Origin: Sulfurimonas sp. HSL-3221
GTDB lineage: Bacteria > Campylobacterota > Campylobacteria > Campylobacterales > Sulfurimonadaceae
Direction of reading: 5' to 3'
DNA length: 64,000 nt
NCBI RefSeq assembly: GCF_021044585.1
Contig: NZ_CP087998.1
Span: 806,001 to 870,000, forward strand
A program made the position numbers and the translations under genes. Below the pieces are notes generated by a model. That model was not told the origin of the DNA and made no database searches. It worked only from the letters and a program-made list of their open reading frames with translations. Shown here one piece after another: positions 1-64,000 of the stretch (its first letter is position 1; each line of letters opens with the position of its first letter).

Positions 1-1044
1 GGTCGAATTTTCCACCTTCGCGCAGCGGTAGGCGGCTTCAATCTGCCCGGCATAACGCTGCGGCAGCGAGCGGTAGCGTTTATGGGTGTCAAAGACGAGG
101 AAGCTGATCATCGCCCCGCTGCGCAAGGAAGCCTTGATCTGGCGTTCGATCTCCGTCTGGGAAGGGACCTCGCCCAGTACGATCGCCGTTTCGCACATAC
201 CGTGTGAGAGGTTGGCCCTCTGGCTGTAGGGGTGCAGCATCAGCGCTTCGCCGTAGATGGCGTTGAGATGCATCGCCCTGGCGGTGACGATGATCGTATC
301 GAACATGCGGTTCATGATCCCCATCTTCTTGAATTCCGGGTCGACGGCGGCTATGGCGATTTCGGCGATGTCGGCGCGGCGGGAGAGCACCAGGGCGAAA
401 TGGCCGACGACGCGCACCCCGTAGACGGCGACGATGGAAACGACTTCCCGGTCCTGGTTGAGCTGCCGGATCTTGACGGGATCGTAGAACTGGCTCTTGT
501 AGTAGGTGTAGTGGTAGTTTTTATAGATAAGCTGGGCGATCCCCTCGGCATCCGACGCTTCGAAACGCCGGACATCGAGCCGCTGCAGGATCGTCTCCTT
601 GTCCGGTAGTGCCGTCGAGGTTTTGCCGGTACGGATGTCATAGTTGTGCTCGAAGGCCTGGATGACGCTGAAACGTTTTCCCCTGTTCTCGAGCATGGTG
701 AACCAGAAACGGTCGACGAGGTCATAGATGCGGTAAAAGCCCTTTTCATGCTGGGTGGTGTGGTCGACCGCCTCGCTCATGAAAGGGGTAAAATCAAAGG
801 GGAGCCCGCTGTCCTCCACATCGATCTGCAACTGCCGGGGAGTTATGGTGAAACGGACCGTGACATCCATGTTCTCCAATTTTTCATAGGCGTGTTCGAC
901 GATGTTCTCGAGCAGCTGGTCGATCGCTTCGGAGAGCTGCTCTGGGCGATGCAGCGGCAGCAGCTGTCTCAGGTGTTTGCAGGTGTAGCGCAAGAGGCCG
1001 AAGTGGGTTTTGCTGGTGAGGCGGATTTCGATGAGGTCACGCAT
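1..1044 (-). CDS. ATP-binding (GHKL) / GNAT acetyltransferase fusion protein, 3' end outside window
   Basis: Reading the minus strand from an ATG at 1044 gives an open frame of 348 codons that runs off the left edge, so the C-terminus is missing. Residues about 30-150 look like a GHKL ATPase of the anti-sigma-factor kinase type: an N-box like stretch (LLENIVEHAY, about residues 44-53) and a VEDSGLPFD segment. Residues about 165-300 look like a GNAT acetyltransferase fold, with the VDPEFKKMGIMNRMF region that would bind acetyl-CoA. The start overlaps the end of the M20 hydrolase gene by 8 nt, so the two are probably translated together. The domain names come from pattern recognition; the substrate and partner are unknown. 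Confidence 0.75.
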   Translation of the reverse strand, partial: MRDLIEIRLTSKTHFGLLRYTCKHLRQLLPLHRPEQLSEAIDQLLENIVEHAYEKLENMDVTVRFTITPRQLQIDVEDSGLPFDFTPFMSEAVDHTTQHEKGFYRIYDLVDRFWFTMLENRGKRFSVIQAFEHNYDIRTGKTSTALPDKETILQRLDVRRFEASDAEGIAQLIYKNYHYTYYKSQFYDPVKIRQLNQDREVVSIVAVYGVRVVGHFALVLSRRADIAEIAIAAVDPEFKKMGIMNRMFDTIIVTARAMHLNAIYGEALMLHPYSQRANLSHGMCETAIVLGEVPSQTEIERQIKASLRSGAMISFLVFDTHKRYRSLPQRYAGQIEAAYRCAKVENST

Positions 1045-2227
1045 CGTCCATCGCTTTCAGTGCCGCGAGGGCCATGATCTTCATGCCGTAGCGCAGGGCG
1101 TCGTCGTCGACATCGAAGCGGGCATTGTGCTGGGCGACGCAGGTCCCTTTTTCGGGATCGCAGGTTCCCAGCCGGAAGAAGGCACCGGGGACGATCTCGA
1201 GGTAGCGCCCGAAGTCCTCCCCGCCCATCACGGGGTCGGCGAGATCGATGACGTTCGCTTCTTCCAGTACCTCCGAGGCGGCGGCGCGGACGATGTCGAC
1301 CATGGCGTCGTGGTTCTGCACTTCCGGGGAACCGTAACGGTAGGCAAAGTCGTAGGTGGCGTGCATGGAGTCGCAGATCCCTCTGATGGAGACCTCCATC
1401 ATCTCGGGGATGGCGTGGCGGACGTCATGGTTGACGGTCCGCACCGTCCCACACACCTTGACGTGGTCGCAGATGACGTTGGGGGCCTTGCCCCCTTCGA
1501 CGGTTCCCAGCGAGATGACGGCAGGGTGCAGGGGGTCGATCCGCCGGGAGACGATATGGTTGAGGGAGTTCACCGCCATCGACATGACGAGGATGGCGTC
1601 GACCCCTTCGTGGGGACGGGCACCGTGCGCGCTTTTGCCGAAGATCTCGATCTCGAAGGTATCGGCAGAGGCGAGCATGACCCCGTACTTGTAGCCGACC
1701 TGGCCGGTAGTAAGGTAGGGGTAGGCGTGCAGCCCGAAGATCGTCTTCACGTTTTCGAGGGCGCCGTGGGCGATCATCTGCGAACTCCCTCCTTCCGTGA
1801 TCTCCTCGGCGGGCTGGAAAATGAAGCGGAGGTTCTGCCCGAGGCTGCTTTCAACGCGCTTGAGGGCCAGGGCGGTCCCCAGCAGTATGGCGGTATGGGC
1901 ATCGTGCCCGCAGGCGTGCATGATGCCCCGGGCCTGCGAAGCATAGTCCGCCTCTGTACGCTCCTGGATCGGCAGGGCGTCGATGTCGGCGCGCAGGGCG
2001 ACGAAGGGAGCGTCCGGGTTGACGACGATCTCGGCGATCAGCCCGTAGTGCTCCTCGAACGAGCGGACCTGCAGCCCCTCCGCTTCGAGGATAGCCTTGA
2101 TCATCAGGGTCGTATGCTCCTCGGCACCTGAAAGCTCGGGATGGGCGTGCAGTTCGTGCCGCAGCGTCACGATCCGCTCTTCGATGGCGTCAATCGTTTC
2201 GAACAGTGTGGTTTGCCGTGTTTCCAT
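1037..2227 (-). CDS. M20-family amidohydrolase (hippurate hydrolase / N-acyl-amino-acid deacylase like)
   Basis: 396 residues, the usual length for the HipO/amidohydrolase branch of peptidase family M20. The metal-binding signature HACGHDAHTAILLG lies near residue 105 and the second metal-ligand block EEITEGGS near residue 141; a GGEDFGRY motif is near the C-terminus. Family members hydrolyse N-acyl or N-carbamoyl amino acids in the cytoplasm with two divalent metal ions. The gene ends inside the start of the ATPase-GNAT gene. The precise substrate cannot be read from the sequence. Confidence 0.9.
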   Translation of the reverse strand: METRQTTLFETIDAIEERIVTLRHELHAHPELSGAEEHTTLMIKAILEAEGLQVRSFEEHYGLIAEIVVNPDAPFVALRADIDALPIQERTEADYASQARGIMHACGHDAHTAILLGTALALKRVESSLGQNLRFIFQPAEEITEGGSSQMIAHGALENVKTIFGLHAYPYLTTGQVGYKYGVMLASADTFEIEIFGKSAHGARPHEGVDAILVMSMAVNSLNHIVSRRIDPLHPAVISLGTVEGGKAPNVICDHVKVCGTVRTVNHDVRHAIPEMMEVSIRGICDSMHATYDFAYRYGSPEVQNHDAMVDIVRAAASEVLEEANVIDLADPVMGGEDFGRYLEIVPGAFFRLGTCDPEKGTCVAQHNARFDVDDDALRYGMKIMALAALKAMDDA

Positions 2228-2334
2228 GCGTCACCTTCCCCGTTTGATTTGATTATAGTGCAGTCACATTAAAAGCAATCTTTGGCGCGCCGCGCATTTC
2301 TTGTGCTAAAATGGACCTACTATAGAGGGGGCAC

Positions 2335-2727
2335 ATGCGCTATCTGCTGAATATTGTTTTTTTCGCCGCACTGCTCTTTGGCTCCCCGACGGAGTGGGCG
2401 AAGAGCCTGGACGATGCCAAACGGATAGCCGCGGCGGAGGGAAAACTGGTCTATGTGCTGATCACGGAGCCGGGCTGCCGCTGGTGCAAGCGCTTCAAAC
2501 GTACAACGCTGCGCGACGATGGGGTCCGCCGACGGCTCGATGGTATGGCCGTCGGGGTGGAAGTGGAGCGTGGCAGCGGGAGCTATCCCGAAACGCTCAA
2601 GGCACCGATGATTCCGATGCACTATTTTTTAAGTCCCGATGAGAGGGTTTTGGTTAAAATGCCGGGCTACTGGAACATAGAGGATTTTATGTCCATACTC
2701 GACGATGTGGAAAGGAAACGAAAATAA
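2335..2727 (+). CDS. Exported thioredoxin-fold protein with CxxC
   Basis: 130 residues. A short hydrophobic N-terminus (residues 1-20) looks like a signal peptide. A thioredoxin-like fold follows with the redox pair in EPGCRWCKRF (about residues 46-55) and a cis-proline-like APMIPMHYF segment near residue 90. Related proteins act as periplasmic thiol oxidoreductases, for instance in cytochrome c maturation or protein repair. The stop codon overlaps the ridA start (TAATG), so the two are co-translated. The role is an inference from the fold. Confidence 0.8.
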   Translation: MRYLLNIVFFAALLFGSPTEWAKSLDDAKRIAAAEGKLVYVLITEPGCRWCKRFKRTTLRDDGVRRRLDGMAVGVEVERGSGSYPETLKAPMIPMHYFLSPDERVLVKMPGYWNIEDFMSILDDVERKRK

Positions 2728-3101
2728 TGCAATATGTACAGACAGAAAACGCCCCAGCGGCTATCGGACCCTACTCGCAGGCGGTCAAAGTGAACGGGAT
2801 GGTCTACACCTCCGGGCAGATCGCGCTGACCCCGGCGGGAGAGATGCTTGAAAACGATATCACGGTTCAGACGAAGCAGGTCCTCGCAAACTTGACGGCG
2901 GTGCTTGAAGCGGCGGGCAGCGGCCTGGACAAAGTGATCAAAACAACGATCTTCCTGGACAGCATGGACGATTTCGCAACAGTAAACGCTCTTTACGCAG
3001 ACGCCTTTGGTGATCATAAGCCGTCGCGTTCAACGGTGGCGGTCAAAACCCTGCCCAAAAATGCCCTTGTGGAGATAGACGCGATTGCCCTTGCGGATTA
3101 A
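2727..3101 (+). CDS. ridA: RidA family reactive enamine/imine deaminase
   Basis: 124 residues, full length for the YjgF/YER057c/UK114 family. The conserved N-terminal NAPAAIGPYSQAV segment, the TSGQIAL stretch and the C-terminal ALVEIDAIAL motif are all present. RidA hydrolyses 2-aminoacrylate and related enamines released by PLP enzymes, protecting the cell from their damage. The start codon shares an A with the upstream stop. No signal peptide, so cytoplasmic. Confidence 0.95.
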   Translation: MQYVQTENAPAAIGPYSQAVKVNGMVYTSGQIALTPAGEMLENDITVQTKQVLANLTAVLEAAGSGLDKVIKTTIFLDSMDDFATVNALYADAFGDHKPSRSTVAVKTLPKNALVEIDAIALAD

Positions 3102-3113
3102 AGCCTTTTTGGC

Positions 3114-3119
3114 TATAAT
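3114..3119 (+). promoter_or_regulatory. Promoter -10 box for rplU-rpmA
   Basis: A perfect TATAAT lies 13 bases after the ridA stop, in a T-rich context. Campylobacterota sigma-70 promoters rely mostly on the -10 box, so no clear -35 is expected. Transcription starting about 7 bases downstream would place the whole foldable leader at 3143-3296 in the mRNA. Confidence 0.7.
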
Positions 3120-3142
3120 TCGCCCACTAAAAGAACAGGGAC

Positions 3143-3296
3143 CTCTCTTGAAGACTGAGAGTGTAACCAGAGGAGCGCGCTGAAGTCGCGGCATGCGTGT
3201 CGTTGAAAGCGCTCCTCCATCCAGGCGCTAAAAGGCCTGATCGAACTGATTGTCACGTTTTGATGAGTCGGATACACTCTGAGTCTTTAAGTAGAG
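3143..3296 (+). ncRNA. Structured 5' leader RNA of rplU-rpmA
   Basis: A long-range helix is formed by 3147-3165 and 3273-3291: 19 positions, with one G-G mismatch and one G-U pair. It is extended by CTCT (3143-3146) with AGAG (3293-3296) across a single bulged base. It encloses a 9-bp hairpin (3170-3178 with 3209-3217) and a 5-bp hairpin (3222-3226 with 3235-3239), giving a multi-branch junction ahead of the L21 gene. The 5' arm can alternatively form a local CTCTC/GAGAG hairpin (3143-3161). Ribosomal-protein leaders often bind their own product. I do not recognise it as a named family, and the folding was done by eye. Confidence 0.65.
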
Positions 3297-3326
3297 ATTC
3301 TTTTCTATACATTACAAGGAAATGCT

Positions 3327-3635
3327 ATGTACGCAATCATCAAAAACGGTGGCAAGCAGTATAAAGTAGAAGAGGGCGATATCCTCCTGCTTGACAAAAT
3401 GAGCCTTGAGCCGAAAGCAACGCTCGAGATCAAAGAAGTACTCGCGGTCAATGCCGGTGAGCTGAAAGTCGGTGCTCCTTTTGTTGACGGTGCGGTTGTC
3501 ACTGCAGAAGTCATCAACGAAGGCCGCGACAAGAAAGTCACGATCTACAAGAAACGCCGTCGTAAAGACAGCAAGCTCAAGCGCGGTTTCCGCCGCAGTT
3601 TCACACGCGTTCGCATCACGAAGATCGCGGCGTAA
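3327..3635 (+). CDS. rplU: 50S ribosomal protein bL21
   Basis: 102 residues, full length, starting [12 protein letters not shown] as bL21 does and ending in a basic tail rich in KRRRKDSK and RRSFTRVRI. It binds 23S rRNA in the large subunit. An AAGGA ribosome binding site precedes the ATG. It is the first gene of an rplU-rpmA pair behind an unusually long structured leader. Confidence 0.98.
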
Positions 3636-3652
3636 TCTAGGAGGAGTTCGAT

Positions 3653-3910
3653 ATGGCACACAAGAAAGGTCAAGGTAGTACACAGAATAACCGCGATTCC
3701 GCGGGACGTAGACTTGGTGTGAAGAAATTCGGTGGCGAAGTTGTCAAAGCCGGAAACATCATCGTTCGCCAGCGTGGTACGAAAGTCCACCCGGGCCAGA
3801 ACATCGGTATGGGCAAAGACCACACGCTCTACGCGCTGGTTGACGGCATCGTCCAGTTCGAGCGCAAAGATAAGACCCGCAAGCAGGTCTCTATCGTCCC
3901 GGCTTCCTAA
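3653..3910 (+). CDS. rpmA: 50S ribosomal protein bL27
   Basis: 85 residues, beginning [16 protein letters not shown], so the N-terminus that reaches the peptidyl transferase centre is present without the cleaved extension seen in Firmicutes. A GGAGG ribosome binding site lies upstream, 17 bases after rplU. Downstream, CCGAGC/GCTCGG around 3937-3951 forms a small hairpin without a clear U-tract, so termination before obg is uncertain. Confidence 0.98.
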
Positions 3911-4047
3911 GCCGCTTTTTAAACTACACGCCGCCCGAGCTTAGCTCGGCGCCGCTGCTTTCTATAAGAATCACCTTTATTTAACAGTATACTTCTAAAC
4001 GGATGTCCAAGTCTTCTGTTGAGTGAAGCCCTACAAGGATTTAATGC

Positions 4048-5148
4048 ATGTTTGTCGATCAGATCGAATTGGAATTGTCATCAGGGAAAGGCGGCGCAGG
4101 CTGTGTGGCGTTCCGCCGCGAGAAATTCGTCGTCAACGGCGGCCCGAACGGCGGGGATGGCGGAAGGGGCGGGGACGTCTGGTTCCGCGTCGACAACAAT
4201 ACCCACACCCTGGCCCATTACCACGGCAAGCATAAGCTGGTGGCGGAAAATGGCCGCCCCGGCCTCGGCTCCAACATGACGGGCAAGTCTGCATCGAAGC
4301 TCTTTGTCATCGTTCCCCCGGGCACCCAGGTCTTCGATGCCGAGAGCGGCGAACTGCTGATGGACCTGGTCAGCGAGGGGCAGGAGCAGAAGCTGCTGCA
4401 GGGCGGCAAAGGCGGCCTGGGGAACACCCACTTCAAATCCTCGACGAACCAGCGCCCGACCTACGCGCAGCCGGGCGAACCCGGAGAAACGCGCCGGGTC
4501 CGTCTGGAGCTGAAACTGATCGCGGATGTCGGCCTGGTCGGATTCCCCAACGTCGGTAAATCGACGCTCATCTCGACGGTCTCCAATGCGACGCCGGAGA
4601 TCGCGAACTACGAATTTACGACATTGACGCCGAAACTGGGGCAGGTCCGCGTCAGCGATTTCGAATCCTTTGTCATGGCGGATATCCCGGGGATCATCGA
4701 CGGCGCCAGCGAAGGACGCGGTCTGGGACTACAGTTCCTGCGCCATATCGAACGGACCAAAACGCTGCTTTTCATGATCGACCTGGCGTCGTACATGACA
4801 ATGACTTACCAGTACGAGACGCTGCAGCAGGAGCTGGAACGTTTCAGCGAGATGCTCGCCACACGCGCCTTCGCCATTGCGCTGACCCGCGTCGACGCCC
4901 TCTCCAAAGAGGAAGCCGAGGAGAAGATCGCGGAGATGATGAAGCTGGTGGGGGTATCCCCGTCGCAGAAAAGCCGCTACGGATTCGATGACGCTCTGCC
5001 GTTTTACGAGCAGGACCTCTCCGACGAATCCCAGAGTTTTGACCGGGAAAAACCCTTTTTCATGGTCCCGATCTCCTCGGTTGCCCATGAGAACATCAAG
5101 CCCCTCAACTTTGCGCTGCATACACTGGTGGAGATGGAACGCGCGTGA
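4048..5148 (+). CDS. obg: GTPase Obg/CgtA
   Basis: 366 residues. The N-terminal glycine-rich Obg fold (residues 1-158, with repeated GGxGG) is followed by a G domain with the P-loop GFPNVGKST near residue 170 and the [12 protein letters not shown] switch II region. Obg acts in large-subunit assembly and the stringent response. The start is the ATG after AAGGATTTA. The end overlaps proB by GTGA, the first of a chain of overlaps through parA. Confidence 0.97.
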
Positions 5149-5915
5149 AACGGATCGTCCTCAAGGTCGGCAGCGCCGTCCTCACCGAGAACAATCGCAT
5201 CGCCCGCGACAGGATGCAGAACCTTGTCGATCTGATCGCCCGGCTCAAGGAGCGTTACGAAGTGATCCTCGTTTCCAGCGGCGCCGTGGCGGCAGGCTAT
5301 ACGGAGCTGAAGCTCGATAAGAGCGTCCTGGCGAACAAGCAGGCGCTCGCGTCCATCGGCCAGCCGCTGCTGCTCAACCGCTACAAGAAGAAGTTTGAGA
5401 AGCACGGTATCCTGCCGGCGCAGGTCCTGGTGACGGCGGCTAACTTCTATACGGAGAGCCAGGCAGAAAAAGCCCGAAACACCATCGACACCCTGATCGA
5501 GAACGGTGTACTGCCGATTATCAACGAGAACGACGCCACCGCCGTCGAGGAGTTGGTCCTGGGGGACAACGACCAGCTTTCCGCCTATACGGCGTACCAT
5601 TTCAACGCCGATCTGCTGGTGATTCTCTCCGACATAAACGCCTATTACGACAAGGACCCGCACTGTCACGACGATGCCTGCGTCCGGCCGCTCGTACACA
5701 CCATCAAAGCGGAGGAGCTCTCGAAGGAGGTGACGCCGCACAACAACTTTGCAACCGGGGGCATCGTCACCAAACTCAAAGCGGCGCACTTTCTCCTTGA
5801 ACGCGGCCGCAGCATGTTCCTGGCCAGCGGTTTTGAACTGGAAGACGTCGAGAACTTCCTGCTGCATGACACCCAGAGTGGCGGGACGCTCTTTACCCCG
5901 GAGGTGTCGGTATGA
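5145..5915 (+). CDS. proB: Glutamate 5-kinase
   Basis: 256 residues with an amino-acid-kinase fold: LKVGSAVL near the N-terminus, [21 protein letters not shown] and the [12 protein letters not shown] loop. It phosphorylates glutamate in the first step of proline synthesis. It is the short form without the C-terminal PUA domain of the E. coli enzyme. Translation starts at a GTG that overlaps the obg stop; the end overlaps fmt by ATGA. Confidence 0.95.
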
Positions 5916-6820
5916 AAGTGATCTTTATGGGTACCCCCGACTACGCTTCACGGATCCTCGAGACACTGATCGCGCAGGATGACATCGAGGTCGTCGCCGC
6001 TTACACCCAGCCGGACAAGCCCGTGGGACGGAAAAAAGTGATGACGCCGCCACCGGTCAAAACGGTGGCGGAGGCGGCGGGCATTCCCGTCTATCAGCCT
6101 GATCGTCTCCGCGATGAAGTGACGGTTGAGACGTTGCAAGCGATCCCGTGCGACTATATCGTTGTTGCCGCCTATGGGCAGATCCTGCCCAAGGCCGTGT
6201 TGGCACACGCCCCTTGCATCAACCTCCACGCCTCCATCCTGCCGCAGTACCGCGGCGCCAGCCCGATCCAGCAGAGCTTGCTGAACGGGGACAAAGAGAC
6301 CGGCGTGACGGCGATGCTCATGGAAGAGGGGCTCGACACGGGGCCAATTCTTCTCATTGAACGTATCGCCATCGGCGACGATGAAACGGTGGGGAGCCTT
6401 TTCGAACGGCTGACCGACCTCGCCGCGGAAATGACGCCGCAGGTGCTGCGCTCCTACCCGAAGCTGACGCCGGTGCCGCAGAACGACGCCGACGCAAGCC
6501 TCTGCAAGAAGATCAGCAAGGCCGACGGCGAAGTCGCTTTTGACGACGCCCGCTCCCTCTATAACAAGTACCGTGCCTTCACCCCCTGGCCGGGGGTCTA
6601 CCTGGAAAGCGGCCTGAAACTGACAAAGATGCATCTGGCGGAAGAAGACGGCGGTTTTGTTCCGGGGCGTATTCTCGCCGTTGAGAAATCGCGGGTGAAA
6701 GTAGGCTGCAGCATGGGTGCACTCTGGATCGAGACGGTCCAGCCGCCGTCGAAAAAAGCGATGGCAGTCGTTGACTACCTCAACGGGAAACGGCTCGGCC
6801 TTGACGATACACTGGCTTGA
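5912..6820 (+). CDS. fmt: Methionyl-tRNA formyltransferase
   Basis: 302 residues. The N-terminal formyltransferase domain carries [11 protein letters not shown], the [15 protein letters not shown] segment with catalytic Asn-x-His, and the [10 protein letters not shown] motif; the C-terminal tRNA-binding domain begins near residue 205. It formylates initiator Met-tRNA using 10-formyltetrahydrofolate. Overlaps proB by 4 nt and birA by 20 nt. Confidence 0.97.
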
Positions 6821-7433
6821 CCGGGTCGATTCCACCCAGCGCTATCTCATTGACGCCCTGAAAACAGGAGAGAGACCCCCCTTGGCGGTGGTGGCGGATG
6901 CCCAGGACGCCGGGCGGGGGAGCCGGGGGAACAGCTGGACGGGGTTGGAGGGGAACCTCTTTTTCTCCTTTGCCGTGGCGCGCAGCGCATTGCCCCCGGA
7001 CCTGCAGCTTGAATCCTCCTCCATCTATTTCGCCTTTTTGCTCAAAATGGCCCTTGAAGATGCCGGGTCGGACGTCTGGCTGAAATGGCCGAACGATTTT
7101 TACATCGGCGAACAGAAAATCGGCGGGACGATCACGACAATGCGGCAAAATACCCTGGTGTGCGGCATCGGGCTCAACCTGAAAAATGCCCCGGAGGGGT
7201 TTGCTGCTCTGGACATTGAAATTTCACGAAAAAAGTTATTAGATGATTATTTTTCAAGGCTGGAAGGATTTCCAAAATGGAAGGAAATCTTCAGACTATA
7301 CGCGCTAGAATTTGACAAAAGCAGACGGTTCCAAACGCATAATAATCATCATAAATTTTCCTTAGAAAACGCGGTGTTATGCGACGATGGATCGGTTATG
7401 TGTGACGGGCAAAGGATATACAGCCAGCGATGA
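6801..7433 (+). CDS. birA: Biotin--[acetyl-CoA-carboxylase] ligase, monofunctional
   Basis: The frame is open from 6717, but homology to BirA begins at [11 protein letters not shown], so I take the TTG at 6801, giving 210 residues. Visible motifs are [13 protein letters not shown] (biotinoyl-AMP loop), LKWPNDFY and KIGGTITT. It joins biotin to the carboxylase carrier protein. The N-terminal DNA-binding domain of E. coli BirA is absent, so it should not repress biotin genes. The start lies inside fmt and the end overlaps parA by ATGA. The rare start codon is the uncertain part. Confidence 0.9.
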
Positions 7434-8212
7434 GTGAAGTAATTGTAATCGCCAATCAAAAAGGCGGGGTAGGCAAGACGACGACTGCGGTAAATCTCGC
7501 GGCGTCCCTTGCCGTTGAAGGGAAAAAGGTGCTGCTGATCGATGCCGATCCCCAAGCCAATGCCACGACATCGCTGGGATATACCCGTAACGACTACGAG
7601 TTCAATATCTACCATGTATTGATCGGGGCAAAGAAGCTCGGCGACATCATCCTGACGACCGAATTGCCGATGCTGGATCTCGCGCCCTCGAACATCGGCC
7701 TGGTCGGGGTGGAGAAAGAGTATTACGACTCCAGCCAGAGCAAAGGTCGCGAACTGATCATGAAAAAGGCGATCGCGCAGGTCAAAGAGCATTATGACTA
7801 TGTCATTATCGATTCGCCGCCGGCACTAGGGCCGATGACGATCAACGCCCTGAGCGCCTCGAATTCGGTCATCATCCCGATCCAGTGCGAATTCTTCGCC
7901 CTGGAGGGGCTGGCACAGCTGCTGAACACGGTGCGCCTGATCCGTAAAACGATCAACCCCGCGCTGGCGATCAAGGGGTTCCTGCCGACGATGTACAGCT
8001 CGCAGAACAACCTCTCCAAGCAGGTCCTGGCGGACCTGCGCCAGCACTTCAAGGAGAAGCTCTTCACCGACGAGATGGACGACTGCATCGTCATCCCGCG
8101 CAACGTGAAACTGGCGGAAAGCCCGAGTTTCGGTAAACCCGCCGTCCTGTACGACGGACGTTCCAGCGGCTCCGTGGCCTACCAGAACCTTGCTCAGGCG
8201 ATCCTGGCGTAA
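7430..8212 (+). CDS. parA: Chromosome partitioning ATPase ParA/Soj
   Basis: 260 residues with the deviant Walker A motif [16 protein letters not shown] near the N-terminus, [11 protein letters not shown] and the DSPPALGP Walker B-like segment. ParA binds nucleoid DNA as an ATP dimer and moves ParB-parS complexes during segregation. It is followed directly by parB. I did not find a clear parS palindrome in this stretch. Confidence 0.97.
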
Positions 8213-8221
8213 CGGATAGGT

Positions 8222-9067
8222 ATGGCAAAAGCGAAATCCCTTGGACGCGGCCTGGGCGAACTGCTCGGAGAGATCGAAGAGGCCTACGATCACGAAATCC
8301 CCAAAAACGCCCAGGTCGTAGAGGTCCCCCTCTCACAGATACGGCCGAACCCTTTCCAGCCCCGGAAACATTTCGATGAAAAAGCGCTGGGAGAACTGGC
8401 CGCTTCTATCAAAGCCCACGGCCTGATCCAGCCCATCGTCCTCGTCGAAGACGTCGACGGCTACATCCTCGTCGCGGGCGAACGTCGCTGGCGTGCAAGC
8501 AAACTGGCGAAACTGAAGACGATTCGTGCGGTCATCGCCTCCTTGGACGAGGCGCAGATGCGCCAGCATGCGCTGATCGAGAATATCCAGCGCGAGCAGC
8601 TCAACGTCGTCGAACTGGCTCAGGCCTACGAAGAGTTGATCAACCTCCACGGTCTGACCCAGGAGGAGCTGGCGGCAGTGGTCCACAAAAGCCGCAGTCA
8701 CATCACCAACACGCTGCGGTTGCTGCAGCTCTCCAAGAAGAGCCTCTCCGCCCTCGTGGACGGGACGATAAGCGCCGGCCACGCCAAAGTCCTCGTCGGG
8801 CTGACCGATAAGGAACAGAAGGTGATGGTTGACTCCATCCATGGCCAGAAGCTCAGTGTCCGCGAGACGGAACAGATGGTCAAACGGTTGAAGAGCCGCG
8901 GCGAGCATGAAGTACAGGAGAAGCCGAAAGCCCCAGAATACGACCTCGGGGCCGTACGGAACGCCCTCTCAGGCGGGGGGTTTTCTGTGGCTTCCGGAAC
9001 GAACAAAATCACCATCACTTTTCGCGATGAGCAGGAGATTGCCCGTTTTCTGGACATCCTCGGCTGA
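8222..9067 (+). CDS. parB: ParB/Spo0J partition protein (CTPase, parS-binding)
   Basis: 281 residues. The N-terminal domain has PNPFQPRKHFDE and the nucleotide-binding ILVAGERRWRASKLA motif; the helix-turn-helix region (EELAAVVHKSRSHITNTLRLL) sits near residues 145-170, and the C-terminus is the dimerisation domain. ParB loads at parS and slides with CTP. It starts 9 bases after parA and is the last gene before the ATP synthase promoter. Confidence 0.97.
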   Translation: MAKAKSLGRGLGELLGEIEEAYDHEIPKNAQVVEVPLSQIRPNPFQPRKHFDEKALGELAASIKAHGLIQPIVLVEDVDGYILVAGERRWRASKLAKLKTIRAVIASLDEAQMRQHALIENIQREQLNVVELAQAYEELINLHGLTQEELAAVVHKSRSHITNTLRLLQLSKKSLSALVDGTISAGHAKVLVGLTDKEQKVMVDSIHGQKLSVRETEQMVKRLKSRGEHEVQEKPKAPEYDLGAVRNALSGGGFSVASGTNKITITFRDEQEIARFLDILG

Positions 9068-9170
9068 CCGCTGCATTAATTTGTAACCAAAAAATTTCAC
9101 CCTTTTGTAATTTTTCTCCTTTTTCGCTTTTTCACCTCCCAACTTAACAGGGTTTTTAATTTATAAGTTG

Positions 9171-9176
9171 TATAAT
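9171..9176 (+). promoter_or_regulatory. Promoter -10 box for the ATP synthase operon
   Basis: TATAAT lies in the 131-bp gap between parB and the first atp gene, preceded by T-rich runs at roughly 10-base spacing, as is common in Campylobacterota promoters. A strong AGGAGGTGAT ribosome binding site follows at 9190-9199. No gene starts between it and the end of tolB with a gap larger than 30 bases. Confidence 0.75.
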
Positions 9177-9198
9177 CACGCAACTTTTAGGAGGTGAT

Positions 9199-9621
9199 AT
9201 GTTAGATATTAGTCCACTGCTGCTCATCAGTACAGCTGTTGTCTTCCTTATCCTTATCGCCGTTCTAAACGGTATGCTCTACAAACCTCTCTTCGCTTTC
9301 ATGGAAAAACGTGACCAAGACATTCAGAACGATCTGGCGGAAATCGGCTCAAACGACGCCGAAGTCAGTGCACTGAACGAAACGGCAAATTCCATTATCA
9401 GCGAAGCACGTTTGCAAGCGGCTGCGGAACGGGAAAAAGTGATTGCGGATGCAAAAAAAGCGGCGGAAGCCGCCATCGGTGCCAAGCGTGCTGAGCTGGC
9501 CAAAGCCTACGATGCCTTTGAGGCGGAACTTGCGACAGAGCGCGATAACCTCCGCTCAGCGCTTGCTGCAGAGGTCCCGGCTTACGTCGAGGCTGTTAAC
9601 GCCAAGATCAGCAAGATATAA
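9199..9621 (+). CDS. atpF': ATP synthase Fo subunit b'
   Basis: 140 residues: one N-terminal membrane helix (residues about 8-28) followed by a long charged helix rich in Ala, Glu and Lys. It is the shorter of two b-type stator subunits encoded in tandem, so the peripheral stalk should be a b/b' heterodimer, as is usual in Campylobacterota. First gene after the promoter. Confidence 0.93.
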   Translation: MLDISPLLLISTAVVFLILIAVLNGMLYKPLFAFMEKRDQDIQNDLAEIGSNDAEVSALNETANSIISEARLQAAAEREKVIADAKKAAEAAIGAKRAELAKAYDAFEAELATERDNLRSALAAEVPAYVEAVNAKISKI

Positions 9622-9627
9622 GGAGAT

Positions 9628-10146
9628 ATGATGAAAAAACTGTTGGTAATGACCCTGTTCGTTTCAGCATCGCTCTTTGCTTCATCCGGTGCCGAGCACG
9701 GTGCGACAGATATTCTTCCGCGTACGGTCAACTTCCTGATCTTCGCCGGAATCCTGTGGTATTTGCTGGCGAAGCCGGTCAAAGGGTTCTTTACCGGTCG
9801 TGCCGGTGAAATCGCCGACCGTCTGAACAGCATTCAGGAGAAACTGCGTGCCTCTGAAGCGGAAAAAACCGCTGCGGAAGCGCGCGTTGAAGAGGCGAAA
9901 ACCTTTGCGGCTGAACTGACGGCAACAACGGAAAAAGAGAAAGAGGTTCTCAAGAAGCAGATTGAAGTCCAGTCTGCCAATGAGATCGCCGTTCTCGAAA
10001 AACAGATGAAAGACAAAGAGAACCTCGCGGAGCGCCAGATGGTCCGCGGTGTGGTCGAAACCGTTCTTTCAGATGTGACGGCACAGAGTACAGCTTCTCT
10101 CGATAAAGAGAAGATGGCTGACATCATTATGAAGAAGGTGGCTTAA
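9628..10146 (+). CDS. atpF: ATP synthase Fo subunit b
   Basis: 172 residues. A signal-like N-terminus (residues 1-18) precedes the membrane segment at about residues 31-50 (TVNFLIFAGILWYLLA), then a long coiled-coil stator helix. A cleaved signal in the b subunit is a known Campylobacterota trait, though cleavage here is inferred. The stop overlaps the atpH start. Confidence 0.93.
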   Translation: MMKKLLVMTLFVSASLFASSGAEHGATDILPRTVNFLIFAGILWYLLAKPVKGFFTGRAGEIADRLNSIQEKLRASEAEKTAAEARVEEAKTFAAELTATTEKEKEVLKKQIEVQSANEIAVLEKQMKDKENLAERQMVRGVVETVLSDVTAQSTASLDKEKMADIIMKKVA

Positions 10147-10679
10147 TGGAAGCGATGATCGCACAACGTTACGTCAAAGCCCTCACTTCTATGATGGATG
10201 CCGAGGCTCTGACCAATACAAAAATCCTTTTTGATGCGCTCGCGGATGCTTTTAAAGAGAAAGCGTTTGCCGATATCATCAATGATCCTCAAATCGGTGA
10301 CGCTGCGAAAGAAGAGCTCCTGCTCGCCATCGTAGCGGGTGCCGACAGCAGCGCGGTGAACAACCTGATCAAACTGCTGGTCGAGAAAAAGCGCCTGACG
10401 GTTATCCCGGCGATCGCGGAATCACTCCGCCTGACACTGGCAGGGATGAACAAAACCTATGAAGGCAAGGTCTACAGCAACACGGCGGTCGAAGCATCGA
10501 CCCTCGCGGCGCTGAGCAGCGACCTCGGTAAAAAGATGGATGCGACGATCACGCTCGCCTTCGTCGCGTCGGATTATGACGGTATCAAAGTAGAAGTGGA
10601 GGATCTCGGTGTCGAGGTCAGCCTCTCGAAGAGCCGCATGAACGCTCAACTCGTTGAGCACATCTTAAAAGCAATTTGA
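10146..10679 (+). CDS. atpH: ATP synthase F1 subunit delta
   Basis: 177 residues, the usual length for the OSCP/delta family: an N-terminal helical bundle (ARYVKAL-like opening, IAQRYVKALTSM) and a C-terminal domain ending in SRMNAQLVEHILKAI. It joins the b stalk to the top of F1. Starts on the last base of atpF. Confidence 0.95.
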   Translation: MEAMIAQRYVKALTSMMDAEALTNTKILFDALADAFKEKAFADIINDPQIGDAAKEELLLAIVAGADSSAVNNLIKLLVEKKRLTVIPAIAESLRLTLAGMNKTYEGKVYSNTAVEASTLAALSSDLGKKMDATITLAFVASDYDGIKVEVEDLGVEVSLSKSRMNAQLVEHILKAI

Positions 10680-10700
10680 TCTTGGAAAGGAGATAGCATA

Positions 10701-12218
10701 GTGGTAGCAAAAGTACAAGCAGATGAAATCAGTTCGATCATCAAAGAACGTATTGAAAACTTTGAACTGAACGTAGAGATTAATGAAACAGGGAAGATCG
10801 TCTCTTACGGAGACGGTGTTGCTCAGGTCTATGGCCTGTCCAATGCAATGGCCGGTGAAATGGTCGAATTCGAAGACGGGACTCAGGGTCTTGTCCTCAA
10901 CCTCGAAGAGAGCAGCGTCGGTGTTGTTATCCTCGGTAAAAGCGGTGCACTGCGCGAAGGCATGAGCGTCAAGCGCCTGGGCAAACTGCTGCGTGTACCG
11001 GTCGGTGACGCACTGCTCGGTCGTGTTGTCAACGCCCTCGGTGAGCCGATTGACGGCAAAGGCCCGATCGAAGCAACGGAAAACCGTTTCGTCGAAGAGA
11101 AAGCACCGGGCATCATGGCACGTAAATCCGTCCATGAGCCGATGGCAACGGGTATCAAGTCCATTGACGCCCTCGTGCCGATCGGCCGCGGTCAGCGCGA
11201 GCTGATCATCGGTGACCGCCAGACAGGTAAAACAACCGTTGCACTCGATACGATCATCAACCAGAAAGGCAACGGTGTTGTCTGTATCTATGTTGCTGTC
11301 GGTCAGAAAGAGTCTACGGTTGCTCAGGTCGTCCGCCGCCTCGAAGAGCACGGCGCACTCGAGTACACTATCATCGTTTCCGCGACAGCGTCCGAAGCGG
11401 CTGCACTGCAGTTCCTCGCACCGTACACAGGTGTCACGATGGGTGAATACTTCCGTGACAACGCTCGCCACGGTCTGATCGTTTACGATGACCTTTCCAA
11501 GCATGCGGTCGCTTACCGTGAAATGTCTCTGATCCTCCGCCGCCCTCCGGGCCGCGAAGCGTTCCCGGGTGACGTTTTCTATCTCCACTCCCGCCTCCTC
11601 GAGCGTGCTGCGAAGCTCAACGATGAGAAGGGCGCAGGTTCTCTGACGGCGCTGCCGATCATTGAAACACAGGCAGGTGACGTTGCGGCATATATCCCGA
11701 CAAACGTTATCTCCATTACCGACGGACAGATCTTCCTCGAGACTGACCTGTTCAACTCCGGTATCCGCCCGGCGATCAACGTCGGTCTCTCTGTATCACG
11801 TGTCGGTGGTGCAGCGCAGATCAAAGCGACCAAGCAGGTTGCCGGTACACTGCGCCTCGACCTGGCACAGTACCGCGAACTCCAGGCGTTCGCCCAGTTC
11901 GCTTCCGACCTCGACGAAGTCAGCCGCAAGCAGCTCGAACGCGGTCAGCGCATGGTCGAAGTTCTGAAGCAGCCGCCGTACTCTCCGCTGACTGCTGAAA
12001 AGCAGGCACTGGTGATCTTCGCGGGTAACGAAGGTTACCTTGATGACATGCCGGCGAGCAGCGTTGTCAAGTTCGAAGCAGAACTGTATCCGTTCGTAGA
12101 AGCTTCTTATCCTCAGATTTTCGAGAACATCCGTTCTACATCAAAAATCGACGATGAGACGAGTGCACTGATGAAAAAAGCGATCGAAGAGTTCAAAGCG
12201 TCTTTCGTCGCTGAGTAA
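10701..12218 (+). CDS. atpA: ATP synthase F1 subunit alpha
   Basis: 505 residues with the P-loop [13 protein letters not shown] near residue 170 and the [20 protein letters not shown] alpha/beta signature region. It forms the non-catalytic nucleotide sites of F1. The start is GTG, 8 bases after an AAAGGAGA ribosome binding site. Confidence 0.99.
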
Positions 12219-12226
12219 GGACCATC

Positions 12227-14525
<2,299 letters not shown>

Positions 14526-14552
14526 TCTTTTTCAGTGCAAAAGGAATAAGTC

Positions 14553-14945
14553 ATGGATACTTTTAAACTGGAAGTGATCACGCCGAACGGCCTCATTTTT
14601 GATAATGAAGCCGTCGAAGTCACGCTGCCGGGTGAAGAGGGCGAGTTCGGTGTACTGCCGCGCCACGCCTCTTTGACCACGCAGCTCAAAGCCGGCGTCA
14701 TTGACATCGTCACTGCAGAGAAACGCACCGAGTCCATCGTCGTGAACTGGGGTGTGGTTCAGGTGACTGAATCGAAAGTGACGGTGCTGGTCGACGGTGC
14801 CGTCGCGATCCGCGGTGAAGGCGAAAGCGAAATCGCCAAGGTCCTCGAGGATGCGAAAAAACTCCTGTCGGACGTTTCGGACTCCAAGATGGCACTGGCT
14901 TCGGTCTCAGCCAAGATCGAATCGGCTGCACACAAACTGCTGTAA
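14553..14945 (+). CDS. atpC: ATP synthase F1 subunit epsilon
   Basis: 130 residues. The N-terminal beta-sandwich begins FKLEVITPNGLIFD and includes PGEEGEFGVLPRHASL; a C-terminal helical hairpin follows. It regulates and couples the central stalk. Nine bases separate it from exbB, so the Tol genes appear to be in the same transcription unit. Confidence 0.97.
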   Translation: MDTFKLEVITPNGLIFDNEAVEVTLPGEEGEFGVLPRHASLTTQLKAGVIDIVTAEKRTESIVVNWGVVQVTESKVTVLVDGAVAIRGEGESEIAKVLEDAKKLLSDVSDSKMALASVSAKIESAAHKLL

Positions 14946-14954
14946 GCGACGATC

Positions 14955-15530
14955 ATGTTTGATTCGCTCAGCGACTACTATCTCAAAAGCAACAGTGTCA
15001 CCCTCGCGGTCCTGGCACTGCTTGCACTCTATTTCATCGTAATCAACTGGACCTTCTTTTACCGCTATCTTTCACTCAACCGCTGGGTCGACAAAGAGAC
15101 AGATTCTCTTGAATCGCTTTTGATGGGTGCACAGGGGATCGCAGCGAACTCCTACCTCAACCACTTTATCAAGAGCAGTAAACGTCTCTCCGCGGAACTC
15201 TTCGACCTGGGTCTTTTCGCCGGTACGAAAGAAGCGACAAAAGGGTTGGCGATTCTCTCCGTCGTCGCCTCCACGGCACCGTTTATCGGGTTGTTCGGTA
15301 CGGTTGTCTCCATCCTTGACACCTTCAACAACATCGGGAGCGCCAGCGGAACGATGGCCGTCATCGCCGCCGGCGTCTCCGACGCGCTTGTTGCAACGGC
15401 GGCGGGGATCTTTGTCGCGATCTTCGCGTACACCTACCACCAGATCCTCAAACGCCGCGCGTATGAGCTGACGGGCCTGCTGCAGATGCAGCGTGATGCC
15501 CTGATGGCGAAAGAGACGGACGCCGCGTGA
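14955..15530 (+). CDS. exbB: MotA/TolQ/ExbB proton channel family protein
   Basis: 191 residues with three membrane segments (about residues 15-35, 95-120 and 135-160). The family core is visible as LAILSVVASTAPFIGLFGTVV and the third helix with VSDALVATAAGIFVAI. With ExbD it forms a proton-driven motor in the inner membrane that powers TonB or TolA-like proteins. Given tolB and pal downstream, the role is most likely that of TolQ. Confidence 0.92.
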   Translation: MFDSLSDYYLKSNSVTLAVLALLALYFIVINWTFFYRYLSLNRWVDKETDSLESLLMGAQGIAANSYLNHFIKSSKRLSAELFDLGLFAGTKEATKGLAILSVVASTAPFIGLFGTVVSILDTFNNIGSASGTMAVIAAGVSDALVATAAGIFVAIFAYTYHQILKRRAYELTGLLQMQRDALMAKETDAA

Positions 15531-15925
15531 GCGTATTCGACTGGGATGAGCGCCCGGAACTGAACATTACGCCCCTTGTGGACGTGATGCTCGTACTTCT
15601 GGCGATCCTGATGGTCATTGCTCCGAACATTGTCTATGAAGAGCTGATCAACCTTCCCCAGGGTTCGGCACAGCAGCAGATGCAGAAAAAACCCCCGGTA
15701 CACATCGTCATCACGAAAGAGGGTGTCATTCTTGTCAACAAAGAGAAATTCGACCGTCTCGGATTTATCGACAACTTCTACCGTTTTGCCGAACAGAATC
15801 TCGATGCTAAGTCAACGGTGACGATCAGTGCCGACCGTTCGCTGGATTACGGAATGGTGATGTCGGTACTCGCGGCGGTAAAACAGGCAGGTTTCAGTGA
15901 AGTCTCTCTCGCTACCAACGGTTGA
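15527..15925 (+). CDS. exbD: ExbD/TolR family biopolymer transport protein
   Basis: 132 residues: a cytoplasmic N-terminus (ELNITPLVDVMLVLLAILMV) with the essential membrane aspartate, one membrane helix and a periplasmic domain. The start is a GTG overlapping the exbB stop (GTGA). The end overlaps the TonB-like gene by 29 nt. Confidence 0.93.
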   Translation: MSVFDWDERPELNITPLVDVMLVLLAILMVIAPNIVYEELINLPQGSAQQQMQKKPPVHIVITKEGVILVNKEKFDRLGFIDNFYRFAEQNLDAKSTVTISADRSLDYGMVMSVLAAVKQAGFSEVSLATNG

Positions 15926-16676
15926 CGACCCCAGGGACTTCTATCTGGGCGGGGTCTATGCCGTTGTCCTTTTTGTCCTGATCATCTTGCTTTTTTTCCA
16001 GCTCCTGCGGGGACTGGACAAAATGCACAGTTACGCGATGACAAAAAGTTCCGCTGTCTCTGTTTCTCTGGTGGATGTCCCGCTGGTGACTTCGAAGCAG
16101 AACAACACCCCCAAACCCGTCCCCAAACAAGAAGCAGCGCCGGAACCCATACCCGAGCCTGAGGAAACGGCCACGCCTGTTGAGGATATCTCGTCGCTTT
16201 TTTCGGACATCCAGACGCAGAAGATCGTACATACCAAGCGTCCTGATGATCAGAAAAAGATCGATACGAAACGGCTTGCCAACCTCCAAAAACGCATTAA
16301 AACGACGAAGAAACGGGAAACGACGGCGACGGCGGAGAAGGTCAAGAACCTGAGCCTCGTACGCCCCTCACAGGAGGCCGGCGGACAGAGCGCATCGGGC
16401 GGCGCGGAAGTCAATGCGTATTACGCTAAAATACAGGCCACTATCTATGAGAACTTCTTCCCGCCGGTCAATTCCGAAGGTTCGGTTTCACTGATCCGCA
16501 TCTGGATTTCGGCCAGTGGGAAGATGACGCGTTTTAAAGTGCTGCGCCCATCAGGCGAGGCATTTTTCGACCGGGAGGTCACGCAGCTGGAGCAGCGTCT
16601 CCTGCGCGTCAGGTTCGAGAGAAACCCAAAAGGAAATGAGGCCGTACTGGATGTCAGTCTGGTCTCCAAGGAGTAA
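15897..16676 (+). CDS. TonB/TolA-like energy transducer
   Basis: 259 residues: a membrane anchor at about residues 18-40, a proline-rich periplasmic linker (residues about 65-90, PKPVPKQEAAPEPIPEPEE) and a TonB C-terminal domain from about residue 175 (YYAKIQATIYENFFPP). It would carry force from ExbBD to the outer membrane. Position before tolB and pal suggests TolA function, while the C-terminal domain resembles TonB, so I leave the symbol open. The GTG start lies within exbD. Confidence 0.85.
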   Translation: MKSLSLPTVDDPRDFYLGGVYAVVLFVLIILLFFQLLRGLDKMHSYAMTKSSAVSVSLVDVPLVTSKQNNTPKPVPKQEAAPEPIPEPEETATPVEDISSLFSDIQTQKIVHTKRPDDQKKIDTKRLANLQKRIKTTKKRETTATAEKVKNLSLVRPSQEAGGQSASGGAEVNAYYAKIQATIYENFFPPVNSEGSVSLIRIWISASGKMTRFKVLRPSGEAFFDREVTQLEQRLLRVRFERNPKGNEAVLDVSLVSKE

Positions 16677-16678
16677 CG

Positions 16679-17920
16679 ATGCGTTTTTTCATTGCCATGA
16701 TGATGAGTGTGACGTTGATGTTCGCCGCCGATGCGACCATTGAAGTAGTAAAAGAAGCCGACAGCCTTCCGTCCATTGCCGTGGAGGATGCCTCCGTCGA
16801 TTTCACCGGCACGCCGGCCAAACGTTTTTTCAGACTGCTTTCGAGCGACCTGAACGTTTTGACGCTTTTCAATGTTGATCACCACTACGCCACCACCCAT
16901 TTTGACAACGCTTCGATACTGAACCGTGCCATGGATTATACGCTGCGTTTCCGCCTGCGCGACGACGATGCCGCTTTTGTCGCGGACATCCGCCTTTTCC
17001 AGGACGACAAGGTCGTGATGCAGAAAAGCTACCGGGTGGCCAACACGGGCATGAGCCCCTTCGTGGCGCATGCGATCGCCTATGACATCAACGACTTCTT
17101 CGGCCAGGCGCCGCTGGAGTGGCTCAAGCGCAAGATCATCTTCGCACGTCTCAAAGGGCGCATGGAGAGCGAAATCGTCATCGCGGACTATACCCTCTCT
17201 TATCAGCATGTTATGATCAAAGGAGGACTCAATGTCTTCCCGAAATGGGCGGACGAGGCGCATAGTGCGTTTTATTACACTTCCCTCAGCGGGAATAAAC
17301 CGACCCTTTTCAAGATCGACGTCCGAACAGGCGCCCGCAATGCCATCTTGAGTTCGGACGGGATGCTGGTCTGTTCCGATGTCAGACGGAACGGGCGGGA
17401 TCTGCTGCTGACCATGGCGCCCAACGGGCAGCCGGATATCTACCTCTATGATACGGTCACGAAAACGGCCAAGCGCGTCACGACCTACGGCGGCATCGAC
17501 GTCAACGGGCAGTTTATGAACGACGGACGCGTCGTCTTTATCTCCAACCGCCTCGGGTATCCGAATGTTTTTGCAAAGCGCCCGGGCGAAGCCAAGATCG
17601 AACAGCTTGTATTCTACGGCAAAGACAACTCCGCGTGCAGCGCGCATAACGAATATGTCGTCTACAAATCCCGTGAGACCAACGACGCTTTCGGCCCGAA
17701 TACGTTCAATCTCCACCTGATCTCGATGAAGACGGACTTTATCCGGCGTCTGACCGCCACGGGCATCAACGAGTTCCCCCGCTTCTCCGATGACGGCGAT
17801 GCCATCATCTATATCAAAAACTATAAGCAACAGAGTGCGATCGGGGTGATCCGTCTGGCGCAGAACAAAAACTTTTTATTCCCCCTTGCAAGCGGAAAAA
17901 TCCAGTCTTTGGACTGGTAA
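16679..17920 (+). CDS. tolB: Tol-Pal system beta-propeller protein TolB
   Basis: 413 residues. A signal peptide (residues 1-17, ending MFAADA) is followed by the TolB N-terminal domain and a beta-propeller from about residue 190, with repeats such as FYYTSLSGNKPTLFKIDVR and VVFISNRLGYPN. It is a periplasmic partner of Pal in outer-membrane constriction during division. It starts 2 bases after the TonB-like gene. Confidence 0.93.
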   Translation: MRFFIAMMMSVTLMFAADATIEVVKEADSLPSIAVEDASVDFTGTPAKRFFRLLSSDLNVLTLFNVDHHYATTHFDNASILNRAMDYTLRFRLRDDDAAFVADIRLFQDDKVVMQKSYRVANTGMSPFVAHAIAYDINDFFGQAPLEWLKRKIIFARLKGRMESEIVIADYTLSYQHVMIKGGLNVFPKWADEAHSAFYYTSLSGNKPTLFKIDVRTGARNAILSSDGMLVCSDVRRNGRDLLLTMAPNGQPDIYLYDTVTKTAKRVTTYGGIDVNGQFMNDGRVVFISNRLGYPNVFAKRPGEAKIEQLVFYGKDNSACSAHNEYVVYKSRETNDAFGPNTFNLHLISMKTDFIRRLTATGINEFPRFSDDGDAIIYIKNYKQQSAIGVIRLAQNKNFLFPLASGKIQSLDW

Positions 17921-17926
17921 TCCGTA

Positions 17927-17965
17927 AACTTAAAGCAGGTTGCTATATCCTGTTAAGTTTTTTTT
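17927..17965 (+). terminator. Intrinsic terminator after tolB
   Basis: AACTTAA (17927-17933) pairs with TTAAGTT (17953-17959), with a nested CAGG/CCTG stem, and an eight-T run covers 17958-17965. It ends the long atp-tol transcript or attenuates it before pal. Confidence 0.75.
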
Positions 17966-17967
17966 GC

Positions 17968-17973
17968 TAAAAT
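17968..17973 (+). promoter_or_regulatory. Promoter -10 box for pal-ybgF
   Basis: TAAAAT preceded by TGC directly after the terminator T-run gives an extended -10 type box, about 60 bases before the pal start. It would let pal be transcribed independently of the ATP synthase operon. Confidence 0.45.
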
Positions 17974-18036
17974 CTTCTGGATTAATTAATGAACACCCTC
18001 GTGAAAGGCTCTGTTCGGACTCCCTAAAGGATTGTG

Positions 18037-18582
18037 ATGAAAAATATGTTGGTATACAGCAGTGTAGTTCTGATGTTGTTGGCTGGATGTAGCTCTAAAA
18101 CACCGGCGATCGATGAGACGCAGACGGGTGCGGAAAGCAGCCAGATGGAGAGTGCGGCGGATGCAGATACTGTTGTCGTCGATGAGAATGCAGGCGTCAG
18201 CGACAGCACGATCGAGATCGGTGAAGAGACGATGAGCGCGCTGGAGAGCCAGATGGACTCCATCTACTTCGCTTTCGACAAATTTGATATCAGCATGGAA
18301 GCGTCCTCGAAGCTCCAGACAAATGCGGCTCTGATGCAGGGCAAAGCAGCTGCCTTTAACATCAAAATCGAAGGTAACTGTGACGAATGGGGTAGCGACG
18401 AGTATAACTTCGCCCTGGGCCTTAAACGCGCAAAAGCCGCCAAAGATGCGCTGGTCGCCGAAGGTGTCAACGCCGAGCGTATCAGCATGGTCAGCTACGG
18501 CGAAAGCAATCCGGTCTGTGTCGAAAAGACACAGGAGTGCTGGGCCAAGAACCGCCGCGACGATTTCAAACTCCTTCCGTAA
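18037..18582 (+). CDS. pal: Peptidoglycan-associated lipoprotein Pal
   Basis: 181 residues from the ATG at 18037; an in-frame GTG one codon earlier is less likely given the spacing from the AAAGGA site. The lipobox LLAGCSS puts the acylated cysteine near residue 18. The C-terminal OmpA-like domain has YFAFDKFDIS and the NCDEWGSDEYNFALGLKRA peptidoglycan-binding region. It tethers the outer membrane to the cell wall and binds TolB. Confidence 0.95.
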   Translation: MKNMLVYSSVVLMLLAGCSSKTPAIDETQTGAESSQMESAADADTVVVDENAGVSDSTIEIGEETMSALESQMDSIYFAFDKFDISMEASSKLQTNAALMQGKAAAFNIKIEGNCDEWGSDEYNFALGLKRAKAAKDALVAEGVNAERISMVSYGESNPVCVEKTQECWAKNRRDDFKLLP

Positions 18583-18591
18583 TCGGGACAA

Positions 18592-19503
18592 ATGAAACGT
18601 CTTTCCCTCCTTCTGGCGGGCGCCTTGCTGCTTCAGCTTCAGGCGTCTGAGCCCTCCGTATTCGGTGCCGGCAATCTTGACAGCGATTCGCCCTACGGGT
18701 TGACTGAATCCGAAAAAAAGATTGTCGAAAACCGGCAGAACCTCAAGAATACCAAACGCAAATCCCAAGAGAACAGTGCCCAACTGCAGAGCCTGCGCGA
18801 ACGCATTGACGGATTGCAGACGATTATCGAGGGGTTGGCGGAAAAAACCCAGGAAAACAAGCTCAAAGTCACGGAACTGACATCCGGAGAAGACATCGGC
18901 GCCCAGCGCGATGCCAGGATCGCGGCGTTGGAAGAGGCGGTTAGGGCGGACGAAGCCAACATCGCTTCGTTGAAGACGCTCCTGGAGAGTATGGCGACAC
19001 AGGTGGACGCCATCAACGCCAATTACGTCTCCAAGGATGAGTTCAACGCGCTTGTCGGTGAGATCAACGCCTTTAAACGCGATCTGGGCAAAACCCTCAA
19101 AAGCGTGAGCGCCCCGGCGGCTGGCGCATCCCTGGAGTCGAAATCGAGCAAGGAGCTTGCCGCCGAAGCGAAGGCAAGCTATAACAAGCTCTTTTTCAAA
19201 GATGCCATCCCGATGTATGAGGAGCTGATCCGCCGCAACTACAAACCGGCCTATGCGCACTTCATGATCGGGGAGATGTGGCACTACCGCAAAGAGTGGT
19301 CCAAAGCGCTCTCATACTTCAAGGAGAGTGCAGCCCGTTCTTCGAAAACATCGTTTATGCCGACACTGATGCTCCACAGTGCGGAATGTATGATGCATAC
19401 CGGTGATTCGGCAAACGCGAAAAAGTTTCTCCGGTCACTTATCGCTAAATACCCTGCCTCCGGTGAAGCAGCGGAAGCAGAACGGCTTCTGAATACTTTG
19501 TAG
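18592..19503 (+). CDS. ybgF: Tol-Pal coordinator CpoB/YbgF-like protein
   Basis: 303 residues: a signal peptide (1-19), a long coiled-coil region with repeated leucines (about residues 45-140), then tetratricopeptide repeats from about residue 185 (AEAKASYNKLFFKDAIPMYEEL onward). CpoB-type proteins coordinate outer-membrane constriction with cell-wall synthesis. It follows pal by 9 bases. Confidence 0.88.
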   Translation: MKRLSLLLAGALLLQLQASEPSVFGAGNLDSDSPYGLTESEKKIVENRQNLKNTKRKSQENSAQLQSLRERIDGLQTIIEGLAEKTQENKLKVTELTSGEDIGAQRDARIAALEEAVRADEANIASLKTLLESMATQVDAINANYVSKDEFNALVGEINAFKRDLGKTLKSVSAPAAGASLESKSSKELAAEAKASYNKLFFKDAIPMYEELIRRNYKPAYAHFMIGEMWHYRKEWSKALSYFKESAARSSKTSFMPTLMLHSAECMMHTGDSANAKKFLRSLIAKYPASGEAAEAERLLNTL

Positions 19504-19581
19504 GCAGCTATAGCGCCACTTTTTCAGCCGCACTATAGTTAGATCGGGTTAGAATCCCTAAATTTTTGTAAAGGTAATATT

Positions 19582-20100
19582 ATGGCAATCGAAACGAATC
19601 AAGTCGTATCCATCCAGTATGAAGTCCAGGCCGACGGCAAGGTCGTTGACTCCAACATCGGCGGTCAGCCGCTCGTCTTTATGTTCGGCAAGGGACAGAT
19701 CATTCCGGGCCTCGAAGCGGGTATCCAGGATATGGCAGCAGGCGAAAAGGGCGATGTCCTGGTCAAAGCCTCTGACGCATACGGCGACTACAATCCTGAA
19801 GCGACTCAGGATGTTCCGAAAGAACAGTTCGCCGGTATCGATCTTCAAGAAGGCATGACACTCTACGGTCAGGGTGAAGACGGCGGTACGGTCCAGGTCC
19901 TCGTCAAAGAGATCAAAGACGAGAGCGTTGTTGTCGATTTCAACCATCCGATGGCCGGAAAAGATCTGATGTTCAGCGTCACGATCAATGAAGTACGCGA
20001 CGCGACTGCCGATGAAATCGCCAGTGGCGTACCGGCAGAGAACAAGGTTGATGACAGCTGCTGCGGAAGTAGCGGCGGACATAGCTGTGGCTGCCACTGA
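19582..20100 (+). CDS. slyD: FKBP-type peptidyl-prolyl isomerase SlyD
   Basis: 172 residues. The FKBP core (VSIQYEVQADGKVVDS, GLEAGIQDMAAGEKG) carries the inserted-in-flap chaperone domain typical of SlyD, and the C-terminus is a short Cys/His-rich metal-binding tail (CCGSSGGHSCGCH). SlyD folds proteins and delivers nickel to hydrogenase or urease. A TAGAAT near 19550 is a possible -10 box. The last 50 bases overlap the next gene. Confidence 0.95.
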   Translation: MAIETNQVVSIQYEVQADGKVVDSNIGGQPLVFMFGKGQIIPGLEAGIQDMAAGEKGDVLVKASDAYGDYNPEATQDVPKEQFAGIDLQEGMTLYGQGEDGGTVQVLVKEIKDESVVVDFNHPMAGKDLMFSVTINEVRDATADEIASGVPAENKVDDSCCGSSGGHSCGCH

Positions 20101-20851
20101 GTTTCTGGCGGCCTCACACGCTTCGACCGAAGCGCTGCGGACGGCGACTCTCCTCAAAACCCTCCAGGTCAACGCACTTATCAGCGGACCGAAGGGAACA
20201 GGCAAACAGACGCTTGCACGGGTGATCCTGCCCGGCGCGGTCGTGTTGGATGCGCGGGATTTTGACAATGTGCTCAATGCGCTTGAAAGCAATGACGAAG
20301 TTGTTTTGACGCATATTGAACACTGCCCGAACATTACGCTGCTTTTCGAGCGGGTCAAAACGGAAAAACTCCGTCTGATCGCCACGGCGTCATCGGAATA
20401 CCTTTCCGATGCTATCTGGGAGTTCTTCAGCGTCAAGATCGCCCTGCCGCCGCTTCTCGAGCGCCCGGAGGACGTCGAGCTGCTTGTCAGCCATTTCAAT
20501 GCCGAGGCGGACCGGATTTTCGATCTCTCCCCCGAGGCTTCTCCCTCCGGTAAAAAACCGGACCTGAGCGATAACGCCTACTCGCTGCGCAAGCAGATCT
20601 ACTTTGAGCGCCTGATGGGCGGGGTCAACGAAGGGGAGGTGATACAGGTGATGGAGCGTTATTTACAGTCACAGATGGGCTCGCACAACGATTACCGCAA
20701 ATTCCTGCACCTCTACGAGGTCCCGCTGATCCGTACGGGTCTGCGCAAGTTCAAATCGCAGCTGCAGCTGGCAGAACGCCTGGGTCTCAACCGCAACACC
20801 CTGCGCAAAAAGATTGCGGAAAACGAGCAGTTCGGTCTGCTTGAACCATAA
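20051..20851 (+). CDS. NtrC-like AAA+ / Fis-HTH protein lacking GAFTGA
   Basis: The frame is open from 19988, but I choose the ATG at 20051 (267 residues), which has a CAAGG site upstream and still overlaps slyD by 50 nt. Residues about 43-55 hold a P-loop (GPKGTGKQT), a LPPLLERPEDVELL stretch matches the region of NtrC-type activators after the sensor, and the C-terminus (QLAERLGLNRNTLRKKI) is a Fis-type helix-turn-helix. There is no receiver domain, and the GAFTGA loop needed to touch sigma-54 is not visible. It could be a DNA-binding regulator that has lost activator function. Target unknown. Confidence 0.75.
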   Translation: MTAAAEVAADIAVAATEFLAASHASTEALRTATLLKTLQVNALISGPKGTGKQTLARVILPGAVVLDARDFDNVLNALESNDEVVLTHIEHCPNITLLFERVKTEKLRLIATASSEYLSDAIWEFFSVKIALPPLLERPEDVELLVSHFNAEADRIFDLSPEASPSGKKPDLSDNAYSLRKQIYFERLMGGVNEGEVIQVMERYLQSQMGSHNDYRKFLHLYEVPLIRTGLRKFKSQLQLAERLGLNRNTLRKKIAENEQFGLLEP

Positions 20852-20864
20852 TTCAGGAGGAGAA

Positions 20865-21803
20865 ATGAGTCAGAAAATCGCGATGGTGTTCCCGGGACAG
20901 GGGAGCCAGAGTGTCGGTATGGGCAAGGCGTTCTACGAGGCGTCGGATTATGCAAAAGAGATGGTCGAGAAGGCCAGCGACCGTATTGGGGTCGATTTCA
21001 AAGCGTTGATGTTCGAGGAGAATGAGAAACTCGATCAGACGGCCTATACCCAGCCGGCGATTCTGCTGGTGTCGATGATGGCTTATAAGCTCTTTCAGGA
21101 AGCGCGTCCGACGGCGCCGACACTGCTGCTGGGGCACTCCCTCGGCGAAGTGTCCGCCGTCTGCGCGAGCGGGGCGATCGATTACCTCGACGCCGTCGAG
21201 CTGGTGCACAAGCGCGGCCAGCTGATGCAGGGTGCGTGCGAAGGCGTCGAGGCGGGGATGATGGTCATCGTCGGTCTTGACGACGCGGCGGTCGAGACGA
21301 TCTGTACCGATGCGCGCAACAAAGAGAACAAGCAGGTCTGGCCTGCGAACTACAACCAGGACGGCCAGCTGGTCGTTGCCGGTCTCAAACCTGACCTTCA
21401 GAGCCTGGAAGCCACCTTCAAAGAAGCCGGCGCGAAACGTGCGCTGCTGCTGAACATGTCGGTCGCCAGCCACTGCCCGCTGCTCTCCGCCGCACAGGAT
21501 CCGCTGCGTGCCGAGCTGGAGAAAGTACTGCACGACCCCTTCGATGCGCCGATCATCTCCAACGTCACGGCCAAGCCGTACCACACGAAGCAGCAGGCGG
21601 TCGAGCTGCTCAGCGAACAGCTGATCTACCCGGTGCGCTACAAACAGTCCGTCGCCGCGATCTCCCCGGACGTCGACCTCGCCATCGAGTTCGGCAACGG
21701 CAAGGTCCTTGCGGGTCTTAACCGCCGTATCGCCAAAGAGATGCAGACCCTCAACGTCTTCGACATGGATTCGCTCCAGGCTACCCTCGACGCATTGTCA
21801 TGA
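20865..21803 (+). CDS. fabD: Malonyl-CoA:ACP transacylase
   Basis: 312 residues from the ATG that follows AGGAGGAG at 20856-20863. The opening IAMVFPGQGSQSVGMGKAF, the nucleophile motif GHSLGEVSAV and the catalytic histidine in VASHCPLL are present. It loads malonyl units onto acyl carrier protein. Its stop overlaps the next gene by ATGA. Confidence 0.97.
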   Translation: MSQKIAMVFPGQGSQSVGMGKAFYEASDYAKEMVEKASDRIGVDFKALMFEENEKLDQTAYTQPAILLVSMMAYKLFQEARPTAPTLLLGHSLGEVSAVCASGAIDYLDAVELVHKRGQLMQGACEGVEAGMMVIVGLDDAAVETICTDARNKENKQVWPANYNQDGQLVVAGLKPDLQSLEATFKEAGAKRALLLNMSVASHCPLLSAAQDPLRAELEKVLHDPFDAPIISNVTAKPYHTKQQAVELLSEQLIYPVRYKQSVAAISPDVDLAIEFGNGKVLAGLNRRIAKEMQTLNVFDMDSLQATLDALS

Positions 21804-22561
21804 CCGTCACACTCGTCCAGAATGCACCCCGGCTGAACCGTACGAACCTCGAGGCGTGCGAAGCGCTGGCGGCTGCCTATTCCGGACGCAACGACGTCAT
21901 CGTCTTCCCGGAACTGGCGCTCAACGGCTACCTGCTTCAGGACAAGGTCTATGAGGACGCCTGGATGCTGCCGGAACTGGAACCCCTGGCCAAAGCGAGT
22001 CTCGCCTGTGATATCGTCGTCGGGGCGGCCCTCAAAGAGAACGGTCGGACTTACAACACCGCGTGCTATTTCAGCGGCGGCGAACTGCGTCATGTCCACC
22101 GAAAACTGCACCTGCCCAATTACGGTATGTTCGAAGAGGCGCGCTACTTCTTCAGAGGGGAGCGCATCGAGGCGTTCGAAACGACATTCGGCCGGAGCGT
22201 CATGCTTGTCTGCGAGGATCTCTGGCGTGCCCAGACAATGGCCGACGTCGCGGCGCTCAAACCGGAATTCGTCTACGTGATCGCCAACTCACCGGCACGG
22301 GGTTTCGAGGAGGAGGGGCTGGCCATAGAGGGGCAGTGGGACGCGCTGCTCAAATCCCTCGCGCAGCTCTCCAACGCCTACGTCATTTTCGTCAACCGCG
22401 TCGGTTTCGAGGACGGTCTGGGCTTCTGGGGCGGCAGCCGTGTCATAACGCCGCGCGGCGAAGCGGAAGAGACGCTGCCGCTTTTTGACGAAGCCGTGAT
22501 CAGCGTAACCCCGGACCACCGTCTGCACGACGTCGAGAAGTGGCTCGCGAAGATCGACTGA
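21800..22561 (+). CDS. Carbon-nitrogen hydrolase (nitrilase superfamily)
   Basis: 253 residues with the full Glu-Lys-Cys triad of the superfamily: Glu in VFPELALNGY, Lys in HRKLHLPNYG and Cys in LVCEDLWR. Relatives hydrolyse amides, for example omega-amides or carbamoyl groups, in the cytoplasm. The substrate cannot be assigned. Translationally coupled to fabD. Confidence 0.88.
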   Translation: MTVTLVQNAPRLNRTNLEACEALAAAYSGRNDVIVFPELALNGYLLQDKVYEDAWMLPELEPLAKASLACDIVVGAALKENGRTYNTACYFSGGELRHVHRKLHLPNYGMFEEARYFFRGERIEAFETTFGRSVMLVCEDLWRAQTMADVAALKPEFVYVIANSPARGFEEEGLAIEGQWDALLKSLAQLSNAYVIFVNRVGFEDGLGFWGGSRVITPRGEAEETLPLFDEAVISVTPDHRLHDVEKWLAKID

Positions 22562-22636
22562 CACCCCTTTCCACATCGCGGCGGTAATGCCTCCGCATCT
22601 TATCCGGAAAACGTACTTCTGTTCTCTTTCGGCCCG

Positions 22637-23089
22637 CTACGCCATGCCGTGTTCGGTCAGAAACCGGTGCAGGGCATTGGCGAAAGCGTGGGCGTCTTTG
22701 GGACCGAAAGGCTTCGGTCCTCCGGTGACGACACCGCTGTCACGGATCGTCTCCATCAGGTTGCGCATTGCAAGGTACTGCTTGATATTGTCTGCGGTGT
22801 AGCGCTCCCCGCGGTGGTCGATGGCATGGGCGGCCTTGGCGAGGACCCGGTCGGCCAGAGGGATATCTGCCGTGATGACGAGGTCGCCGGGGGAGAGCAG
22901 CTCAACGATCCTGTCATCGGCGGCGTCGGCCCCTGCCTCCACGATGACCGTTTCTATCAAGGAAGAGTCTCCCAGCCGGACGGGTTTGTTCGACACAAGC
23001 ACCAGGGGCAGTTTCACCCGTTCGACGGCGCGCACCACGATGGGTTTGAGAAGGTTGGGAAAGGCGTCTCCGTCGACGTAAATGGTCAC
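22637..23089 (-). CDS. YaiI/YqxD family protein (DUF188)
   Basis: 150 residues, full length for the DUF188 family: begins IYVDGDAFPN, with VITADIPLADR in the middle and SGVVTGGPKPFGPKD near the end. Family members look like PIN-type nucleases but the biochemical role is not settled. Its start overlaps the dbpA stop, so the pair is co-translated. Confidence 0.9.
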   Translation of the reverse strand: MTIYVDGDAFPNLLKPIVVRAVERVKLPLVLVSNKPVRLGDSSLIETVIVEAGADAADDRIVELLSPGDLVITADIPLADRVLAKAAHAIDHRGERYTADNIKQYLAMRNLMETIRDSGVVTGGPKPFGPKDAHAFANALHRFLTEHGMA

Positions 23090-24465
23090 TGCGCGATCCT
23101 GACGCGGAACTTTTTGCCCTTGATCTTGCCGCGGTTCAGCTGCTGCAGGGCGGTGTCGGCGACGCCCTGCTCGACAGCGACATAGGCGAGGGTATCATGG
23201 ACGGCGATGTTGCCCACCGCTTTGCCGTCGATGCCGCCGGAAGCACAGAGGGCACCGAGTAGGTCGCCGGGCCGCAGCTTCTGTTTACGCCCGCCGTCGA
23301 TCCGCAGGACGGCGAAAGCAGGGAAAAAATGCGCGGGGTCTGCCGGCGGGAAGCCGGAGGCGTCTTCGGGGGCGAAGGGCGTCTCGCCGGCGGCAGCAAG
23401 GCGTTCGGCGGCCGGCTGCTGCTTGGGGGTAAAGAGCGTCAGGGCGACGCCGGTACTCCCAGCCCGGGCCGTGCGGCCGACGCGGTGGAGGTAGGTTTCA
23501 GGTTTTTCGGGCAGGTCGAAATTGATGACGGCACCCAGCTCCTTGATATCGAGCCCACGTGCGGCGACGTCCGTCGCGATGAGCAGCCGTATGCCGCCCA
23601 GGGCGAAACGCGTCAGCACTTCGGTGCGTTCACCCTGGCGTAGGTCGCCGTGCAGGACGGGCGCGTCGTAGCCCTGCCCGGCGAGGGCCTGCGCCAACGC
23701 ATCGCAGCCCGCCTTCGTATTGCAGAAAACGACGGCGGAGTCGGGGCTGTAATGACCGAGGAGACGCAGGAGCGTCCCAATTTTCTCCCCTTTTACCTTG
23801 AAAAAGTGCTGTGTAAGCGTCACCTCGGAAGCGCTATTATCGATCTCCACAGTCACAGGATCGCGCAGCAGCGCGGAAGCGATGGCGGCGATCGTCTCGG
23901 GGAAAGTGGCCGAAAAGAGCAGGCTCTGGCGGGAAGACGTCAGGTGCGAGGCGATCTGCATAATGGCGTCGTGAAAGCCCAGGTCCAGCATCCTGTCGGC
24001 CTCGTCGAGTACCAGGGTATGCACCTTCGAGAGCGAAAGCGTCTTTTTCCCCAGGTGATCGAGGATCCGCCCCGGGGTGCCCACGACGATGTGCGCTCCG
24101 TACTGTAGCGAGTCGCGCTGCGGTGCCAGCGGCACCCCGCCGCAGAGTGTCAGAATCTTGATGTTCGGCCGGTGGCGGGAGAGGCGTCGCAGCTCCCCGG
24201 CCACCTGTTCAGCCAGCTCACGCGTCGGACAGAGGATAAGTCCCTGAACATCCGATTCGTTCTCTGCGAGCTTCATGATCGTGCCGATCCCGAAGGCCAG
24301 GGTCTTGCCGCTGCCGGTCTGCGCGCGGACGATGGCGTCTTTGCCTTCGAGCAGTGCAGGAAGGCTTTGTTCCTGCACGGGGGTCATGCGGCGGTAGCCG
24401 AGGGCATCGAGGTTCTGCTGCAGTGCTGCGGGCAGGGGAAGAGTGGTGAAAGGCTTGGAGGTCAC
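23086..24465 (-). CDS. dbpA: ATP-dependent RNA helicase DbpA
   Basis: 459 residues. DEAD-box motifs in order: MTPVQEQSLP (Q), AQTGSGKT (I), PTRELAEQ (Ia), LDEADRM (II), FSATFP (III), ATDVAARGLD (V) and HRVGRTAR (VI). The C-terminal 75 residues match the DbpA RNA-binding domain, which directs the enzyme to hairpin 92 of 23S rRNA. It acts in late 50S assembly. Confidence 0.93.
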   Translation of the reverse strand: MTSKPFTTLPLPAALQQNLDALGYRRMTPVQEQSLPALLEGKDAIVRAQTGSGKTLAFGIGTIMKLAENESDVQGLILCPTRELAEQVAGELRRLSRHRPNIKILTLCGGVPLAPQRDSLQYGAHIVVGTPGRILDHLGKKTLSLSKVHTLVLDEADRMLDLGFHDAIMQIASHLTSSRQSLLFSATFPETIAAIASALLRDPVTVEIDNSASEVTLTQHFFKVKGEKIGTLLRLLGHYSPDSAVVFCNTKAGCDALAQALAGQGYDAPVLHGDLRQGERTEVLTRFALGGIRLLIATDVAARGLDIKELGAVINFDLPEKPETYLHRVGRTARAGSTGVALTLFTPKQQPAAERLAAAGETPFAPEDASGFPPADPAHFFPAFAVLRIDGGRKQKLRPGDLLGALCASGGIDGKAVGNIAVHDTLAYVAVEQGVADTALQQLNRGKIKGKKFRVRIAQ

Positions 24466-24573
24466 GGCGGCTCTTTGTGGCAGTATGCTCCGGGAACTTC
24501 TCCCGAAGGCGTTACGCCATTGTAGCGTATTACGCCCCTGCGCGCATTTTACCGCGCTCTGAAGCTCTTTGGC

Positions 24574-24579
24574 TATAAT
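24574..24579 (+). promoter_or_regulatory. Promoter -10 box for mtnN
   Basis: A perfect TATAAT in the context GGCTATAATTGC, 29 bases ahead of the nucleosidase start. The same GGCTATAATT core appears in front of rplU. Confidence 0.7.
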
Positions 24580-24608
24580 TGCACCAATTTTACGATGCAG
24601 GAAAAATG

Positions 24609-25340
24609 ATGAAAATTGCCATTATGGGGGCCATGGTCGAAGAGGTGGAGCCGTTCCTCGACGCCGGGGAGCACGAGCCGCTGCTCAAATACTTCAAGAA
24701 GCACAACGACGTCGAGTATGCCGGCAACCTCTACCACGAAGCCCGTTTCAAAGGGCTTGATATCGTGCTGGGCTACAGCAAAATTGGAAAGGTGAACGCG
24801 GCCCTGACCGCCGCGACAATGCTGGAGAAGTTCGGCTGCGAGATGCTGCTCTTCACCGGGGTGGCGGGTGCGGTGAACCCTGAACTGAAAATCGGCGATC
24901 TGATCGCTGCGACGCAACTGTGCCAGCATGACCTTGACATCACGGCGTTCGGTCACCCGCACGGGTTTGTGCCCGAAGGCAAGGTCTACGTTGAACCGTC
25001 CCGTGAGCTTCTGCATATGGCCAGAAGCGTGGCCGAGGAGAAGGGGATCGAACTCAAAGGGGGGATCATCGCGACCGGCGACCAGTTCATCGCGGACACG
25101 GAGCGTAAAGCGTGGATTGAGAAGACGTTCGAGGCGGACGCCATCGAAATGGAGGGGGCGGCCGTTGCCGTCGTCTGCGATGCGATGCAGGTTCCCTTCT
25201 TCGTGCTGCGCGCAATCAGCGATGCCGCCGACATGGACGCGACGTTCGATTTCGACGAATTTCTGAAGCACTCATCACAGGTCAGCAGCAGTTTCGTCAT
25301 GGGGATGCTGGAGAAGATCGCCGCCGCCCATGGTCAGTAA
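24609..25340 (+). CDS. mtnN: 5'-methylthioadenosine / S-adenosylhomocysteine (aminofutalosine) nucleosidase
   Basis: 243 residues from the second of two adjacent ATGs, which has the better distance from the GCAGGA site. Motifs IMGAMVEEVEP, TGVAGAVNPELKIGD and EMEGAAVA are those of MTAN. In Campylobacterota this enzyme also cleaves 6-amino-6-deoxyfutalosine for menaquinone synthesis; applying that here is from family knowledge. The end overlaps the next gene by 11 nt. Confidence 0.93.
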   Translation: MKIAIMGAMVEEVEPFLDAGEHEPLLKYFKKHNDVEYAGNLYHEARFKGLDIVLGYSKIGKVNAALTAATMLEKFGCEMLLFTGVAGAVNPELKIGDLIAATQLCQHDLDITAFGHPHGFVPEGKVYVEPSRELLHMARSVAEEKGIELKGGIIATGDQFIADTERKAWIEKTFEADAIEMEGAAVAVVCDAMQVPFFVLRAISDAADMDATFDFDEFLKHSSQVSSSFVMGMLEKIAAAHGQ

Positions 25341-26079
25341 AAAAATCATGCGGCAGCTCGGCCGCACCAACGCCGCGTTCAACCTGGTCGAGGAGGGGGA
25401 CCGCATCCTCGTCGGCCTCTCAGGGGGAAAAGACTCCCTGACCCTCGTGCATGCCATGAAAGAGCAGCAGCGCCGCGCCCCTTTCAACTTCGAGATAATC
25501 GCCGTAACCGTTGCTTATGGCATGGGGGAGGATTTTTCCGCGCTGATCGAACACTGCCGGGCCCACGGCATCGAGCATCACATCCACGATACGAACATCT
25601 ACGACACGGCCAAAGAGAAGATCCGCAAAAACTCCTCGTACTGCAGTTTTTTCTCGCGGATGCGCCGCGGGTCGCTCTACAGCGCCGCAGAGAAGTTCGG
25701 CTGCAACAAGGTGGCCCTGGGGCACCACCTCGATGACGCGGCCGAAAGCTTTTTTATGAACCTGATCTACAACGGGCACCTGCGTTCACTCGCCCCGAAG
25801 TACCGGGCGGACAACGGCCTCATCGTCATCCGCCCCTTGATCCAGATGCGCGAACGCCAGCTCGCGGCCGCCGCGCACGACAACGACTGGCCGACCATCG
25901 GCGACGAGGCGTGCCCCTCCATGCGCTTCGACGTCAAAATGCCCTACGCACGCGCCGAGATGAAGACGATGCTCTCGGAGATGGAGGGGAAATACCCCGA
26001 CCTCTTCACATCGATCAACGCGGCCTTCGGCCATATCTCCGACGACAGCTTTTTCGACCCGGAGCGTTTCGCGCTTTAG
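25330..26079 (+). CDS. TtcA-family tRNA-thiolation-type PP-loop ATPase
   Basis: 249 residues with the PP-loop SGGKDSLTLVHAMK and the GHHLDDAAESFFMN segment of TtcA-like proteins, which install 2-thiocytidine at tRNA position 32 with an iron-sulfur cluster. In the E. coli enzyme the cluster ligands include a CxxC pair before RLRRG; here the matching stretch reads CSFFSRMRRG, so the second cysteine is replaced by phenylalanine. A single cysteine remains in EACPS. It is therefore a variant whose chemistry may differ. Convergent with the next gene, overlapping by 4 nt. Confidence 0.82.
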   Translation: MVSKKIMRQLGRTNAAFNLVEEGDRILVGLSGGKDSLTLVHAMKEQQRRAPFNFEIIAVTVAYGMGEDFSALIEHCRAHGIEHHIHDTNIYDTAKEKIRKNSSYCSFFSRMRRGSLYSAAEKFGCNKVALGHHLDDAAESFFMNLIYNGHLRSLAPKYRADNGLIVIRPLIQMRERQLAAAAHDNDWPTIGDEACPSMRFDVKMPYARAEMKTMLSEMEGKYPDLFTSINAAFGHISDDSFFDPERFAL

Positions 26080-26561
26080 GAGTGCTTTCGGGCACGGTGC
26101 CGATGCACGGAGACGATCCAGAGGCGCTGGACCAGGTAGTAGCCCGACACCGCAAAGAGGGTGGAGTAGAAGAGAGCCCCCGTATAGAGCGGCGCGACGA
26201 TCTCCTCGAAATGCGCTTCGAACCACTCCAGGCTGACGGCGACGTGGGGCAGATCGTGCATGCCCAGCAGGAAGCCGCCGGTTTTATACTCGACATAGTA
26301 GATAAAGGGCATCGTCGCCGGGTTGGTGATCCAGACCAGGGCGATAGAGAGCGGCAGGTTGAAGCGGAAAAGCGGCTGCAGCAGTACGATGGCGACCATC
26401 TGGGCGGGCATCGGGATAAAGGCGATAAAGAGGCCGACAAGAACGCCTTTTGCAACTGCATGTCTGTTCACGCTTAAAAAGGCGCGGGGTATCTTGTACT
26501 TCGTAATGACGTCGGCATACTTATCATTGAAGCGGCTGCGTTTGAAAAACCGTCGGATCAT
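26076..26561 (-). CDS. DUF2062 membrane protein
   Basis: 161 residues. The family pattern is a basic N-terminus followed by a membrane region with KGVLVGLFIAFIPMPAQM and WITNPATMPFIYYVEYKTG, then a C-terminal membrane helix. Function is unknown; it is sometimes near envelope glycosyltransferases. A TATAAT in minus orientation near 26590 is its likely promoter. Confidence 0.85.
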   Translation of the reverse strand: MIRRFFKRSRFNDKYADVITKYKIPRAFLSVNRHAVAKGVLVGLFIAFIPMPAQMVAIVLLQPLFRFNLPLSIALVWITNPATMPFIYYVEYKTGGFLLGMHDLPHVAVSLEWFEAHFEEIVAPLYTGALFYSTLFAVSGYYLVQRLWIVSVHRHRARKHS

Positions 26562-26653
26562 GCCGTCACCCCGTGGAAAAGTCGCAGTATTATAACTGCT
26601 TTAACGAAATTGGCTATTAATACAGGAATAAAATTCGTTTAAATGATAGCCGA

Positions 26654-26659
26654 TATAAT
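26654..26659 (+). promoter_or_regulatory. Promoter -10 box for the rhodanese gene
   Basis: TATAAT in an AT-rich gap (26590-26700), 42 bases before the rhodanese ATG, which has AAGGGAAGAT as its ribosome binding site. Confidence 0.65.
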
Positions 26660-26701
26660 TTTGCCTAATTTTTATAACCTAATGATTTCAAAGGGAAGAT
26701 A

Positions 26702-27049
26702 ATGTCAAGTCTTAACGTATATCCGGACAAAGAGCTGCTGGAAAACTCCGATATGGTCGTCGTCGATATCCGCACCGAGATGGAGTGGATGCAAACGGGC
26801 GTCGTTCCGGGATGTAAAACGGTCACCTTTTTCCAGATGGATGGCAGCTACGATGCGGAAGGCTTTATGAAGGCGATGGACGAACTCGGCGGCAAAGAGA
26901 AAGAGATCGGCTTCATCTGCCGCACCGGTTCCCGTACGGCGCAGGTCGCCATGTTCATGAAGCAGCAGGGCTACAACGTCAAGAACCTCGCCGGCGGCGT
27001 CATGAAGCTGATGAGCGAGGGATACGAGCTCGTTCCCTACAAGGGCTGA
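26702..27049 (+). CDS. Single-domain rhodanese
   Basis: 115 residues: one rhodanese domain with VVVDIRTEMEW at the start and the active-site loop CRTGSRTAQVA containing the catalytic cysteine near residue 76. It would carry persulfide sulfur. In a sulfur-metabolising organism this may be sulfur trafficking, but many roles are possible. No signal peptide. It converges with the next gene. Confidence 0.9.
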   Translation: MSSLNVYPDKELLENSDMVVVDIRTEMEWMQTGVVPGCKTVTFFQMDGSYDAEGFMKAMDELGGKEKEIGFICRTGSRTAQVAMFMKQQGYNVKNLAGGVMKLMSEGYELVPYKG

Positions 27050-27498
27050 TCGCCCTCCCGGGCCGAAACAAACTCGCTGCGCAGCTCTCCGAAGAGCCGC
27101 AAGATACTCTCCTGGTAGGCGGTCACGTCGGGATCGTCCTGGCATGTGAGCAGCGGCTCCAGCTGGGCCAGATCGATCTTCAGCGCGTAGCGCGGCACGG
27201 AACGGAGGTCGCGGATGATATCGTCGACCAGTGCATCGATGTCGAGCCCGTTGTTTTTCAGGACCTTTTCCACCATCTCCCGCGTCGTCAGTACCAGCGT
27301 ATTTGAACGGTCCTCGTCGTTGTAGATCTTCATCCCCGCCTCTTTGACAACATCGAATTCACACTCGTTCGCTTCGTTGTCGGCCGAGATGAGCGCGGCA
27401 AAAAGTTTGGCACGGAACTCAAGCGAGCTGTGGTGATAGAGGAAAAGCTCCCGGAACGCGTTGAAGAGAAAATATTTGAAGCTGAAGCGGATCGCCAT
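27037..27498 (-). CDS. Conserved-looking protein of unknown function
   Basis: 153 residues from an internal ATG at 27498, with AAGGGG about 11 bases upstream; the frame is open further. It is largely helical and acidic, beginning MAIRFSFKYFLFNAFRELF and having no signal or membrane segment after that. I do not recognise the family. TATAAT in minus orientation at 27529-27534 is its probable -10 box. It overlaps the rhodanese gene end by 13 nt. Confidence 0.65.
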   Translation of the reverse strand: MAIRFSFKYFLFNAFRELFLYHHSSLEFRAKLFAALISADNEANECEFDVVKEAGMKIYNDEDRSNTLVLTTREMVEKVLKNNGLDIDALVDDIIRDLRSVPRYALKIDLAQLEPLLTCQDDPDVTAYQESILRLFGELRSEFVSAREGDQPL

Positions 27499-27538
27499 CT
27501 CGTCGCTACCCCTTAAGGCATTTGGGATATTATACTGC

Positions 27539-28453
27539 ATGCAATATTTCAGGGCACTTTTCCTCGCCGTTTTTTTCATACTCTTTTCGGGCTGCTCCCA
27601 CCCCCAGGCCACATTGCAGCACACGCTGCCGAAGCCGTGCGGCGTTTACGATATGAAACAGGCCGCCTGTATCGGCGATGCGGAACTGACGGCACGCCTC
27701 TCGCCCTACCGGGTGCTCTTTGTCGGGGACCATCACGCCAGCGAAGCGATGCACAGACGTTTTGCCGGCGTGTTGAGCCGCCTGGGCGAAAACGGGCGCC
27801 GTCTCCTGCTGGCCAACGAATGGTTCACCCCGGAGGATGACGACCTCCTATCACGCTACGCGCGCGGTACATATGACGGAAACTTCACCGCCGAGATCGG
27901 CTGGAAAACGAAAGCGGGCTACCCCTTTTCATTGTACGAGCCCATCTATAAAAGCATCGTGGAAGCGGGGGGGACGCTCTACGGTATCAATATGGACAAG
28001 CCCTTTCAAAAAGCTGTCTCGGACGGTAATCTCAGCGCCATGTCCGAGGATGAACAAGCGTTCTTCAAGCATCTCGATCTAAACTTGAGTGCGCACAAGG
28101 CGATGTTGGCGCCCTTTTTCGCCCATTGCCACGCGAAGCAGGAGGGTGAGGACGCACAGCAGTGCCGGGAACGGATGTACCGGGTGCAGGTGGCGTGGGA
28201 CAGCTATATGGGAGAGCAGAGTGCAGGGCTCGCCGCCACACGCCTGCAGGCCCCGGAAGATCTGCTTGTTGTCTTTGCCGGGGCGTTCCATATAGCCTAC
28301 GGCCTGGGGATCAGCGCCCGCTTTGCCCGCCGCAGCGCCGAGCCTTACGCGACGATCCTCCCCGTACCCGCGGGCAGCACCGAAGCCGACGTCGGCGAAG
28401 CGGATTACCTGCTGTTCTATACACCCGACGCACCTCCCAAGGAGACAGAATGA
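27539..28453 (+). CDS. ChaN-family lipoprotein
   Basis: 304 residues from the ATG at 27539, which puts a lipoprotein signal at the front (AVFFILFSGCS, acylated cysteine near residue 20). The body matches the ChaN/haem-binding-uptake family: VLFVGDHHASEAMHRRF, LLLANEWFTPEDDDLL and VFAGAFHIAYGLG. ChaN of Campylobacter binds haem in pairs and may assist iron uptake. Its -10 region (around 27528-27536) lies against the start codon and overlaps the divergent promoter. Confidence 0.82.
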   Translation: MQYFRALFLAVFFILFSGCSHPQATLQHTLPKPCGVYDMKQAACIGDAELTARLSPYRVLFVGDHHASEAMHRRFAGVLSRLGENGRRLLLANEWFTPEDDDLLSRYARGTYDGNFTAEIGWKTKAGYPFSLYEPIYKSIVEAGGTLYGINMDKPFQKAVSDGNLSAMSEDEQAFFKHLDLNLSAHKAMLAPFFAHCHAKQEGEDAQQCRERMYRVQVAWDSYMGEQSAGLAATRLQAPEDLLVVFAGAFHIAYGLGISARFARRSAEPYATILPVPAGSTEADVGEADYLLFYTPDAPPKETE

Positions 28454-29724
28454 CGCACGAATCAAAGCGAATCTACGGCTGGGCGCTGTATGACTGGGCC
28501 AATTCCGCCTATGCCACCACGGTGATGGCCGGGTTCTTCCCGCTCTTTTTCAAAGCCTTCTACAGTGCCGATACCGATGCGACGCTCTCGACGGCCCAGC
28601 TCGGGGTTGCTAACGCGGTTTCGAGCATTATCGTCGTACTGCTGGCACCGCTGCTCGGGGCCATCGCCGACGCCGGCGGCATCCGCAAGCGTTTCTTGCT
28701 GCTTTTTGCGTTCCTGGGCATCCTGATGAGCGCCGCGCTCGCCCTGGTCGGGAAGGGGCAGTGGGAGCTAGCCGCATTCATCTATGTTCTGGGGAACATC
28801 GGTTTTATGGGCTCGAACATTTTTTATGACGCCTTTCTCCCCTCGGTCACCTCGGAGGAGCGTTTCGACAAGGTCTCCGGGCTGGGGTATGCGCTGGGGT
28901 ATCTCGGCGGCGGGATCCTTTTTGCGCTGAATGTGGCGATGGTGCAGCAGCCCGAGTGGTTCGGGCTTGCCGATGCGGCGGCAGGCGTGAAAGCCTCTTT
29001 TGTCTCCGTTGCGCTCTGGTGGATGCTCTTCGCACTGCCCTTCGTCCTCTGGGTCAAGGAGAAGCGCAATACCCGCAAAATCGGCACGGTGACCCTCACG
29101 GTGCTCGGGTACCGGCGCCTGATGCGTACGTTTCACAAGATCAAGCATCTCAGGGGACTTTTCCTGTTCCTCGTCGCTTACTGGTTCTACATCGACGGAG
29201 TCGACACGATCATCCGGATGGCCGTCGATTACGGCATGGCCATTGGTTTCGAAGCCGGGGACCTGATCAAAGCCCTGCTGCTGGTGCAGTTCGTTGGGTT
29301 CCCGGCGACGATCCTCGTTGCAAAGCTGGCGCAGATGTGGGATACGAAAAAGGCGATCTACCTTACCCTCGGCTTTTATGTCCTGATCGCCATACTGGCA
29401 GCCTTCATGCACGACGTCAGCTCCTTCTACCTGCTCGCGGCGATGATCGCGCTGGTACAAGGCGGTATCCAGGCGATGAGCCGTTCGTACTACTCGAAAA
29501 TGATCCCGGCGGAGTATGCGGCGGAGTTCTTCGGCTTTTACAATTTTCTCGGCAAGTTCGCCACGGTTTTGGGGCCGCTGCTCATCGGTGCGGTCGCTCT
29601 GGCGACGGAGAGCTCCCGGGCGGGGATCGCTTCGGTCGCGGTCTTTTTCGTGATCGGCGCGCTTCTGCTCTATATGGTCGATGAAAAAGCGGTGGCGGAG
29701 GAGGTCAGGGGCGCGATGCGCTAA
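28450..29724 (+). CDS. MFS transporter, UMF1/Atg22-like
   Basis: 424 residues from the ATG that overlaps the ChaN-like stop (ATGA); the frame is open far upstream inside that gene, but the family begins at RIYGWALYDWANSAYATTV. About 12 membrane segments are visible. The substrate is unknown; fungal relatives move amino acids out of vacuoles. The 3' end overlaps convergent mutY by 20 nt. Confidence 0.88.
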   Translation: MTHESKRIYGWALYDWANSAYATTVMAGFFPLFFKAFYSADTDATLSTAQLGVANAVSSIIVVLLAPLLGAIADAGGIRKRFLLLFAFLGILMSAALALVGKGQWELAAFIYVLGNIGFMGSNIFYDAFLPSVTSEERFDKVSGLGYALGYLGGGILFALNVAMVQQPEWFGLADAAAGVKASFVSVALWWMLFALPFVLWVKEKRNTRKIGTVTLTVLGYRRLMRTFHKIKHLRGLFLFLVAYWFYIDGVDTIIRMAVDYGMAIGFEAGDLIKALLLVQFVGFPATILVAKLAQMWDTKKAIYLTLGFYVLIAILAAFMHDVSSFYLLAAMIALVQGGIQAMSRSYYSKMIPAEYAAEFFGFYNFLGKFATVLGPLLIGAVALATESSRAGIASVAVFFVIGALLLYMVDEKAVAEEVRGAMR

Positions 29725-30661
29725 GCTGCTTCAGCACCTTGTGGTCTGCCCCGCTCAGGGCCAGGGTGTCAATCTCTTCTCTTTGGAAATAGGTGAGCTC
29801 TTCACGGTACGCTTCACAGAGCCAGACCTGCGCTTCGAGCCGGAAGTGCGAATAGACCTGCACGATGCTTTGGAGCGTTTTCCCCTGCCCGGGCGGCGCT
29901 GTCTGTTCATGAAACCCCCACAGCCCGTGCAGGAACCTCCCTTCACGCTGTTTTAACCCGTAGCGCCCGTTGTGCCTGTAGACGACAATGTGCCGTTCGC
30001 GCACCGGGACGCTTTTGCGCTTTTTCGGAGCGGGGTAGCGCAGCGGGTCGCCCGCGGCGCCTTTGCAGGCGCTTTCGAAGGGGCAGGCGTCGCACGCTGT
30101 CGTCTTTGGGAGGCAGAGCGTCGCGCCGATATCCATCATCGCCTGGTTGAATTCGAAGGGGTGTTCGGGGTCGAAGAGCTTTTCGGCCATTTGCCAGAGG
30201 GTTTTCTCATCGGCCTCCCTGCGGCCGAAGAAACGGTAGAGGATACGCTTGACGTTGGCATCGAGGATGGGTACAGGCGCGCCGTAGGCAAACGCGGCAA
30301 TGGCGTGGGCTGTGCTTTTGCCGACCCCGGGCAGACGGATCAGCCCCTCGACACTCTCGGGCAGATAGGGCGCGGCGAGCTGTGCCGCTTTGTGCAGGTT
30401 CTTTGCGCGGGTGTAGTAGCCCAGCCCCTCCCACTGCTTCAAAACGTCATCAAGCGGTGCGCACGCGAGGGAGGGGAGCGTCGGAAAACGCTCGAGAAAG
30501 GGGAAATAGAAACGTTCCAGCACCGTCTTGACCTGGGTCTGCTGCAGCATGATCTCGCTGACCCAGATACGGTAGGGGTCGTCGGTATTGCGCCACGGAA
30601 GGGTATGGCGGCCGTGGTCTTCATACCACTGCAGCAGTTGGGTGTGCAGATCTACATTCAT
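29705..30661 (-). CDS. mutY: A/G-specific adenine DNA glycosylase MutY
   Basis: 318 residues from the ATG at 30661. Visible are LPWRNTDDPYRIWVSEIMLQ with the catalytic Glu, the helix-hairpin-helix LPGVGKSTAHAIAAF, PILDANVKR with the catalytic Asp, and the 4Fe-4S cysteines in C-x6-C-x2-C-x5-C spacing (CLPKTTACDACPFESAC). The C-terminal third is the NUDIX-like 8-oxoG recognition domain. TATAAT at 30669-30674 (minus) ends only 7 bases before the ATG, so the mRNA may be leaderless. Confidence 0.95.
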   Translation of the reverse strand: MNVDLHTQLLQWYEDHGRHTLPWRNTDDPYRIWVSEIMLQQTQVKTVLERFYFPFLERFPTLPSLACAPLDDVLKQWEGLGYYTRAKNLHKAAQLAAPYLPESVEGLIRLPGVGKSTAHAIAAFAYGAPVPILDANVKRILYRFFGRREADEKTLWQMAEKLFDPEHPFEFNQAMMDIGATLCLPKTTACDACPFESACKGAAGDPLRYPAPKKRKSVPVRERHIVVYRHNGRYGLKQREGRFLHGLWGFHEQTAPPGQGKTLQSIVQVYSHFRLEAQVWLCEAYREELTYFQREEIDTLALSGADHKVLKQLSASRP

Positions 30662-30861
30662 GATGCGGATTATAGCAGACGCTTCTTTCCGGAGGCAATC
30701 GGACGCTGCAGTATTTATGTTCAAGACTAAATTGATTTTTCTTATATGAAATTAATTTTTTCCGCTCTATACTGGAGGGAATGAATAGCTGTTTTTCTCA
30801 CGGCTTTTAACCAAAGAGGAAGGGGAGGCTGTTCAAGGTTGTTTGATTTTTTTTGTACTGC

Positions 30862-30932
30862 AAGAAAAGCCTAACCCGGTGCGAATCGGGGGCGGAAAGC
30901 TACGGATCTTCTCGAAGATGGCCGGGTTGCCA
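30862..30932 (+). ncRNA. Cyclic di-GMP-I (GEMM-I) riboswitch aptamer, probable
   Basis: The core matches GEMM-I. A stem CCGGU/AUCGG (30876-30890) is capped by a GCGA tetraloop of the GNRA type, then comes GGCGGAAAGCTACGG (30891-30905), close to the conserved GACGCAAAGCC-ACGG block. A second stem AUCUU/AAGAU with loop CUCG is followed by GATGGCCGGGTTGCC (30917-30931), almost identical to the conserved 3' end. The 5' strand reads GCCTAACC where GGCAAACC is usual, so binding of c-di-GMP rather than cGAMP cannot be settled by eye. It lies in the leader of the 1079-residue secreted protein. Confidence 0.75.
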
Positions 30933-30934
30933 AA

Positions 30935-30990
30935 AGTAGGGTGACTCGGTCGAATCTTTTCTACCACTGTTTTGTTACCCACTTTTTGAT
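30935..30990 (+). terminator. Candidate expression-platform terminator of the riboswitch
   Basis: AGTAGGGTGAC (30935-30945) can pair with GTTACCCACT (30974-30983), giving 10 pairs with one bulged A and one G-U pair, followed by TTTTGATTT. The loop is about 28 bases. It starts three bases after the aptamer, where a GEMM-I switch would be expected to have a terminator. Whether ligand binding opens or closes it is not visible. Confidence 0.4.
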
Positions 30991-31077
30991 TTGAGTACTT
31001 CGCTACCTGAACGTGTCTAACGGTCAGGTCTTGGAATGTTCTTGAAAAAACGTTCTATGCAATAGGAGACTCTAAAA

Positions 31078-34000
31078 ATGAAAGCTTCATTTCGAGATAA
31101 ATGGGGGCTGATCAAGCGCATGCTGGGAGCGGGAGCATTGCTCTTCGCCGCAGCGGCGTCGGCCAACATCGGCTATACGCTGGAAGGGTGTCGCTCCACG
31201 TCTATTCCCGACGGATACGACCTGGCCGCGAACGACTATGTCTGCCCCGACGGGGCCTATACGACCGGTAACCTGAAAGGGTGGGCGGAACTCGACCTCG
31301 TTCCTCACCGGGTGACGATCGAAAACAAGGGGAGCGATCCCCAGAAGTTCACCTTTACCGTCGGCGGTGACTACCTGTACGCCGAAGGCGGCGATCTGCG
31401 CGGGTGGGACTACATTTCCGTATTGACCCTCGATACGGTCCTCTCCAACGATATCTGTAAAAATTGGGCGGAACAGTATCAGGACCAATTGGTCGTACAG
31501 GATCTGCTTATTACGCCTGACAATGAAGGTGCCGGGGGCGTCTTTACCACGATCTACCGACAAATTTCCGTCGCAGGCGGCGGACCGAGAGACGGTGAGT
31601 ATGCTGCGAACGGTCTTCCCGGCGGCGCGGTGTGTGTCGCCAACTACTATCAGCGTCTCGCCCTGGGATCACACCTCTATTCGGGATCTTCTTTGCAGTC
31701 CAACCTCTGGGATGCGAACCTGAGCTCCTCCGGCGGCCAGAAACGTGTCCAGCTTCCCGATGTCAAGGCGGTCGAAACCAGCAAAGATATGACGGCGCGC
31801 CAGGCCCAGTCTTTTGGATGGACCATCTCCAAAAGCGGCCCGGCTACGGTCGATTTCGGCGACACCTGTATCCCCGATGCGCCGACATCACGGCTTGTCG
31901 ATGTCAACGTGACCTGGACGAAACTGGCGGCTACCCCGGAAGGCACGGTCGGTATCCACACCAAGATCTATGTTTCCAACACCGCTTCGCGCGAGATCTA
32001 CGCCAATGTGTCTGATGTCGTCTACTACAGCGGCGGTATGACCAGTGTGCAGCCGGATGCGTGTACTCCTTATCTGATGCCGTCAAACTTCTCCGGGGTT
32101 GTTTGTGAACACGATGTCATCGTCCCCGAAGAAGAGAGCGGCGGACTTTATGACATCGCAACCATCGGTTTTGAAGACCCTTTCCTTCCTGATGTACCGA
32201 TCACGGTTACCCTGGAAGCCACCGCATCCGCATCGGTCCAACCGGGTGACCAGCTGAATACCACGGCAATCGTCAGAGACCACGAATGGATCGAGAGTAC
32301 GAACGGACTGATGAGTTTCTCAAGCGGTACGTTCACTCCGGGTGATATCGGTGAATACGATGCACCGTATGTTTCGGGAACACCGACGGTCGGTGACGTC
32401 AACTGGACTTCTTACACTGTTGAAGACAGCGGCGCGCTGGTTTTCCATAAGACTGTTTATATCGACGGTCCGATGATCGCGACCGGTATGCTCAGCGACA
32501 CCGCGACGATTGTGGGCGACGGGGGCTATACACCTGATCCTGCAACGCATGAAATCGGCCTCTCCGCCGATGCGACCGTGTCACTGACGATCAATAAAAC
32601 AATGCCGGATGTGTTCGACGGTGCCGACAGTGTCGATGTACTCTTCACCGTCTCCAAAGAGGGGATGGATGACATCAACCGGACCCTGACCTTCACGGCG
32701 CTCAGCCCGTTGACCCAATCGGTGAAGATCGAAGGTCTGGAACCGGGTTCGTATACTGTAACGGAAACGGCCCCGACCGGGTTTGAGCCGGAAGTAAGTG
32801 CAATTAAACCGGTGACGATCACACTGCCGTCCTGCGGTGAGTCCGTCACCTTTAACAACCAGCTGGCCGGTCAACCGGCGGTCAAAGTCATCAAAGTGAC
32901 CAAACCGGCTGAGATCGAGGGCGTACCGCAAAAAGGCGACTGGAACATGACGCTTTACAAAGAGACTGCTCCGGATGTCTGGACGGTTGTGACATCACTG
33001 CTTACTGATCCGAACAGCGCAACGAATGTGCTTGTACCGGAAGGTGAACTCGAAGAGGGTCACTACAAAGTCGTCGAAATCATGAAAGACGGCTGGTATA
33101 TGTCCGATCAATCCGGTGACTGCGACTTTACCGTCGACTATCCGGAAGATCTCTATCGTGCCGACTACGAGTGCCAGTTTGAAAATACCAAATACGCGAC
33201 GGTGATCATCAACAAGCTGACCGTGCCTGCGGGTATGCCGGATTACTTCCATTTCGCCCAGGATATCAACGGTTCGTACGATCTGAACCTGACCCACCTA
33301 GGATCGCACACCTTTATGGATGTGATTCCGAAAACCTATACGGTGACGGAAGATGATCCGAAACCGGAGTATGACCTGATCGGTCTCTCCTGTGTCGAGC
33401 TTGACGGCGTAGAGAACAGCTCTACTTCTCTTAGCCAGCGCGAAGCAACGATCGTCGTCGATCCGGGTGAAACGGTCCAGTGTACCTACACCAACCGCAA
33501 ACGCGGCAAGATCGAACTGATCAAACACGAAAACGGCGGCACGACGTACACGTTGGGCTGGACCTTCACGCTCAGTGGTAACGGCCTGAACCTTCTGGAT
33601 ACGCCTGACGCGAACGGACTGGTGGACTTCAACGGAGTCTGGCTGATTCCGGGTGCGGACTATACGGTGTGTGAAACGGGTATCCCGGTTGCCTGGGAAA
33701 ATCTCTGGTACGTTGAAGGTTCTCCGGTCTCTTATGACAACCCGGATTCCGGGCAGGCTTCCAACGAAAACCACTGCTACACCTTCAGCGTGGAAGCGAA
33801 TCAGACGATCCACTTCGTCGTAGAGAACAACTATACGCCTCCGGGCGGCGAACCGCGTACGATCGGCTACTGGAAGAACTGGACGACATGTGACGGCCAC
33901 GGCAACCAGCAGGAAAAGGCGGAAGCGGCAAACCTTCTGGCAGGTCAAACAGAGGTGTGGCTGGTCGATTATGTCCTGCCGATCACCCTGGGAAGCTTTG

Positions 34001-34317
34001 AAGTCGCCAGCTGTGAAGACGCGGTATCCATCCTGGATAAGCGCGATGTTTCCAGCGGCAAGAAACGTGCCGGCGACGCAGCCTACGGTCTGGCGGCGCA
34101 GCTGTTGGCGGCCAAAGCCAATGAGGCGGCCGGTGCGACAATATGTGCCGAAGCAAGCCAGGCCATCAGTGACGGCGATGCGTTGCTCTCATCGATCGGC
34201 TTCGACGGCACCGGTGGCTATCTCAAAGGCGGTAAGAATGCCGCGGCCCAAAAATCGTTGGCAACGTCGATTGCGGGTACGCTTGATTCTTACAACAACG
34301 GTGAACTCTGTCAGTAA
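31078..34317 (+). CDS. Large secreted protein with SpaA/prealbumin-like repeats
   Basis: 1079 residues. A Sec signal peptide with a long basic front ends at about residue 29 (ASA before Asn30). Residues 30-500 are beta-rich with scattered cysteines and DUF11-like character. About four prealbumin-like modules follow, marked by YTVTE, YKVVE, YTVTE and YTVCE near residues 559, 663, 754 and 861. From about residue 929 the GYWKNW motif opens a C-terminal domain that turns Ala/Lys-rich. No LPxTG anchor, as expected for a Gram-negative. Start has an AGGAGA site. Most likely an adhesin or matrix/surface-layer component controlled by the upstream riboswitch; that role is inferred. Confidence 0.85.
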   Translation: MKASFRDKWGLIKRMLGAGALLFAAAASANIGYTLEGCRSTSIPDGYDLAANDYVCPDGAYTTGNLKGWAELDLVPHRVTIENKGSDPQKFTFTVGGDYLYAEGGDLRGWDYISVLTLDTVLSNDICKNWAEQYQDQLVVQDLLITPDNEGAGGVFTTIYRQISVAGGGPRDGEYAANGLPGGAVCVANYYQRLALGSHLYSGSSLQSNLWDANLSSSGGQKRVQLPDVKAVETSKDMTARQAQSFGWTISKSGPATVDFGDTCIPDAPTSRLVDVNVTWTKLAATPEGTVGIHTKIYVSNTASREIYANVSDVVYYSGGMTSVQPDACTPYLMPSNFSGVVCEHDVIVPEEESGGLYDIATIGFEDPFLPDVPITVTLEATASASVQPGDQLNTTAIVRDHEWIESTNGLMSFSSGTFTPGDIGEYDAPYVSGTPTVGDVNWTSYTVEDSGALVFHKTVYIDGPMIATGMLSDTATIVGDGGYTPDPATHEIGLSADATVSLTINKTMPDVFDGADSVDVLFTVSKEGMDDINRTLTFTALSPLTQSVKIEGLEPGSYTVTETAPTGFEPEVSAIKPVTITLPSCGESVTFNNQLAGQPAVKVIKVTKPAEIEGVPQKGDWNMTLYKETAPDVWTVVTSLLTDPNSATNVLVPEGELEEGHYKVVEIMKDGWYMSDQSGDCDFTVDYPEDLYRADYECQFENTKYATVIINKLTVPAGMPDYFHFAQDINGSYDLNLTHLGSHTFMDVIPKTYTVTEDDPKPEYDLIGLSCVELDGVENSSTSLSQREATIVVDPGETVQCTYTNRKRGKIELIKHENGGTTYTLGWTFTLSGNGLNLLDTPDANGLVDFNGVWLIPGADYTVCETGIPVAWENLWYVEGSPVSYDNPDSGQASNENHCYTFSVEANQTIHFVVENNYTPPGGEPRTIGYWKNWTTCDGHGNQQEKAEAANLLAGQTEVWLVDYVLPITLGSFEVASCEDAVSILDKRDVSSGKKRAGDAAYGLAAQLLAAKANEAAGATICAEASQAISDGDALLSSIGFDGTGGYLKGGKNAAAQKSLATSIAGTLDSYNNGELCQ

Positions 34318-34322
34318 CCGTT

Positions 34323-34347
34323 AGGCAAAGGCTTAAAGCCTTTGCCT
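34323..34347 (+). terminator. Strong hairpin after the secreted repeat protein
   Basis: A 12-base arm starting AGGCAAAGG at 34323 is perfectly complementary to 34336-34347 with almost no loop. The T-rich stretch begins only about 10 bases later, so it may end transcription or stabilise the 3' end. Confidence 0.65.
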
Positions 34348-34469
34348 CCCAATTTCCTGTTTTTCATCACATTTCAATCACTTTTACCCGTTTTTTTACT
34401 TTTTTGTATGCGATATAGAGAACTGTTTATCAACCTCTATTATGATATGCACCTATTTAAAGGAGAAGT

Positions 34470-34799
34470 ATGAAAAAGGTTACGATTCTCGCGGCCGCCC
34501 TGCTGGCGTCGGCACTCTACGCGGCACCTTCCGCGGAGCAGCAGCAGGCGGAGGCGATGAAAGCACGTCAGGAAGCGATGCTCAAACAGATCCAGGCGGA
34601 GCTCGGCCTCAGCGACAAGCAGACGAAACAGTGGGGCGATATCCATGAACGCTACCTCAAGGCGCATATGAAACTGCGCGTCGATCAGAACAACGAGATC
34701 CAGGCACTGCTCACGGATGAACAGCGTAAAAAGTTTGAAGCGATGCAGCAGCGTTTTCGCGAGCAGCTGAACAAGCAGATGGGTGCACAAAAAAAGTAA
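34470..34799 (+). CDS. Small periplasmic helical protein, Spy/CpxP-like
   Basis: 109 residues: a clear signal peptide (1-18, ending LYAAPS) and then a long amphipathic helix-rich region with Gln, Glu and Lys. LTDEQRKKFEAMQQRF near the end recalls the LTxxQ motif of Spy/CpxP stress chaperones. An AAGGAGAAGT site precedes the ATG. The family assignment is tentative. Confidence 0.6.
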   Translation: MKKVTILAAALLASALYAAPSAEQQQAEAMKARQEAMLKQIQAELGLSDKQTKQWGDIHERYLKAHMKLRVDQNNEIQALLTDEQRKKFEAMQQRFREQLNKQMGAQKK

Positions 34800-34818
34800 G
34801 TGCCCCTCCTGCGCCCGC

Positions 34819-34824
34819 TATAAT
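34819..34824 (+). promoter_or_regulatory. Promoter -10 box for the IMPACT-family gene
   Basis: TATAAT ends 6 bases before the ATG at 34831, so the expected transcription start falls on or next to the start codon, implying a leaderless mRNA. Confidence 0.6.
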
Positions 34825-34830
34825 GGCGTC

Positions 34831-35418
34831 ATGCAAATCCTCAAGACGCCTGTTTCTACAACGTATGAAATCAAACAGTCGAAATTTATCGCCCATCTCG
34901 TCCCCTATAAGCTCTTCGATGCAACCCTGCAGCGTTTAAAAGAAGAGCATCCCAAGGGACGCCATTTCGTGACGGCCTTCCGCTACTTGAATGACCACAT
35001 GCAGGTCGTCGAGGGGAGCAGCGATGACGGCGAACCGAAAGGGACCTCCGGCAAACCGAGCCTCGCCGTTTTGGCGGGACATGAGCTGATCGATGCCGCC
35101 GTGATCATCGTGCGCTATTTCGGCGGCACGAAGCTTGGGACGGGCGGATTGGTCCGCGCCTATACCCAGGCGGTTTCCGATGCGGTGGCCCTGGCGGAGC
35201 TGAGCGAGTATATCCCGCAGGAAAAGGCTGCTTTTACCTGCGGCTACAGTGCAGTCTCGCAGGTGGAATACCTGTTGACGGAGAGCGGCGTGACGGAGGT
35301 TGAAAAGGTATTTGAAGCCACGACGGTGCTCTGGTATGTTTCGGGGGGAGATGCAGCCCTGGAGACATTCTTCGCCAGGGTGGGGCGTCTGGTGGAACAC
35401 CTGGAAGACGGAAAGTAA
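34831..35418 (+). CDS. yigZ: YigZ/IMPACT family protein
   Basis: 195 residues from the ATG at 34831; the frame is open 48 bases further up, but the family begins near ILKTPVSTTYEIKQSKFIA. The IMPACT core motifs EGSSDDGEPKGTSGKP and VIIVRYFGGTKLGTGGL are intact, and a C-terminal ferredoxin-like domain follows. Bacterial members are small cytoplasmic proteins of uncertain function that may bind nucleic acids or ribosomes. Confidence 0.9.
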   Translation: MQILKTPVSTTYEIKQSKFIAHLVPYKLFDATLQRLKEEHPKGRHFVTAFRYLNDHMQVVEGSSDDGEPKGTSGKPSLAVLAGHELIDAAVIIVRYFGGTKLGTGGLVRAYTQAVSDAVALAELSEYIPQEKAAFTCGYSAVSQVEYLLTESGVTEVEKVFEATTVLWYVSGGDAALETFFARVGRLVEHLEDGK

Positions 35419-35421
35419 AGG

Positions 35422-35438
35422 GGCGTCGCGGCGACGCC
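35422..35438 (-). terminator. Hairpin between convergent yigZ and the MinD-like gene
   Basis: GGCGTCG (35422-35428) pairs with CGACGCC (35432-35438) over a 3-base loop. On the minus strand it is followed by CCCCTTTACTTT, a weak U-rich tail, so it more likely terminates the MinD-like gene. Confidence 0.45.
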
Positions 35439-35447
35439 GCGATGCAA

Positions 35448-36149
35448 TCAGGGGCGGCCCAGGACGGACTCGAACATCGTATAGGCTTTGCGCAGCCAGA
35501 CCTTGGTGCGCTGGCGTTCCATTAGGCTCAGGTGGGCGGTGCCGTTCTCTTTGAGATTGGCGGCAGCCCAGAAGCTGAAGGTGTGTTTGTCGATCTTCTG
35601 CATGGTCGGGGCGTGCAGCGCGGGCAGTACCACCTCTTTAAGCGTACCGTTCGCCTCGCTTGAAACGGAGGCGATGACGCCGTCGACTTCGGAGAAATCG
35701 CTGCCGCGTCCCTCGTTTTTGACGACGGCACAGGTCATGACGACACTGTATTTCGGCAGGAATTTTTTCAGCAGCTGTACGGAGTCCTTGCCGCCGTCGA
35801 CGAGGTACCAGTAGACGATCTCGATCCCCGTCTCTTCGCACATGCCGAGGACGTCATTCTCTTCGATCCAACGGTCGAGGAAACGCTCGGACTGCGCCGG
35901 TAGGTCCACCAGGACGTTGATGTCTTTTTCCAGCGCGAGTTCCATGATCTTGTCGCTGCTCTCGAAAAAGTCCAGGTCGATGGCATCGGTGAACTGCTTG
36001 TAGTAGCGGGTGAGCGACGCGTGGGAACGGTCCGCGTCCAGTCCGACAAAAGCGACGTCGTTGTCGATAAAATACTGTGAAAGCAGGCGCGCGAAGACGG
36101 ACTTGCCAACGCCTCCTTTCTCTCCTCCGATAAAGTGAATCATACTCAT
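35448..36149 (-). CDS. Orphan MinD/ParA-like P-loop ATPase
   Basis: 233 residues from the ATG at 36149, chosen because GGAGAGAG lies 9 bases upstream. The deviant Walker A GGEKGGVGKSVFARLL and FVGLDADRSHASLT switch-like segment place it in the SIMIBI ParA/MinD group. No ParB, MinE or flagellar partner is adjacent. Such orphan ATPases usually position a cell component; the cargo here is unknown. The gene borders the accessory block. Confidence 0.78.
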   Translation of the reverse strand: MSMIHFIGGEKGGVGKSVFARLLSQYFIDNDVAFVGLDADRSHASLTRYYKQFTDAIDLDFFESSDKIMELALEKDINVLVDLPAQSERFLDRWIEENDVLGMCEETGIEIVYWYLVDGGKDSVQLLKKFLPKYSVVMTCAVVKNEGRGSDFSEVDGVIASVSSEANGTLKEVVLPALHAPTMQKIDKHTFSFWAAANLKENGTAHLSLMERQRTKVWLRKAYTMFESVLGRP

Positions 36150-36335
36150 TGTTTCTCTCTCCATATCATGTGATGTCACACGGATATATTTTGCGCGTAT
36201 GGTAGCGCTGCGGATATAAATGCGGGCTGTAGAAACGAAGCAAATGGGAAAATTTCTGAAGAATTACATGAGCGCCGACGCCAATCATGCGTCATCGAAA
36301 TGCAAACCGTGTATTCTGAATCTCTCTGAGATCAT
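36150..36335. other. Intergenic stretch, no gene recognised
   Basis: This 186-bp gap on the upstream side of the MinD-like gene has no credible ORF and no attC-like core pair. It marks the low-coordinate edge of the accessory block. Confidence 0.5.
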
Positions 36336-36824
36336 TCATTCATGGTTTTTGTAGCCGGCAAGCTTCTTTTTGACCGACGATGACGCCTGCGCAAGGACAA
36401 ACTTGATGTCTCCGAAGCCTGTCGCTTTATCGGCATTGAAATCGATAAGCCGATGCTTCGTCCAGCGGGTCCGATAGTAGTCGTCAATCGCAAACCTGAC
36501 TTCCTGCAGGGCAGGCTGCCGATGGACATAGCGGCCCATCACCTCCACCGAGGCTTTTTCCAACGCGCAGTAAAGATCCAGTTCTTCTAATTGTGAGCAG
36601 TCTGACACAGGGGCTTTTCTCCAGGCGCTTTCATTAGGCAGTAGCGTATCCGCCCTGCTGAGAATCTCCAAATCGACCGGAGAGACGCGGACGTCCCTCC
36701 GCTCATAATCCGGGAGACCCAAAACGATGCCGTTTTCGGTTTTGTAGACACCGATGACGCCGAAAATGATAAACGAACCCAGGAGCAGGAGGGACAAAAG
36801 TGTATAGAAAATGTATTTTTTCAT
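36336..36824 (-). CDS. Unrecognised membrane-anchored protein
   Basis: 162 residues: an N-terminal membrane helix (about residues 4-26) and a soluble, presumably periplasmic, domain of about 130 residues with two cysteines in VSDCSQLEELDLYCALE that could form a disulfide. I do not recognise the family. Codon use is less GC-biased than in core genes, and it stands alone between two unrelated genes. Confidence 0.6.
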   Translation of the reverse strand: MKKYIFYTLLSLLLLGSFIIFGVIGVYKTENGIVLGLPDYERRDVRVSPVDLEILSRADTLLPNESAWRKAPVSDCSQLEELDLYCALEKASVEVMGRYVHRQPALQEVRFAIDDYYRTRWTKHRLIDFNADKATGFGDIKFVLAQASSSVKKKLAGYKNHE

Positions 36825-36923
36825 GAATCGTGCCTTTATCGAACAGCTCCTCTATGCCGACGACGATGGCACATGTGCTTTTGCCAATTGTACTTCATCT
36901 CCCGGAAACGGGCAGGAAACCCC

Positions 36924-37220
36924 CTATTTCATATACCTTTTTGTCAATCGGCAAAAATCGTAAAAATCGCTCAGCATCAAGTAGCGGATTTCGACGTCTT
37001 CAAACTTTTTCTTCAAGATGGTATGGCCCTGCAGATAGAGCTTGACATCGTTTTGGAACTCTTTGGGATATTCAAGTTTTTCGGCTCCCAAAGAGGAGAA
37101 GCAATCCAAAAATTCAAAAAACAGTGCGGTGACGATCTTCTCTTTTTCCGGTGTCCTGTTTGAGAGAAAGTCCGTTGTCTCCTCAAATGTCTCGCATATT
37201 TTCGTCAAACACGCATTCAT
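36924..37220 (-). CDS. Unrecognised small cytoplasmic protein
   Basis: 98 residues from the ATG at 37220, selected for the AGAGGA site 8 bases upstream; the frame is open further. It is helical and charged with no signal or membrane segment (MNACLTKICETFEET at the start). No family recognised. Confidence 0.5.
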   Translation of the reverse strand: MNACLTKICETFEETTDFLSNRTPEKEKIVTALFFEFLDCFSSLGAEKLEYPKEFQNDVKLYLQGHTILKKKFEDVEIRYLMLSDFYDFCRLTKRYMK

Positions 37221-37374
37221 ATATATCCTCTTTACTCTGGTCTGTCGGAAGGGAAGTACAAAAACTGTACCTGCTGCTGAAATTCGACATGGAATATAGT
37301 TCAGCCCACCCTTCGTCAATCAGCCATAGTGCAATGAACATCATCAAAAAATAGCCCGCCAGCAGCGTGTCCAT
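37183..37374 (-). CDS. Possible small membrane protein
   Basis: 63 residues with one N-terminal hydrophobic stretch (LLAGYFLMMFIALWLI) and a polar tail, overlapping the 98-residue gene by 38 nt. An AGG lies close before the ATG. It may be a real small protein or a chance ORF in an AT-richer stretch. Confidence 0.3.
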   Translation of the reverse strand: MDTLLAGYFLMMFIALWLIDEGWAELYSMSNFSSRYSFCTSLPTDQSKEDIYECVFDENMRDI

Positions 37375-37434
37375 GCCTGTCCACTTTAGCGCAACGGTGT
37401 GTTCCGCGGGAAAGTTTGTGAAATGAAGCTGCCC

Positions 37435-38154
37435 TCAGTAGATCCCCGGAAACAGGCGATAGCGTACGTCCTTCGCATAATCAGGGTACCCGGGAAGCTC
37501 CTTATGAAGGGTCTTGTCTTCAAGCGCGGTCCGGATCACGGCGATGAGCAACGCCGCCGCGGCAGGGATGAGGGTCCACAGTGAGTCCAGGGCGATGATG
37601 ATGCCGGCAAGGGCCAGAAGGTTGCCAGCATAGCCCGGGTGGCGCACGACCCTGTAAGGGCCGCTGTCGCAAACCGTGTGTCCCCGGTCTGTCTGGATAC
37701 GCACCGTCGTGGAGAAAAAGCGGTTCTCGACAATGGCCCAGGCGGCGAAGGCGTACCCCAGCGCGATGAGCACGAGGCCGAGAAGGTTGAGCCATGCCGG
37801 CATAAGCGGTGTCCATCCATAGCGGTGGTCCAGACCCGCGACGATGACAAGGGGGAATGAGAGGCTCACCGCCATCAGGGGGGCAAGAATTTTATCCCAT
37901 GGCTTCGCACTCTGTGCCTTTTCAAGGCTGGCCCTCTCTGCGAGAATGCCCGGATGCCGTTTTTCTGCCAGAAACCGTCCGCCGACACCGGCAAGAAACA
38001 GCAGCACGGAGTAGACCCAGCCCTGCCACCATCCAAAATCGCCGCCGCAGAGCAGAAGCACCAGCGGGATGATGAGGTAAAGAAGGATCACATTAAGCCA
38101 CAGGCGGGGGCCGGGAGCCTGGTTTATGTTCGGATGAACGGTTTTCAAGGCCAT
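37435..38154 (-). CDS. Isoprenylcysteine carboxyl methyltransferase (ICMT/PEMT)-like membrane protein
   Basis: 239 residues from the ATG at 38154 preceded by GGAGAAAAAT. About five membrane helices, then the cofactor-binding GPYRVVRHPGYAG motif and the E-x-LP-GY-x-Y segment ending DVRYRLFPGIY. These proteins use SAM to methylate lipids, isoprenoids or thiols in the membrane. The substrate is unknown. It follows the HExxH protein by 39 bases with no attC between, so the two may share a cassette. Confidence 0.82.
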   Translation of the reverse strand: MALKTVHPNINQAPGPRLWLNVILLYLIIPLVLLLCGGDFGWWQGWVYSVLLFLAGVGGRFLAEKRHPGILAERASLEKAQSAKPWDKILAPLMAVSLSFPLVIVAGLDHRYGWTPLMPAWLNLLGLVLIALGYAFAAWAIVENRFFSTTVRIQTDRGHTVCDSGPYRVVRHPGYAGNLLALAGIIIALDSLWTLIPAAAALLIAVIRTALEDKTLHKELPGYPDYAKDVRYRLFPGIY

Positions 38155-38193
38155 ATTTTTCTCCGTAATCAGCCGGGATTTCAAAATGTATGT

Positions 38194-38760
38194 TTACAAA
38201 CTGTGCGCTTCTTCCCACAGGCGCTCTTCGCCTACCCTGCTGTACCAATTGTCGAATTGGGAACGGTAGTGTTCAAAAGGGTCTTTCAACTTGGGGCGGG
38301 GGTCTTTGCTGAGGGAATATGCCATCCCTTCGGTGAACCACTTTGGAGCCCGTAAAACACTGATCATGCCCAATCTTTCATTTTGAAGATGATGGATCAT
38401 TTCGTGCCTTACATAATACCGTTTCCAGGCCATGGGTCCGATAATGATGCCGAAAGTCCCCAGGGTGATTGCCGAGCGCCTTCCCAAGCCGAATGACTCG
38501 GAACAGGCTTCTGAACTGCAAAATACGGTACGCGGAGCATTCTTGATCTCGCCGACGGAGGTGTCGACGAAGCGCAGGGCTTCCTCATAGAGTGCGGCTG
38601 CGTCTTTCAGGCGGGAAGCATCGTCCGTACATAGGGTGTCGCCGAAGCACGAAACACCGGCCAGTTGAGGTGCAATGATCCGAACCGGTTTATAGAATGC
38701 CCAGGTACAGAGGATAATCGCTGCAATGAGCAAGGCTGCTATCGAAACTGCTTTTTTCAT
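38194..38760 (-). CDS. Membrane-anchored putative zinc metallopeptidase (HExxH)
   Basis: 188 residues. An N-terminal membrane anchor (residues 5-23) is followed by a soluble domain holding RHEMIHHLQNERLG (HExxH near residue 119) and, about 20 residues on, WFTEGMAYSLS with a glutamate placed as the third zinc ligand of gluzincins. Four cysteines occur in the N-terminal half. Substrate unknown. The start lies 15 bases after an attC-like R' core, fitting a cassette gene. Confidence 0.68.
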   Translation of the reverse strand: MKKAVSIAALLIAAIILCTWAFYKPVRIIAPQLAGVSCFGDTLCTDDASRLKDAAALYEEALRFVDTSVGEIKNAPRTVFCSSEACSESFGLGRRSAITLGTFGIIIGPMAWKRYYVRHEMIHHLQNERLGMISVLRAPKWFTEGMAYSLSKDPRPKLKDPFEHYRSQFDNWYSRVGEERLWEEAHSL

Positions 38761-38775
38761 TTTATGACTATAGTC

Positions 38776-38807
38776 GCATAACGTAAATGTTGCAGGATGC
38801 GTTAATC
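38776..38807 (-). repeat. attC-like remnant (degenerate)
   Basis: On the minus strand GATTAAC (38801-38807), containing the stop codon of the membrane-protein gene, is followed by GTTATGC (38776-38782). The spacing is only 18 bases, much shorter than a normal attC, and the central palindrome is missing. It is either a deletion product of an attC or chance. Confidence 0.35.
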
Positions 38808-39077
38808 ATTTCGACTTCTCCATGCGCTGCTCATCAAATATAATGATCCGATCGACAAGCCTGAAATCAGCAAGGCTCCGATCCCCATAATGACGACTTT
38901 GACGATGCTTTTTGGCTCCACGATCAAGTCATAGACAATGTGACCGGAAAGATATCCGAATGTCATGGCTGCCACAGCCATGAGCAAGGCAATAATGTAT
39001 ATAACTAATTTCCTGGGGATGAGCTCTGCAAGGGTCTGGCCGATCAATTCCTCGATAAGAAAATCAAGCAATGGCAT
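38802..39077 (-). CDS. Small membrane protein, unrecognised
   Basis: 91 residues with two hydrophobic segments (about residues 24-50 and 60-84). No family recognised. It overlaps the end of the SRPBCC gene by 14 nt, so the two are probably co-translated within one cassette. Confidence 0.55.
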   Translation of the reverse strand: MPLLDFLIEELIGQTLAELIPRKLVIYIIALLMAVAAMTFGYLSGHIVYDLIVEPKSIVKVVIMGIGALLISGLSIGSLYLMSSAWRSRND

Positions 39078-39531
39078 CCCTGTCTGGTTGCGAACGCTCT
39101 TCTGCCCGCTGTTTCAGGGCCTGATTCATCTCTTCGAACCCGCGTTTGGTGCCGCTGTCCAGACTGGAGCGAAAGAGTCCGACCAGGATGCCGCTGAAGC
39201 GCTCGTTCTGCTGAAACCGCACCTTGTCTTCGCCGAGCGGTTCGATGATAAAAGCATGCTTGCCGTCAAAGAGACCCGGAAACAGAACCCGGCCCAGCCA
39301 CCTCAGTTCGCGCCCGGCTTCAGCGGCGAGCACTGTCGGAGAGAAACGCATAGGTTTGCTACCGCTCGGCTGGATCTCAACCCGAAGCCGCTTACCCTGG
39401 ATCGGGGTGCCCTGTATCGAACGGATGAAAGGATTCCACTGAGGATATGCCGTGAAATCAACCAGGATCTCCCATACCCGTTCAGCGGGTGCATCGATTT
39501 CTATTTCTGTATGTAGTTCGTGAATAGCCAT
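39064..39531 (-). CDS. SRPBCC (START-like) domain protein
   Basis: 155 residues, a single helix-grip fold: IDAPAERVWEILVDFTAYPQWNPF at the start and a long C-terminal helix (SLDSGTKRGFEEMNQALKQ). The fold binds hydrophobic ligands; no specific role can be read. The ATG is 20 bases after the R' core of the attC at 39552-39621. First gene of a two-gene cassette. Confidence 0.85.
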   Translation of the reverse strand: MAIHELHTEIEIDAPAERVWEILVDFTAYPQWNPFIRSIQGTPIQGKRLRVEIQPSGSKPMRFSPTVLAAEAGRELRWLGRVLFPGLFDGKHAFIIEPLGEDKVRFQQNERFSGILVGLFRSSLDSGTKRGFEEMNQALKQRAEERSQPDRDAIA

Positions 39532-39551
39532 ATGGTTTCTATGTCATTGAT

Positions 39552-39621
39552 GTTCAACGTCTAAAAAGAGCAATCAAAATCGCCTATTGTTTTTTAAACG
39601 GTCACTTCGGATTCGTTGGGG
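39552..39621 (-). repeat. attC site (70 bp)
   Basis: Minus strand: R'' CCCCAAC (39615-39621), R' GTTGAAC (39552-39558), the latter a full match to GTTRRRY. The interior has the same GCAATCAAAA-type arm, in plus orientation, as the sites at 42374 and 42994. The stop codon of the upstream gene is 3 bases from R''. Confidence 0.75.
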
Positions 39622-39624
39622 ATT

Positions 39625-39870
39625 TCAGATATCCATCGCGGTATAGAATAGGTCATCCGTTCGATTGTCTGTGGCCGTATCATTTTCTTTGTACTTTCGC
39701 AGCAACCATATTTCGAAGACTGCTCCGATCAATGGGACGCCCAATATGACGATGGTTTTGAAGATTTTTGTTCTTCTTGTATAGAGTATTTCTTCCAATA
39801 AAATAGACATGATTGCGCCAATGTCAACAGCTATTACCGTCCAAATGAGAAATAGATAAACACCAGTCAT
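39625..39870 (-). CDS. Small membrane protein, unrecognised
   Basis: 81 residues from the ATG at 39870 (AGGAAATAAT upstream). Two membrane helices (about residues 4-24 and 40-60) and a polar tail rich in Asp, Asn and Thr. It has the shape of a PLDc_N/phospholipase-D-nuclease N-terminal-like two-helix protein, but I cannot assign it. Confidence 0.55.
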   Translation of the reverse strand: MTGVYLFLIWTVIAVDIGAIMSILLEEILYTRRTKIFKTIVILGVPLIGAVFEIWLLRKYKENDTATDNRTDDLFYTAMDI

Positions 39871-40122
39871 ATTATTTCCTAACAATTCAATGGCATTAAT
39901 TTTAGCAGATTATTGTAAATATGTACATTTTTTTAAACAGACTAAAACGTAATTTATTTCTATTTCTAATATTATACAGATGAATCCCATGGAAATTGGA
40001 CAATGCAGAATCGAGGCGATGGAGACAAAGCGGATAGCAGTGTTATTCGTCAAAAGTGCCGGAAATAATGGATAGTGGTGTATGGGAGGAGGAAAAAAAT
40101 TGCTTTGAAAACTTTCTGTTGT
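39871..40122. other. AT-rich cassette interior without a convincing gene
   Basis: About 250 bases between the attC candidate at 40123-40209 and the small membrane protein. A minus-strand frame (39910-40131) starts within the attC core and lacks a ribosome binding site, so I do not call it. The stretch could be a long leader or a decayed cassette gene. Confidence 0.4.
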
Positions 40123-40209
40123 ATTCAACACATCAGAGCTTCGTTGACGAGTACGAATAGAGCTGCCAGATCAAGCAGTATGACAAGGGTGACCAAATGC
40201 GGGTTACTG
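40123..40209 (-). repeat. attC candidate (87 bp)
   Basis: Minus strand: CAGTAAC (40203-40209) includes the racemase stop codon; GTTGAAT (40123-40129) is a full GTTRRRY match. The arms show only partial complementarity (CTGC/GCAG in the middle) and R'' is a poor RYYYAAC match, so support is weaker than for the other sites. Confidence 0.5.
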
Positions 40210-40926
40210 CTTGGTCTCCATCTGTTGGACAGCTTCCGTTCCAAGCGCCAGTGCAACGGCCTTGTCAATGTGAATAGCCATAGAATCAAATAGGGTCATG
40301 GGGATCTCTGCGGCACGGATCAATAACGGCAGTTCGGTATTTGCCAGAACTATACCTTCTGCGCCCTCGTTCTTCAGATCCCCGATCATTTCAAGTATCC
40401 TGGTGCGCGACGTCTGGCGTATGTCACCCAAAGCAAGCTCTCCATAAATCACGTTATGAATAAAGTCTCGCGCTTTTTTGGGAGGAGTGATGATTTTAAG
40501 TCCATGCCGCTCCAACCGCTCCCGGTAAAAAGCCTGTTCCATAACGAAGTTCGTCCCGAGCAGTCCTAGCGTGGAAACTCCCGCACTAGCGACCGCTTCC
40601 GCCACCGCATCTGCAATATGTACGATCGGAATACCGAGTTGCTGCTGTACCTGCGGAACAACTTTGTGCAGCGTATTGGATGCGATCAGAACGAAGCTCG
40701 CTCCAGCTAGTTCGAGCTTATGCGCTGCAGTGCCAAGAACTTCGGATAACCGGTCCCACTCCTCATCGTGCTCGAGCCGGGCGACGGGTTCGAAGTCCAG
40801 GCTGTACATCACCAGTTCGGCAGAGTGCAGAGCTCCAAGCTGCGACTTGACAGCCTGATTGATCAGGCGGTAATACTCAGACGACGACTCCCAGCTTACG
40901 CCGCCGATGAGACCGATCGTCTTCAT
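40204..40926 (-). CDS. Aspartate/glutamate racemase-like protein without both active-site cysteines
   Basis: 240 residues, YgeA-like along the full length (IGLIGGVSWESSSEYYRLIN, HIADA, LLGTNFVMEQAFYRERL). Racemases of this superfamily use two cysteines, in CNTxH and GCTE motifs. Here they read SNTLHK and ANTELP, so both catalytic positions lack cysteine. Some YgeA relatives already lack the first. It may be a different isomerase, hydrolase or a ligand-binding protein. It follows the GNAT gene by about 30 bases with GAGGGGG as ribosome binding site. Confidence 0.78.
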   Translation of the reverse strand: MKTIGLIGGVSWESSSEYYRLINQAVKSQLGALHSAELVMYSLDFEPVARLEHDEEWDRLSEVLGTAAHKLELAGASFVLIASNTLHKVVPQVQQQLGIPIVHIADAVAEAVASAGVSTLGLLGTNFVMEQAFYRERLERHGLKIITPPKKARDFIHNVIYGELALGDIRQTSRTRILEMIGDLKNEGAEGIVLANTELPLLIRAAEIPMTLFDSMAIHIDKAVALALGTEAVQQMETKQ

Positions 40927-40957
40927 GCAGCCCCCTCATTCGCTACTGTTTTTGCTT

Positions 40958-41461
40958 TCATTTTTTGCTTTGGGATGAGACGTTTTTTGCATAGACGGCA
41001 TAAGGGACTCCGTAGATGTCGGCCACATTTGTTTGTTTGACAAACCCCATCCGCGAATACATGGGAAGTGCGACTTTCATGACGGGACTCGTGTGCAGGC
41101 CGATATGCGACGCGTTGTCCCGCACGGCTCTTTGAATGCACTCCTGCGTCAACGCTTTTCCGATGCCAAGACCTCTGTTTTGGGGAGCAACCACCAGCAT
41201 TCTCAGTACGGCCCAATCGCTGGCAAAGATATCGGATTTCGGTCGGTCGGGACCGACGTACACTACGGCCCCGACAAGTGCGTCACTCTGCGTTGCTACA
41301 ATGATTTCCGCATGATCTGCAAAAGAAGCCATATCACTGATTTTTTTCGAGAATGCGGGCCAATCATTATAGGCGTTTCGATACTCGCCAAAAGCTTCTA
41401 ATGCCAGGTTGTTCAGGCTATCGGCGTATTTCGTTTCAAAGTCTTTAATGACAAATTCCAT
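40958..41461 (-). CDS. GNAT family N-acetyltransferase
   Basis: 167 residues from the ATG at 41461. The acetyl-CoA loop is VVAPQNRGLGIGKALTQECI (V-x-P-x-x-R-G-x-G-I-G) near residues 105-125, and the C-terminal MYSRMGFVKQT strand matches the fold. Small-molecule acetylation is likely; the substrate is unknown. The start lies 55 bases after the attC R' core at 41517. Confidence 0.85.
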   Translation of the reverse strand: MEFVIKDFETKYADSLNNLALEAFGEYRNAYNDWPAFSKKISDMASFADHAEIIVATQSDALVGAVVYVGPDRPKSDIFASDWAVLRMLVVAPQNRGLGIGKALTQECIQRAVRDNASHIGLHTSPVMKVALPMYSRMGFVKQTNVADIYGVPYAVYAKNVSSQSKK

Positions 41462-41516
41462 TCTTTCTTCTTTGACCAATATCTAAAAATATATATTCCA
41501 AACCCCGCTTTTAGCA

Positions 41517-41574
41517 GTTTAACGCGTTGGGCCGCTCGCGGGTTTTTGATTGGGTTCCCCAGTATTTGTTTGAC
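41517..41574 (-). repeat. attC site (58 bp)
   Basis: Minus strand: R'' GTCAAAC (41568-41574) directly follows the stop codon of the YCII gene, and R' GTTAAAC (41517-41523) is a full GTTRRRY match preceded by CCCAACGC. The central hairpin is CCGC/GCGG with a GAGC loop. It keeps the AATCAAAAAC arm shared with the other sites but is shorter. Confidence 0.75.
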
Positions 41575-41829
41575 TCATTTTGCGTTCCATTCGTAGACGG
41601 TAACGATGGATGACTTAGAAGTATGCACCGGGTCACTGAACGCTATGGCCTCGGCCTCTTCAAGGTTGTCAGCCTTAATCAAGTATGCACCGCCGCTCTT
41701 GTCCGTAAACGGACCGGCAAGTTCAAGTTTGCCTCGTTGTCTCAGGTCATCGAGAAAAGCGTAATGCGCCTCAATGACTGACGGGTCGAACTGGGGTGTG
41801 CGAAACGTTGTAATGAGATATCTAAACAC
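41575..41829 (-). CDS. YCII-related protein
   Basis: 84 residues, a single YciI-like dimeric alpha-beta barrel: YLITTFRTPQFD at the start, FLDDLRQRGKLELAGPFTDKSGGAYL in the middle and EAIAFSDPV near the end, where a conserved aspartate usually lies. Function is often unclear. A CTATAATG in minus orientation near 41845 may be its own promoter. Confidence 0.8.
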   Translation of the reverse strand: MFRYLITTFRTPQFDPSVIEAHYAFLDDLRQRGKLELAGPFTDKSGGAYLIKADNLEEAEAIAFSDPVHTSKSSIVTVYEWNAK

Positions 41830-41860
41830 TTAAATTCCTTTTTTTGGTTTGCATTATAGA

Positions 41861-42358
41861 TTAAGCCTTTCCTGCCAGACGTAGGATATTGAGCCCTTCG
41901 TCTTCACTTGGAGCCTCGAAGAACTGGGTGACATGGTTGAACACCGCTTCATTGTCGAACTGCGCCCGTTCCGGCTGCTCGGTTCGGCGTTTTGCAATCT
42001 GAGATAAGCATTGTTCGTTGCTCACGTCGAGAAAGATCAGCTCATGTTCGCACGAAGCTTCACTGCAGAGCTGTTTGAACCACGCTCTCTGCCTAACCGT
42101 ATTCGCCGGAAAATCCATCACCACGTTCGTGCCCGTATTGATGATCTGCAGCACATGCAATTTCACAAACGGCTTGATCATCATGGAAAATTTCAGGTAG
42201 TCGTCAAATGAGTTGATCTGTCCGGGGTAATGCGATGATAGCCAATCATCTTCGGACAGAAGCACTGCATTTTTTTCAGCTGACACGGCTTTTGATTTCG
42301 TCGATTTTCCGGCACCCATCTTTCCGCAGAAAAAAGTGAGAGTTCCTTTTTCTTTCAT
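41861..42358 (-). CDS. P-loop kinase-like AAA protein
   Basis: 165 residues with Walker A GKMGAGKSTKSKAV near residue 11 and VVMDFPANTVRQRAWFK, typical of the AAA_33 / small-molecule or zeta-toxin-like kinase group. It is too short for a full zeta toxin and no antitoxin-like ORF is next to it. The ATG is 16 bases after the R' core at 42374. Confidence 0.72.
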   Translation of the reverse strand: MKEKGTLTFFCGKMGAGKSTKSKAVSAEKNAVLLSEDDWLSSHYPGQINSFDDYLKFSMMIKPFVKLHVLQIINTGTNVVMDFPANTVRQRAWFKQLCSEASCEHELIFLDVSNEQCLSQIAKRRTEQPERAQFDNEAVFNHVTQFFEAPSEDEGLNILRLAGKA

Positions 42359-42373
42359 GATCCCTTCTTCACT

Positions 42374-42445
42374 GTATAACGTTTGAAATGAGCAATCAAA
42401 AAGCCGCTTGCTAGTTTTTGAGTGGTCTTCTTTGGATTGTCATAT
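42374..42445 (-). repeat. attC site (72 bp)
   Basis: R' reads GTTATAC (42374-42380) on the minus strand and R'' ATATGAC (42439-42445), the latter with one change from AAC. The interior has an inverted repeat of AATCAAAAAG and CTAGTTTTTGAGT around a short GCTTGC centre. Same length as and clearly similar to the site at 42994-43065. Confidence 0.7.
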
Positions 42446-42450
42446 TCCTT

Positions 42451-42978
42451 CTATTCAATAGTATTGCTTTGAACGACTTCAAATTGTGATTTATGCAATA
42501 AGACGCTATTAGAATAAATCTGTATCGTCCAATCCCCAGGGTTAGTTTCATAAGCGGCGTCGAAATAATATTCAAAAAACCAGTCATAGCTTCCTTTATG
42601 CCCTGAAATATCTATGGGACGTTTTATACTTGAACGCTTTTCTCCAGTGGGGAGAGTCATTTCAGGAAAGTTTACGCGTAATTCCAGGCTTTGGACGTTT
42701 TGTGGAATATCATAGAACCTTACACCTAACACGAAACCTGTCCCAAGTTTATTGGGAATTGTCCACACATTTGGTGCTATTAATTCAATTTTGTATGTAT
42801 CATCGTTCACAAGTCCCGATACCCTTGATTCATCTTGATAGAGCGAACCACCTGTTTTTTTGAGGTAACTGTGTACGAGTAGGAAAGATTTTATAGACCC
42901 ACTGGGGTTATTAAAAGCACTGGCATTTATTACTGATATCATCGTCAGAAGAATCAGTATGAGTATATTCTTTTTCAA
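42451..42978 (-). CDS. Secreted protein of unknown family
   Basis: 175 residues: signal peptide (1-20, ending VINASA), then a beta-rich domain with aromatic residues (KGSYDWFFEYYFD, GDWTIQIYSNSVLLHKSQFEV at the end). The C-terminal part looks like a beta-sandwich in which a strand reads as a pilus/chaperone-like edge, but I do not recognise it. AT-rich codon use points to a foreign origin. Followed at once by an attC. Confidence 0.65.
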   Translation of the reverse strand: MKKNILILILLTMISVINASAFNNPSGSIKSFLLVHSYLKKTGGSLYQDESRVSGLVNDDTYKIELIAPNVWTIPNKLGTGFVLGVRFYDIPQNVQSLELRVNFPEMTLPTGEKRSSIKRPIDISGHKGSYDWFFEYYFDAAYETNPGDWTIQIYSNSVLLHKSQFEVVQSNTIE

Positions 42979-42993
42979 TTATTTTCCTTTTTA

Positions 42994-43065
42994 ATATAAC
43001 GTTTAAAATGGGCAATCAAAAAGCCGCCTGCTGGTTTTTGATTGGTCTCCTGTGCCTTGTTGGCA
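42994..43065 (-). repeat. attC site (72 bp)
   Basis: Minus strand: R'' TGCCAAC (43059-43065) and R' GTTATAT (42994-43000). The interior contains a perfect 10-base inverted repeat, CAATCAAAAA and TTTTTGATTG, around GCCGCCTGCTGG, so the single strand folds into the hairpin expected of attC. R'' is 6 bases from the upstream stop codon. Confidence 0.78.
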
Positions 43066-43071
43066 AATGCG

Positions 43072-43446
43072 CTATGGCAGTACACCTCCTTCTTTCTTGA
43101 CATAGTGAATTCCTTTGTCATCCACAACCGTTTCATATCCAAGCACGGTCCAAACTTGGCAGAAAATAATTTTTCGAACGACATATCTTGCTACTTCTTC
43201 ATCCGTGACATACATGCCAATAAAATTGTTTACTGTCTCGGCACAAAATTCTTTTGATGCGGGCAATTTCTCAAAGCACTGTTCTTTTGTCATATTGCCA
43301 TCTGTCATTTCTTTTGCCCTTCGACATATTTGTTCATCATTATCAGAGGCATTTATAATGGATAAAATGATTTCTGATGTCTCCATAGTTTCAGCAATTG
43401 CAGCAATAGGAAGAAGTATTAAAATAAGAAGTGCGAAAAAATGCAT
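43072..43446 (-). CDS. Small secreted cysteine-containing protein, unrecognised
   Basis: 124 residues: signal peptide (1-18, ending AIAE), then about 105 residues with four cysteines (QICRRAK, EQCFEK, EFCAET, FCQVW), which could form two disulfides in the periplasm. AAAGGA ribosome binding site. The start is 25 bases after the R' core at 43472. No family recognised. Confidence 0.6.
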   Translation of the reverse strand: MHFFALLILILLPIAAIAETMETSEIILSIINASDNDEQICRRAKEMTDGNMTKEQCFEKLPASKEFCAETVNNFIGMYVTDEEVARYVVRKIIFCQVWTVLGYETVVDDKGIHYVKKEGGVLP

Positions 43447-43471
43447 CTGGTATCCTTTGAGTTGCTATCTT

Positions 43472-43553
43472 GTTTAACCGCAAAATAGTTATGGAATAGG
43501 TTGCTATAGCTTATGTCCCAGTATCGTTTCTTGAGTTTCTATGCTTGTTAGAT
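43472..43553 (-). repeat. attC site (82 bp)
   Basis: Both cores match consensus on the minus strand: R'' ATCTAAC (43547-43553, RYYYAAC) and R' GTTAAAC (43472-43478, GTTRRRY). The stop codon of the upstream gene is inside R'' (ATC TAA C), a typical feature of integron cassettes. Confidence 0.75.
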
Positions 43554-43928
43554 ACTTGGATGGTTGAAGTCATATTCCGTCCACCACTTGATGTTGTAGA
43601 TCTCTTCATTTTGAGCAAGCACTTTGCTAAGGGCTTTTTGTATAGTCTCAACCTCTTGTGCAGTTGGAATTTTTTTGAAAAGGAATTTTCTAACGTACGG
43701 CTTTCTTGGTTCGATGAAGCAGAGAAAGCCATCGACGTACTCCTCACAATGGCCGCAGCCAATCCAAATTGGGAATGCATCATTGCATATTGGAATCGTC
43801 CATCCCCAGTCCTCACTGAAAGGAGCCCTGACTTGAATACCTTCCTGCTTTAGCTGTTCGAACAATACAGTTGCAAGTTCTTTCACCGAAGAAACGAGAC
43901 TGGAACGAAACTCTACGTGTGTTTCCAT
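43548..43928 (-). CDS. Cassette protein of unknown function
   Basis: 126 residues from the ATG at 43928; an in-frame TTG five codons earlier overlaps the attC core and is less likely. Cytoplasmic, with SEDWGWTIPICNDAFPIWIGCG in two parts and a C-terminal WWTEYDFNHP. The layout (DWGW ... GC) resembles immunity-like or SMI1-type small proteins but I cannot assign it. The ATG lies 10 bases after the R' core at 43938. Confidence 0.6.
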   Translation of the reverse strand: METHVEFRSSLVSSVKELATVLFEQLKQEGIQVRAPFSEDWGWTIPICNDAFPIWIGCGHCEEYVDGFLCFIEPRKPYVRKFLFKKIPTAQEVETIQKALSKVLAQNEEIYNIKWWTEYDFNHPSI

Positions 43929-43937
43929 GCTATTGGC

Positions 43938-43993
43938 ACCCAACCATTAATCAGCTTACATTTCAGAGTACTATAGAACATTATTGGTTAGAA
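43938..43993 (-). repeat. attC site (56 bp), first of the array
   Basis: Minus strand: R'' TTCTAAC (43987-43993) and R' GTTGGGT (43938-43944, full GTTRRRY). The flanks pair as CTAACCA with TGGTTGG, and TAAT/ATTA extends the stem. No gene is found upstream of it, so its original cassette gene has been lost or lay further out. Confidence 0.7.
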
Positions 43994-44206
43994 AAACCTG
44001 GTAAATAATAACAATATACAATATATTAAACCTTTTGGAGTGCTATTGGTAAAAATAACTGTAGAGCAATGATCGTGATCTGGGGATAGATTGACTACGT
44101 GTAGGTCTACCAGCAGCGTTCGATATTAAGGAGAAAGTCATGATTGTAAAGGAGTTAATATAAGAGAGCATCAAAAGCCCGCAGGACTTTTGAAATAGGA
44201 GAAAAG
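43994..44206. other. AT-rich junction between cassette array and core genome
   Basis: No convincing ORF. It contains AT-rich TATATT/TATAT runs that could act as promoter for the array on the minus strand, and a hairpin at 44168-44190 (TCAAAAG/CTTTTGA with GCA loop) that on the minus strand follows the EI24 gene and may terminate it. No attI or integrase fragment was recognised. Confidence 0.5.
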
Positions 44207-45064
44207 TTACGACGGCAGCGCGTCCTTAGAGCCGTTCGGGATTTTGTCTACAGCGCTTTTCGCAGCTGTGACGCTTTCGTGGTGCGCTTCGACCTCGACA
44301 CTTTTGCGGAACATGGAGTGCGTAAGGACGATGACGTTGAAGACGGGGGTGATGTAGGCGGCGAAGGGGACCAGCGAGAGCAGGTAGAGTCCCAGGGTCG
44401 TCATTCTTATTTTCCCACCGTGGAAGGCCATGATCAGCTTGAAACGCTCCTTCGTCGTCGTTTCCGAGGCGACGTCGAGCAGGTAGAGCTTGTGGAACAG
44501 GTAGTAAAAGGGGAGGTTGAAGGCGACGAGGTTCAGCATCGGTACGAAATAGAAGGGCGTGAGCACCAAAAAGAGCAGCAGCATAATGACGACGTGCTTC
44601 AGCGAGGCGAGGAGGATGCCCGCGATGGAGCCGTGGTGTTCCAGCGGCAGGTAGCTGTAGTGACGCGCGTGGATCTCCCGCACGATGTAAGGCGTCAGAA
44701 AGCCGATGATGGCAAGGGCGACGAACATGGCGAGGATGAACGTCGCGATGCCGCCGACGGTAAAGACGATGAAACTGACCAGCCAGGAGGTGACGGTGTG
44801 CTCCATCAAGAAGCGCAAAATAGCCGAGCCGCCTTCAACCGTTGTCGTCTCGCTCTGCGTCTCCAGCACGCCGTTCTGTTGCGTCTGCTGGTGCTGTTCG
44901 ACCTGCAGGGTGCTCTGTTCAAGGGCGTCCAGGCCGGCGCTCGCCGCGCCGAAGAAGAGGACGTACATCACGAGCACAGTCCCGAAAAAGGGGATGAGGG
45001 CAAACTGGAGCATCCGCTTCGTAAAAAAGTCGCGGATGCTTACCGACCAGAGCGTTTCGTTCAC
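44207..45064 (-). CDS. EI24/CysZ-like membrane protein
   Basis: 285 residues with about four to five membrane segments, including LVSFIVFTVGGIATFILAMF and PFYFVPMLNLVAFNLPFYYL, the latter matching the EI24 domain. CysZ relatives transport sulfate, but many members are uncharacterised. A Gln/Thr-rich loop (residues about 55-80) is an odd insertion. Its start overlaps the YtfJ-like gene by 4 nt. Confidence 0.8.
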   Translation of the reverse strand: MNETLWSVSIRDFFTKRMLQFALIPFFGTVLVMYVLFFGAASAGLDALEQSTLQVEQHQQTQQNGVLETQSETTTVEGGSAILRFLMEHTVTSWLVSFIVFTVGGIATFILAMFVALAIIGFLTPYIVREIHARHYSYLPLEHHGSIAGILLASLKHVVIMLLLFLVLTPFYFVPMLNLVAFNLPFYYLFHKLYLLDVASETTTKERFKLIMAFHGGKIRMTTLGLYLLSLVPFAAYITPVFNVIVLTHSMFRKSVEVEAHHESVTAAKSAVDKIPNGSKDALPS

Positions 45065-45570
45065 ATGTGTTCCTTGATCAGGGAGATGATCTCGCCAAAG
45101 CTGCTCTGCGGTACCTCTCCCTCATAGAGATAGAGGACGTTGCCGCTTTTGTCCGTAATGATGATGTCGGAGTTGTCATCGGCGACCTTCCAGGCGGAGA
45201 CCCCTTTCTTGTGCATATCTTTGACGTAGATCGTATCCGGGAACTTCTCCTGCTTCGCTTTGAGCGATTTGGCGATGGCGAAATTCGGCAGCCAGGTCGC
45301 CTCCATGTTGATGATGGCGACGGAGGCGAAACGGCTGCGGTCGAAGTCCTCGGCCTTCAAGGCGTCGGAGAAGGGGTTGTTGAGGTCTTTCTCGTCCGGG
45401 TCGACGTAGAAGATGACGTGGACTTTCTCTTTGAGCTCGTCGCTGTTCCAAGGCGTGCCGTCGACTTTGCCGCCGTCGTCGCCCTGCAGAGCAAGCGCCG
45501 GAAGGGGCTGGCCGGTTTGCAGGGCCATCAGGCTGAGCGTGAGCGCGAAAAGGGAGAGGAGAAGTTTCAT
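45061..45570 (-). CDS. YtfJ-like periplasmic thioredoxin-fold protein
   Basis: 169 residues: signal peptide (1-17), then a thioredoxin-like fold with HVIFYVDPDEKDLNNPF and a C-terminal DIIITDKSGNVLYLYEGE strand pair. There is no CxxC pair, as in the YtfJ family, so it is not a standard disulfide enzyme. Function unknown. Confidence 0.75.
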   Translation of the reverse strand: MKLLLSLFALTLSLMALQTGQPLPALALQGDDGGKVDGTPWNSDELKEKVHVIFYVDPDEKDLNNPFSDALKAEDFDRSRFASVAIINMEATWLPNFAIAKSLKAKQEKFPDTIYVKDMHKKGVSAWKVADDNSDIIITDKSGNVLYLYEGEVPQSSFGEIISLIKEHM

Positions 45571-45633
45571 AGGGGTCCTTTGCGAGATTTATAAGATTCT
45601 AGCATGGAAAGGCTTGGGATCAAATGCCTATAT

Positions 45634-46599
45634 TCAGACCTTGCTCCAGAGCTTTTCGTTGAGCTTCAGCTCCTCGACGATCCCGATGGAGGAACGCAGG
45701 GTACGGATGTAGCCCATGGCCTGATCGATGGAGAGGAGGGATTGGAAGACCGTCGGTTCGAAGAGATCCTTGTCGTAGTCGACGGCGATCATGATCTTCT
45801 CGCCGTTAAAGGAGACGTAGACCTTGCTGCCCGTATCCTTCTTCAGTTTGAGCAGCCGCTGCATCATCGTATGCGTGAGAATGTAGCGCGCTTCGATCTG
45901 GTCGGTGCCGTAGACGACGAAGGCTTTCTCAAAGGCGGGGTCGTCCATCTTGACGAGCTGGTCCTTGGTGAAGTTGCGCGACTGCAGCATCCCCCCGATA
46001 AAAGAGCCGAAAAGGTTCTCGGCCAGGTCGGGGAGGATGAGGGTGCGCCCTTTGAAGTGTTTGTTGAAGTCCGCGACAATGAAGAGCCCCTGGAAGATCG
46101 TGGACCAGTGCTCCCGCCCTTTGGAGTCGCGGCTGCGGTGCTCGGCATGGATGTCGGAGAACTGCAGCGAGACGCCGTCGAGGGTACCGCGCACGAGGTC
46201 GTTGCCACGGAAACGGTCGATGCGCTGCTCGAAGAGGTGGGAGAACTGAAAGAGCGACTGGGGGATGGCCGCGTCCGGGGCGTAATGCAGCTCCTTTTCG
46301 ATCGCTTCGATCAGAGGCCGGATGATCTTCTCTTTGAACCCGCTGCGGTAGCCGCTGATGAGCCAACGGAAACCGAAGCCACCGATGGCGGTCGCCCCGA
46401 CGCCGACCCAGATGAACGATTCGTTAAAGCAGTGGCAGCTGTTGTAGATAAAGCCGATGATGAGCAGGGAGAGCGCTCCGAGGATGCCAAAGAGGGTCAG
46501 GACCTTCTTGCGGACCGCGTTGCGCTTCTGCTCCAGCTCTTGCAGGGAGTCATAAAGCTCCGTATAGTAGAAATCAGTGAGTTCCGATGCACTTTTCAT
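45634..46599 (-). CDS. DUF3137 membrane protein
   Basis: 321 residues with two membrane helices near residues 35-75 and a long cytoplasmic domain containing FSDIHAEHRSRDSKGREHWSTIFQGLF, the DUF3137 core. The family is commonly encoded next to LemA, as here (6-base gap). Function not established. Confidence 0.85.
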   Translation of the reverse strand: MKSASELTDFYYTELYDSLQELEQKRNAVRKKVLTLFGILGALSLLIIGFIYNSCHCFNESFIWVGVGATAIGGFGFRWLISGYRSGFKEKIIRPLIEAIEKELHYAPDAAIPQSLFQFSHLFEQRIDRFRGNDLVRGTLDGVSLQFSDIHAEHRSRDSKGREHWSTIFQGLFIVADFNKHFKGRTLILPDLAENLFGSFIGGMLQSRNFTKDQLVKMDDPAFEKAFVVYGTDQIEARYILTHTMMQRLLKLKKDTGSKVYVSFNGEKIMIAVDYDKDLFEPTVFQSLLSIDQAMGYIRTLRSSIGIVEELKLNEKLWSKV

Positions 46600-46605
46600 T
46601 AGGGA

Positions 46606-47160
46606 TTACTGTTTGAAAAGGGCTCCGACATCGACGTTCTTGCGTTCATCCTCGGTGATCTCGAAGACCTGTTTTCGGCGATAATTCATCATGTTGGCGA
46701 GAATGTTCGTCGGGATCATCTCAATGGCGTTGTTGTAGTCCGTCACGGCCTGGTTGTAGGCACGGCGGGCGGCGGAGATCTGGGCTTCGACTTCTGAGAG
46801 GGTGCGCTGCAGGTGCATGATGTTTGTGTTGGCCTTGAGATCGGGGTAGCTCTCCACCGCGACCATGATGCTGCCCAGCGCGGAGGTGATCTGTTTGTCC
46901 AGGGCGATCTTCTGTTCGTCGGAAATCCCTGGTTTCATCGCCTGAGAGCGCAGTTCGGTGACCTTCTCCAAAATCCCCCGCTCGTGCTGCATGTACTGCT
47001 GCACGGAGCTGACAAGGTTCGGGATGAGGTTGTAGCGTTTCTTCAGCACGGCATCGATCCCGGCAAAAATGTTGTCGACCTGGTTCTTTTTGGCAACAAG
47101 GCTGTTGTACATCAATACGATGATGACGATGACGACGGCGAGGATGATGAGTGCGGTCAT
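46606..47160 (-). CDS. lemA: LemA family protein
   Basis: 184 residues from the ATG at 47160. One N-terminal membrane helix is followed by the LemA helical domain (NQVDNIFAGIDAVLKKRYNLIPNLV ... RRAYNQAVTDYNNAIEMIP). The frame is open further upstream but the family begins at the membrane helix. LemA proteins are envelope proteins of unclear role, often with a DUF3137 or TPM partner. Confidence 0.93.
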   Translation of the reverse strand: MTALIILAVVIVIIVLMYNSLVAKKNQVDNIFAGIDAVLKKRYNLIPNLVSSVQQYMQHERGILEKVTELRSQAMKPGISDEQKIALDKQITSALGSIMVAVESYPDLKANTNIMHLQRTLSEVEAQISAARRAYNQAVTDYNNAIEMIPTNILANMMNYRRKQVFEITEDERKNVDVGALFKQ

Positions 47161-47283
47161 GGCGGTACTCCGATGGAAATAATATCGTTTATTGTACTGA
47201 AAATCGGGCGGGAATCCGCCATAGCGTCGGGATAAGTAAAACACAACGCGTCTGCCGCTACAATAAACAAAAAGGGGGAGATG

Positions 47284-47553
47284 ATGCAGAGCAGACTATA
47301 CGCGATCCGGGGCAGGGTGCAAGGCGTTTGGTACCGTGCGACCATCCAGCAGCTTGCCCAAGAGGCGGGAGTGAGCGGCTATATCCGTAATTGCAGCGAC
47401 GGCAGTGTCGAAGCGGCCGTCAGCTGCCCGAACGATGACTGTTTCGACCAGTTCGAACGGCTGCTTTGGGAGGGATCGCCGCTCAGCGTGGTCGACAACG
47501 TCTCTTATGACATCATCGAAGAGCTGTTCGAAGGAGGATTCGAACAGCGCTAG
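47284..47553 (+). CDS. acyP: Acylphosphatase
   Basis: 89 residues from the second of two adjacent ATGs, better spaced from the AGGGGGAG site. The active-site GRVQGVWYRATIQQLA (with the phosphate-binding Arg) and the GYIRNCSDGSVEA segment with the catalytic Asn are present. It hydrolyses acyl phosphates. TACAAT near 47260 is a possible -10 box. It overlaps the convergent flavoprotein gene by 4 nt. Confidence 0.93.
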   Translation: MQSRLYAIRGRVQGVWYRATIQQLAQEAGVSGYIRNCSDGSVEAAVSCPNDDCFDQFERLLWEGSPLSVVDNVSYDIIEELFEGGFEQR

Positions 47554-48782
47554 GAGCGGGATGTCTTGGCGGCATGCAGGCCTGCCAGGTAGCCGCTTCC
47601 CCAGGCAAAGTGGAAGTTGAACCCCCCGCGGTGCCCGGTAATGTCGATGACCTCCCCGGCAAAATAGAGCCCCTCCGCCTTGCGCGATGCCATTGTCTTG
47701 GGGTCGATCTCGTCCGTGGCGACACCGCCGCCGGCGACTTCGGCATGCTGGTAGCCGTGGGTGCCGCTGACCGTAAACGGCCACTGTTTGATGATATAGG
47801 CGATCTTCTTGGCCGTTTTGGTGTTGAGCTCACTGCAGCGCTGCTCCGCAGAGAGTTTTTGGGCCTGAAGCAGGGGGCGGATCAGTTTGCGCGGCAGCAG
47901 CCCGCCCAGCAGGTCGGCAAGGGTGTCGTCGGGGATCAACTTTGCCATCTGTTCGAGCTGCGCCGCCAGTGACTGCGCGGTAAAGCGGGGGAGCAGGTCT
48001 ACTCTCAGCGTGACGTATTCAAAATCGCGCAGGGCCCTGGAGGCGGCGTGGGAGAGGTCGAGGACGGCGAAGCCTGAGACGCCGTAACGGGTAAAGAGCA
48101 GGTCGCCTTCCTCCTCCCGGAGGGGCTGGTTGTCAACGAGCAGCGTCACCCGTGCCGTCGTCTTGGTCCCGGCCATCTTCTCCAGCCTCGAAGACTCCAG
48201 GTGCAGCCCCACCAGGGAGGGGAAGGGGGGAACGATGCGGTGGCCGAAATGCTCGGCCATGGTCATGCCGCTTTCGTTGCCGCCCAGTTGCGGCGCGGCG
48301 GGGGAGCCTGTCGCGATGATCAGGCGTTCATATCCGCGTGTCTCCTCCAAAACTGACAGGACAAATAGCTTACCCTCTTTTTCGATGCGGGTGACGGCGA
48401 CATTGTTTTCAAACCGCACACCCCGGTGCTGCGCCGCCCGGATCAGTGCGGACTGTACGGTACGGGCTTCCTGGCTCATGGGGTAGCATTTGCCATCCTC
48501 TTTGACCTCCAGCAGCAGCCCGATACGTTTGCAGAAACGTTCGAACGCGGCGAAGTTCATCGTCTCCAGTGCCGTTGCCGCGAAGGCGGGGGCTTCCCCC
48601 TCATAATCTTTGATGCCGGTCGCGCGGTTGATGATGTTGCAGCGGCCGTTCCCCGAGGCGAGGATTTTTTTGCCGGGTTCGCCGTTCTGCTCGTAAACCG
48701 TGACCTCTGCACCCTGTTCCGCCGCCGTAATGGCCGCCATAAGTCCCGCGGCGCCGCCGCCGATAATTGCGATCGTACTCAT
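47550..48782 (-). CDS. BaiN/HI0933-family FAD-dependent oxidoreductase
   Basis: 410 residues with an N-terminal FAD-binding IAIIGGGAAGLMAAITAAE and the family signature KKILASGNGRCNIIN; the end carries LYFAGEVIDITGHRGGFNFH. Function varies and is mostly unknown. The -10-like TACAAT ends 6 bases before the ATG, so the mRNA may be leaderless. Confidence 0.9.
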   Translation of the reverse strand: MSTIAIIGGGAAGLMAAITAAEQGAEVTVYEQNGEPGKKILASGNGRCNIINRATGIKDYEGEAPAFAATALETMNFAAFERFCKRIGLLLEVKEDGKCYPMSQEARTVQSALIRAAQHRGVRFENNVAVTRIEKEGKLFVLSVLEETRGYERLIIATGSPAAPQLGGNESGMTMAEHFGHRIVPPFPSLVGLHLESSRLEKMAGTKTTARVTLLVDNQPLREEEGDLLFTRYGVSGFAVLDLSHAASRALRDFEYVTLRVDLLPRFTAQSLAAQLEQMAKLIPDDTLADLLGGLLPRKLIRPLLQAQKLSAEQRCSELNTKTAKKIAYIIKQWPFTVSGTHGYQHAEVAGGGVATDEIDPKTMASRKAEGLYFAGEVIDITGHRGGFNFHFAWGSGYLAGLHAAKTSRS

Positions 48783-48942
48783 AAAGGGATTGTAGTGGCT
48801 ATCGGGTTAGTTTCGGGTTAGATAGGCGATGAAAAGCTGTTGAGTGGTCTGATAGATTTGGTTTAGGTGAGTTTTGAGAAAAAAGAAGCGCGGTTATACT
48901 GCACGTGCAGCGGAGGAAATACTTTCGGAGTGTGGGCATTAC

Positions 48943-49032
48943 GCCGAGTAAAACTTGCGCGCCCTGAGCAGGGCGAAGAAGTCCCCGTGGGGGATTAGCG
49001 TAGCCAAAGGGGCTTAGCTCCTTTGGCGTATG
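48943..49032 (-). repeat. Intergenic repeat copy A with three hairpins, 3' of the cytochrome gene
   Basis: Three stems lie in tandem: 48960-48965 with 48970-48975, CCCC/GGGG at 48983-48993, and GCCAAAGG (49003-49010) with CCTTTGGC (49020-49027). The order and several blocks (GTAAAACT, GCGCGC, CGTAG, AAAGG..CCTTTG) recur at 53984-54068. The hairpin nearest the cytochrome stop could serve as its terminator. The rest of the 48783-49047 gap holds nothing I recognise. Confidence 0.55.
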
Positions 49033-49047
49033 GTTAAACGGTCTGGA

Positions 49048-51441
49048 TTAATTCCAGCCGTCTTTGACGATCTGAGTCGATTTGTTATACGGATACTTCT
49101 CGACCAGTTCTTTGACAGAAAGTTTCTGATCGCCGCTTCTCATGAAGTGAGCGAGGGTGACAGAAGCCCAGTAGTCGTCAGCATACGCGGTGCCTTCGAG
49201 CTGAACCGGTACACCTTTCTTGTTGACCGTGTGACATGCGGAACATGTAACCGGGCCTGCATATTCGCCGTCCGGGCTGTACTGCAGCGCCTGCTCATGC
49301 GTCGTAATGTCAACCGTGCGGTTCGGTCCGTCGTAGCGTGTAGAGTAGAGGCCGTGTGTGGACTCGTGACACGTTTGACAAGCCAGGTCGCCGTGTGCTT
49401 TAGAGTAGCGGAACAGAGACAGTTTGTTGTTCTGGTCGATCGGGAAGTACTGACCGCCTTCACTTTCAACAAACGGAGCGATGTGACAGTCTGCACAGTG
49501 CGGTTCGCCCGCTGCCAGCCACCAGTCGTTACCGCCGGATGCCGCTGCATACGGTACCGCGCCGCCAGTCGGGTGGTTCCACGGTTTCAGGTCAAGACCG
49601 TCTTTCGCGACGTTTTTGACGAGGACAGCAGATTCATGGTCTGTATAGTACTTCATAACTTCGTTGTCGCCGGTTGTTTTCGGGTCTGCGATCGCTACGA
49701 ATCTCTTCATGTCGCCGCCTGCAACTGCACTGACGATCTCTTTGAGAGATTTGTTACGGATGGATTTACCTTCAAGGGTCTGAACCGTTTTGAGGTCATC
49801 CAGTGCCTGCATTTTCTGCGCGACTTTCGTGTGACAGTTCGTACAGTACAGACCGCGCATTTTGGAAACACGCTCACCGTTCTCATCTTTGTGTGCGACT
49901 TCGTTGAGCTGGAATTTACCGTATTCGTTCAGGAAGAACGGCGGTTTGGCATCCGGGTTGGAGTGCGCGTCACGGCGGACATAACAACCACCACCGCTTG
50001 TACGGACATCGCCTTCAGAGAAACGGCCTTCACCGTAGCGGTCAGCAACACGGTACGGGTTCGTATCGTCGTTCATGCTCGGGTTCTGGAAGTGTGTCGG
50101 GTGACAGGACTGACATGCTTGTGAACGGCCAGCTGCATCCGGCATCGGAACCATAGAGAGGTGGAAACCGTGGATTGCTTCTGTGAGCGTTTTAGCCTTG
50201 ACAGTCTTGTAGCCTGTTGCACCCGGACGCGGTTCCTCGAGGTTACCGGAAACGTTGTCACCGTGACAGTCGGCACAGTTGACTTCACCGGTCTGACCCA
50301 GACGGTTGGAAGAGGCTTTGTCGTTGTAGTACTTCAGGAATGATGTACCGTGGTGTGCGTCGTGCAGTGAGAGAATGTTGATGGATGCTTCACTGAGGCG
50401 AGCCATGTATTCACTCTCATCCGGGTATGTTTTCCAGTAAGCGTATTCGCGGTCGCTGGCATTGAGGCCTTCGTCGCGTGCCATCTGGGCAGCTTTACCC
50501 TGGCGGGAGTGACATGCATAACAGTTCGGGATATCAACCGGGTTGGTACCGAAATACTCGATAATCTGACCGTTTTCATCCATAAGCGGGCGACCGTTCT
50601 GGTCATGAACCTGAACCGCAGACTTCTGGAACGGCTGGAAATCTTTTTCGGTAACGGAACGGATCGTCCCTCTGCGTGTAGAGTCGTTGAACGCCGTCAG
50701 CGGCAGACCCAGTGCATCCCACAGGTGTGATGCCGTCAGAACGAGCGGAATGTTCTGGACCGGCGGAACCAGTGTGTTCGTGAAGACGACGTTGCTACCG
50801 TCTTTACCGGAATACTCGAGGTAACCGCCGGCGATGTGTTTGCCGGACGGACCGGAATCGATAGGTACTTTAATGTCTTTACCGACAAAGAGGCGGTCTT
50901 TCGCCGTAGCACCTTTAGGAATCGTACCTTCAAGATCTTTATAGATAAAGAGGTGCTTCCAGACGTAGTTGGCCACGTTGTCGCCCGGGTCGTCCATACG
51001 GCCGTTGCCGTCGACGTCTTTCGCGACAGACCAGTACTTCATCTTGTTGCCTTCACTATAAGAGTTGTCTTTCGTATAGTAATAGAGCTTGACTTTGTCA
51101 TCCGGTGTGAGCAGTTTCGGCAGTGCGCCGTTGGTACCGGATTTTACAGCCTGGGACTGGATTGAGTTATAAGGCGGAATGACACAGCAGTAGCTCATCT
51201 CAAAACCGACACAGTGCATACCCAACTCATAGTTGACGAACGCATTGATATCGTTTTTCGGATTGTAAGCTTTTACTTTCTTTCCACCGATTTTCATTTC
51301 AGTCGGCTTGAGCAAGGTCATACTAAACGGCGGATTCTTGTCATAGTCTTTGACAGAAGCCGATGTCGTACTTGACAGTGCAGCCAGGGTGAGCGCTGCT
51401 GCCGTTAAAACAGAAACGCCACGAAGTTTTCGATTCATCAT
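49048..51441 (-). CDS. Secreted seven-haem c-type cytochrome
   Basis: 797 residues: signal peptide (1-29) and seven CxxCH haem motifs (CYACH, CADCH, CQSCH, CTNCH, CADCH, CQTCH, CSACH) spread over the C-terminal 500 residues. The N-terminal 300 residues have no haem but hold three cysteines in HCVGFEMSYCCVIPPYN, an unusual arrangement that could bind metal or form a disulfide. It is periplasmic or extracellular and likely moves electrons in respiration; the partner is unknown. Probably monocistronic, flanked by a repeat at its 3' end. Confidence 0.9.
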   Translation of the reverse strand: MMNRKLRGVSVLTAAALTLAALSSTTSASVKDYDKNPPFSMTLLKPTEMKIGGKKVKAYNPKNDINAFVNYELGMHCVGFEMSYCCVIPPYNSIQSQAVKSGTNGALPKLLTPDDKVKLYYYTKDNSYSEGNKMKYWSVAKDVDGNGRMDDPGDNVANYVWKHLFIYKDLEGTIPKGATAKDRLFVGKDIKVPIDSGPSGKHIAGGYLEYSGKDGSNVVFTNTLVPPVQNIPLVLTASHLWDALGLPLTAFNDSTRRGTIRSVTEKDFQPFQKSAVQVHDQNGRPLMDENGQIIEYFGTNPVDIPNCYACHSRQGKAAQMARDEGLNASDREYAYWKTYPDESEYMARLSEASINILSLHDAHHGTSFLKYYNDKASSNRLGQTGEVNCADCHGDNVSGNLEEPRPGATGYKTVKAKTLTEAIHGFHLSMVPMPDAAGRSQACQSCHPTHFQNPSMNDDTNPYRVADRYGEGRFSEGDVRTSGGGCYVRRDAHSNPDAKPPFFLNEYGKFQLNEVAHKDENGERVSKMRGLYCTNCHTKVAQKMQALDDLKTVQTLEGKSIRNKSLKEIVSAVAGGDMKRFVAIADPKTTGDNEVMKYYTDHESAVLVKNVAKDGLDLKPWNHPTGGAVPYAAASGGNDWWLAAGEPHCADCHIAPFVESEGGQYFPIDQNNKLSLFRYSKAHGDLACQTCHESTHGLYSTRYDGPNRTVDITTHEQALQYSPDGEYAGPVTCSACHTVNKKGVPVQLEGTAYADDYWASVTLAHFMRSGDQKLSVKELVEKYPYNKSTQIVKDGWN

Positions 51442-51689
51442 GTACTCCTCAGTGATAGAAATCCCGTTAGTTTTGCATTTGTTTTTTTAATCTATCTTTA
51501 AAGGGAAAAAACTTAAAAGGGACTGTGATGAACGTGTGATAAAAATAAGAAAATACTATATTTACTGCTTATGGTTCCGTTACGAAAAAATAATACGTGA
51601 TGATAAGGTGATAATTATTGCCTATTTTTAAATACGTATTTTTAAAAGATATTGAGGAGTTTTGTTAAAAAAAAGTAAAGGTTGGCGCC
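51442..51689. other. AT-rich upstream region of the cytochrome gene
   Basis: 248 bp without an ORF. It is much more AT-rich than its surroundings, with runs of A and T, and should contain the cytochrome promoter on the minus strand. I could not single out an operator. Confidence 0.5.
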
Positions 51690-52367
51690 TCAGCGCCCGG
51701 GAAAAAGAAGGGAACCGAGGCGAACTATTGTGGATCCGCAGGCGATCGCCAGTTCGAAATCGCCGCTCATTCCCATGGAGCAGATCTCTGCCCCTTTGAG
51801 CCCGTCAAAGATCTTGCGGGTCGTCTCAAAGCTCTGTTTGATATGGTCGTTGTTTTCGGTATGGGCCCCGATGCTCATGACACCGCGCAGGTCGATGCGC
51901 GGACAGCTCTCCGCGATCTGCGCGTAGACGTCGCCTGCTTCTTCGGGCATGACGCCGGACTTCGTCTCCTCTTTGGCGCTGTTGATCTGCAGGAGGCACT
52001 CCATCGTTTTGCCTTTGGCCTCCAGACGCTTGTCGAGGGCCTGGGCTAGTTCGAGGGAGTGGAGCGACTGCATCAAGAAAGGGTCCAGGTCGATCAGCTG
52101 GTTGATCTTGTTCTTCTGAAGGCTCCCGATAAAGTGCCACTCGAGCGGAAGGTCGTCGAGCACATCCATCTTCAACTTCATGTCCTGGACCTTGTTCTCG
52201 CCGAAGGCGCGCTGACCGATCTCGTAAAGGGATTTGACCGCCTCGGTATCGACGTACTTGCTGACGGCGACCACTTTGACGATGTGGTGCTCGCTGACGA
52301 GGATGCGTGCCCGTTCGATCCGTTCGACGATCTTGTCGATGTAAATTTTATACTCTGTCTGTGTCAT
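51690..52367 (-). CDS. yggS: YggS family pyridoxal-phosphate homeostasis protein
   Basis: 225 residues, a single alanine-racemase-like barrel with the PLP-binding lysine in VVAVSKYVDTEAV, the WHFIGSLQKNKIN segment and SMGMSGDFELAIACGSTIVRLG. It keeps PLP and amino-acid pools in balance. It is the last gene of the pgsA-rseP-yggS chain, overlapping rseP by ATGA. Confidence 0.95.
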   Translation of the reverse strand: MTQTEYKIYIDKIVERIERARILVSEHHIVKVVAVSKYVDTEAVKSLYEIGQRAFGENKVQDMKLKMDVLDDLPLEWHFIGSLQKNKINQLIDLDPFLMQSLHSLELAQALDKRLEAKGKTMECLLQINSAKEETKSGVMPEEAGDVYAQIAESCPRIDLRGVMSIGAHTENNDHIKQSFETTRKIFDGLKGAEICSMGMSGDFELAIACGSTIVRLGSLLFPGR

Positions 52368-53416
52368 TGCATCAACCTGTTGATATCGTTATAGAGTCCG
52401 AGGCTCATCAGCCCGAGCAAAATCCCCCAGCCCGCGATGGTGAGCTTCATCAGTACCGCCTCGCTCGGGGCGCGCCGCATCACCATCTCGTAGAGGTTGA
52501 ACATGATATGGCCGCCGTCGAGGGCGGGAATCGGCAGCAGGTTCAGGACGCCGAGGTTGACCGAGATAAGCGCCGCGAAGAAAAAGACGGCCATCCAGCC
52601 GCTCTCGCTGGCGTCGGCGGTGATCTTGACGATGGTGACGACGCCGCCGAGCTCGGAGGTCGGCACGGCTCCGGTAATGAGCTTCTCCAGGCTGATAAAG
52701 ATCAGCTTGGAGGCCTGCCAGGTCTCCGCCGCAGCGTAGCCGAGCGCCCCGGCGAGTCCCAGATCCAGTGCATGGGTCTCCCCGGCGGAACCGATACCGA
52801 CCATGGGGCGGTAGACGGTCTCGCGGAACATGTTCTGCGTTTCGGTCATCTTCGGCGTTACGGCAACCTCTTCGACCATGCCGTCGCGTTCGATCTGCAG
52901 GTAAAGCGTCTTCTCGGCCTGCTTGACGGTGTCGGACATTTCATCCCACGTCGTGACGGCTTTGCCATCGATGGCGAGGATGCGGTCTCCCTCTTTGAGG
53001 CCCGCTTCTGCTGCAGGGGAGGCTTCGACGATGCTGCCGATGACCGGGGAGAGGACCTGAGGTCCGCCGAGGGCGATCAGGAAATAAAGCACGTAGGCCA
53101 GCACAAAGTTGGCCGCCGGGCCGGCGAGCAGGATCGCGATGCGCTGCAGGGGCGATTTGCTGTTGTAGCTGTCGGGGTCGGGGCTCGTTTTGGTGGGGTC
53201 GCTGTCGTCCTGGCCCTTCATGCGGACATAGCCACCCAGGGGGATCGCCGCGATGCGCCATTCGGTACTGAAGGCGCGGAAGCTGGCCAGTTTGCGGCCG
53301 AAGCCGATACTGAAGACCTCGACATAGACCCCCAGAAGGCGGGCGACGGCAAAGTGCCCGAGCTCATGGAAGAAGATCAGCGCCGAGAGGACGAGGAGGG
53401 AGACTAACCAGCTCAT
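52364..53416 (-). CDS. rseP: Site-2 intramembrane protease RseP
   Basis: 350 residues from the ATG at 53416; the frame is open further but the family begins LVSLLVLSALIFFHELGHF, with the zinc-binding HExxH. A single PDZ domain lies at about residues 115-185 (ASPAAEAGLKEGDRILAIDG), and the second zinc ligand is in LNLLPIPALDGGHI. It cleaves membrane-anchored regulators or remnant signal peptides. Overlaps pgsA by 4 nt. Confidence 0.95.
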   Translation of the reverse strand: MSWLVSLLVLSALIFFHELGHFAVARLLGVYVEVFSIGFGRKLASFRAFSTEWRIAAIPLGGYVRMKGQDDSDPTKTSPDPDSYNSKSPLQRIAILLAGPAANFVLAYVLYFLIALGGPQVLSPVIGSIVEASPAAEAGLKEGDRILAIDGKAVTTWDEMSDTVKQAEKTLYLQIERDGMVEEVAVTPKMTETQNMFRETVYRPMVGIGSAGETHALDLGLAGALGYAAAETWQASKLIFISLEKLITGAVPTSELGGVVTIVKITADASESGWMAVFFFAALISVNLGVLNLLPIPALDGGHIMFNLYEMVMRRAPSEAVLMKLTIAGWGILLGLMSLGLYNDINRLMQ

Positions 53417-53967
53417 GCCGCGTGGTGCCTTGCGTAGGTGCGGGCGAAGCCGACGACGTACTCGGCCCCGGAGTAGACGGTGAGGACGACGGCGATCCAG
53501 AGCAGGATCTCCCCGCCGGGCCAGTGCATCAACAGGAATCCGACGGCGAACATCTGCGCAACCGTTTTGACCTTGCCGGCCCAAGAGGCGGCGATGTCGA
53601 TCCCTTCCGTAATGGAGACGGTCCGCAACCCGGTAATGAAGAGCTCGCGTACGATGATGATATAGATGGCCCACGGTGAGGCGGCATCGGTCATCATCAG
53701 CCCAAGGAAGGCGGCGAGAATGAGCATCTTGTCCGCCAGGGGGTCGAGGATCTTGCCCGTCATCGTGATCTGGTCGAGTTCGCGTGCGATGTAACCGTCA
53801 AAGAAGTCGGTGGCGCTGGCGAGCACGAAGAGCAGGGCGGCGAAGTAGTAGTTCCAGCTGATGTCGATCCCCTGCACAGTGAAGAACTGTGGGTTCAGGA
53901 TGATCCAGAACATCAGCGGCGCGATGATGATGCGCGACAGTGCCAAAGAGTTGGGCAGGTTAAACAA
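53413..53967 (-). CDS. pgsA: CDP-diacylglycerol--glycerol-3-phosphate 3-phosphatidyltransferase
   Basis: 184 residues with several membrane helices and the CDP-alcohol phosphotransferase signature D-G-x2-A-R-x8-G-x3-D-x3-D (FFDGYIARELDQ through GKILDPLADK) near residues 60-85. It makes phosphatidylglycerol phosphate. First gene of the chain into rseP and yggS. Confidence 0.95.
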   Translation of the reverse strand: MFNLPNSLALSRIIIAPLMFWIILNPQFFTVQGIDISWNYYFAALLFVLASATDFFDGYIARELDQITMTGKILDPLADKMLILAAFLGLMMTDAASPWAIYIIIVRELFITGLRTVSITEGIDIAASWAGKVKTVAQMFAVGFLLMHWPGGEILLWIAVVLTVYSGAEYVVGFARTYARHHAA

Positions 53968-53983
53968 GGTTTTGTCCTTCTAG

Positions 53984-54068
53984 GCGCGGTAAAACTGCGC
54001 GCGGGCCCGCTGCCGAAGCGAACCCAGTGTTAACGTAGATAAAGGGACTTGGTTCCTTTGTCGTGTAC
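53984..54068 (-). repeat. Intergenic repeat copy B, 3' of the FabL-like gene
   Basis: Shares with copy A (48943-49032) an ordered set of blocks: GGTAAAACT-GCGCGC at 53988-54002, CGAAG, AACGTAG and a hairpin AAAGG/CCTTT near 54041-54059. The central part is diverged. It sits between convergent-side ends, directly after the reductase stop codon, and may terminate it. Confidence 0.5.
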
Positions 54069-54069
54069 A

Positions 54070-54846
54070 TCATTTAAAAGTGGTACCCCCGTCGACGACG
54101 ATCGTTTGGCCGGTGATCCAGCTCGCCTCTTCCGTACAGAGGAAGTAGACGGCGCCGGCGATATCTTCGGGCTGTCCCATGCGGCCGATCGCGGAGCGTC
54201 TGACCGTTTCGGCCTTGACCTCTTCGTAGTTGGTGAAGGCTTTGAGGGCGTCGGTGTCAATCGGACCGCCGGAGACGGCGTTGACACGGATATTCATCTC
54301 GCCCAGCTCCACGGCAGCGTAGCGGCTCATCGCTTCGACGGCCGCTTTGTTCGTACCGTGGCCGGCATAGTTCTCGATGTAGACGAGATTCCCGGTACTG
54401 GACATTGTGACGACGGCGCCGCCGCCGACCTTTTCCATCCGCTTCGCCGCTTCCTGGGTCCCCATGACGAAGGCGTTGACCGTCGCGGTGTAGATGTTGT
54501 TCAGGCCGCGGGGCTTGAGGCGCATGAACTTGCCGTAGCCGCCGACGACGGGGCGGCCGTAGATCATCGCGTTGGAGACGAAGAAGTCGATCCGGTCGAA
54601 ATCTTCGTCGATCTTGGTGAAGAGGGGTTTGAACTCGTCGGGTTCGAGGATGTTCAGGGCGTAGGCGCGTGCTTTGATGCCGTAGGCAGCTTCCCAGGAG
54701 GCCGCGAGCTCGTTCGCGACGGCCTCGTTGCTGTTATACGTAAAGGCGATATCGACACCGTTGGCGGCGAACTTTTCGGCGATCGCTTTGCCGATCCCCT
54801 TGGTTGCTCCGGTGATGACCAGTGTTTTGCCCTTCATTTCTGACAT
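54070..54846 (-). CDS. fabL: Enoyl-ACP reductase, FabL-like short-chain dehydrogenase
   Basis: 258 residues. A Rossmann start ([17 protein letters not shown]) and the catalytic pair in NYAGHGTNK give a Tyr-x6-Lys spacing, as in enoyl-ACP reductases, rather than the Tyr-x3-Lys of ordinary SDRs. [16 protein letters not shown] matches the FabL branch known from Bacillus subtilis. It would reduce trans-2-enoyl-ACP in fatty-acid synthesis; FabL forms tolerate triclosan. It directly follows dapA. Confidence 0.8.
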
Positions 54847-55743
54847 TTAGTTGACTCCTACAATAGTATAGTTTTTCATGACGGCTTCGATGCGCTTCAT
54901 GTTCTCCGCGGACGGCGGGACAAGGGGGAGGCGGTACTCGAGGGTGTCGATAAGGCCCGCAATATACATGGCCGCCTTGATCGGGATGGGGTTGGCCTCG
55001 CAGAAGAGGACCTTGTTGATCGGCAGCAGCTGCTCATTAAGCGCGCGTGCCGTGGCGAAGTCGCCTTCGAGTGCGCTTTTGACCAGGGCGCTCTTCATAT
55101 CGGGAAGCAGGTTCGCCGTGACCGAAGTGATCCCCGCGCCGCCGGCGGCAAGGATGGGGTAGTCGATGGCGTCGTCGCCGCTGAAGACTTTGAGCTCCGG
55201 GCAGCGCGAAAGCAGCTCGACGGTGCGCTCCAGGCTTCCGGTCGCCTCTTTGATGCCGAAGATGTTCGGCAGGTCGTTGAAGAGGCGCACAACCGTATCG
55301 GCGGAGATGTCGGACATCGTGCGTCCCGGGACGTTGTAGAGCATGAACGGCAGTTCCGGCACGGCTTCGGCGATCGCCTTGTAGTGCTGGTAGAGCCCCT
55401 CCTGGGAGGGTTTGTTGTAGTAGGGCGCGACGGAGAAGATCGCGTCGACGCCGCAGTCGCGGGCACGGATGGCCGTGGTGATGGCTTCGGCCGTTGCGTT
55501 GCTGCCGGCACCGGCAAGGACTTTGGTCTGTGTGCCTTTGCACACTTCGACGGCGATCTCCATGCAGCGGATATCTTCGTCCGCCGTCAGGGTCGCGCTC
55601 TCGCCGGTCGTACCGACCGGGCAGACCACATCGATCCCGTTGTCGATCTGGCGCTGGATCAGCGCCGCGTAGGTCTGTTCGTCGAGTTTGCCGTTTTTGA
55701 ACGGGGTGATCAGCGCGGTGGAGGAACCGGTGATAATGCTCAT
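54847..55743 (-). CDS. dapA: 4-hydroxy-tetrahydrodipicolinate synthase
   Basis: 298 residues. The class I aldolase barrel has the catalytic Tyr in FMLYNVPGRT and the Schiff-base Lys in GIKEATGSL. The start ALITPFKNGKLD and GTTGESATL are family-typical. First step of the lysine/diaminopimelate branch. Overlaps the M16 peptidase gene by 4 nt. Confidence 0.97.
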   Translation of the reverse strand: MSIITGSSTALITPFKNGKLDEQTYAALIQRQIDNGIDVVCPVGTTGESATLTADEDIRCMEIAVEVCKGTQTKVLAGAGSNATAEAITTAIRARDCGVDAIFSVAPYYNKPSQEGLYQHYKAIAEAVPELPFMLYNVPGRTMSDISADTVVRLFNDLPNIFGIKEATGSLERTVELLSRCPELKVFSGDDAIDYPILAAGGAGITSVTANLLPDMKSALVKSALEGDFATARALNEQLLPINKVLFCEANPIPIKAAMYIAGLIDTLEYRLPLVPPSAENMKRIEAVMKNYTIVGVN

Positions 55744-57044
55744 TGCTCTGCCTTTCTCAAAATAATGGTCGTGGAGTGTTTGTCGTCAAAATAGGTCTGC
55801 GCCGTCTTCTGGATCTGCTCGGCCGTGAGTGCGGCGATGTTCTCCTCGTAGGTCTCCAGCGGCTTCAGGTCGCCGCGGGCGAGGTAGCCGCCGAAGAGGT
55901 CGGCGACGGAGCTGGCGCTCTCCAGAGAGAAGATGAAGTCGGCTCTGGTGTTGATCTTGACCTTTTCAAGTTCCGCCTTGGAGACGGGGTGGGCCTTGAT
56001 CTGTTCGATCTGCTCGTGCAGCGCTGCTTCAACGCTCTCGGCTTTGACGCCCGGGTTGCAGGCCGCCATGAAGATAAAGACGCCCGGGTCGATGTTCTCC
56101 ATGTTATAGGCATAGATCTGGTTGACCAGGCGTTTTTTGTCGACAAGCTCGCTGTAGAGCCGGCTGCTTTTGCCGGAGCTCAGCATCTCGGAGATGGCCG
56201 AGAGGGCCGGCTGGTCCGGGTGGCGGAAGTCGGGAATGTGGTAGACGATCGCGATCATCTCCACTTCGCTCTCTTTTTCGATGAAGACGCGTTTGGCGCC
56301 GTCCTGGACCGGTTCTTTTGCCAACACTTTGGGGATATCGCGGCTGTTCTTGACGGGACCGAAGTGGCTTTTTGCAAGGGTAAAGACGGTCTCGGGCTCA
56401 ATATCGCCGGTGACGATCAAAATCGCGTTCTGCGGCTGGTAATAGGTCGCATGGAAGTTGCGGATATCGTCGATGGTCCAGGTCTGGATGTCGTTCATGA
56501 AGCCGATCGGCGTCCAGTGGTAGGGGTGGTAGAGATAGGCGTTGTTGAACAGACGGAAATAGAGGTAGCCCAGTGGGTTGTTGTCGGTGCGCCAGCGGCG
56601 CTCTTCGGCAACGACATCGCGTTCGGGCTGGAACTCCTCGTCTTTGAGGCTGAGGTTGGCCATCAGCTCCGCGAAGAGGGAGATGGATTTTTCCGCATTC
56701 CCCGCGGAGCTTTTGATGAAGTAGTGGGTGTAGTCGAACCCGGTGGAGGCGTTGTTGACGCCGCCGACGCTCTTGACCTCTTCATCGAACTGGCCCGCTT
56801 TGAGGTGTTCGGAAGATTTGAAGTTCATGTGTTCGAGCATGTGCGCGATGCCGCTCTTGCCCATCACTTCGTTGCGGCTTCCCACTTTGTAAAAGACATC
56901 GGTCGAGATGACGCCGGTGCCGTTGTGCATCGGGATGACGACGACCTGCATCCCGTTCTCCAGTGTCTGCGTTTCATAAGACGGCAGCGAATTTGCCATA
57001 AGCGTTCCTAAGGTGAAAAATAGTGCGATAACCGTTCTGATCAT
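55740..57044 (-). CDS. M16-family zinc peptidase, secreted
   Basis: 434 residues: signal peptide (1-17), inverted zinc motif HxxEH in HMLEHMNF near residue 68 and the third ligand in the VAEERRWRTDN block. The second M16 half follows (LSAISEMLSSGKSSRLY). PqqL-like members degrade peptides in the periplasm. The gene order with dapA is common in Campylobacterota. Overlaps pyrD by 4 nt. Confidence 0.92.
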   Translation of the reverse strand: MIRTVIALFFTLGTLMANSLPSYETQTLENGMQVVVIPMHNGTGVISTDVFYKVGSRNEVMGKSGIAHMLEHMNFKSSEHLKAGQFDEEVKSVGGVNNASTGFDYTHYFIKSSAGNAEKSISLFAELMANLSLKDEEFQPERDVVAEERRWRTDNNPLGYLYFRLFNNAYLYHPYHWTPIGFMNDIQTWTIDDIRNFHATYYQPQNAILIVTGDIEPETVFTLAKSHFGPVKNSRDIPKVLAKEPVQDGAKRVFIEKESEVEMIAIVYHIPDFRHPDQPALSAISEMLSSGKSSRLYSELVDKKRLVNQIYAYNMENIDPGVFIFMAACNPGVKAESVEAALHEQIEQIKAHPVSKAELEKVKINTRADFIFSLESASSVADLFGGYLARGDLKPLETYEENIAALTAEQIQKTAQTYFDDKHSTTIILRKAEQ

Positions 57045-58099
57045 CGTCTGTCGGCTCCAATGGCCTCGGTGATGCTGCTGTAGCCGTCGCGCTTCAGCAG
57101 GTCGGCGAGCCCACGGTTGATGTCACCGATGAGCTCCGGCCCCTTGAAGATCAGCGCCGAATAGACCTGCACCAGGGAAGCCCCCGCTTTGATGCGGCGG
57201 TAGGCTTCCTCGGCGCTGTCGATCCCTCCGACGGAAATGAGCACCGTTTTACCGAAGAGTTCCTTCGCCACGGCTTCGAAAATGGCGAAACTCTTCTCCT
57301 TTAAGACTTTGCCCGAGAGGCCGCCGATGCTTTTGGGCTGGGCCACGAGGGAGTAGTCGATGGTCGTATTGGTCGCGATGATCCCGTCGGCACCCTTCTC
57401 GACGGCCAGGGTCGTCAGCGCTACCGCCTGTTCGGGGGTTATGTCCGGGGCGATTTTGAGCAGGATCGGTTTGTCGGTGATCGTCTTCGCCTCGGCGAAG
57501 AGCTCGGCGATGAACGTCTCGTTCTGCAGGTCGCGTAGGCCGGGGGTGTTCGGCGACGAGATATTGATGACGAGGTAATCGCCCAGATCATGCAGGCCGC
57601 GGATAAGCTGCGTGTAGTCGCTGATGGCGTTCTGCTCCTCCGTCGTTTTGTTCTTGCCGATGTTGACGCCGATGGGGGTCGTGAAGGGGTAGCGCGCTTT
57701 CAGGCGCTGCTGCACTTTGTACATCCCGTCGTTGTTGAAGCCCATGGCGTTCTGGATCGTCTCTTCGTCGACGTGGCGGAACATCCGCGGTTTCGGATTG
57801 CCCGGCTGCGGCTGGGGCGTGACGGTGCCGATCTCGGTGTAGCCGAAACCGAGGGCCTGGATGCCGCGGATCATCGTTGCGTTTTTATCAAAGCCCGCTC
57901 CCAGACCGACGGGGTTGGGGAAGGTACGCCCGAAGAGCTCCTGGTTCAGGATCGGGTCGGCGACGAAGTGCTTTTCCTGCCAGCGGTTGAAGAGCGACGG
58001 ACAGGCGTTGGCCGTGCGCAGCAGGGTCGCTACGACGTGGTGGGCCGTCTCCGGCTGGAGTTTGAAAAGCCACGGTTTGAGGGATTCGTATGCGATCAT
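57041..58099 (-). CDS. pyrD: Dihydroorotate dehydrogenase (quinone), class 2
   Basis: 352 residues from the ATG at 58099; an in-frame GTG precedes it by one codon. It has the N-terminal membrane-binding helix of class 2 enzymes (AYESLKPWLFKL), the catalytic Ser in NISSPNTPGL and the FMN-binding GADGIIATNTT. It feeds electrons from pyrimidine synthesis into the quinone pool. Confidence 0.96.
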   Translation of the reverse strand: MIAYESLKPWLFKLQPETAHHVVATLLRTANACPSLFNRWQEKHFVADPILNQELFGRTFPNPVGLGAGFDKNATMIRGIQALGFGYTEIGTVTPQPQPGNPKPRMFRHVDEETIQNAMGFNNDGMYKVQQRLKARYPFTTPIGVNIGKNKTTEEQNAISDYTQLIRGLHDLGDYLVINISSPNTPGLRDLQNETFIAELFAEAKTITDKPILLKIAPDITPEQAVALTTLAVEKGADGIIATNTTIDYSLVAQPKSIGGLSGKVLKEKSFAIFEAVAKELFGKTVLISVGGIDSAEEAYRRIKAGASLVQVYSALIFKGPELIGDINRGLADLLKRDGYSSITEAIGADRR

Positions 58100-58148
58100 C
58101 ACGTACCTGTTTTTGGCAGGATTATACTTAATAATGATTTACGGTCAG

Positions 58149-59498
58149 TTAAAGAAGGAAGGTTTGGGCCAGGAACAAGAAGATGAAAAAGCCGAAAACA
58201 TCGGTGGTCGTCGTCAGGAAAATGGAGGAGGCGACGGCCGGATCGATCCCCAGCCGGTGCAGGCCCAGGGGGATGAGGGTGCCGGCCGTCCCGGCGACGA
58301 GGAGGTTCAAAAGCAGCGCGCCGGCGACGATGGCCCCCAGGCGGACATCGCCGAACCAGAGTGAGACAATCAGGGCCGCGACGACGGCAATGGAGAGGCC
58401 GTTGGCGAGCACGATCAGCGCTTCGCGTTTTACCGCGGCGGAGACGCCGTCGTATTCAATCTCCCCCAGGGCGATTTTGCGGATCGTGACGGTGAGCGCC
58501 TGCATCCCGGCATTGCCACCGAGGGCGGCGATGATGGGCAGCAGGGCCGCCAGGGCGATATAGGAGGCTATTGTCGCGTCAAAAAGGTTGATGACGGCGG
58601 AGGCCGCCAGGATGGCGACGAGATTAAAAAGGAGCCAGATGAGCCGCTGGTGCGCCGCGCGGGAGACCGAGCTCTCCTCGGCTTCGTCGTCGACCCCGGC
58701 CAGACCGTAGGCCTGGTCCGTTTCGATCTGGCGGATCATGTCGTAGATGTCGTCGTAGACGATCCGGCCGATCAGTTTGCCTTCGCTGTTGACGACGGCG
58801 ATGATATTGAGGTCATACTCCTCGAAGAGGCGGACGACATCCGCAATCGGCGAGGCGGGACGGATCGAGAGGGGGGCTTTGCGGTCGCCGCGCTGCAGGA
58901 TCTCTTCGATGGTCGTCGTGTCGTCGAAAAGGATCAGGTCGGTGAAGTGGAGCGTGCCGAGCAGCAGCCCTTCGTCATCGGTGACAAAGAGTTTGATGAT
59001 CGGCGCGGCGGGTTCGTTCTGGCGGAAAAGTCGGATCAGGGTCTTCACGTCGGCGACCGTGTCATCGGGGTGGGCGGCAAGGAACTCGCGCTCCATATAG
59101 GCTCCGGCCTGGTCCTCTTCGAATTTGGAGAGCTCCAGGACCTCCCGCCGCTCCTCGTGGGCCATCAGCGAGAGGATCTTCTCCGCCAGAGTGGCATCGG
59201 CTTGCCGGATATCCTGAATGAGGTCGGTCGCCTCGTCACTTTCGATCGCCTCGGCGGCCCGGGCCAGCCGGTGCGGGGGGAGGCGTTCCGCGGCGGCGGC
59301 GAATGCGTCGGCAGGGAGCTCGAGCAGCACCTCGCCCAGGTGCTGATGGGTGAGTTTGCTCAGATTTGAAAAGAAAAGCCCAACATCGTAGCCGCGCAGT
59401 TTGACGAGGCTTTTGGCGGTATCGGTGGGGTTGAACCGTTCATGCCCCCCGGCAATGGCGTGGATGCGGTCGACATGCTTTTTGATCTTCGGCTTCAT
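58149..59498 (-). CDS. mgtE: Magnesium transporter MgtE
   Basis: 449 residues with the three MgtE parts in order: N-terminal helical domain (about residues 20-130), a pair of CBS domains (about 135-255) and a five-helix C-terminal channel with AALLPIIAALGGNAGMQ near residue 318. Cytoplasmic magnesium closes the channel in known members. Probably monocistronic. Confidence 0.95.
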   Translation of the reverse strand: MKPKIKKHVDRIHAIAGGHERFNPTDTAKSLVKLRGYDVGLFFSNLSKLTHQHLGEVLLELPADAFAAAAERLPPHRLARAAEAIESDEATDLIQDIRQADATLAEKILSLMAHEERREVLELSKFEEDQAGAYMEREFLAAHPDDTVADVKTLIRLFRQNEPAAPIIKLFVTDDEGLLLGTLHFTDLILFDDTTTIEEILQRGDRKAPLSIRPASPIADVVRLFEEYDLNIIAVVNSEGKLIGRIVYDDIYDMIRQIETDQAYGLAGVDDEAEESSVSRAAHQRLIWLLFNLVAILAASAVINLFDATIASYIALAALLPIIAALGGNAGMQALTVTIRKIALGEIEYDGVSAAVKREALIVLANGLSIAVVAALIVSLWFGDVRLGAIVAGALLLNLLVAGTAGTLIPLGLHRLGIDPAVASSIFLTTTTDVFGFFIFLFLAQTFLL

Positions 59499-59640
59499 AA
59501 GTTATATCGTAGCAATCCATCCTGAAAAAAGGGTGATATGCCTGGGTGTCTGGGAGATGTTCTGTCGTGGGGGGTGGAGGTGTGGAGCCTTCGCAGCAGC
59601 GCGGCGTCTTTGGAGGCGCTGGTCTGTGCGGGTGTTTCGG

Positions 59641-60198
59641 TTACCCGAAAAGTTTTTTCATGGTCGCAAAAAAGATTTTGAAGAGCCCTTTGTTACCGAC
59701 AAGGTCGTTGATGAATTCGTCGTAGCTTTTCCCTTTCTCTTCGAGGAAACCGCGCAGGTATTTTTCCGAACCTTCGACACCGCTCTCGTTCTCGATCTCG
59801 ACCAGTTTTTTGTAGATCGGCTCAATGGCTTTGATGACATTGTCAGGTGCCGCTTTACGATAGGCGGTGTAATTGACGATCTCATTGGTGATCTTGTCCG
59901 TTTTCGGCTCAAAGTCGGTGATAACCCAGTAGTGGCGTCCGTCTTTGGCACGGTTTTTAACAACGGCCAAAATGTTATGCTTGTTTTTGATACGTTCCCA
60001 CATCATTTTGAAGATGACTTTCGGCATATCCGGATGACGAATCATATTGTGTGGATGGCCGATGAGCTCGCTCTCTTTGTAACCGGAGATTTCGACGAAG
60101 TAGTCGTTCCCGTACTCGATGATCCCTTTAGGATCCGTCTTGCTCACAATATATTTTTTCGGGTCGAGATCAATACGATCTTTAACAGAACCTGACAT
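59641..60198 (-). CDS. PAS-domain protein, Aer-like sensor module
   Basis: 185 residues from the ATG at 60198. Residues about 10-115 are a PAS domain (KTDPKGIIEYGNDYFVEISGY; then HPHNMIRHPDMPK, the FAD-type PAS motif of Aer relatives). The C-terminal 70 residues are helical without a methyl-accepting or kinase domain. It may sense redox state and signal to a chemotaxis partner; that is inferred. About 130 bases separate it from a divergent gene. Confidence 0.8.
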   Translation of the reverse strand: MSGSVKDRIDLDPKKYIVSKTDPKGIIEYGNDYFVEISGYKESELIGHPHNMIRHPDMPKVIFKMMWERIKNKHNILAVVKNRAKDGRHYWVITDFEPKTDKITNEIVNYTAYRKAAPDNVIKAIEPIYKKLVEIENESGVEGSEKYLRGFLEEKGKSYDEFINDLVGNKGLFKIFFATMKKLFG

Positions 60199-60331
60199 CA
60201 AATAACCTTTTTGATAATTTGTACCGTTATTTACGGTTACTGAACTAGTTTAACAATCGTTAAATAAATTCAACGTTAAGCTACTATAATTGTTTCTAAT
60301 CTGAGACACTAGGTAAAAGTGAGATTTTAAT

Positions 60332-60763
60332 ATGAAAAAAAATGATGCATTGCAGATCGTTGCCCAGGCGAAAAAACTCCAAAACGGCGAAATGCAAAAA
60401 GTGATGTTGATGGTCAAGAAAATCCCGCTGGACGGGGATGCGGTAGCGACGAGCTACCTGGAGTGCGGGGTCGACAAAACACTGCGCGAGGACGAAGAGG
60501 GGCTCAAAAAGCTGTTGGGGGCGTCGCTGGTCGAAGAGATCGAGGCATTGCACAAGCAGTGGCACGATGAGTACTATAAGATCTATGAGCTCTATCAGAA
60601 AGAGAAGGGGCTGGTCTCAAAGCTTTTCGGCGGCCAGCCGAAGCTCAGCGAACTGGACCAGGAGAAGGCGAACAGTTACAGCAGCGATCTTAAAGAGCTG
60701 ACGCGGAAGATCATCCACAAACTCGAAGCGGCGGAAGGGCGGCTTAAGCTGCTGCGCGGCTGA
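60332..60763 (+). CDS. Unrecognised coiled-coil-like cytoplasmic protein
   Basis: 143 residues, highly charged and helical: an N-terminal NDALQIVAQAKKLQNGEMQ, a middle with SYLECGVDKTL and a helical C-terminus. No signal or membrane segment. No family recognised. Codon use and composition are as in the core genes. Divergent from the PAS gene, so the two may share regulation. Confidence 0.6.
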   Translation: MKKNDALQIVAQAKKLQNGEMQKVMLMVKKIPLDGDAVATSYLECGVDKTLREDEEGLKKLLGASLVEEIEALHKQWHDEYYKIYELYQKEKGLVSKLFGGQPKLSELDQEKANSYSSDLKELTRKIIHKLEAAEGRLKLLRG

Positions 60764-60790
60764 GAACGGCAGCATCCGTGGGGAGAGGGG

Positions 60791-62191
60791 TTACTCCGCC
60801 TTTTCCCAGAAGGTTCCCTGCGGTGTGTCCATCAGCTGGATCCCCAGGGCGCTGATCTCGTCGCGGATCGTGTCGGAACGCTCGAAGTCCTTCGCCTGTT
60901 TTGCCGCATTGCGCGCTGTGATCAGTCCTTCAATGGTTGCTTTCGTCTCCTCGTCGATCCCGTGCTGGAAATATTCATAGGGGTTCATTGTCCCGAAACC
61001 GAGGAGCGCCTCGACGTAGGCGAGGTCGGCGAGGATACGGCGTTTGAGCCCTTTGTCCTTCGGATCGGCGTCGAGCCCCTCGTTGGCCGCGGCCATCATT
61101 TCATCGAGCAATGCCAGGGCTTTGGAGATGTTGAGATCGTCCCCCAGCGCTTCGAGCAGCGCAGCCTGGAAGGGCGTTTTTTCCTCGAGCACTTTCATAC
61201 CAAAGAGACGCTTTTTCAGACGGTAGAGGCGATCAAGCCGTTTTTTCGAGGCCAGCAGGTCCTCCTCGTTGAAGTTGAAGTCACTGCGGTAGTGGGTGCC
61301 GAGGAGAAAGAAGCGCAGCACTTCGCCGCTATAGGCCTTTAGGGCATCCTTGATGAAGAAGCTGTTGCCGAGGCTCTTGCTCATCTTCTCCCCGTCGATC
61401 GTCACGAAACCGTTGTGCATCCAGTAGCGTGCCAGTTCGTGCCCCGTGGCGCAGCGGGTCTGTGCCGCCTCGTTCTCGTGGTGGGGGAAGAGCAGGTCGG
61501 CCCCGCCGCCATGGATGTCGATAGCGTATTCCATGTGGGTGCTGAGGTGTTTTTCGATCATCGCCGAACACTCGGTGTGCCACCCCGGCCGCCCCTTGCC
61601 GAAGGGCGAATCAAAGGCGACGGCGTCGTCCTTCACCCCTTTCCAAAGCGCGAAGTCCGCGGCATGGCGCTTCTCGCCGAAGCTCTCGACGCGCTGCTGG
61701 GTGTCGGCTTCGTCCTGGCGGCGGTTGGAGATGCTCAGATAACCGCTGTCGCTCCCCGTATCGAAATAGACGTCGCCGTTGCTCGTCTGGTAGGCGTGGC
61801 CGGTGTCGAGCAGTTTCCCGATGAGCTCGAACATCGCCTCGAGGGATTCGGTTGCTTTGGGTTCCAGGGTGGGACGCTGCACCCCCAGCGCTGCCATGTC
61901 GCGGTGGTAGGCCTCGGTATAGGTGTCGGTCAGTTCCGTGATGGAGATACCCGCCTCGCGGGATTTGTTGATGATCTTGTCGTCGATGTCGGTGATGTTG
62001 CGGGCATAGGTGACTTCGAAGCCTTCGGCCTCAAGCACGCGGCGGAGCAGGTCGAAGACGAGGGCGCTCTTGGCGTGGCCCAGGTGGGCGTCGTCGTAGA
62101 CGGTCGGGCCGCAGACATAAAGCGACACCTTGCCCGGGATCAACGGTTCGAAGAGGCGTTTGGTCTTGGTGACACTGTCAAATATATGCAT
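60791..62191 (-). CDS. cysS: Cysteinyl-tRNA synthetase
   Basis: 466 residues. CGPTVYDDAHLGHAKSAL holds a zinc-binding Cys and the HIGH-like HLGH; the KMSKS motif is GEKMSKSLGNS; GWHTECSAM and the HHENEAAQ segment hold the other zinc ligands. The start overlaps the murJ stop by 14 nt. Confidence 0.98.
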   Translation of the reverse strand: MHIFDSVTKTKRLFEPLIPGKVSLYVCGPTVYDDAHLGHAKSALVFDLLRRVLEAEGFEVTYARNITDIDDKIINKSREAGISITELTDTYTEAYHRDMAALGVQRPTLEPKATESLEAMFELIGKLLDTGHAYQTSNGDVYFDTGSDSGYLSISNRRQDEADTQQRVESFGEKRHAADFALWKGVKDDAVAFDSPFGKGRPGWHTECSAMIEKHLSTHMEYAIDIHGGGADLLFPHHENEAAQTRCATGHELARYWMHNGFVTIDGEKMSKSLGNSFFIKDALKAYSGEVLRFFLLGTHYRSDFNFNEEDLLASKKRLDRLYRLKKRLFGMKVLEEKTPFQAALLEALGDDLNISKALALLDEMMAAANEGLDADPKDKGLKRRILADLAYVEALLGFGTMNPYEYFQHGIDEETKATIEGLITARNAAKQAKDFERSDTIRDEISALGIQLMDTPQGTFWEKAE

Positions 62192-63584
62192 GCAGGAGCT
62201 CCTTGAACACGAGGACGGCTGCGGTGAAAAGCGTAAGGGAAAGCGCCCACCACAGCCCTTTTTTTGGGCGAATTATAGCAGATACGTGGGCCCGTCCCAC
62301 GGCCCGCAGCGTGGCGGCGAGGGCGACGCTGCCGCCGAGCGACGAGGCAAGCGCCAGTCCCGCCCCGCCGAGGGGGGCGATCAGGGCCAGGGAGAGCACG
62401 ACGTTCGTTCCCAGGCTCCAGGTCGCGATCTTCGCCGCCTCGCTCTGCCGGCGCTGGGCATAGAGCCAGAGTGAAAAGAGCTTGCCAAGTCCGAAGGGGA
62501 TGAGGCCGACGAGGTACATCTGCAGGATCAGCGCCGTCGCGCTCGTATCGTCCGCTGCAAAAGCCCCGCGTTCGAAGAGCAGTTGGGTGATCTCGGCGGC
62601 CAGTACGATGCCGCCGACGGCGGCGAAGCTGAGCAGGTAGAGCAGGAACCAGAAGGCCCGCTCGAGCATGGCGCGGGCTTGCACCTCGTTGTCATGCTTG
62701 AGGTGACGGGAGATCTTGGGGAAGAGGGCAATAGAGGTGGCGATGGCAAAGAGTGCCAGCGGCAGCTGGAAGACGCGGTTGGCGTAGTAGAGGTAGCTGA
62801 TGACCCCGGCACTGAGGAAACTGGCGAGCCAGGTGTCGAGGAACGCCGCGACCTGCGCGGTGGAGTTCCCCCATACGGCGGGGAAGAACTCCCGGGTGAA
62901 ACGGCGCGTCTCCTCCCTTATTTTCGCGGCTTTGCGGCCGTAGTAGCGGATACCGCCGGTGAGGAGGCGGTGGAGGCCCAGGCCTCGGATGGCGAGCAGG
63001 TGGACGAAGAGCTGTGCAAAGCCGCCGAGGACGACCCCGTAGCTGAGGTAGAGCACCACGGTCTCATCGCTGCCACCGCGGGCCAGCAGCAGCGCTATGA
63101 TCAGGGCGATGTTGAGCAGTCCCGTCGCAAAGGCCGTCGTTGCGAAATGGTTTTTATACTGCAAGAAGGTGCTCAGGAAGGTGACGGCGAAGATCAGCGG
63201 CAGGTAGAAGAAGTTGATGGCGACGTAGGGGGCGGCCATCTGCACCGTATCTGCATCGAAGCCCAGGGCGATCACCTTGGCCGCGAGGGCGGGGAAGAGG
63301 TTGACCGCGAGGGTCATAAGCAAAATGATCCCCAGGAAGACGAGGAAAATATGGACCGAAAAGACGGCTTTGTGTTTCGAACGGGTGAAGGCGGGGAGGA
63401 AGGACTGGGTAAACGCCCCCTCCGCAAAGACGCGCCTAAAGAGGTTGGGGAGCTTGAAAGCGATAAAGAAGATGTCGCTGTAAATGTTCGCCCCCAGCAC
63501 CGAAGCGGTCAGCAGATCGCGTGCAAAACCGAGGATGCGTGAAAAGAGGATGCCGAAGCTGTTGGTGAATATGGCTTTAAACAT
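62178..63584 (-). CDS. murJ: Lipid II flippase MurJ
   Basis: 468 residues with about 14 membrane helices. The beginning FGILFSRILGFARDLLTASVLG and IFFIAFKLPNLFRRVFAEGAF are the family signature. It moves lipid II across the inner membrane for cell-wall synthesis. Transcribed with cysS. A short upstream ORF overlaps its start. Confidence 0.95.
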   Translation of the reverse strand: MFKAIFTNSFGILFSRILGFARDLLTASVLGANIYSDIFFIAFKLPNLFRRVFAEGAFTQSFLPAFTRSKHKAVFSVHIFLVFLGIILLMTLAVNLFPALAAKVIALGFDADTVQMAAPYVAINFFYLPLIFAVTFLSTFLQYKNHFATTAFATGLLNIALIIALLLARGGSDETVVLYLSYGVVLGGFAQLFVHLLAIRGLGLHRLLTGGIRYYGRKAAKIREETRRFTREFFPAVWGNSTAQVAAFLDTWLASFLSAGVISYLYYANRVFQLPLALFAIATSIALFPKISRHLKHDNEVQARAMLERAFWFLLYLLSFAAVGGIVLAAEITQLLFERGAFAADDTSATALILQMYLVGLIPFGLGKLFSLWLYAQRRQSEAAKIATWSLGTNVVLSLALIAPLGGAGLALASSLGGSVALAATLRAVGRAHVSAIIRPKKGLWWALSLTLFTAAVLVFKELLHAYI

Positions 63585-63627
63585 CGGCTTTCCCGTTGCC
63601 GGTCGTAGCGTTTGTTGTATTGGTCAT
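63577..63627 (-). CDS. Possible 16-codon upstream ORF of murJ
   Basis: An ATG at 63627, preceded by AAGGGAG, opens a 16-residue Thr/Asn-rich peptide (MTNTTNATTGNGKADV) whose stop lies 8 nt inside murJ. Such an overlap could couple or restrict murJ translation. There is no direct proof that it is translated. Confidence 0.3.
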   Translation of the reverse strand: MTNTTNATTGNGKADV

Positions 63628-63792
63628 CGGTAGAGCTCCCTTATTAAGGAGGGATTCTAGCACAGGGGAACTCAAAATCATCCTCAGGTATGGGGCGCCA
63701 AGCTGTTATCAATCTATCACATTAAACAAATTAACACAGATTTAACACTATTTTCTTAACATGCACTTCGATTTTGATATTAGGAGATGTTT
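63628..63792. other. Divergent promoter region between murJ and a cytochrome gene
   Basis: An AT-rich, 165-bp region. TAGAAT in minus orientation (around 63655-63662) may serve murJ, and TTAACA-type repeats (around 63728-63760) lie upstream of the cytochrome. No ORF of note. Confidence 0.45.
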
Positions 63793-64000
63793 GTGAATGT
63801 TATTTTAAGAAAGTGTCTACTGCTGCTGGGGTTCCTGCTCACCCTTGCACAGGCGGAAGACAGCTATTTTACGTCCTATCACTTTATGGGTTCGGGCAAC
63901 TGTATGCGCTGCCACAACGGTATGACGGACAGCTACGGCAACGATATGTCGATCGAGACGGCGTGGTCTTCAACGATGATGGCCAACGCCTCCAAAGACC
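63793..64000 (+). CDS. Start of a secreted c-type cytochrome, cut by the window edge
   Basis: Translation from the GTG at 63793 (six bases after AGGAG; an in-frame ATG at 63787 touches the site) gives a signal peptide ending near AQAED and then a CMRCH haem motif near residue 38. The frame stays open to the window end. The SYHFMGSGNCMRCH pattern suggests a multihaem protein, but only about 69 residues are visible. Confidence 0.75.
   Translation, partial: MNVILRKCLLLLGFLLTLAQAEDSYFTSYHFMGSGNCMRCHNGMTDSYGNDMSIETAWSSTMMANASKD

Follow-up and report, generated by a model that had tools for sequence, protein, structure and literature searches.

A one-way array of small genes and its attC sites

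The window analysed here is a 64-kb stretch (positions 806001-870000) of the complete, single-contig genome of Sulfurimonas sp. HSL-3221 (2,524,721 bp; G000), which we compared with three complete congeneric genomes, G001, G006 and G007. Between 38.2 and 43.9 kb every gene lies on the minus strand, the genes are small and of unrelated families, and the GC content per kb is 40-51%, where the neighbouring 10 kb to left and right mostly have 52-60%; this bears out the original prediction, which had described the genes at 38.8-43.9 kb as one-way, small, unrelated and AT-rich. The array is bounded on the left by an isoprenylcysteine methyltransferase-like gene (37435-38184, minus strand; PF04191/PF04140) and on the right by a gene for an EI24/CysZ-family membrane protein (44207-45064, minus strand; PF07264, E 2e-21). 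Both genes are present in all four genomes, in which the flanks as a whole (up to 38184 and from 44146) are likewise conserved.

Read from its right end, the array starts with a gene of 131 aa (43548-43943; 126 aa from the ATG at 43928) that has no family match, followed by one of 124 aa with a signal-peptide-like start and a weak NttA match below the cut-off (43072-43446), a DUF3859-like gene of 175 aa (42451-42978), an AAA_33 kinase-like gene of 165 aa (41861-42358; PF13671, E 6e-21) and a YciI-like gene of 84 aa (41575-41829; PF03795, E 1.5e-11). Next come genes for a GNAT acetyltransferase (40958-41479; PF00583, E 1e-12), an aspartate/glutamate (amino-acid) racemase-like protein (40204-40926; over the TIGR00035 cut-off), an 86-aa membrane protein with a distant relative in another array, that at locus B (39625-39885), a polyketide-cyclase-like protein (39064-39531; PF10604, E 4e-16) and a 91-aa membrane protein common only to G000 and G001 (38802-39077), all of them again on the minus strand. 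The final cassette gene (38194-38760, minus strand, 188 aa) has lost its own attC in G000, while a weak one is retained beside its counterpart in G001 (L113 5727-5802, 27 bits, E 0.036), and the array thus reaches left to about 38190, farther than first described. Several array genes are orphans, and PADLOC found no anti-phage defence genes among the cassettes.

A 72-bp query taken near 43 kb has 14 other matches in the genome at 83-91% identity, plus several weaker ones. A covariance model (R1) was built from 17 attC sites and rebuilt without the two that lie in the window (R2). Once the mirror-strand matches that any palindrome will give are set aside, exactly three attC sites are left to R2 in the 64-kb window, all on the minus strand: 42991-43067 (71.6 bits, E 1.8e-13) and 42371-42447 (70.6 bits, E 3e-13), both excluded from the model that detects them, and a degenerate site at 39549-39623 (35 bits, E 4.4e-5). 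The original prediction had named a covariance-model search as a check on itself, and this genome-built equivalent of the model proposed there did find attC sites. Compared with shuffled sequences, the single strand folds well at 42994-43065 (z -3.4) and 42374-42445 (z -2.6), as does a site on the intI side described below (z -5.8), and no better than the shuffles at 39552-39621 (z -0.1). The TAAC/GTTA core is kept in most of the 17 sites, the full RYYYAAC/GTTRRRY consensus in some only; covarying base pairs of the hairpin do not outnumber those of shuffles, the 17 sites being too alike to vary. An Rfam search left the attC sites unmatched, its sole match being a c-di-GMP-I riboswitch (30859-30934, 54.4 bits) ahead of a large surface-protein-like gene (31078-34317).

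Six attC sites had been proposed, and they fared unequally. Those at 42994-43065 and 42374-42445 are clear and that at 39552-39621 is degenerate, and the one at 41517-41574 (minus strand) is truncated: it retains the 5' half, an 82% direct repeat with 43023-43050 after which the alignment departs, and its counterpart in G001 is a fuller, though degenerate, copy. The interval 43472-43553 (minus strand) was to be an attC on the strength of its R'' and R' boxes, which do match the consensus; it has no covariance-model match, its fold is no better than shuffles (z +1.45), and among the 228 genomes of the family it is matched in the sister species only; as an attC it is unsupported. The sixth, at 43938-43993, is not an attC and is taken up below. 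A possible decayed attC that had not been listed lies at the end of the racemase gene (40158-40236, minus strand), with the weak score of 14.1 bits (E 0.59).

An attI leader and the remains of an integrase gene

To the right of the cassettes lies an integron leader of about 200 bp (43942-44139; type 2), whose 43942 end is the attI and to which the first cassette is joined at 43941/43942. It is 74-79% identical (E 1.6e-33) to sequences at locus E (L107 11260-11462) and at loci D and G of G007 (L126 12440-12641 and L128 8074-8272, respectively), and an orthologous copy is present in G001. In every copy the similarity starts at AAC (GTT towards the cassettes) and the sequence on the cassette side is unrelated, which is the anatomy of an attI. 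The proposed attC at 43938-43993 is the attI end of this leader; the model does not match it, and its fold does not surpass those of shuffled sequences. As for a possible Pc promoter, a TATAGT hexamer, found by eye, points towards the cassettes.

Directly beyond the leader, on the plus strand, is what remains of an integrase gene (44140-44193; blastn E 6e-9). Here an ATG at 44140 immediately precedes the last 16 integrase codons, one of which is now an internal stop, and the junction is identical in G001. The peptide that these codons would specify, IVKELI*ESIKSPQDF, shares 12 of its 16 residues with the intact IntI (VVKELNKESIKSPLDF). At locus D of G007, the leader is followed by an open start, MGKKLLDKVRDQISIR, that resembles the N-terminus of known integron integrases. 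The locus orthologous to that of the window holds longer remnants in the other two genomes: in G006, 32 C-terminal codons (91% identity) are fused to about the first 15, with the fusion lying across a short shared sequence, and in G007, 27 C-terminal codons are left. Since the start codon of intI now runs directly into the last 16 codons of an integrase, the gene was lost from the window locus by an internal deletion, and this deletion predates the split between G000 and G001. The remnants and the leader together mark the locus as a former integron rather than an array that never had an integrase.

Of the features of a complete integron, an attI heading the array is therefore present here, and an intI adjoining it is not. 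At least two close attC sites, the mark of a cluster of attC sites lacking an integrase (CALIN), are provided by those starting at 42991, 42371 and 39549, and beside them is no functional intI, only the 16-codon remnant at 44140-44193. The label CALIN, a cassette array without a local functional integrase, was thus well chosen: it fits the locus by definition, and in origin this is an integron that has decayed; the accompanying statement that neither IntI nor attI is visible does not hold, given the leader and the scar. The scar, the extension of the array to about 38190 and the weak site at 40158-40236 are additions to what had been described.

An intact integron elsewhere in the chromosome and dispersed attC loci

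A search of the whole genome, which the original prediction had called for, turned up a single intact intI in the 2.52 Mb, 123 kb from the window array (973383-974324), the local gene being the remnant described above. Its match to TIGR02249 scores about 420.6-420.9 bits against a cut-off of 265, and the protein, which has retained the catalytic motifs, aligns over 311 residues with the Vibrio IntI of PDB 2A3V (E 6e-80). Among named sequences its closest relatives are those of Sulfurovum, Arcobacter and Sulfurimonas metagenome-assembled genomes, so that the assignment of this DNA to the Campylobacterota was right. Five attC sites (88-96 bits) lie beside the gene on the opposite strand, in the canonical divergent layout, and belong to the same family as those of the window.

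The hairpins of the window could instead be transcription terminators, or some other dispersed repeat between horizontally acquired genes: the core is a strong hairpin and the element is spread over nine loci of the genome. However, the element occurs five times beside an intact intI in the expected divergent layout, its similarity covers the entire site, TAAC and GTTA ends included, and whole genes swap between its copies. Reading the hairpins as terminators or an unrelated repeat is scarcely credible on this evidence, and we rejected it because of the co-location with intI and the gene swapping.

With R1, attC sites are found at nine loci of G000, lettered A to I: the window array, the intI locus and seven more. 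In order, they lie at about 561-563, 726, 845-849 (C, the window), 969-972 (D, intI), 1225-1227 (E), 1351 (F), 1394-1396 (G), 1471-1475 (H) and 1738 kb (I). As judged by the synteny of the flanks, many of these positions are also occupied by attC clusters in G001, G006 and G007, and no intact intI was found in any of these three genomes. Remnants of intI have six different end points, three at locus C (one shared by G000 and G001, one in G006 and one in G007) and three at locus D (in G001, G006 and G007), some of which may be nested. Scattered attC loci are not limited to Sulfurimonas: in a genome of another genus (contig G043:C1), an intI at 1044.8 kb adjoins an array that is longer and has attC sites of this class, and attC sites lie at about 1028-1044, 1309-1311, 1447-1453 and 1520 kb.

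Loci C, D, E and G have leaders in some of the genomes at least, with weaker traces at locus E in G006 and G007 and at locus G in G001 and G006, and none was found at loci A, B, F, H and I. Besides those already given, leader positions are L119 11165-11467 and L120 12230-12462. The leaders fall into two types that look unrelated yet occupy orthologous loci in different species: the leader of locus C is type 2 in G000 and G001 and type 1 in G006 and G007, and that of locus D is type 1 in G000, G001 and G006 and type 2 in G007. Loci E and G have one common truncated leader end, TTAATCATACATTGGAG, within different flanks. Leader sequences thus seem to have passed from platform to platform, by copying or by exchange. 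It should be noted that the intact IntI is accompanied by a type 1 leader and the window attI belongs to a type 2 leader; to act on the latter, this integrase would have to recognise an attI of the other type.

The presence of an intact IntI in the same genome, with attC sites of the same family, could also be read quite differently, namely that the distant integrase inserted cassettes at a non-classical chromosomal site (attG) and that there was never an integron at the window locus. Insertion of this kind has been described (Loot et al., 2024, as cited in PMC12444791), and the five loci at which no leader was found would be in keeping with it. At the window locus, however, the attI leader is one common to other platforms, and a correctly oriented remnant of intI lies there in G000 and in three sister genomes. 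We consider attG insertion highly improbable as the origin of the window array, and the attI and the intI scar led us to rule it out there; it is a misfit for such a locus and could fit those attC loci of G000 at which no leader was found. Empty sites at loci F and B were tried as a test of attG insertion and were not clean, as other species vary there as well.

Cassette turnover and the origin of the array

The genes of the array, as opposed to its flanks, are common only to G000 and G001; G006 and G007 lack them at the orthologous locus. The gene order is thus confined to the nearest sister species, and is not conserved in the manner of ordinary single-copy genes, as it would have had to be to refute the original prediction. 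We also looked for a clean empty version of the site. The EI24 gene of G003 stands among unrelated neighbours, with no attC, and in G043 the interval from EI24 to a YigZ-like gene holds a single transporter gene, compared with 8.8 kb in G000; neither qualified, and the contigs of G002 and G004 end at the EI24 region. The EI24 neighbourhoods in G003 and G043 indicate that the array region is specific to the lineage of G000.

Most array genes are kept in G001 and in the same order, with two kinds of exception. In place of the single DUF3859-like cassette of G000, G001 has three other one-gene cassettes between the same neighbours, with the boundaries falling in attC sites, and the block formed by the racemase and GNAT genes is absent from G001. 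Because both species carry the identical scar, these changes would most simply postdate the loss of the local intI. Exchange is also seen elsewhere in the chromosome. A one-cassette stretch of 1,079 bp at the intI locus of G000 (L009 5938-7016) is 99% identical to one at locus G of G007 (L128 8500-9578), and the similarity ends at attC sites. At locus G the flanking sequences of G000 and G007 are no more than 87-89% identical, and the stretch is therefore a cassette that was recently exchanged across species as well as across loci. Two genes just to the left of the window array (36336-36824 and 36924-37319) have counterparts near locus D in G006 (L120 1921-3153) and G007 (L126 3407-4659), and these genes have accordingly also moved between the two integron neighbourhoods.

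Could the array nevertheless be a relic that froze when intI was deleted, with all later differences due to ordinary deletion and homologous recombination between attC sites? The attC sites at 41517 and 39549, and the possible one at 40158, have decayed and most of the genes stand in the same order in G001, both of which would be expected of such a relic, and some of the cassette differences could be imitated by differential loss, the attC repeats having recombined homologously. However, the one-for-three exchange between the same neighbours, with attC boundaries and an identical scar in both species, is poorly accounted for in this way, and the two best attC sites are intact and still match the class found beside the intact intI. 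On balance, we regard a frozen array as unlikely.

We consider it very likely that the locus is a former complete integron whose intI was deleted and whose array would still be worked on in trans. This reading is favoured by the matches to an independent attC model, a leader and attI common to other loci, a scar in the correct place and orientation, longer remnants at the same locus in G006 and G007, an intact IntI with attC sites of the same family, the cassette swap relative to G001 within conserved flanks, and the 99% identical cassette at different loci of two species. A once-complete integron, whose attI and leader are still joined to cassettes ending in attC sites, some of them decayed, lost intI by internal deletion before G000 and G001 separated. 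For what followed we can present a rough proposal. An IntI from another locus, or an earlier copy, would excise and insert cassettes at the orphaned platform, which would serve as a secondary docking site and a store of cassettes. The apparent turnover after the loss was probably driven by IntI acting in trans, as far as can be judged from genome comparison; part of it may be old or due to integrases since lost, as G001, G006 and G007 have attC sites and no intact intI. More tentatively, and with rather less than even confidence, the whole could form a distributed integron in which several attI platforms with deleted integrases are served in trans by the single remaining IntI.

Integrons are not rare in this group, contrary to the remark that few are known in the phylum: an integron integrase over the curated cut-off is found in 68 of the 228 genomes of the family, with matches in 8 of the 18 genera, and the attC class of the window in 57 of the 228 (9 of the 18 genera). 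CALINs have been reported for Sulfurovum sp. NBC37-1 and Sulfurimonas autotrophica (PMC10295459), and a review lists integrons in Campylobacterota (PMC8618304). The window locus resembles other CALINs in having attC-bounded cassettes with no functional intI adjoining, and differs in that an attI and an intI scar are kept and that the chromosome carries a cognate intact intI at another place. The closest parallel is with the sedentary chromosomal integrons of Xanthomonas, in which an ancestral platform lost intI through large deletions, leaving CALINs at loci conserved across the genus (PMC12444791). There, the retained intI is at one canonical locus (ilvD), whereas G000 has several loci with their own attI leader and intI deleted at all but one. 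In a literature search that took in few of the subscription journals, we found no account of several attI-bearing, intI-deleted platforms in one chromosome, and it is this, rather than the occurrence of integrons or CALINs in Campylobacterota, that is the less usual part of the finding.

The origin of integrase-less cassette clusters has usually been inferred by indirect means only. In the present case the sequence itself records it: the attI is kept, the start of intI is fused to its end, the scar is common to a sister species and the cassettes changed later. The analysis also provides an attC class, found in 57 of 228 genomes, for a phylum that the published taxon-specific attC models do not cover (PMC8352920). 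Finally, a set of four complete genomes with conserved platforms, several intI deletions and one intact integrase makes the service of orphan platforms in trans testable, and with it the question of why intI is repeatedly lost.
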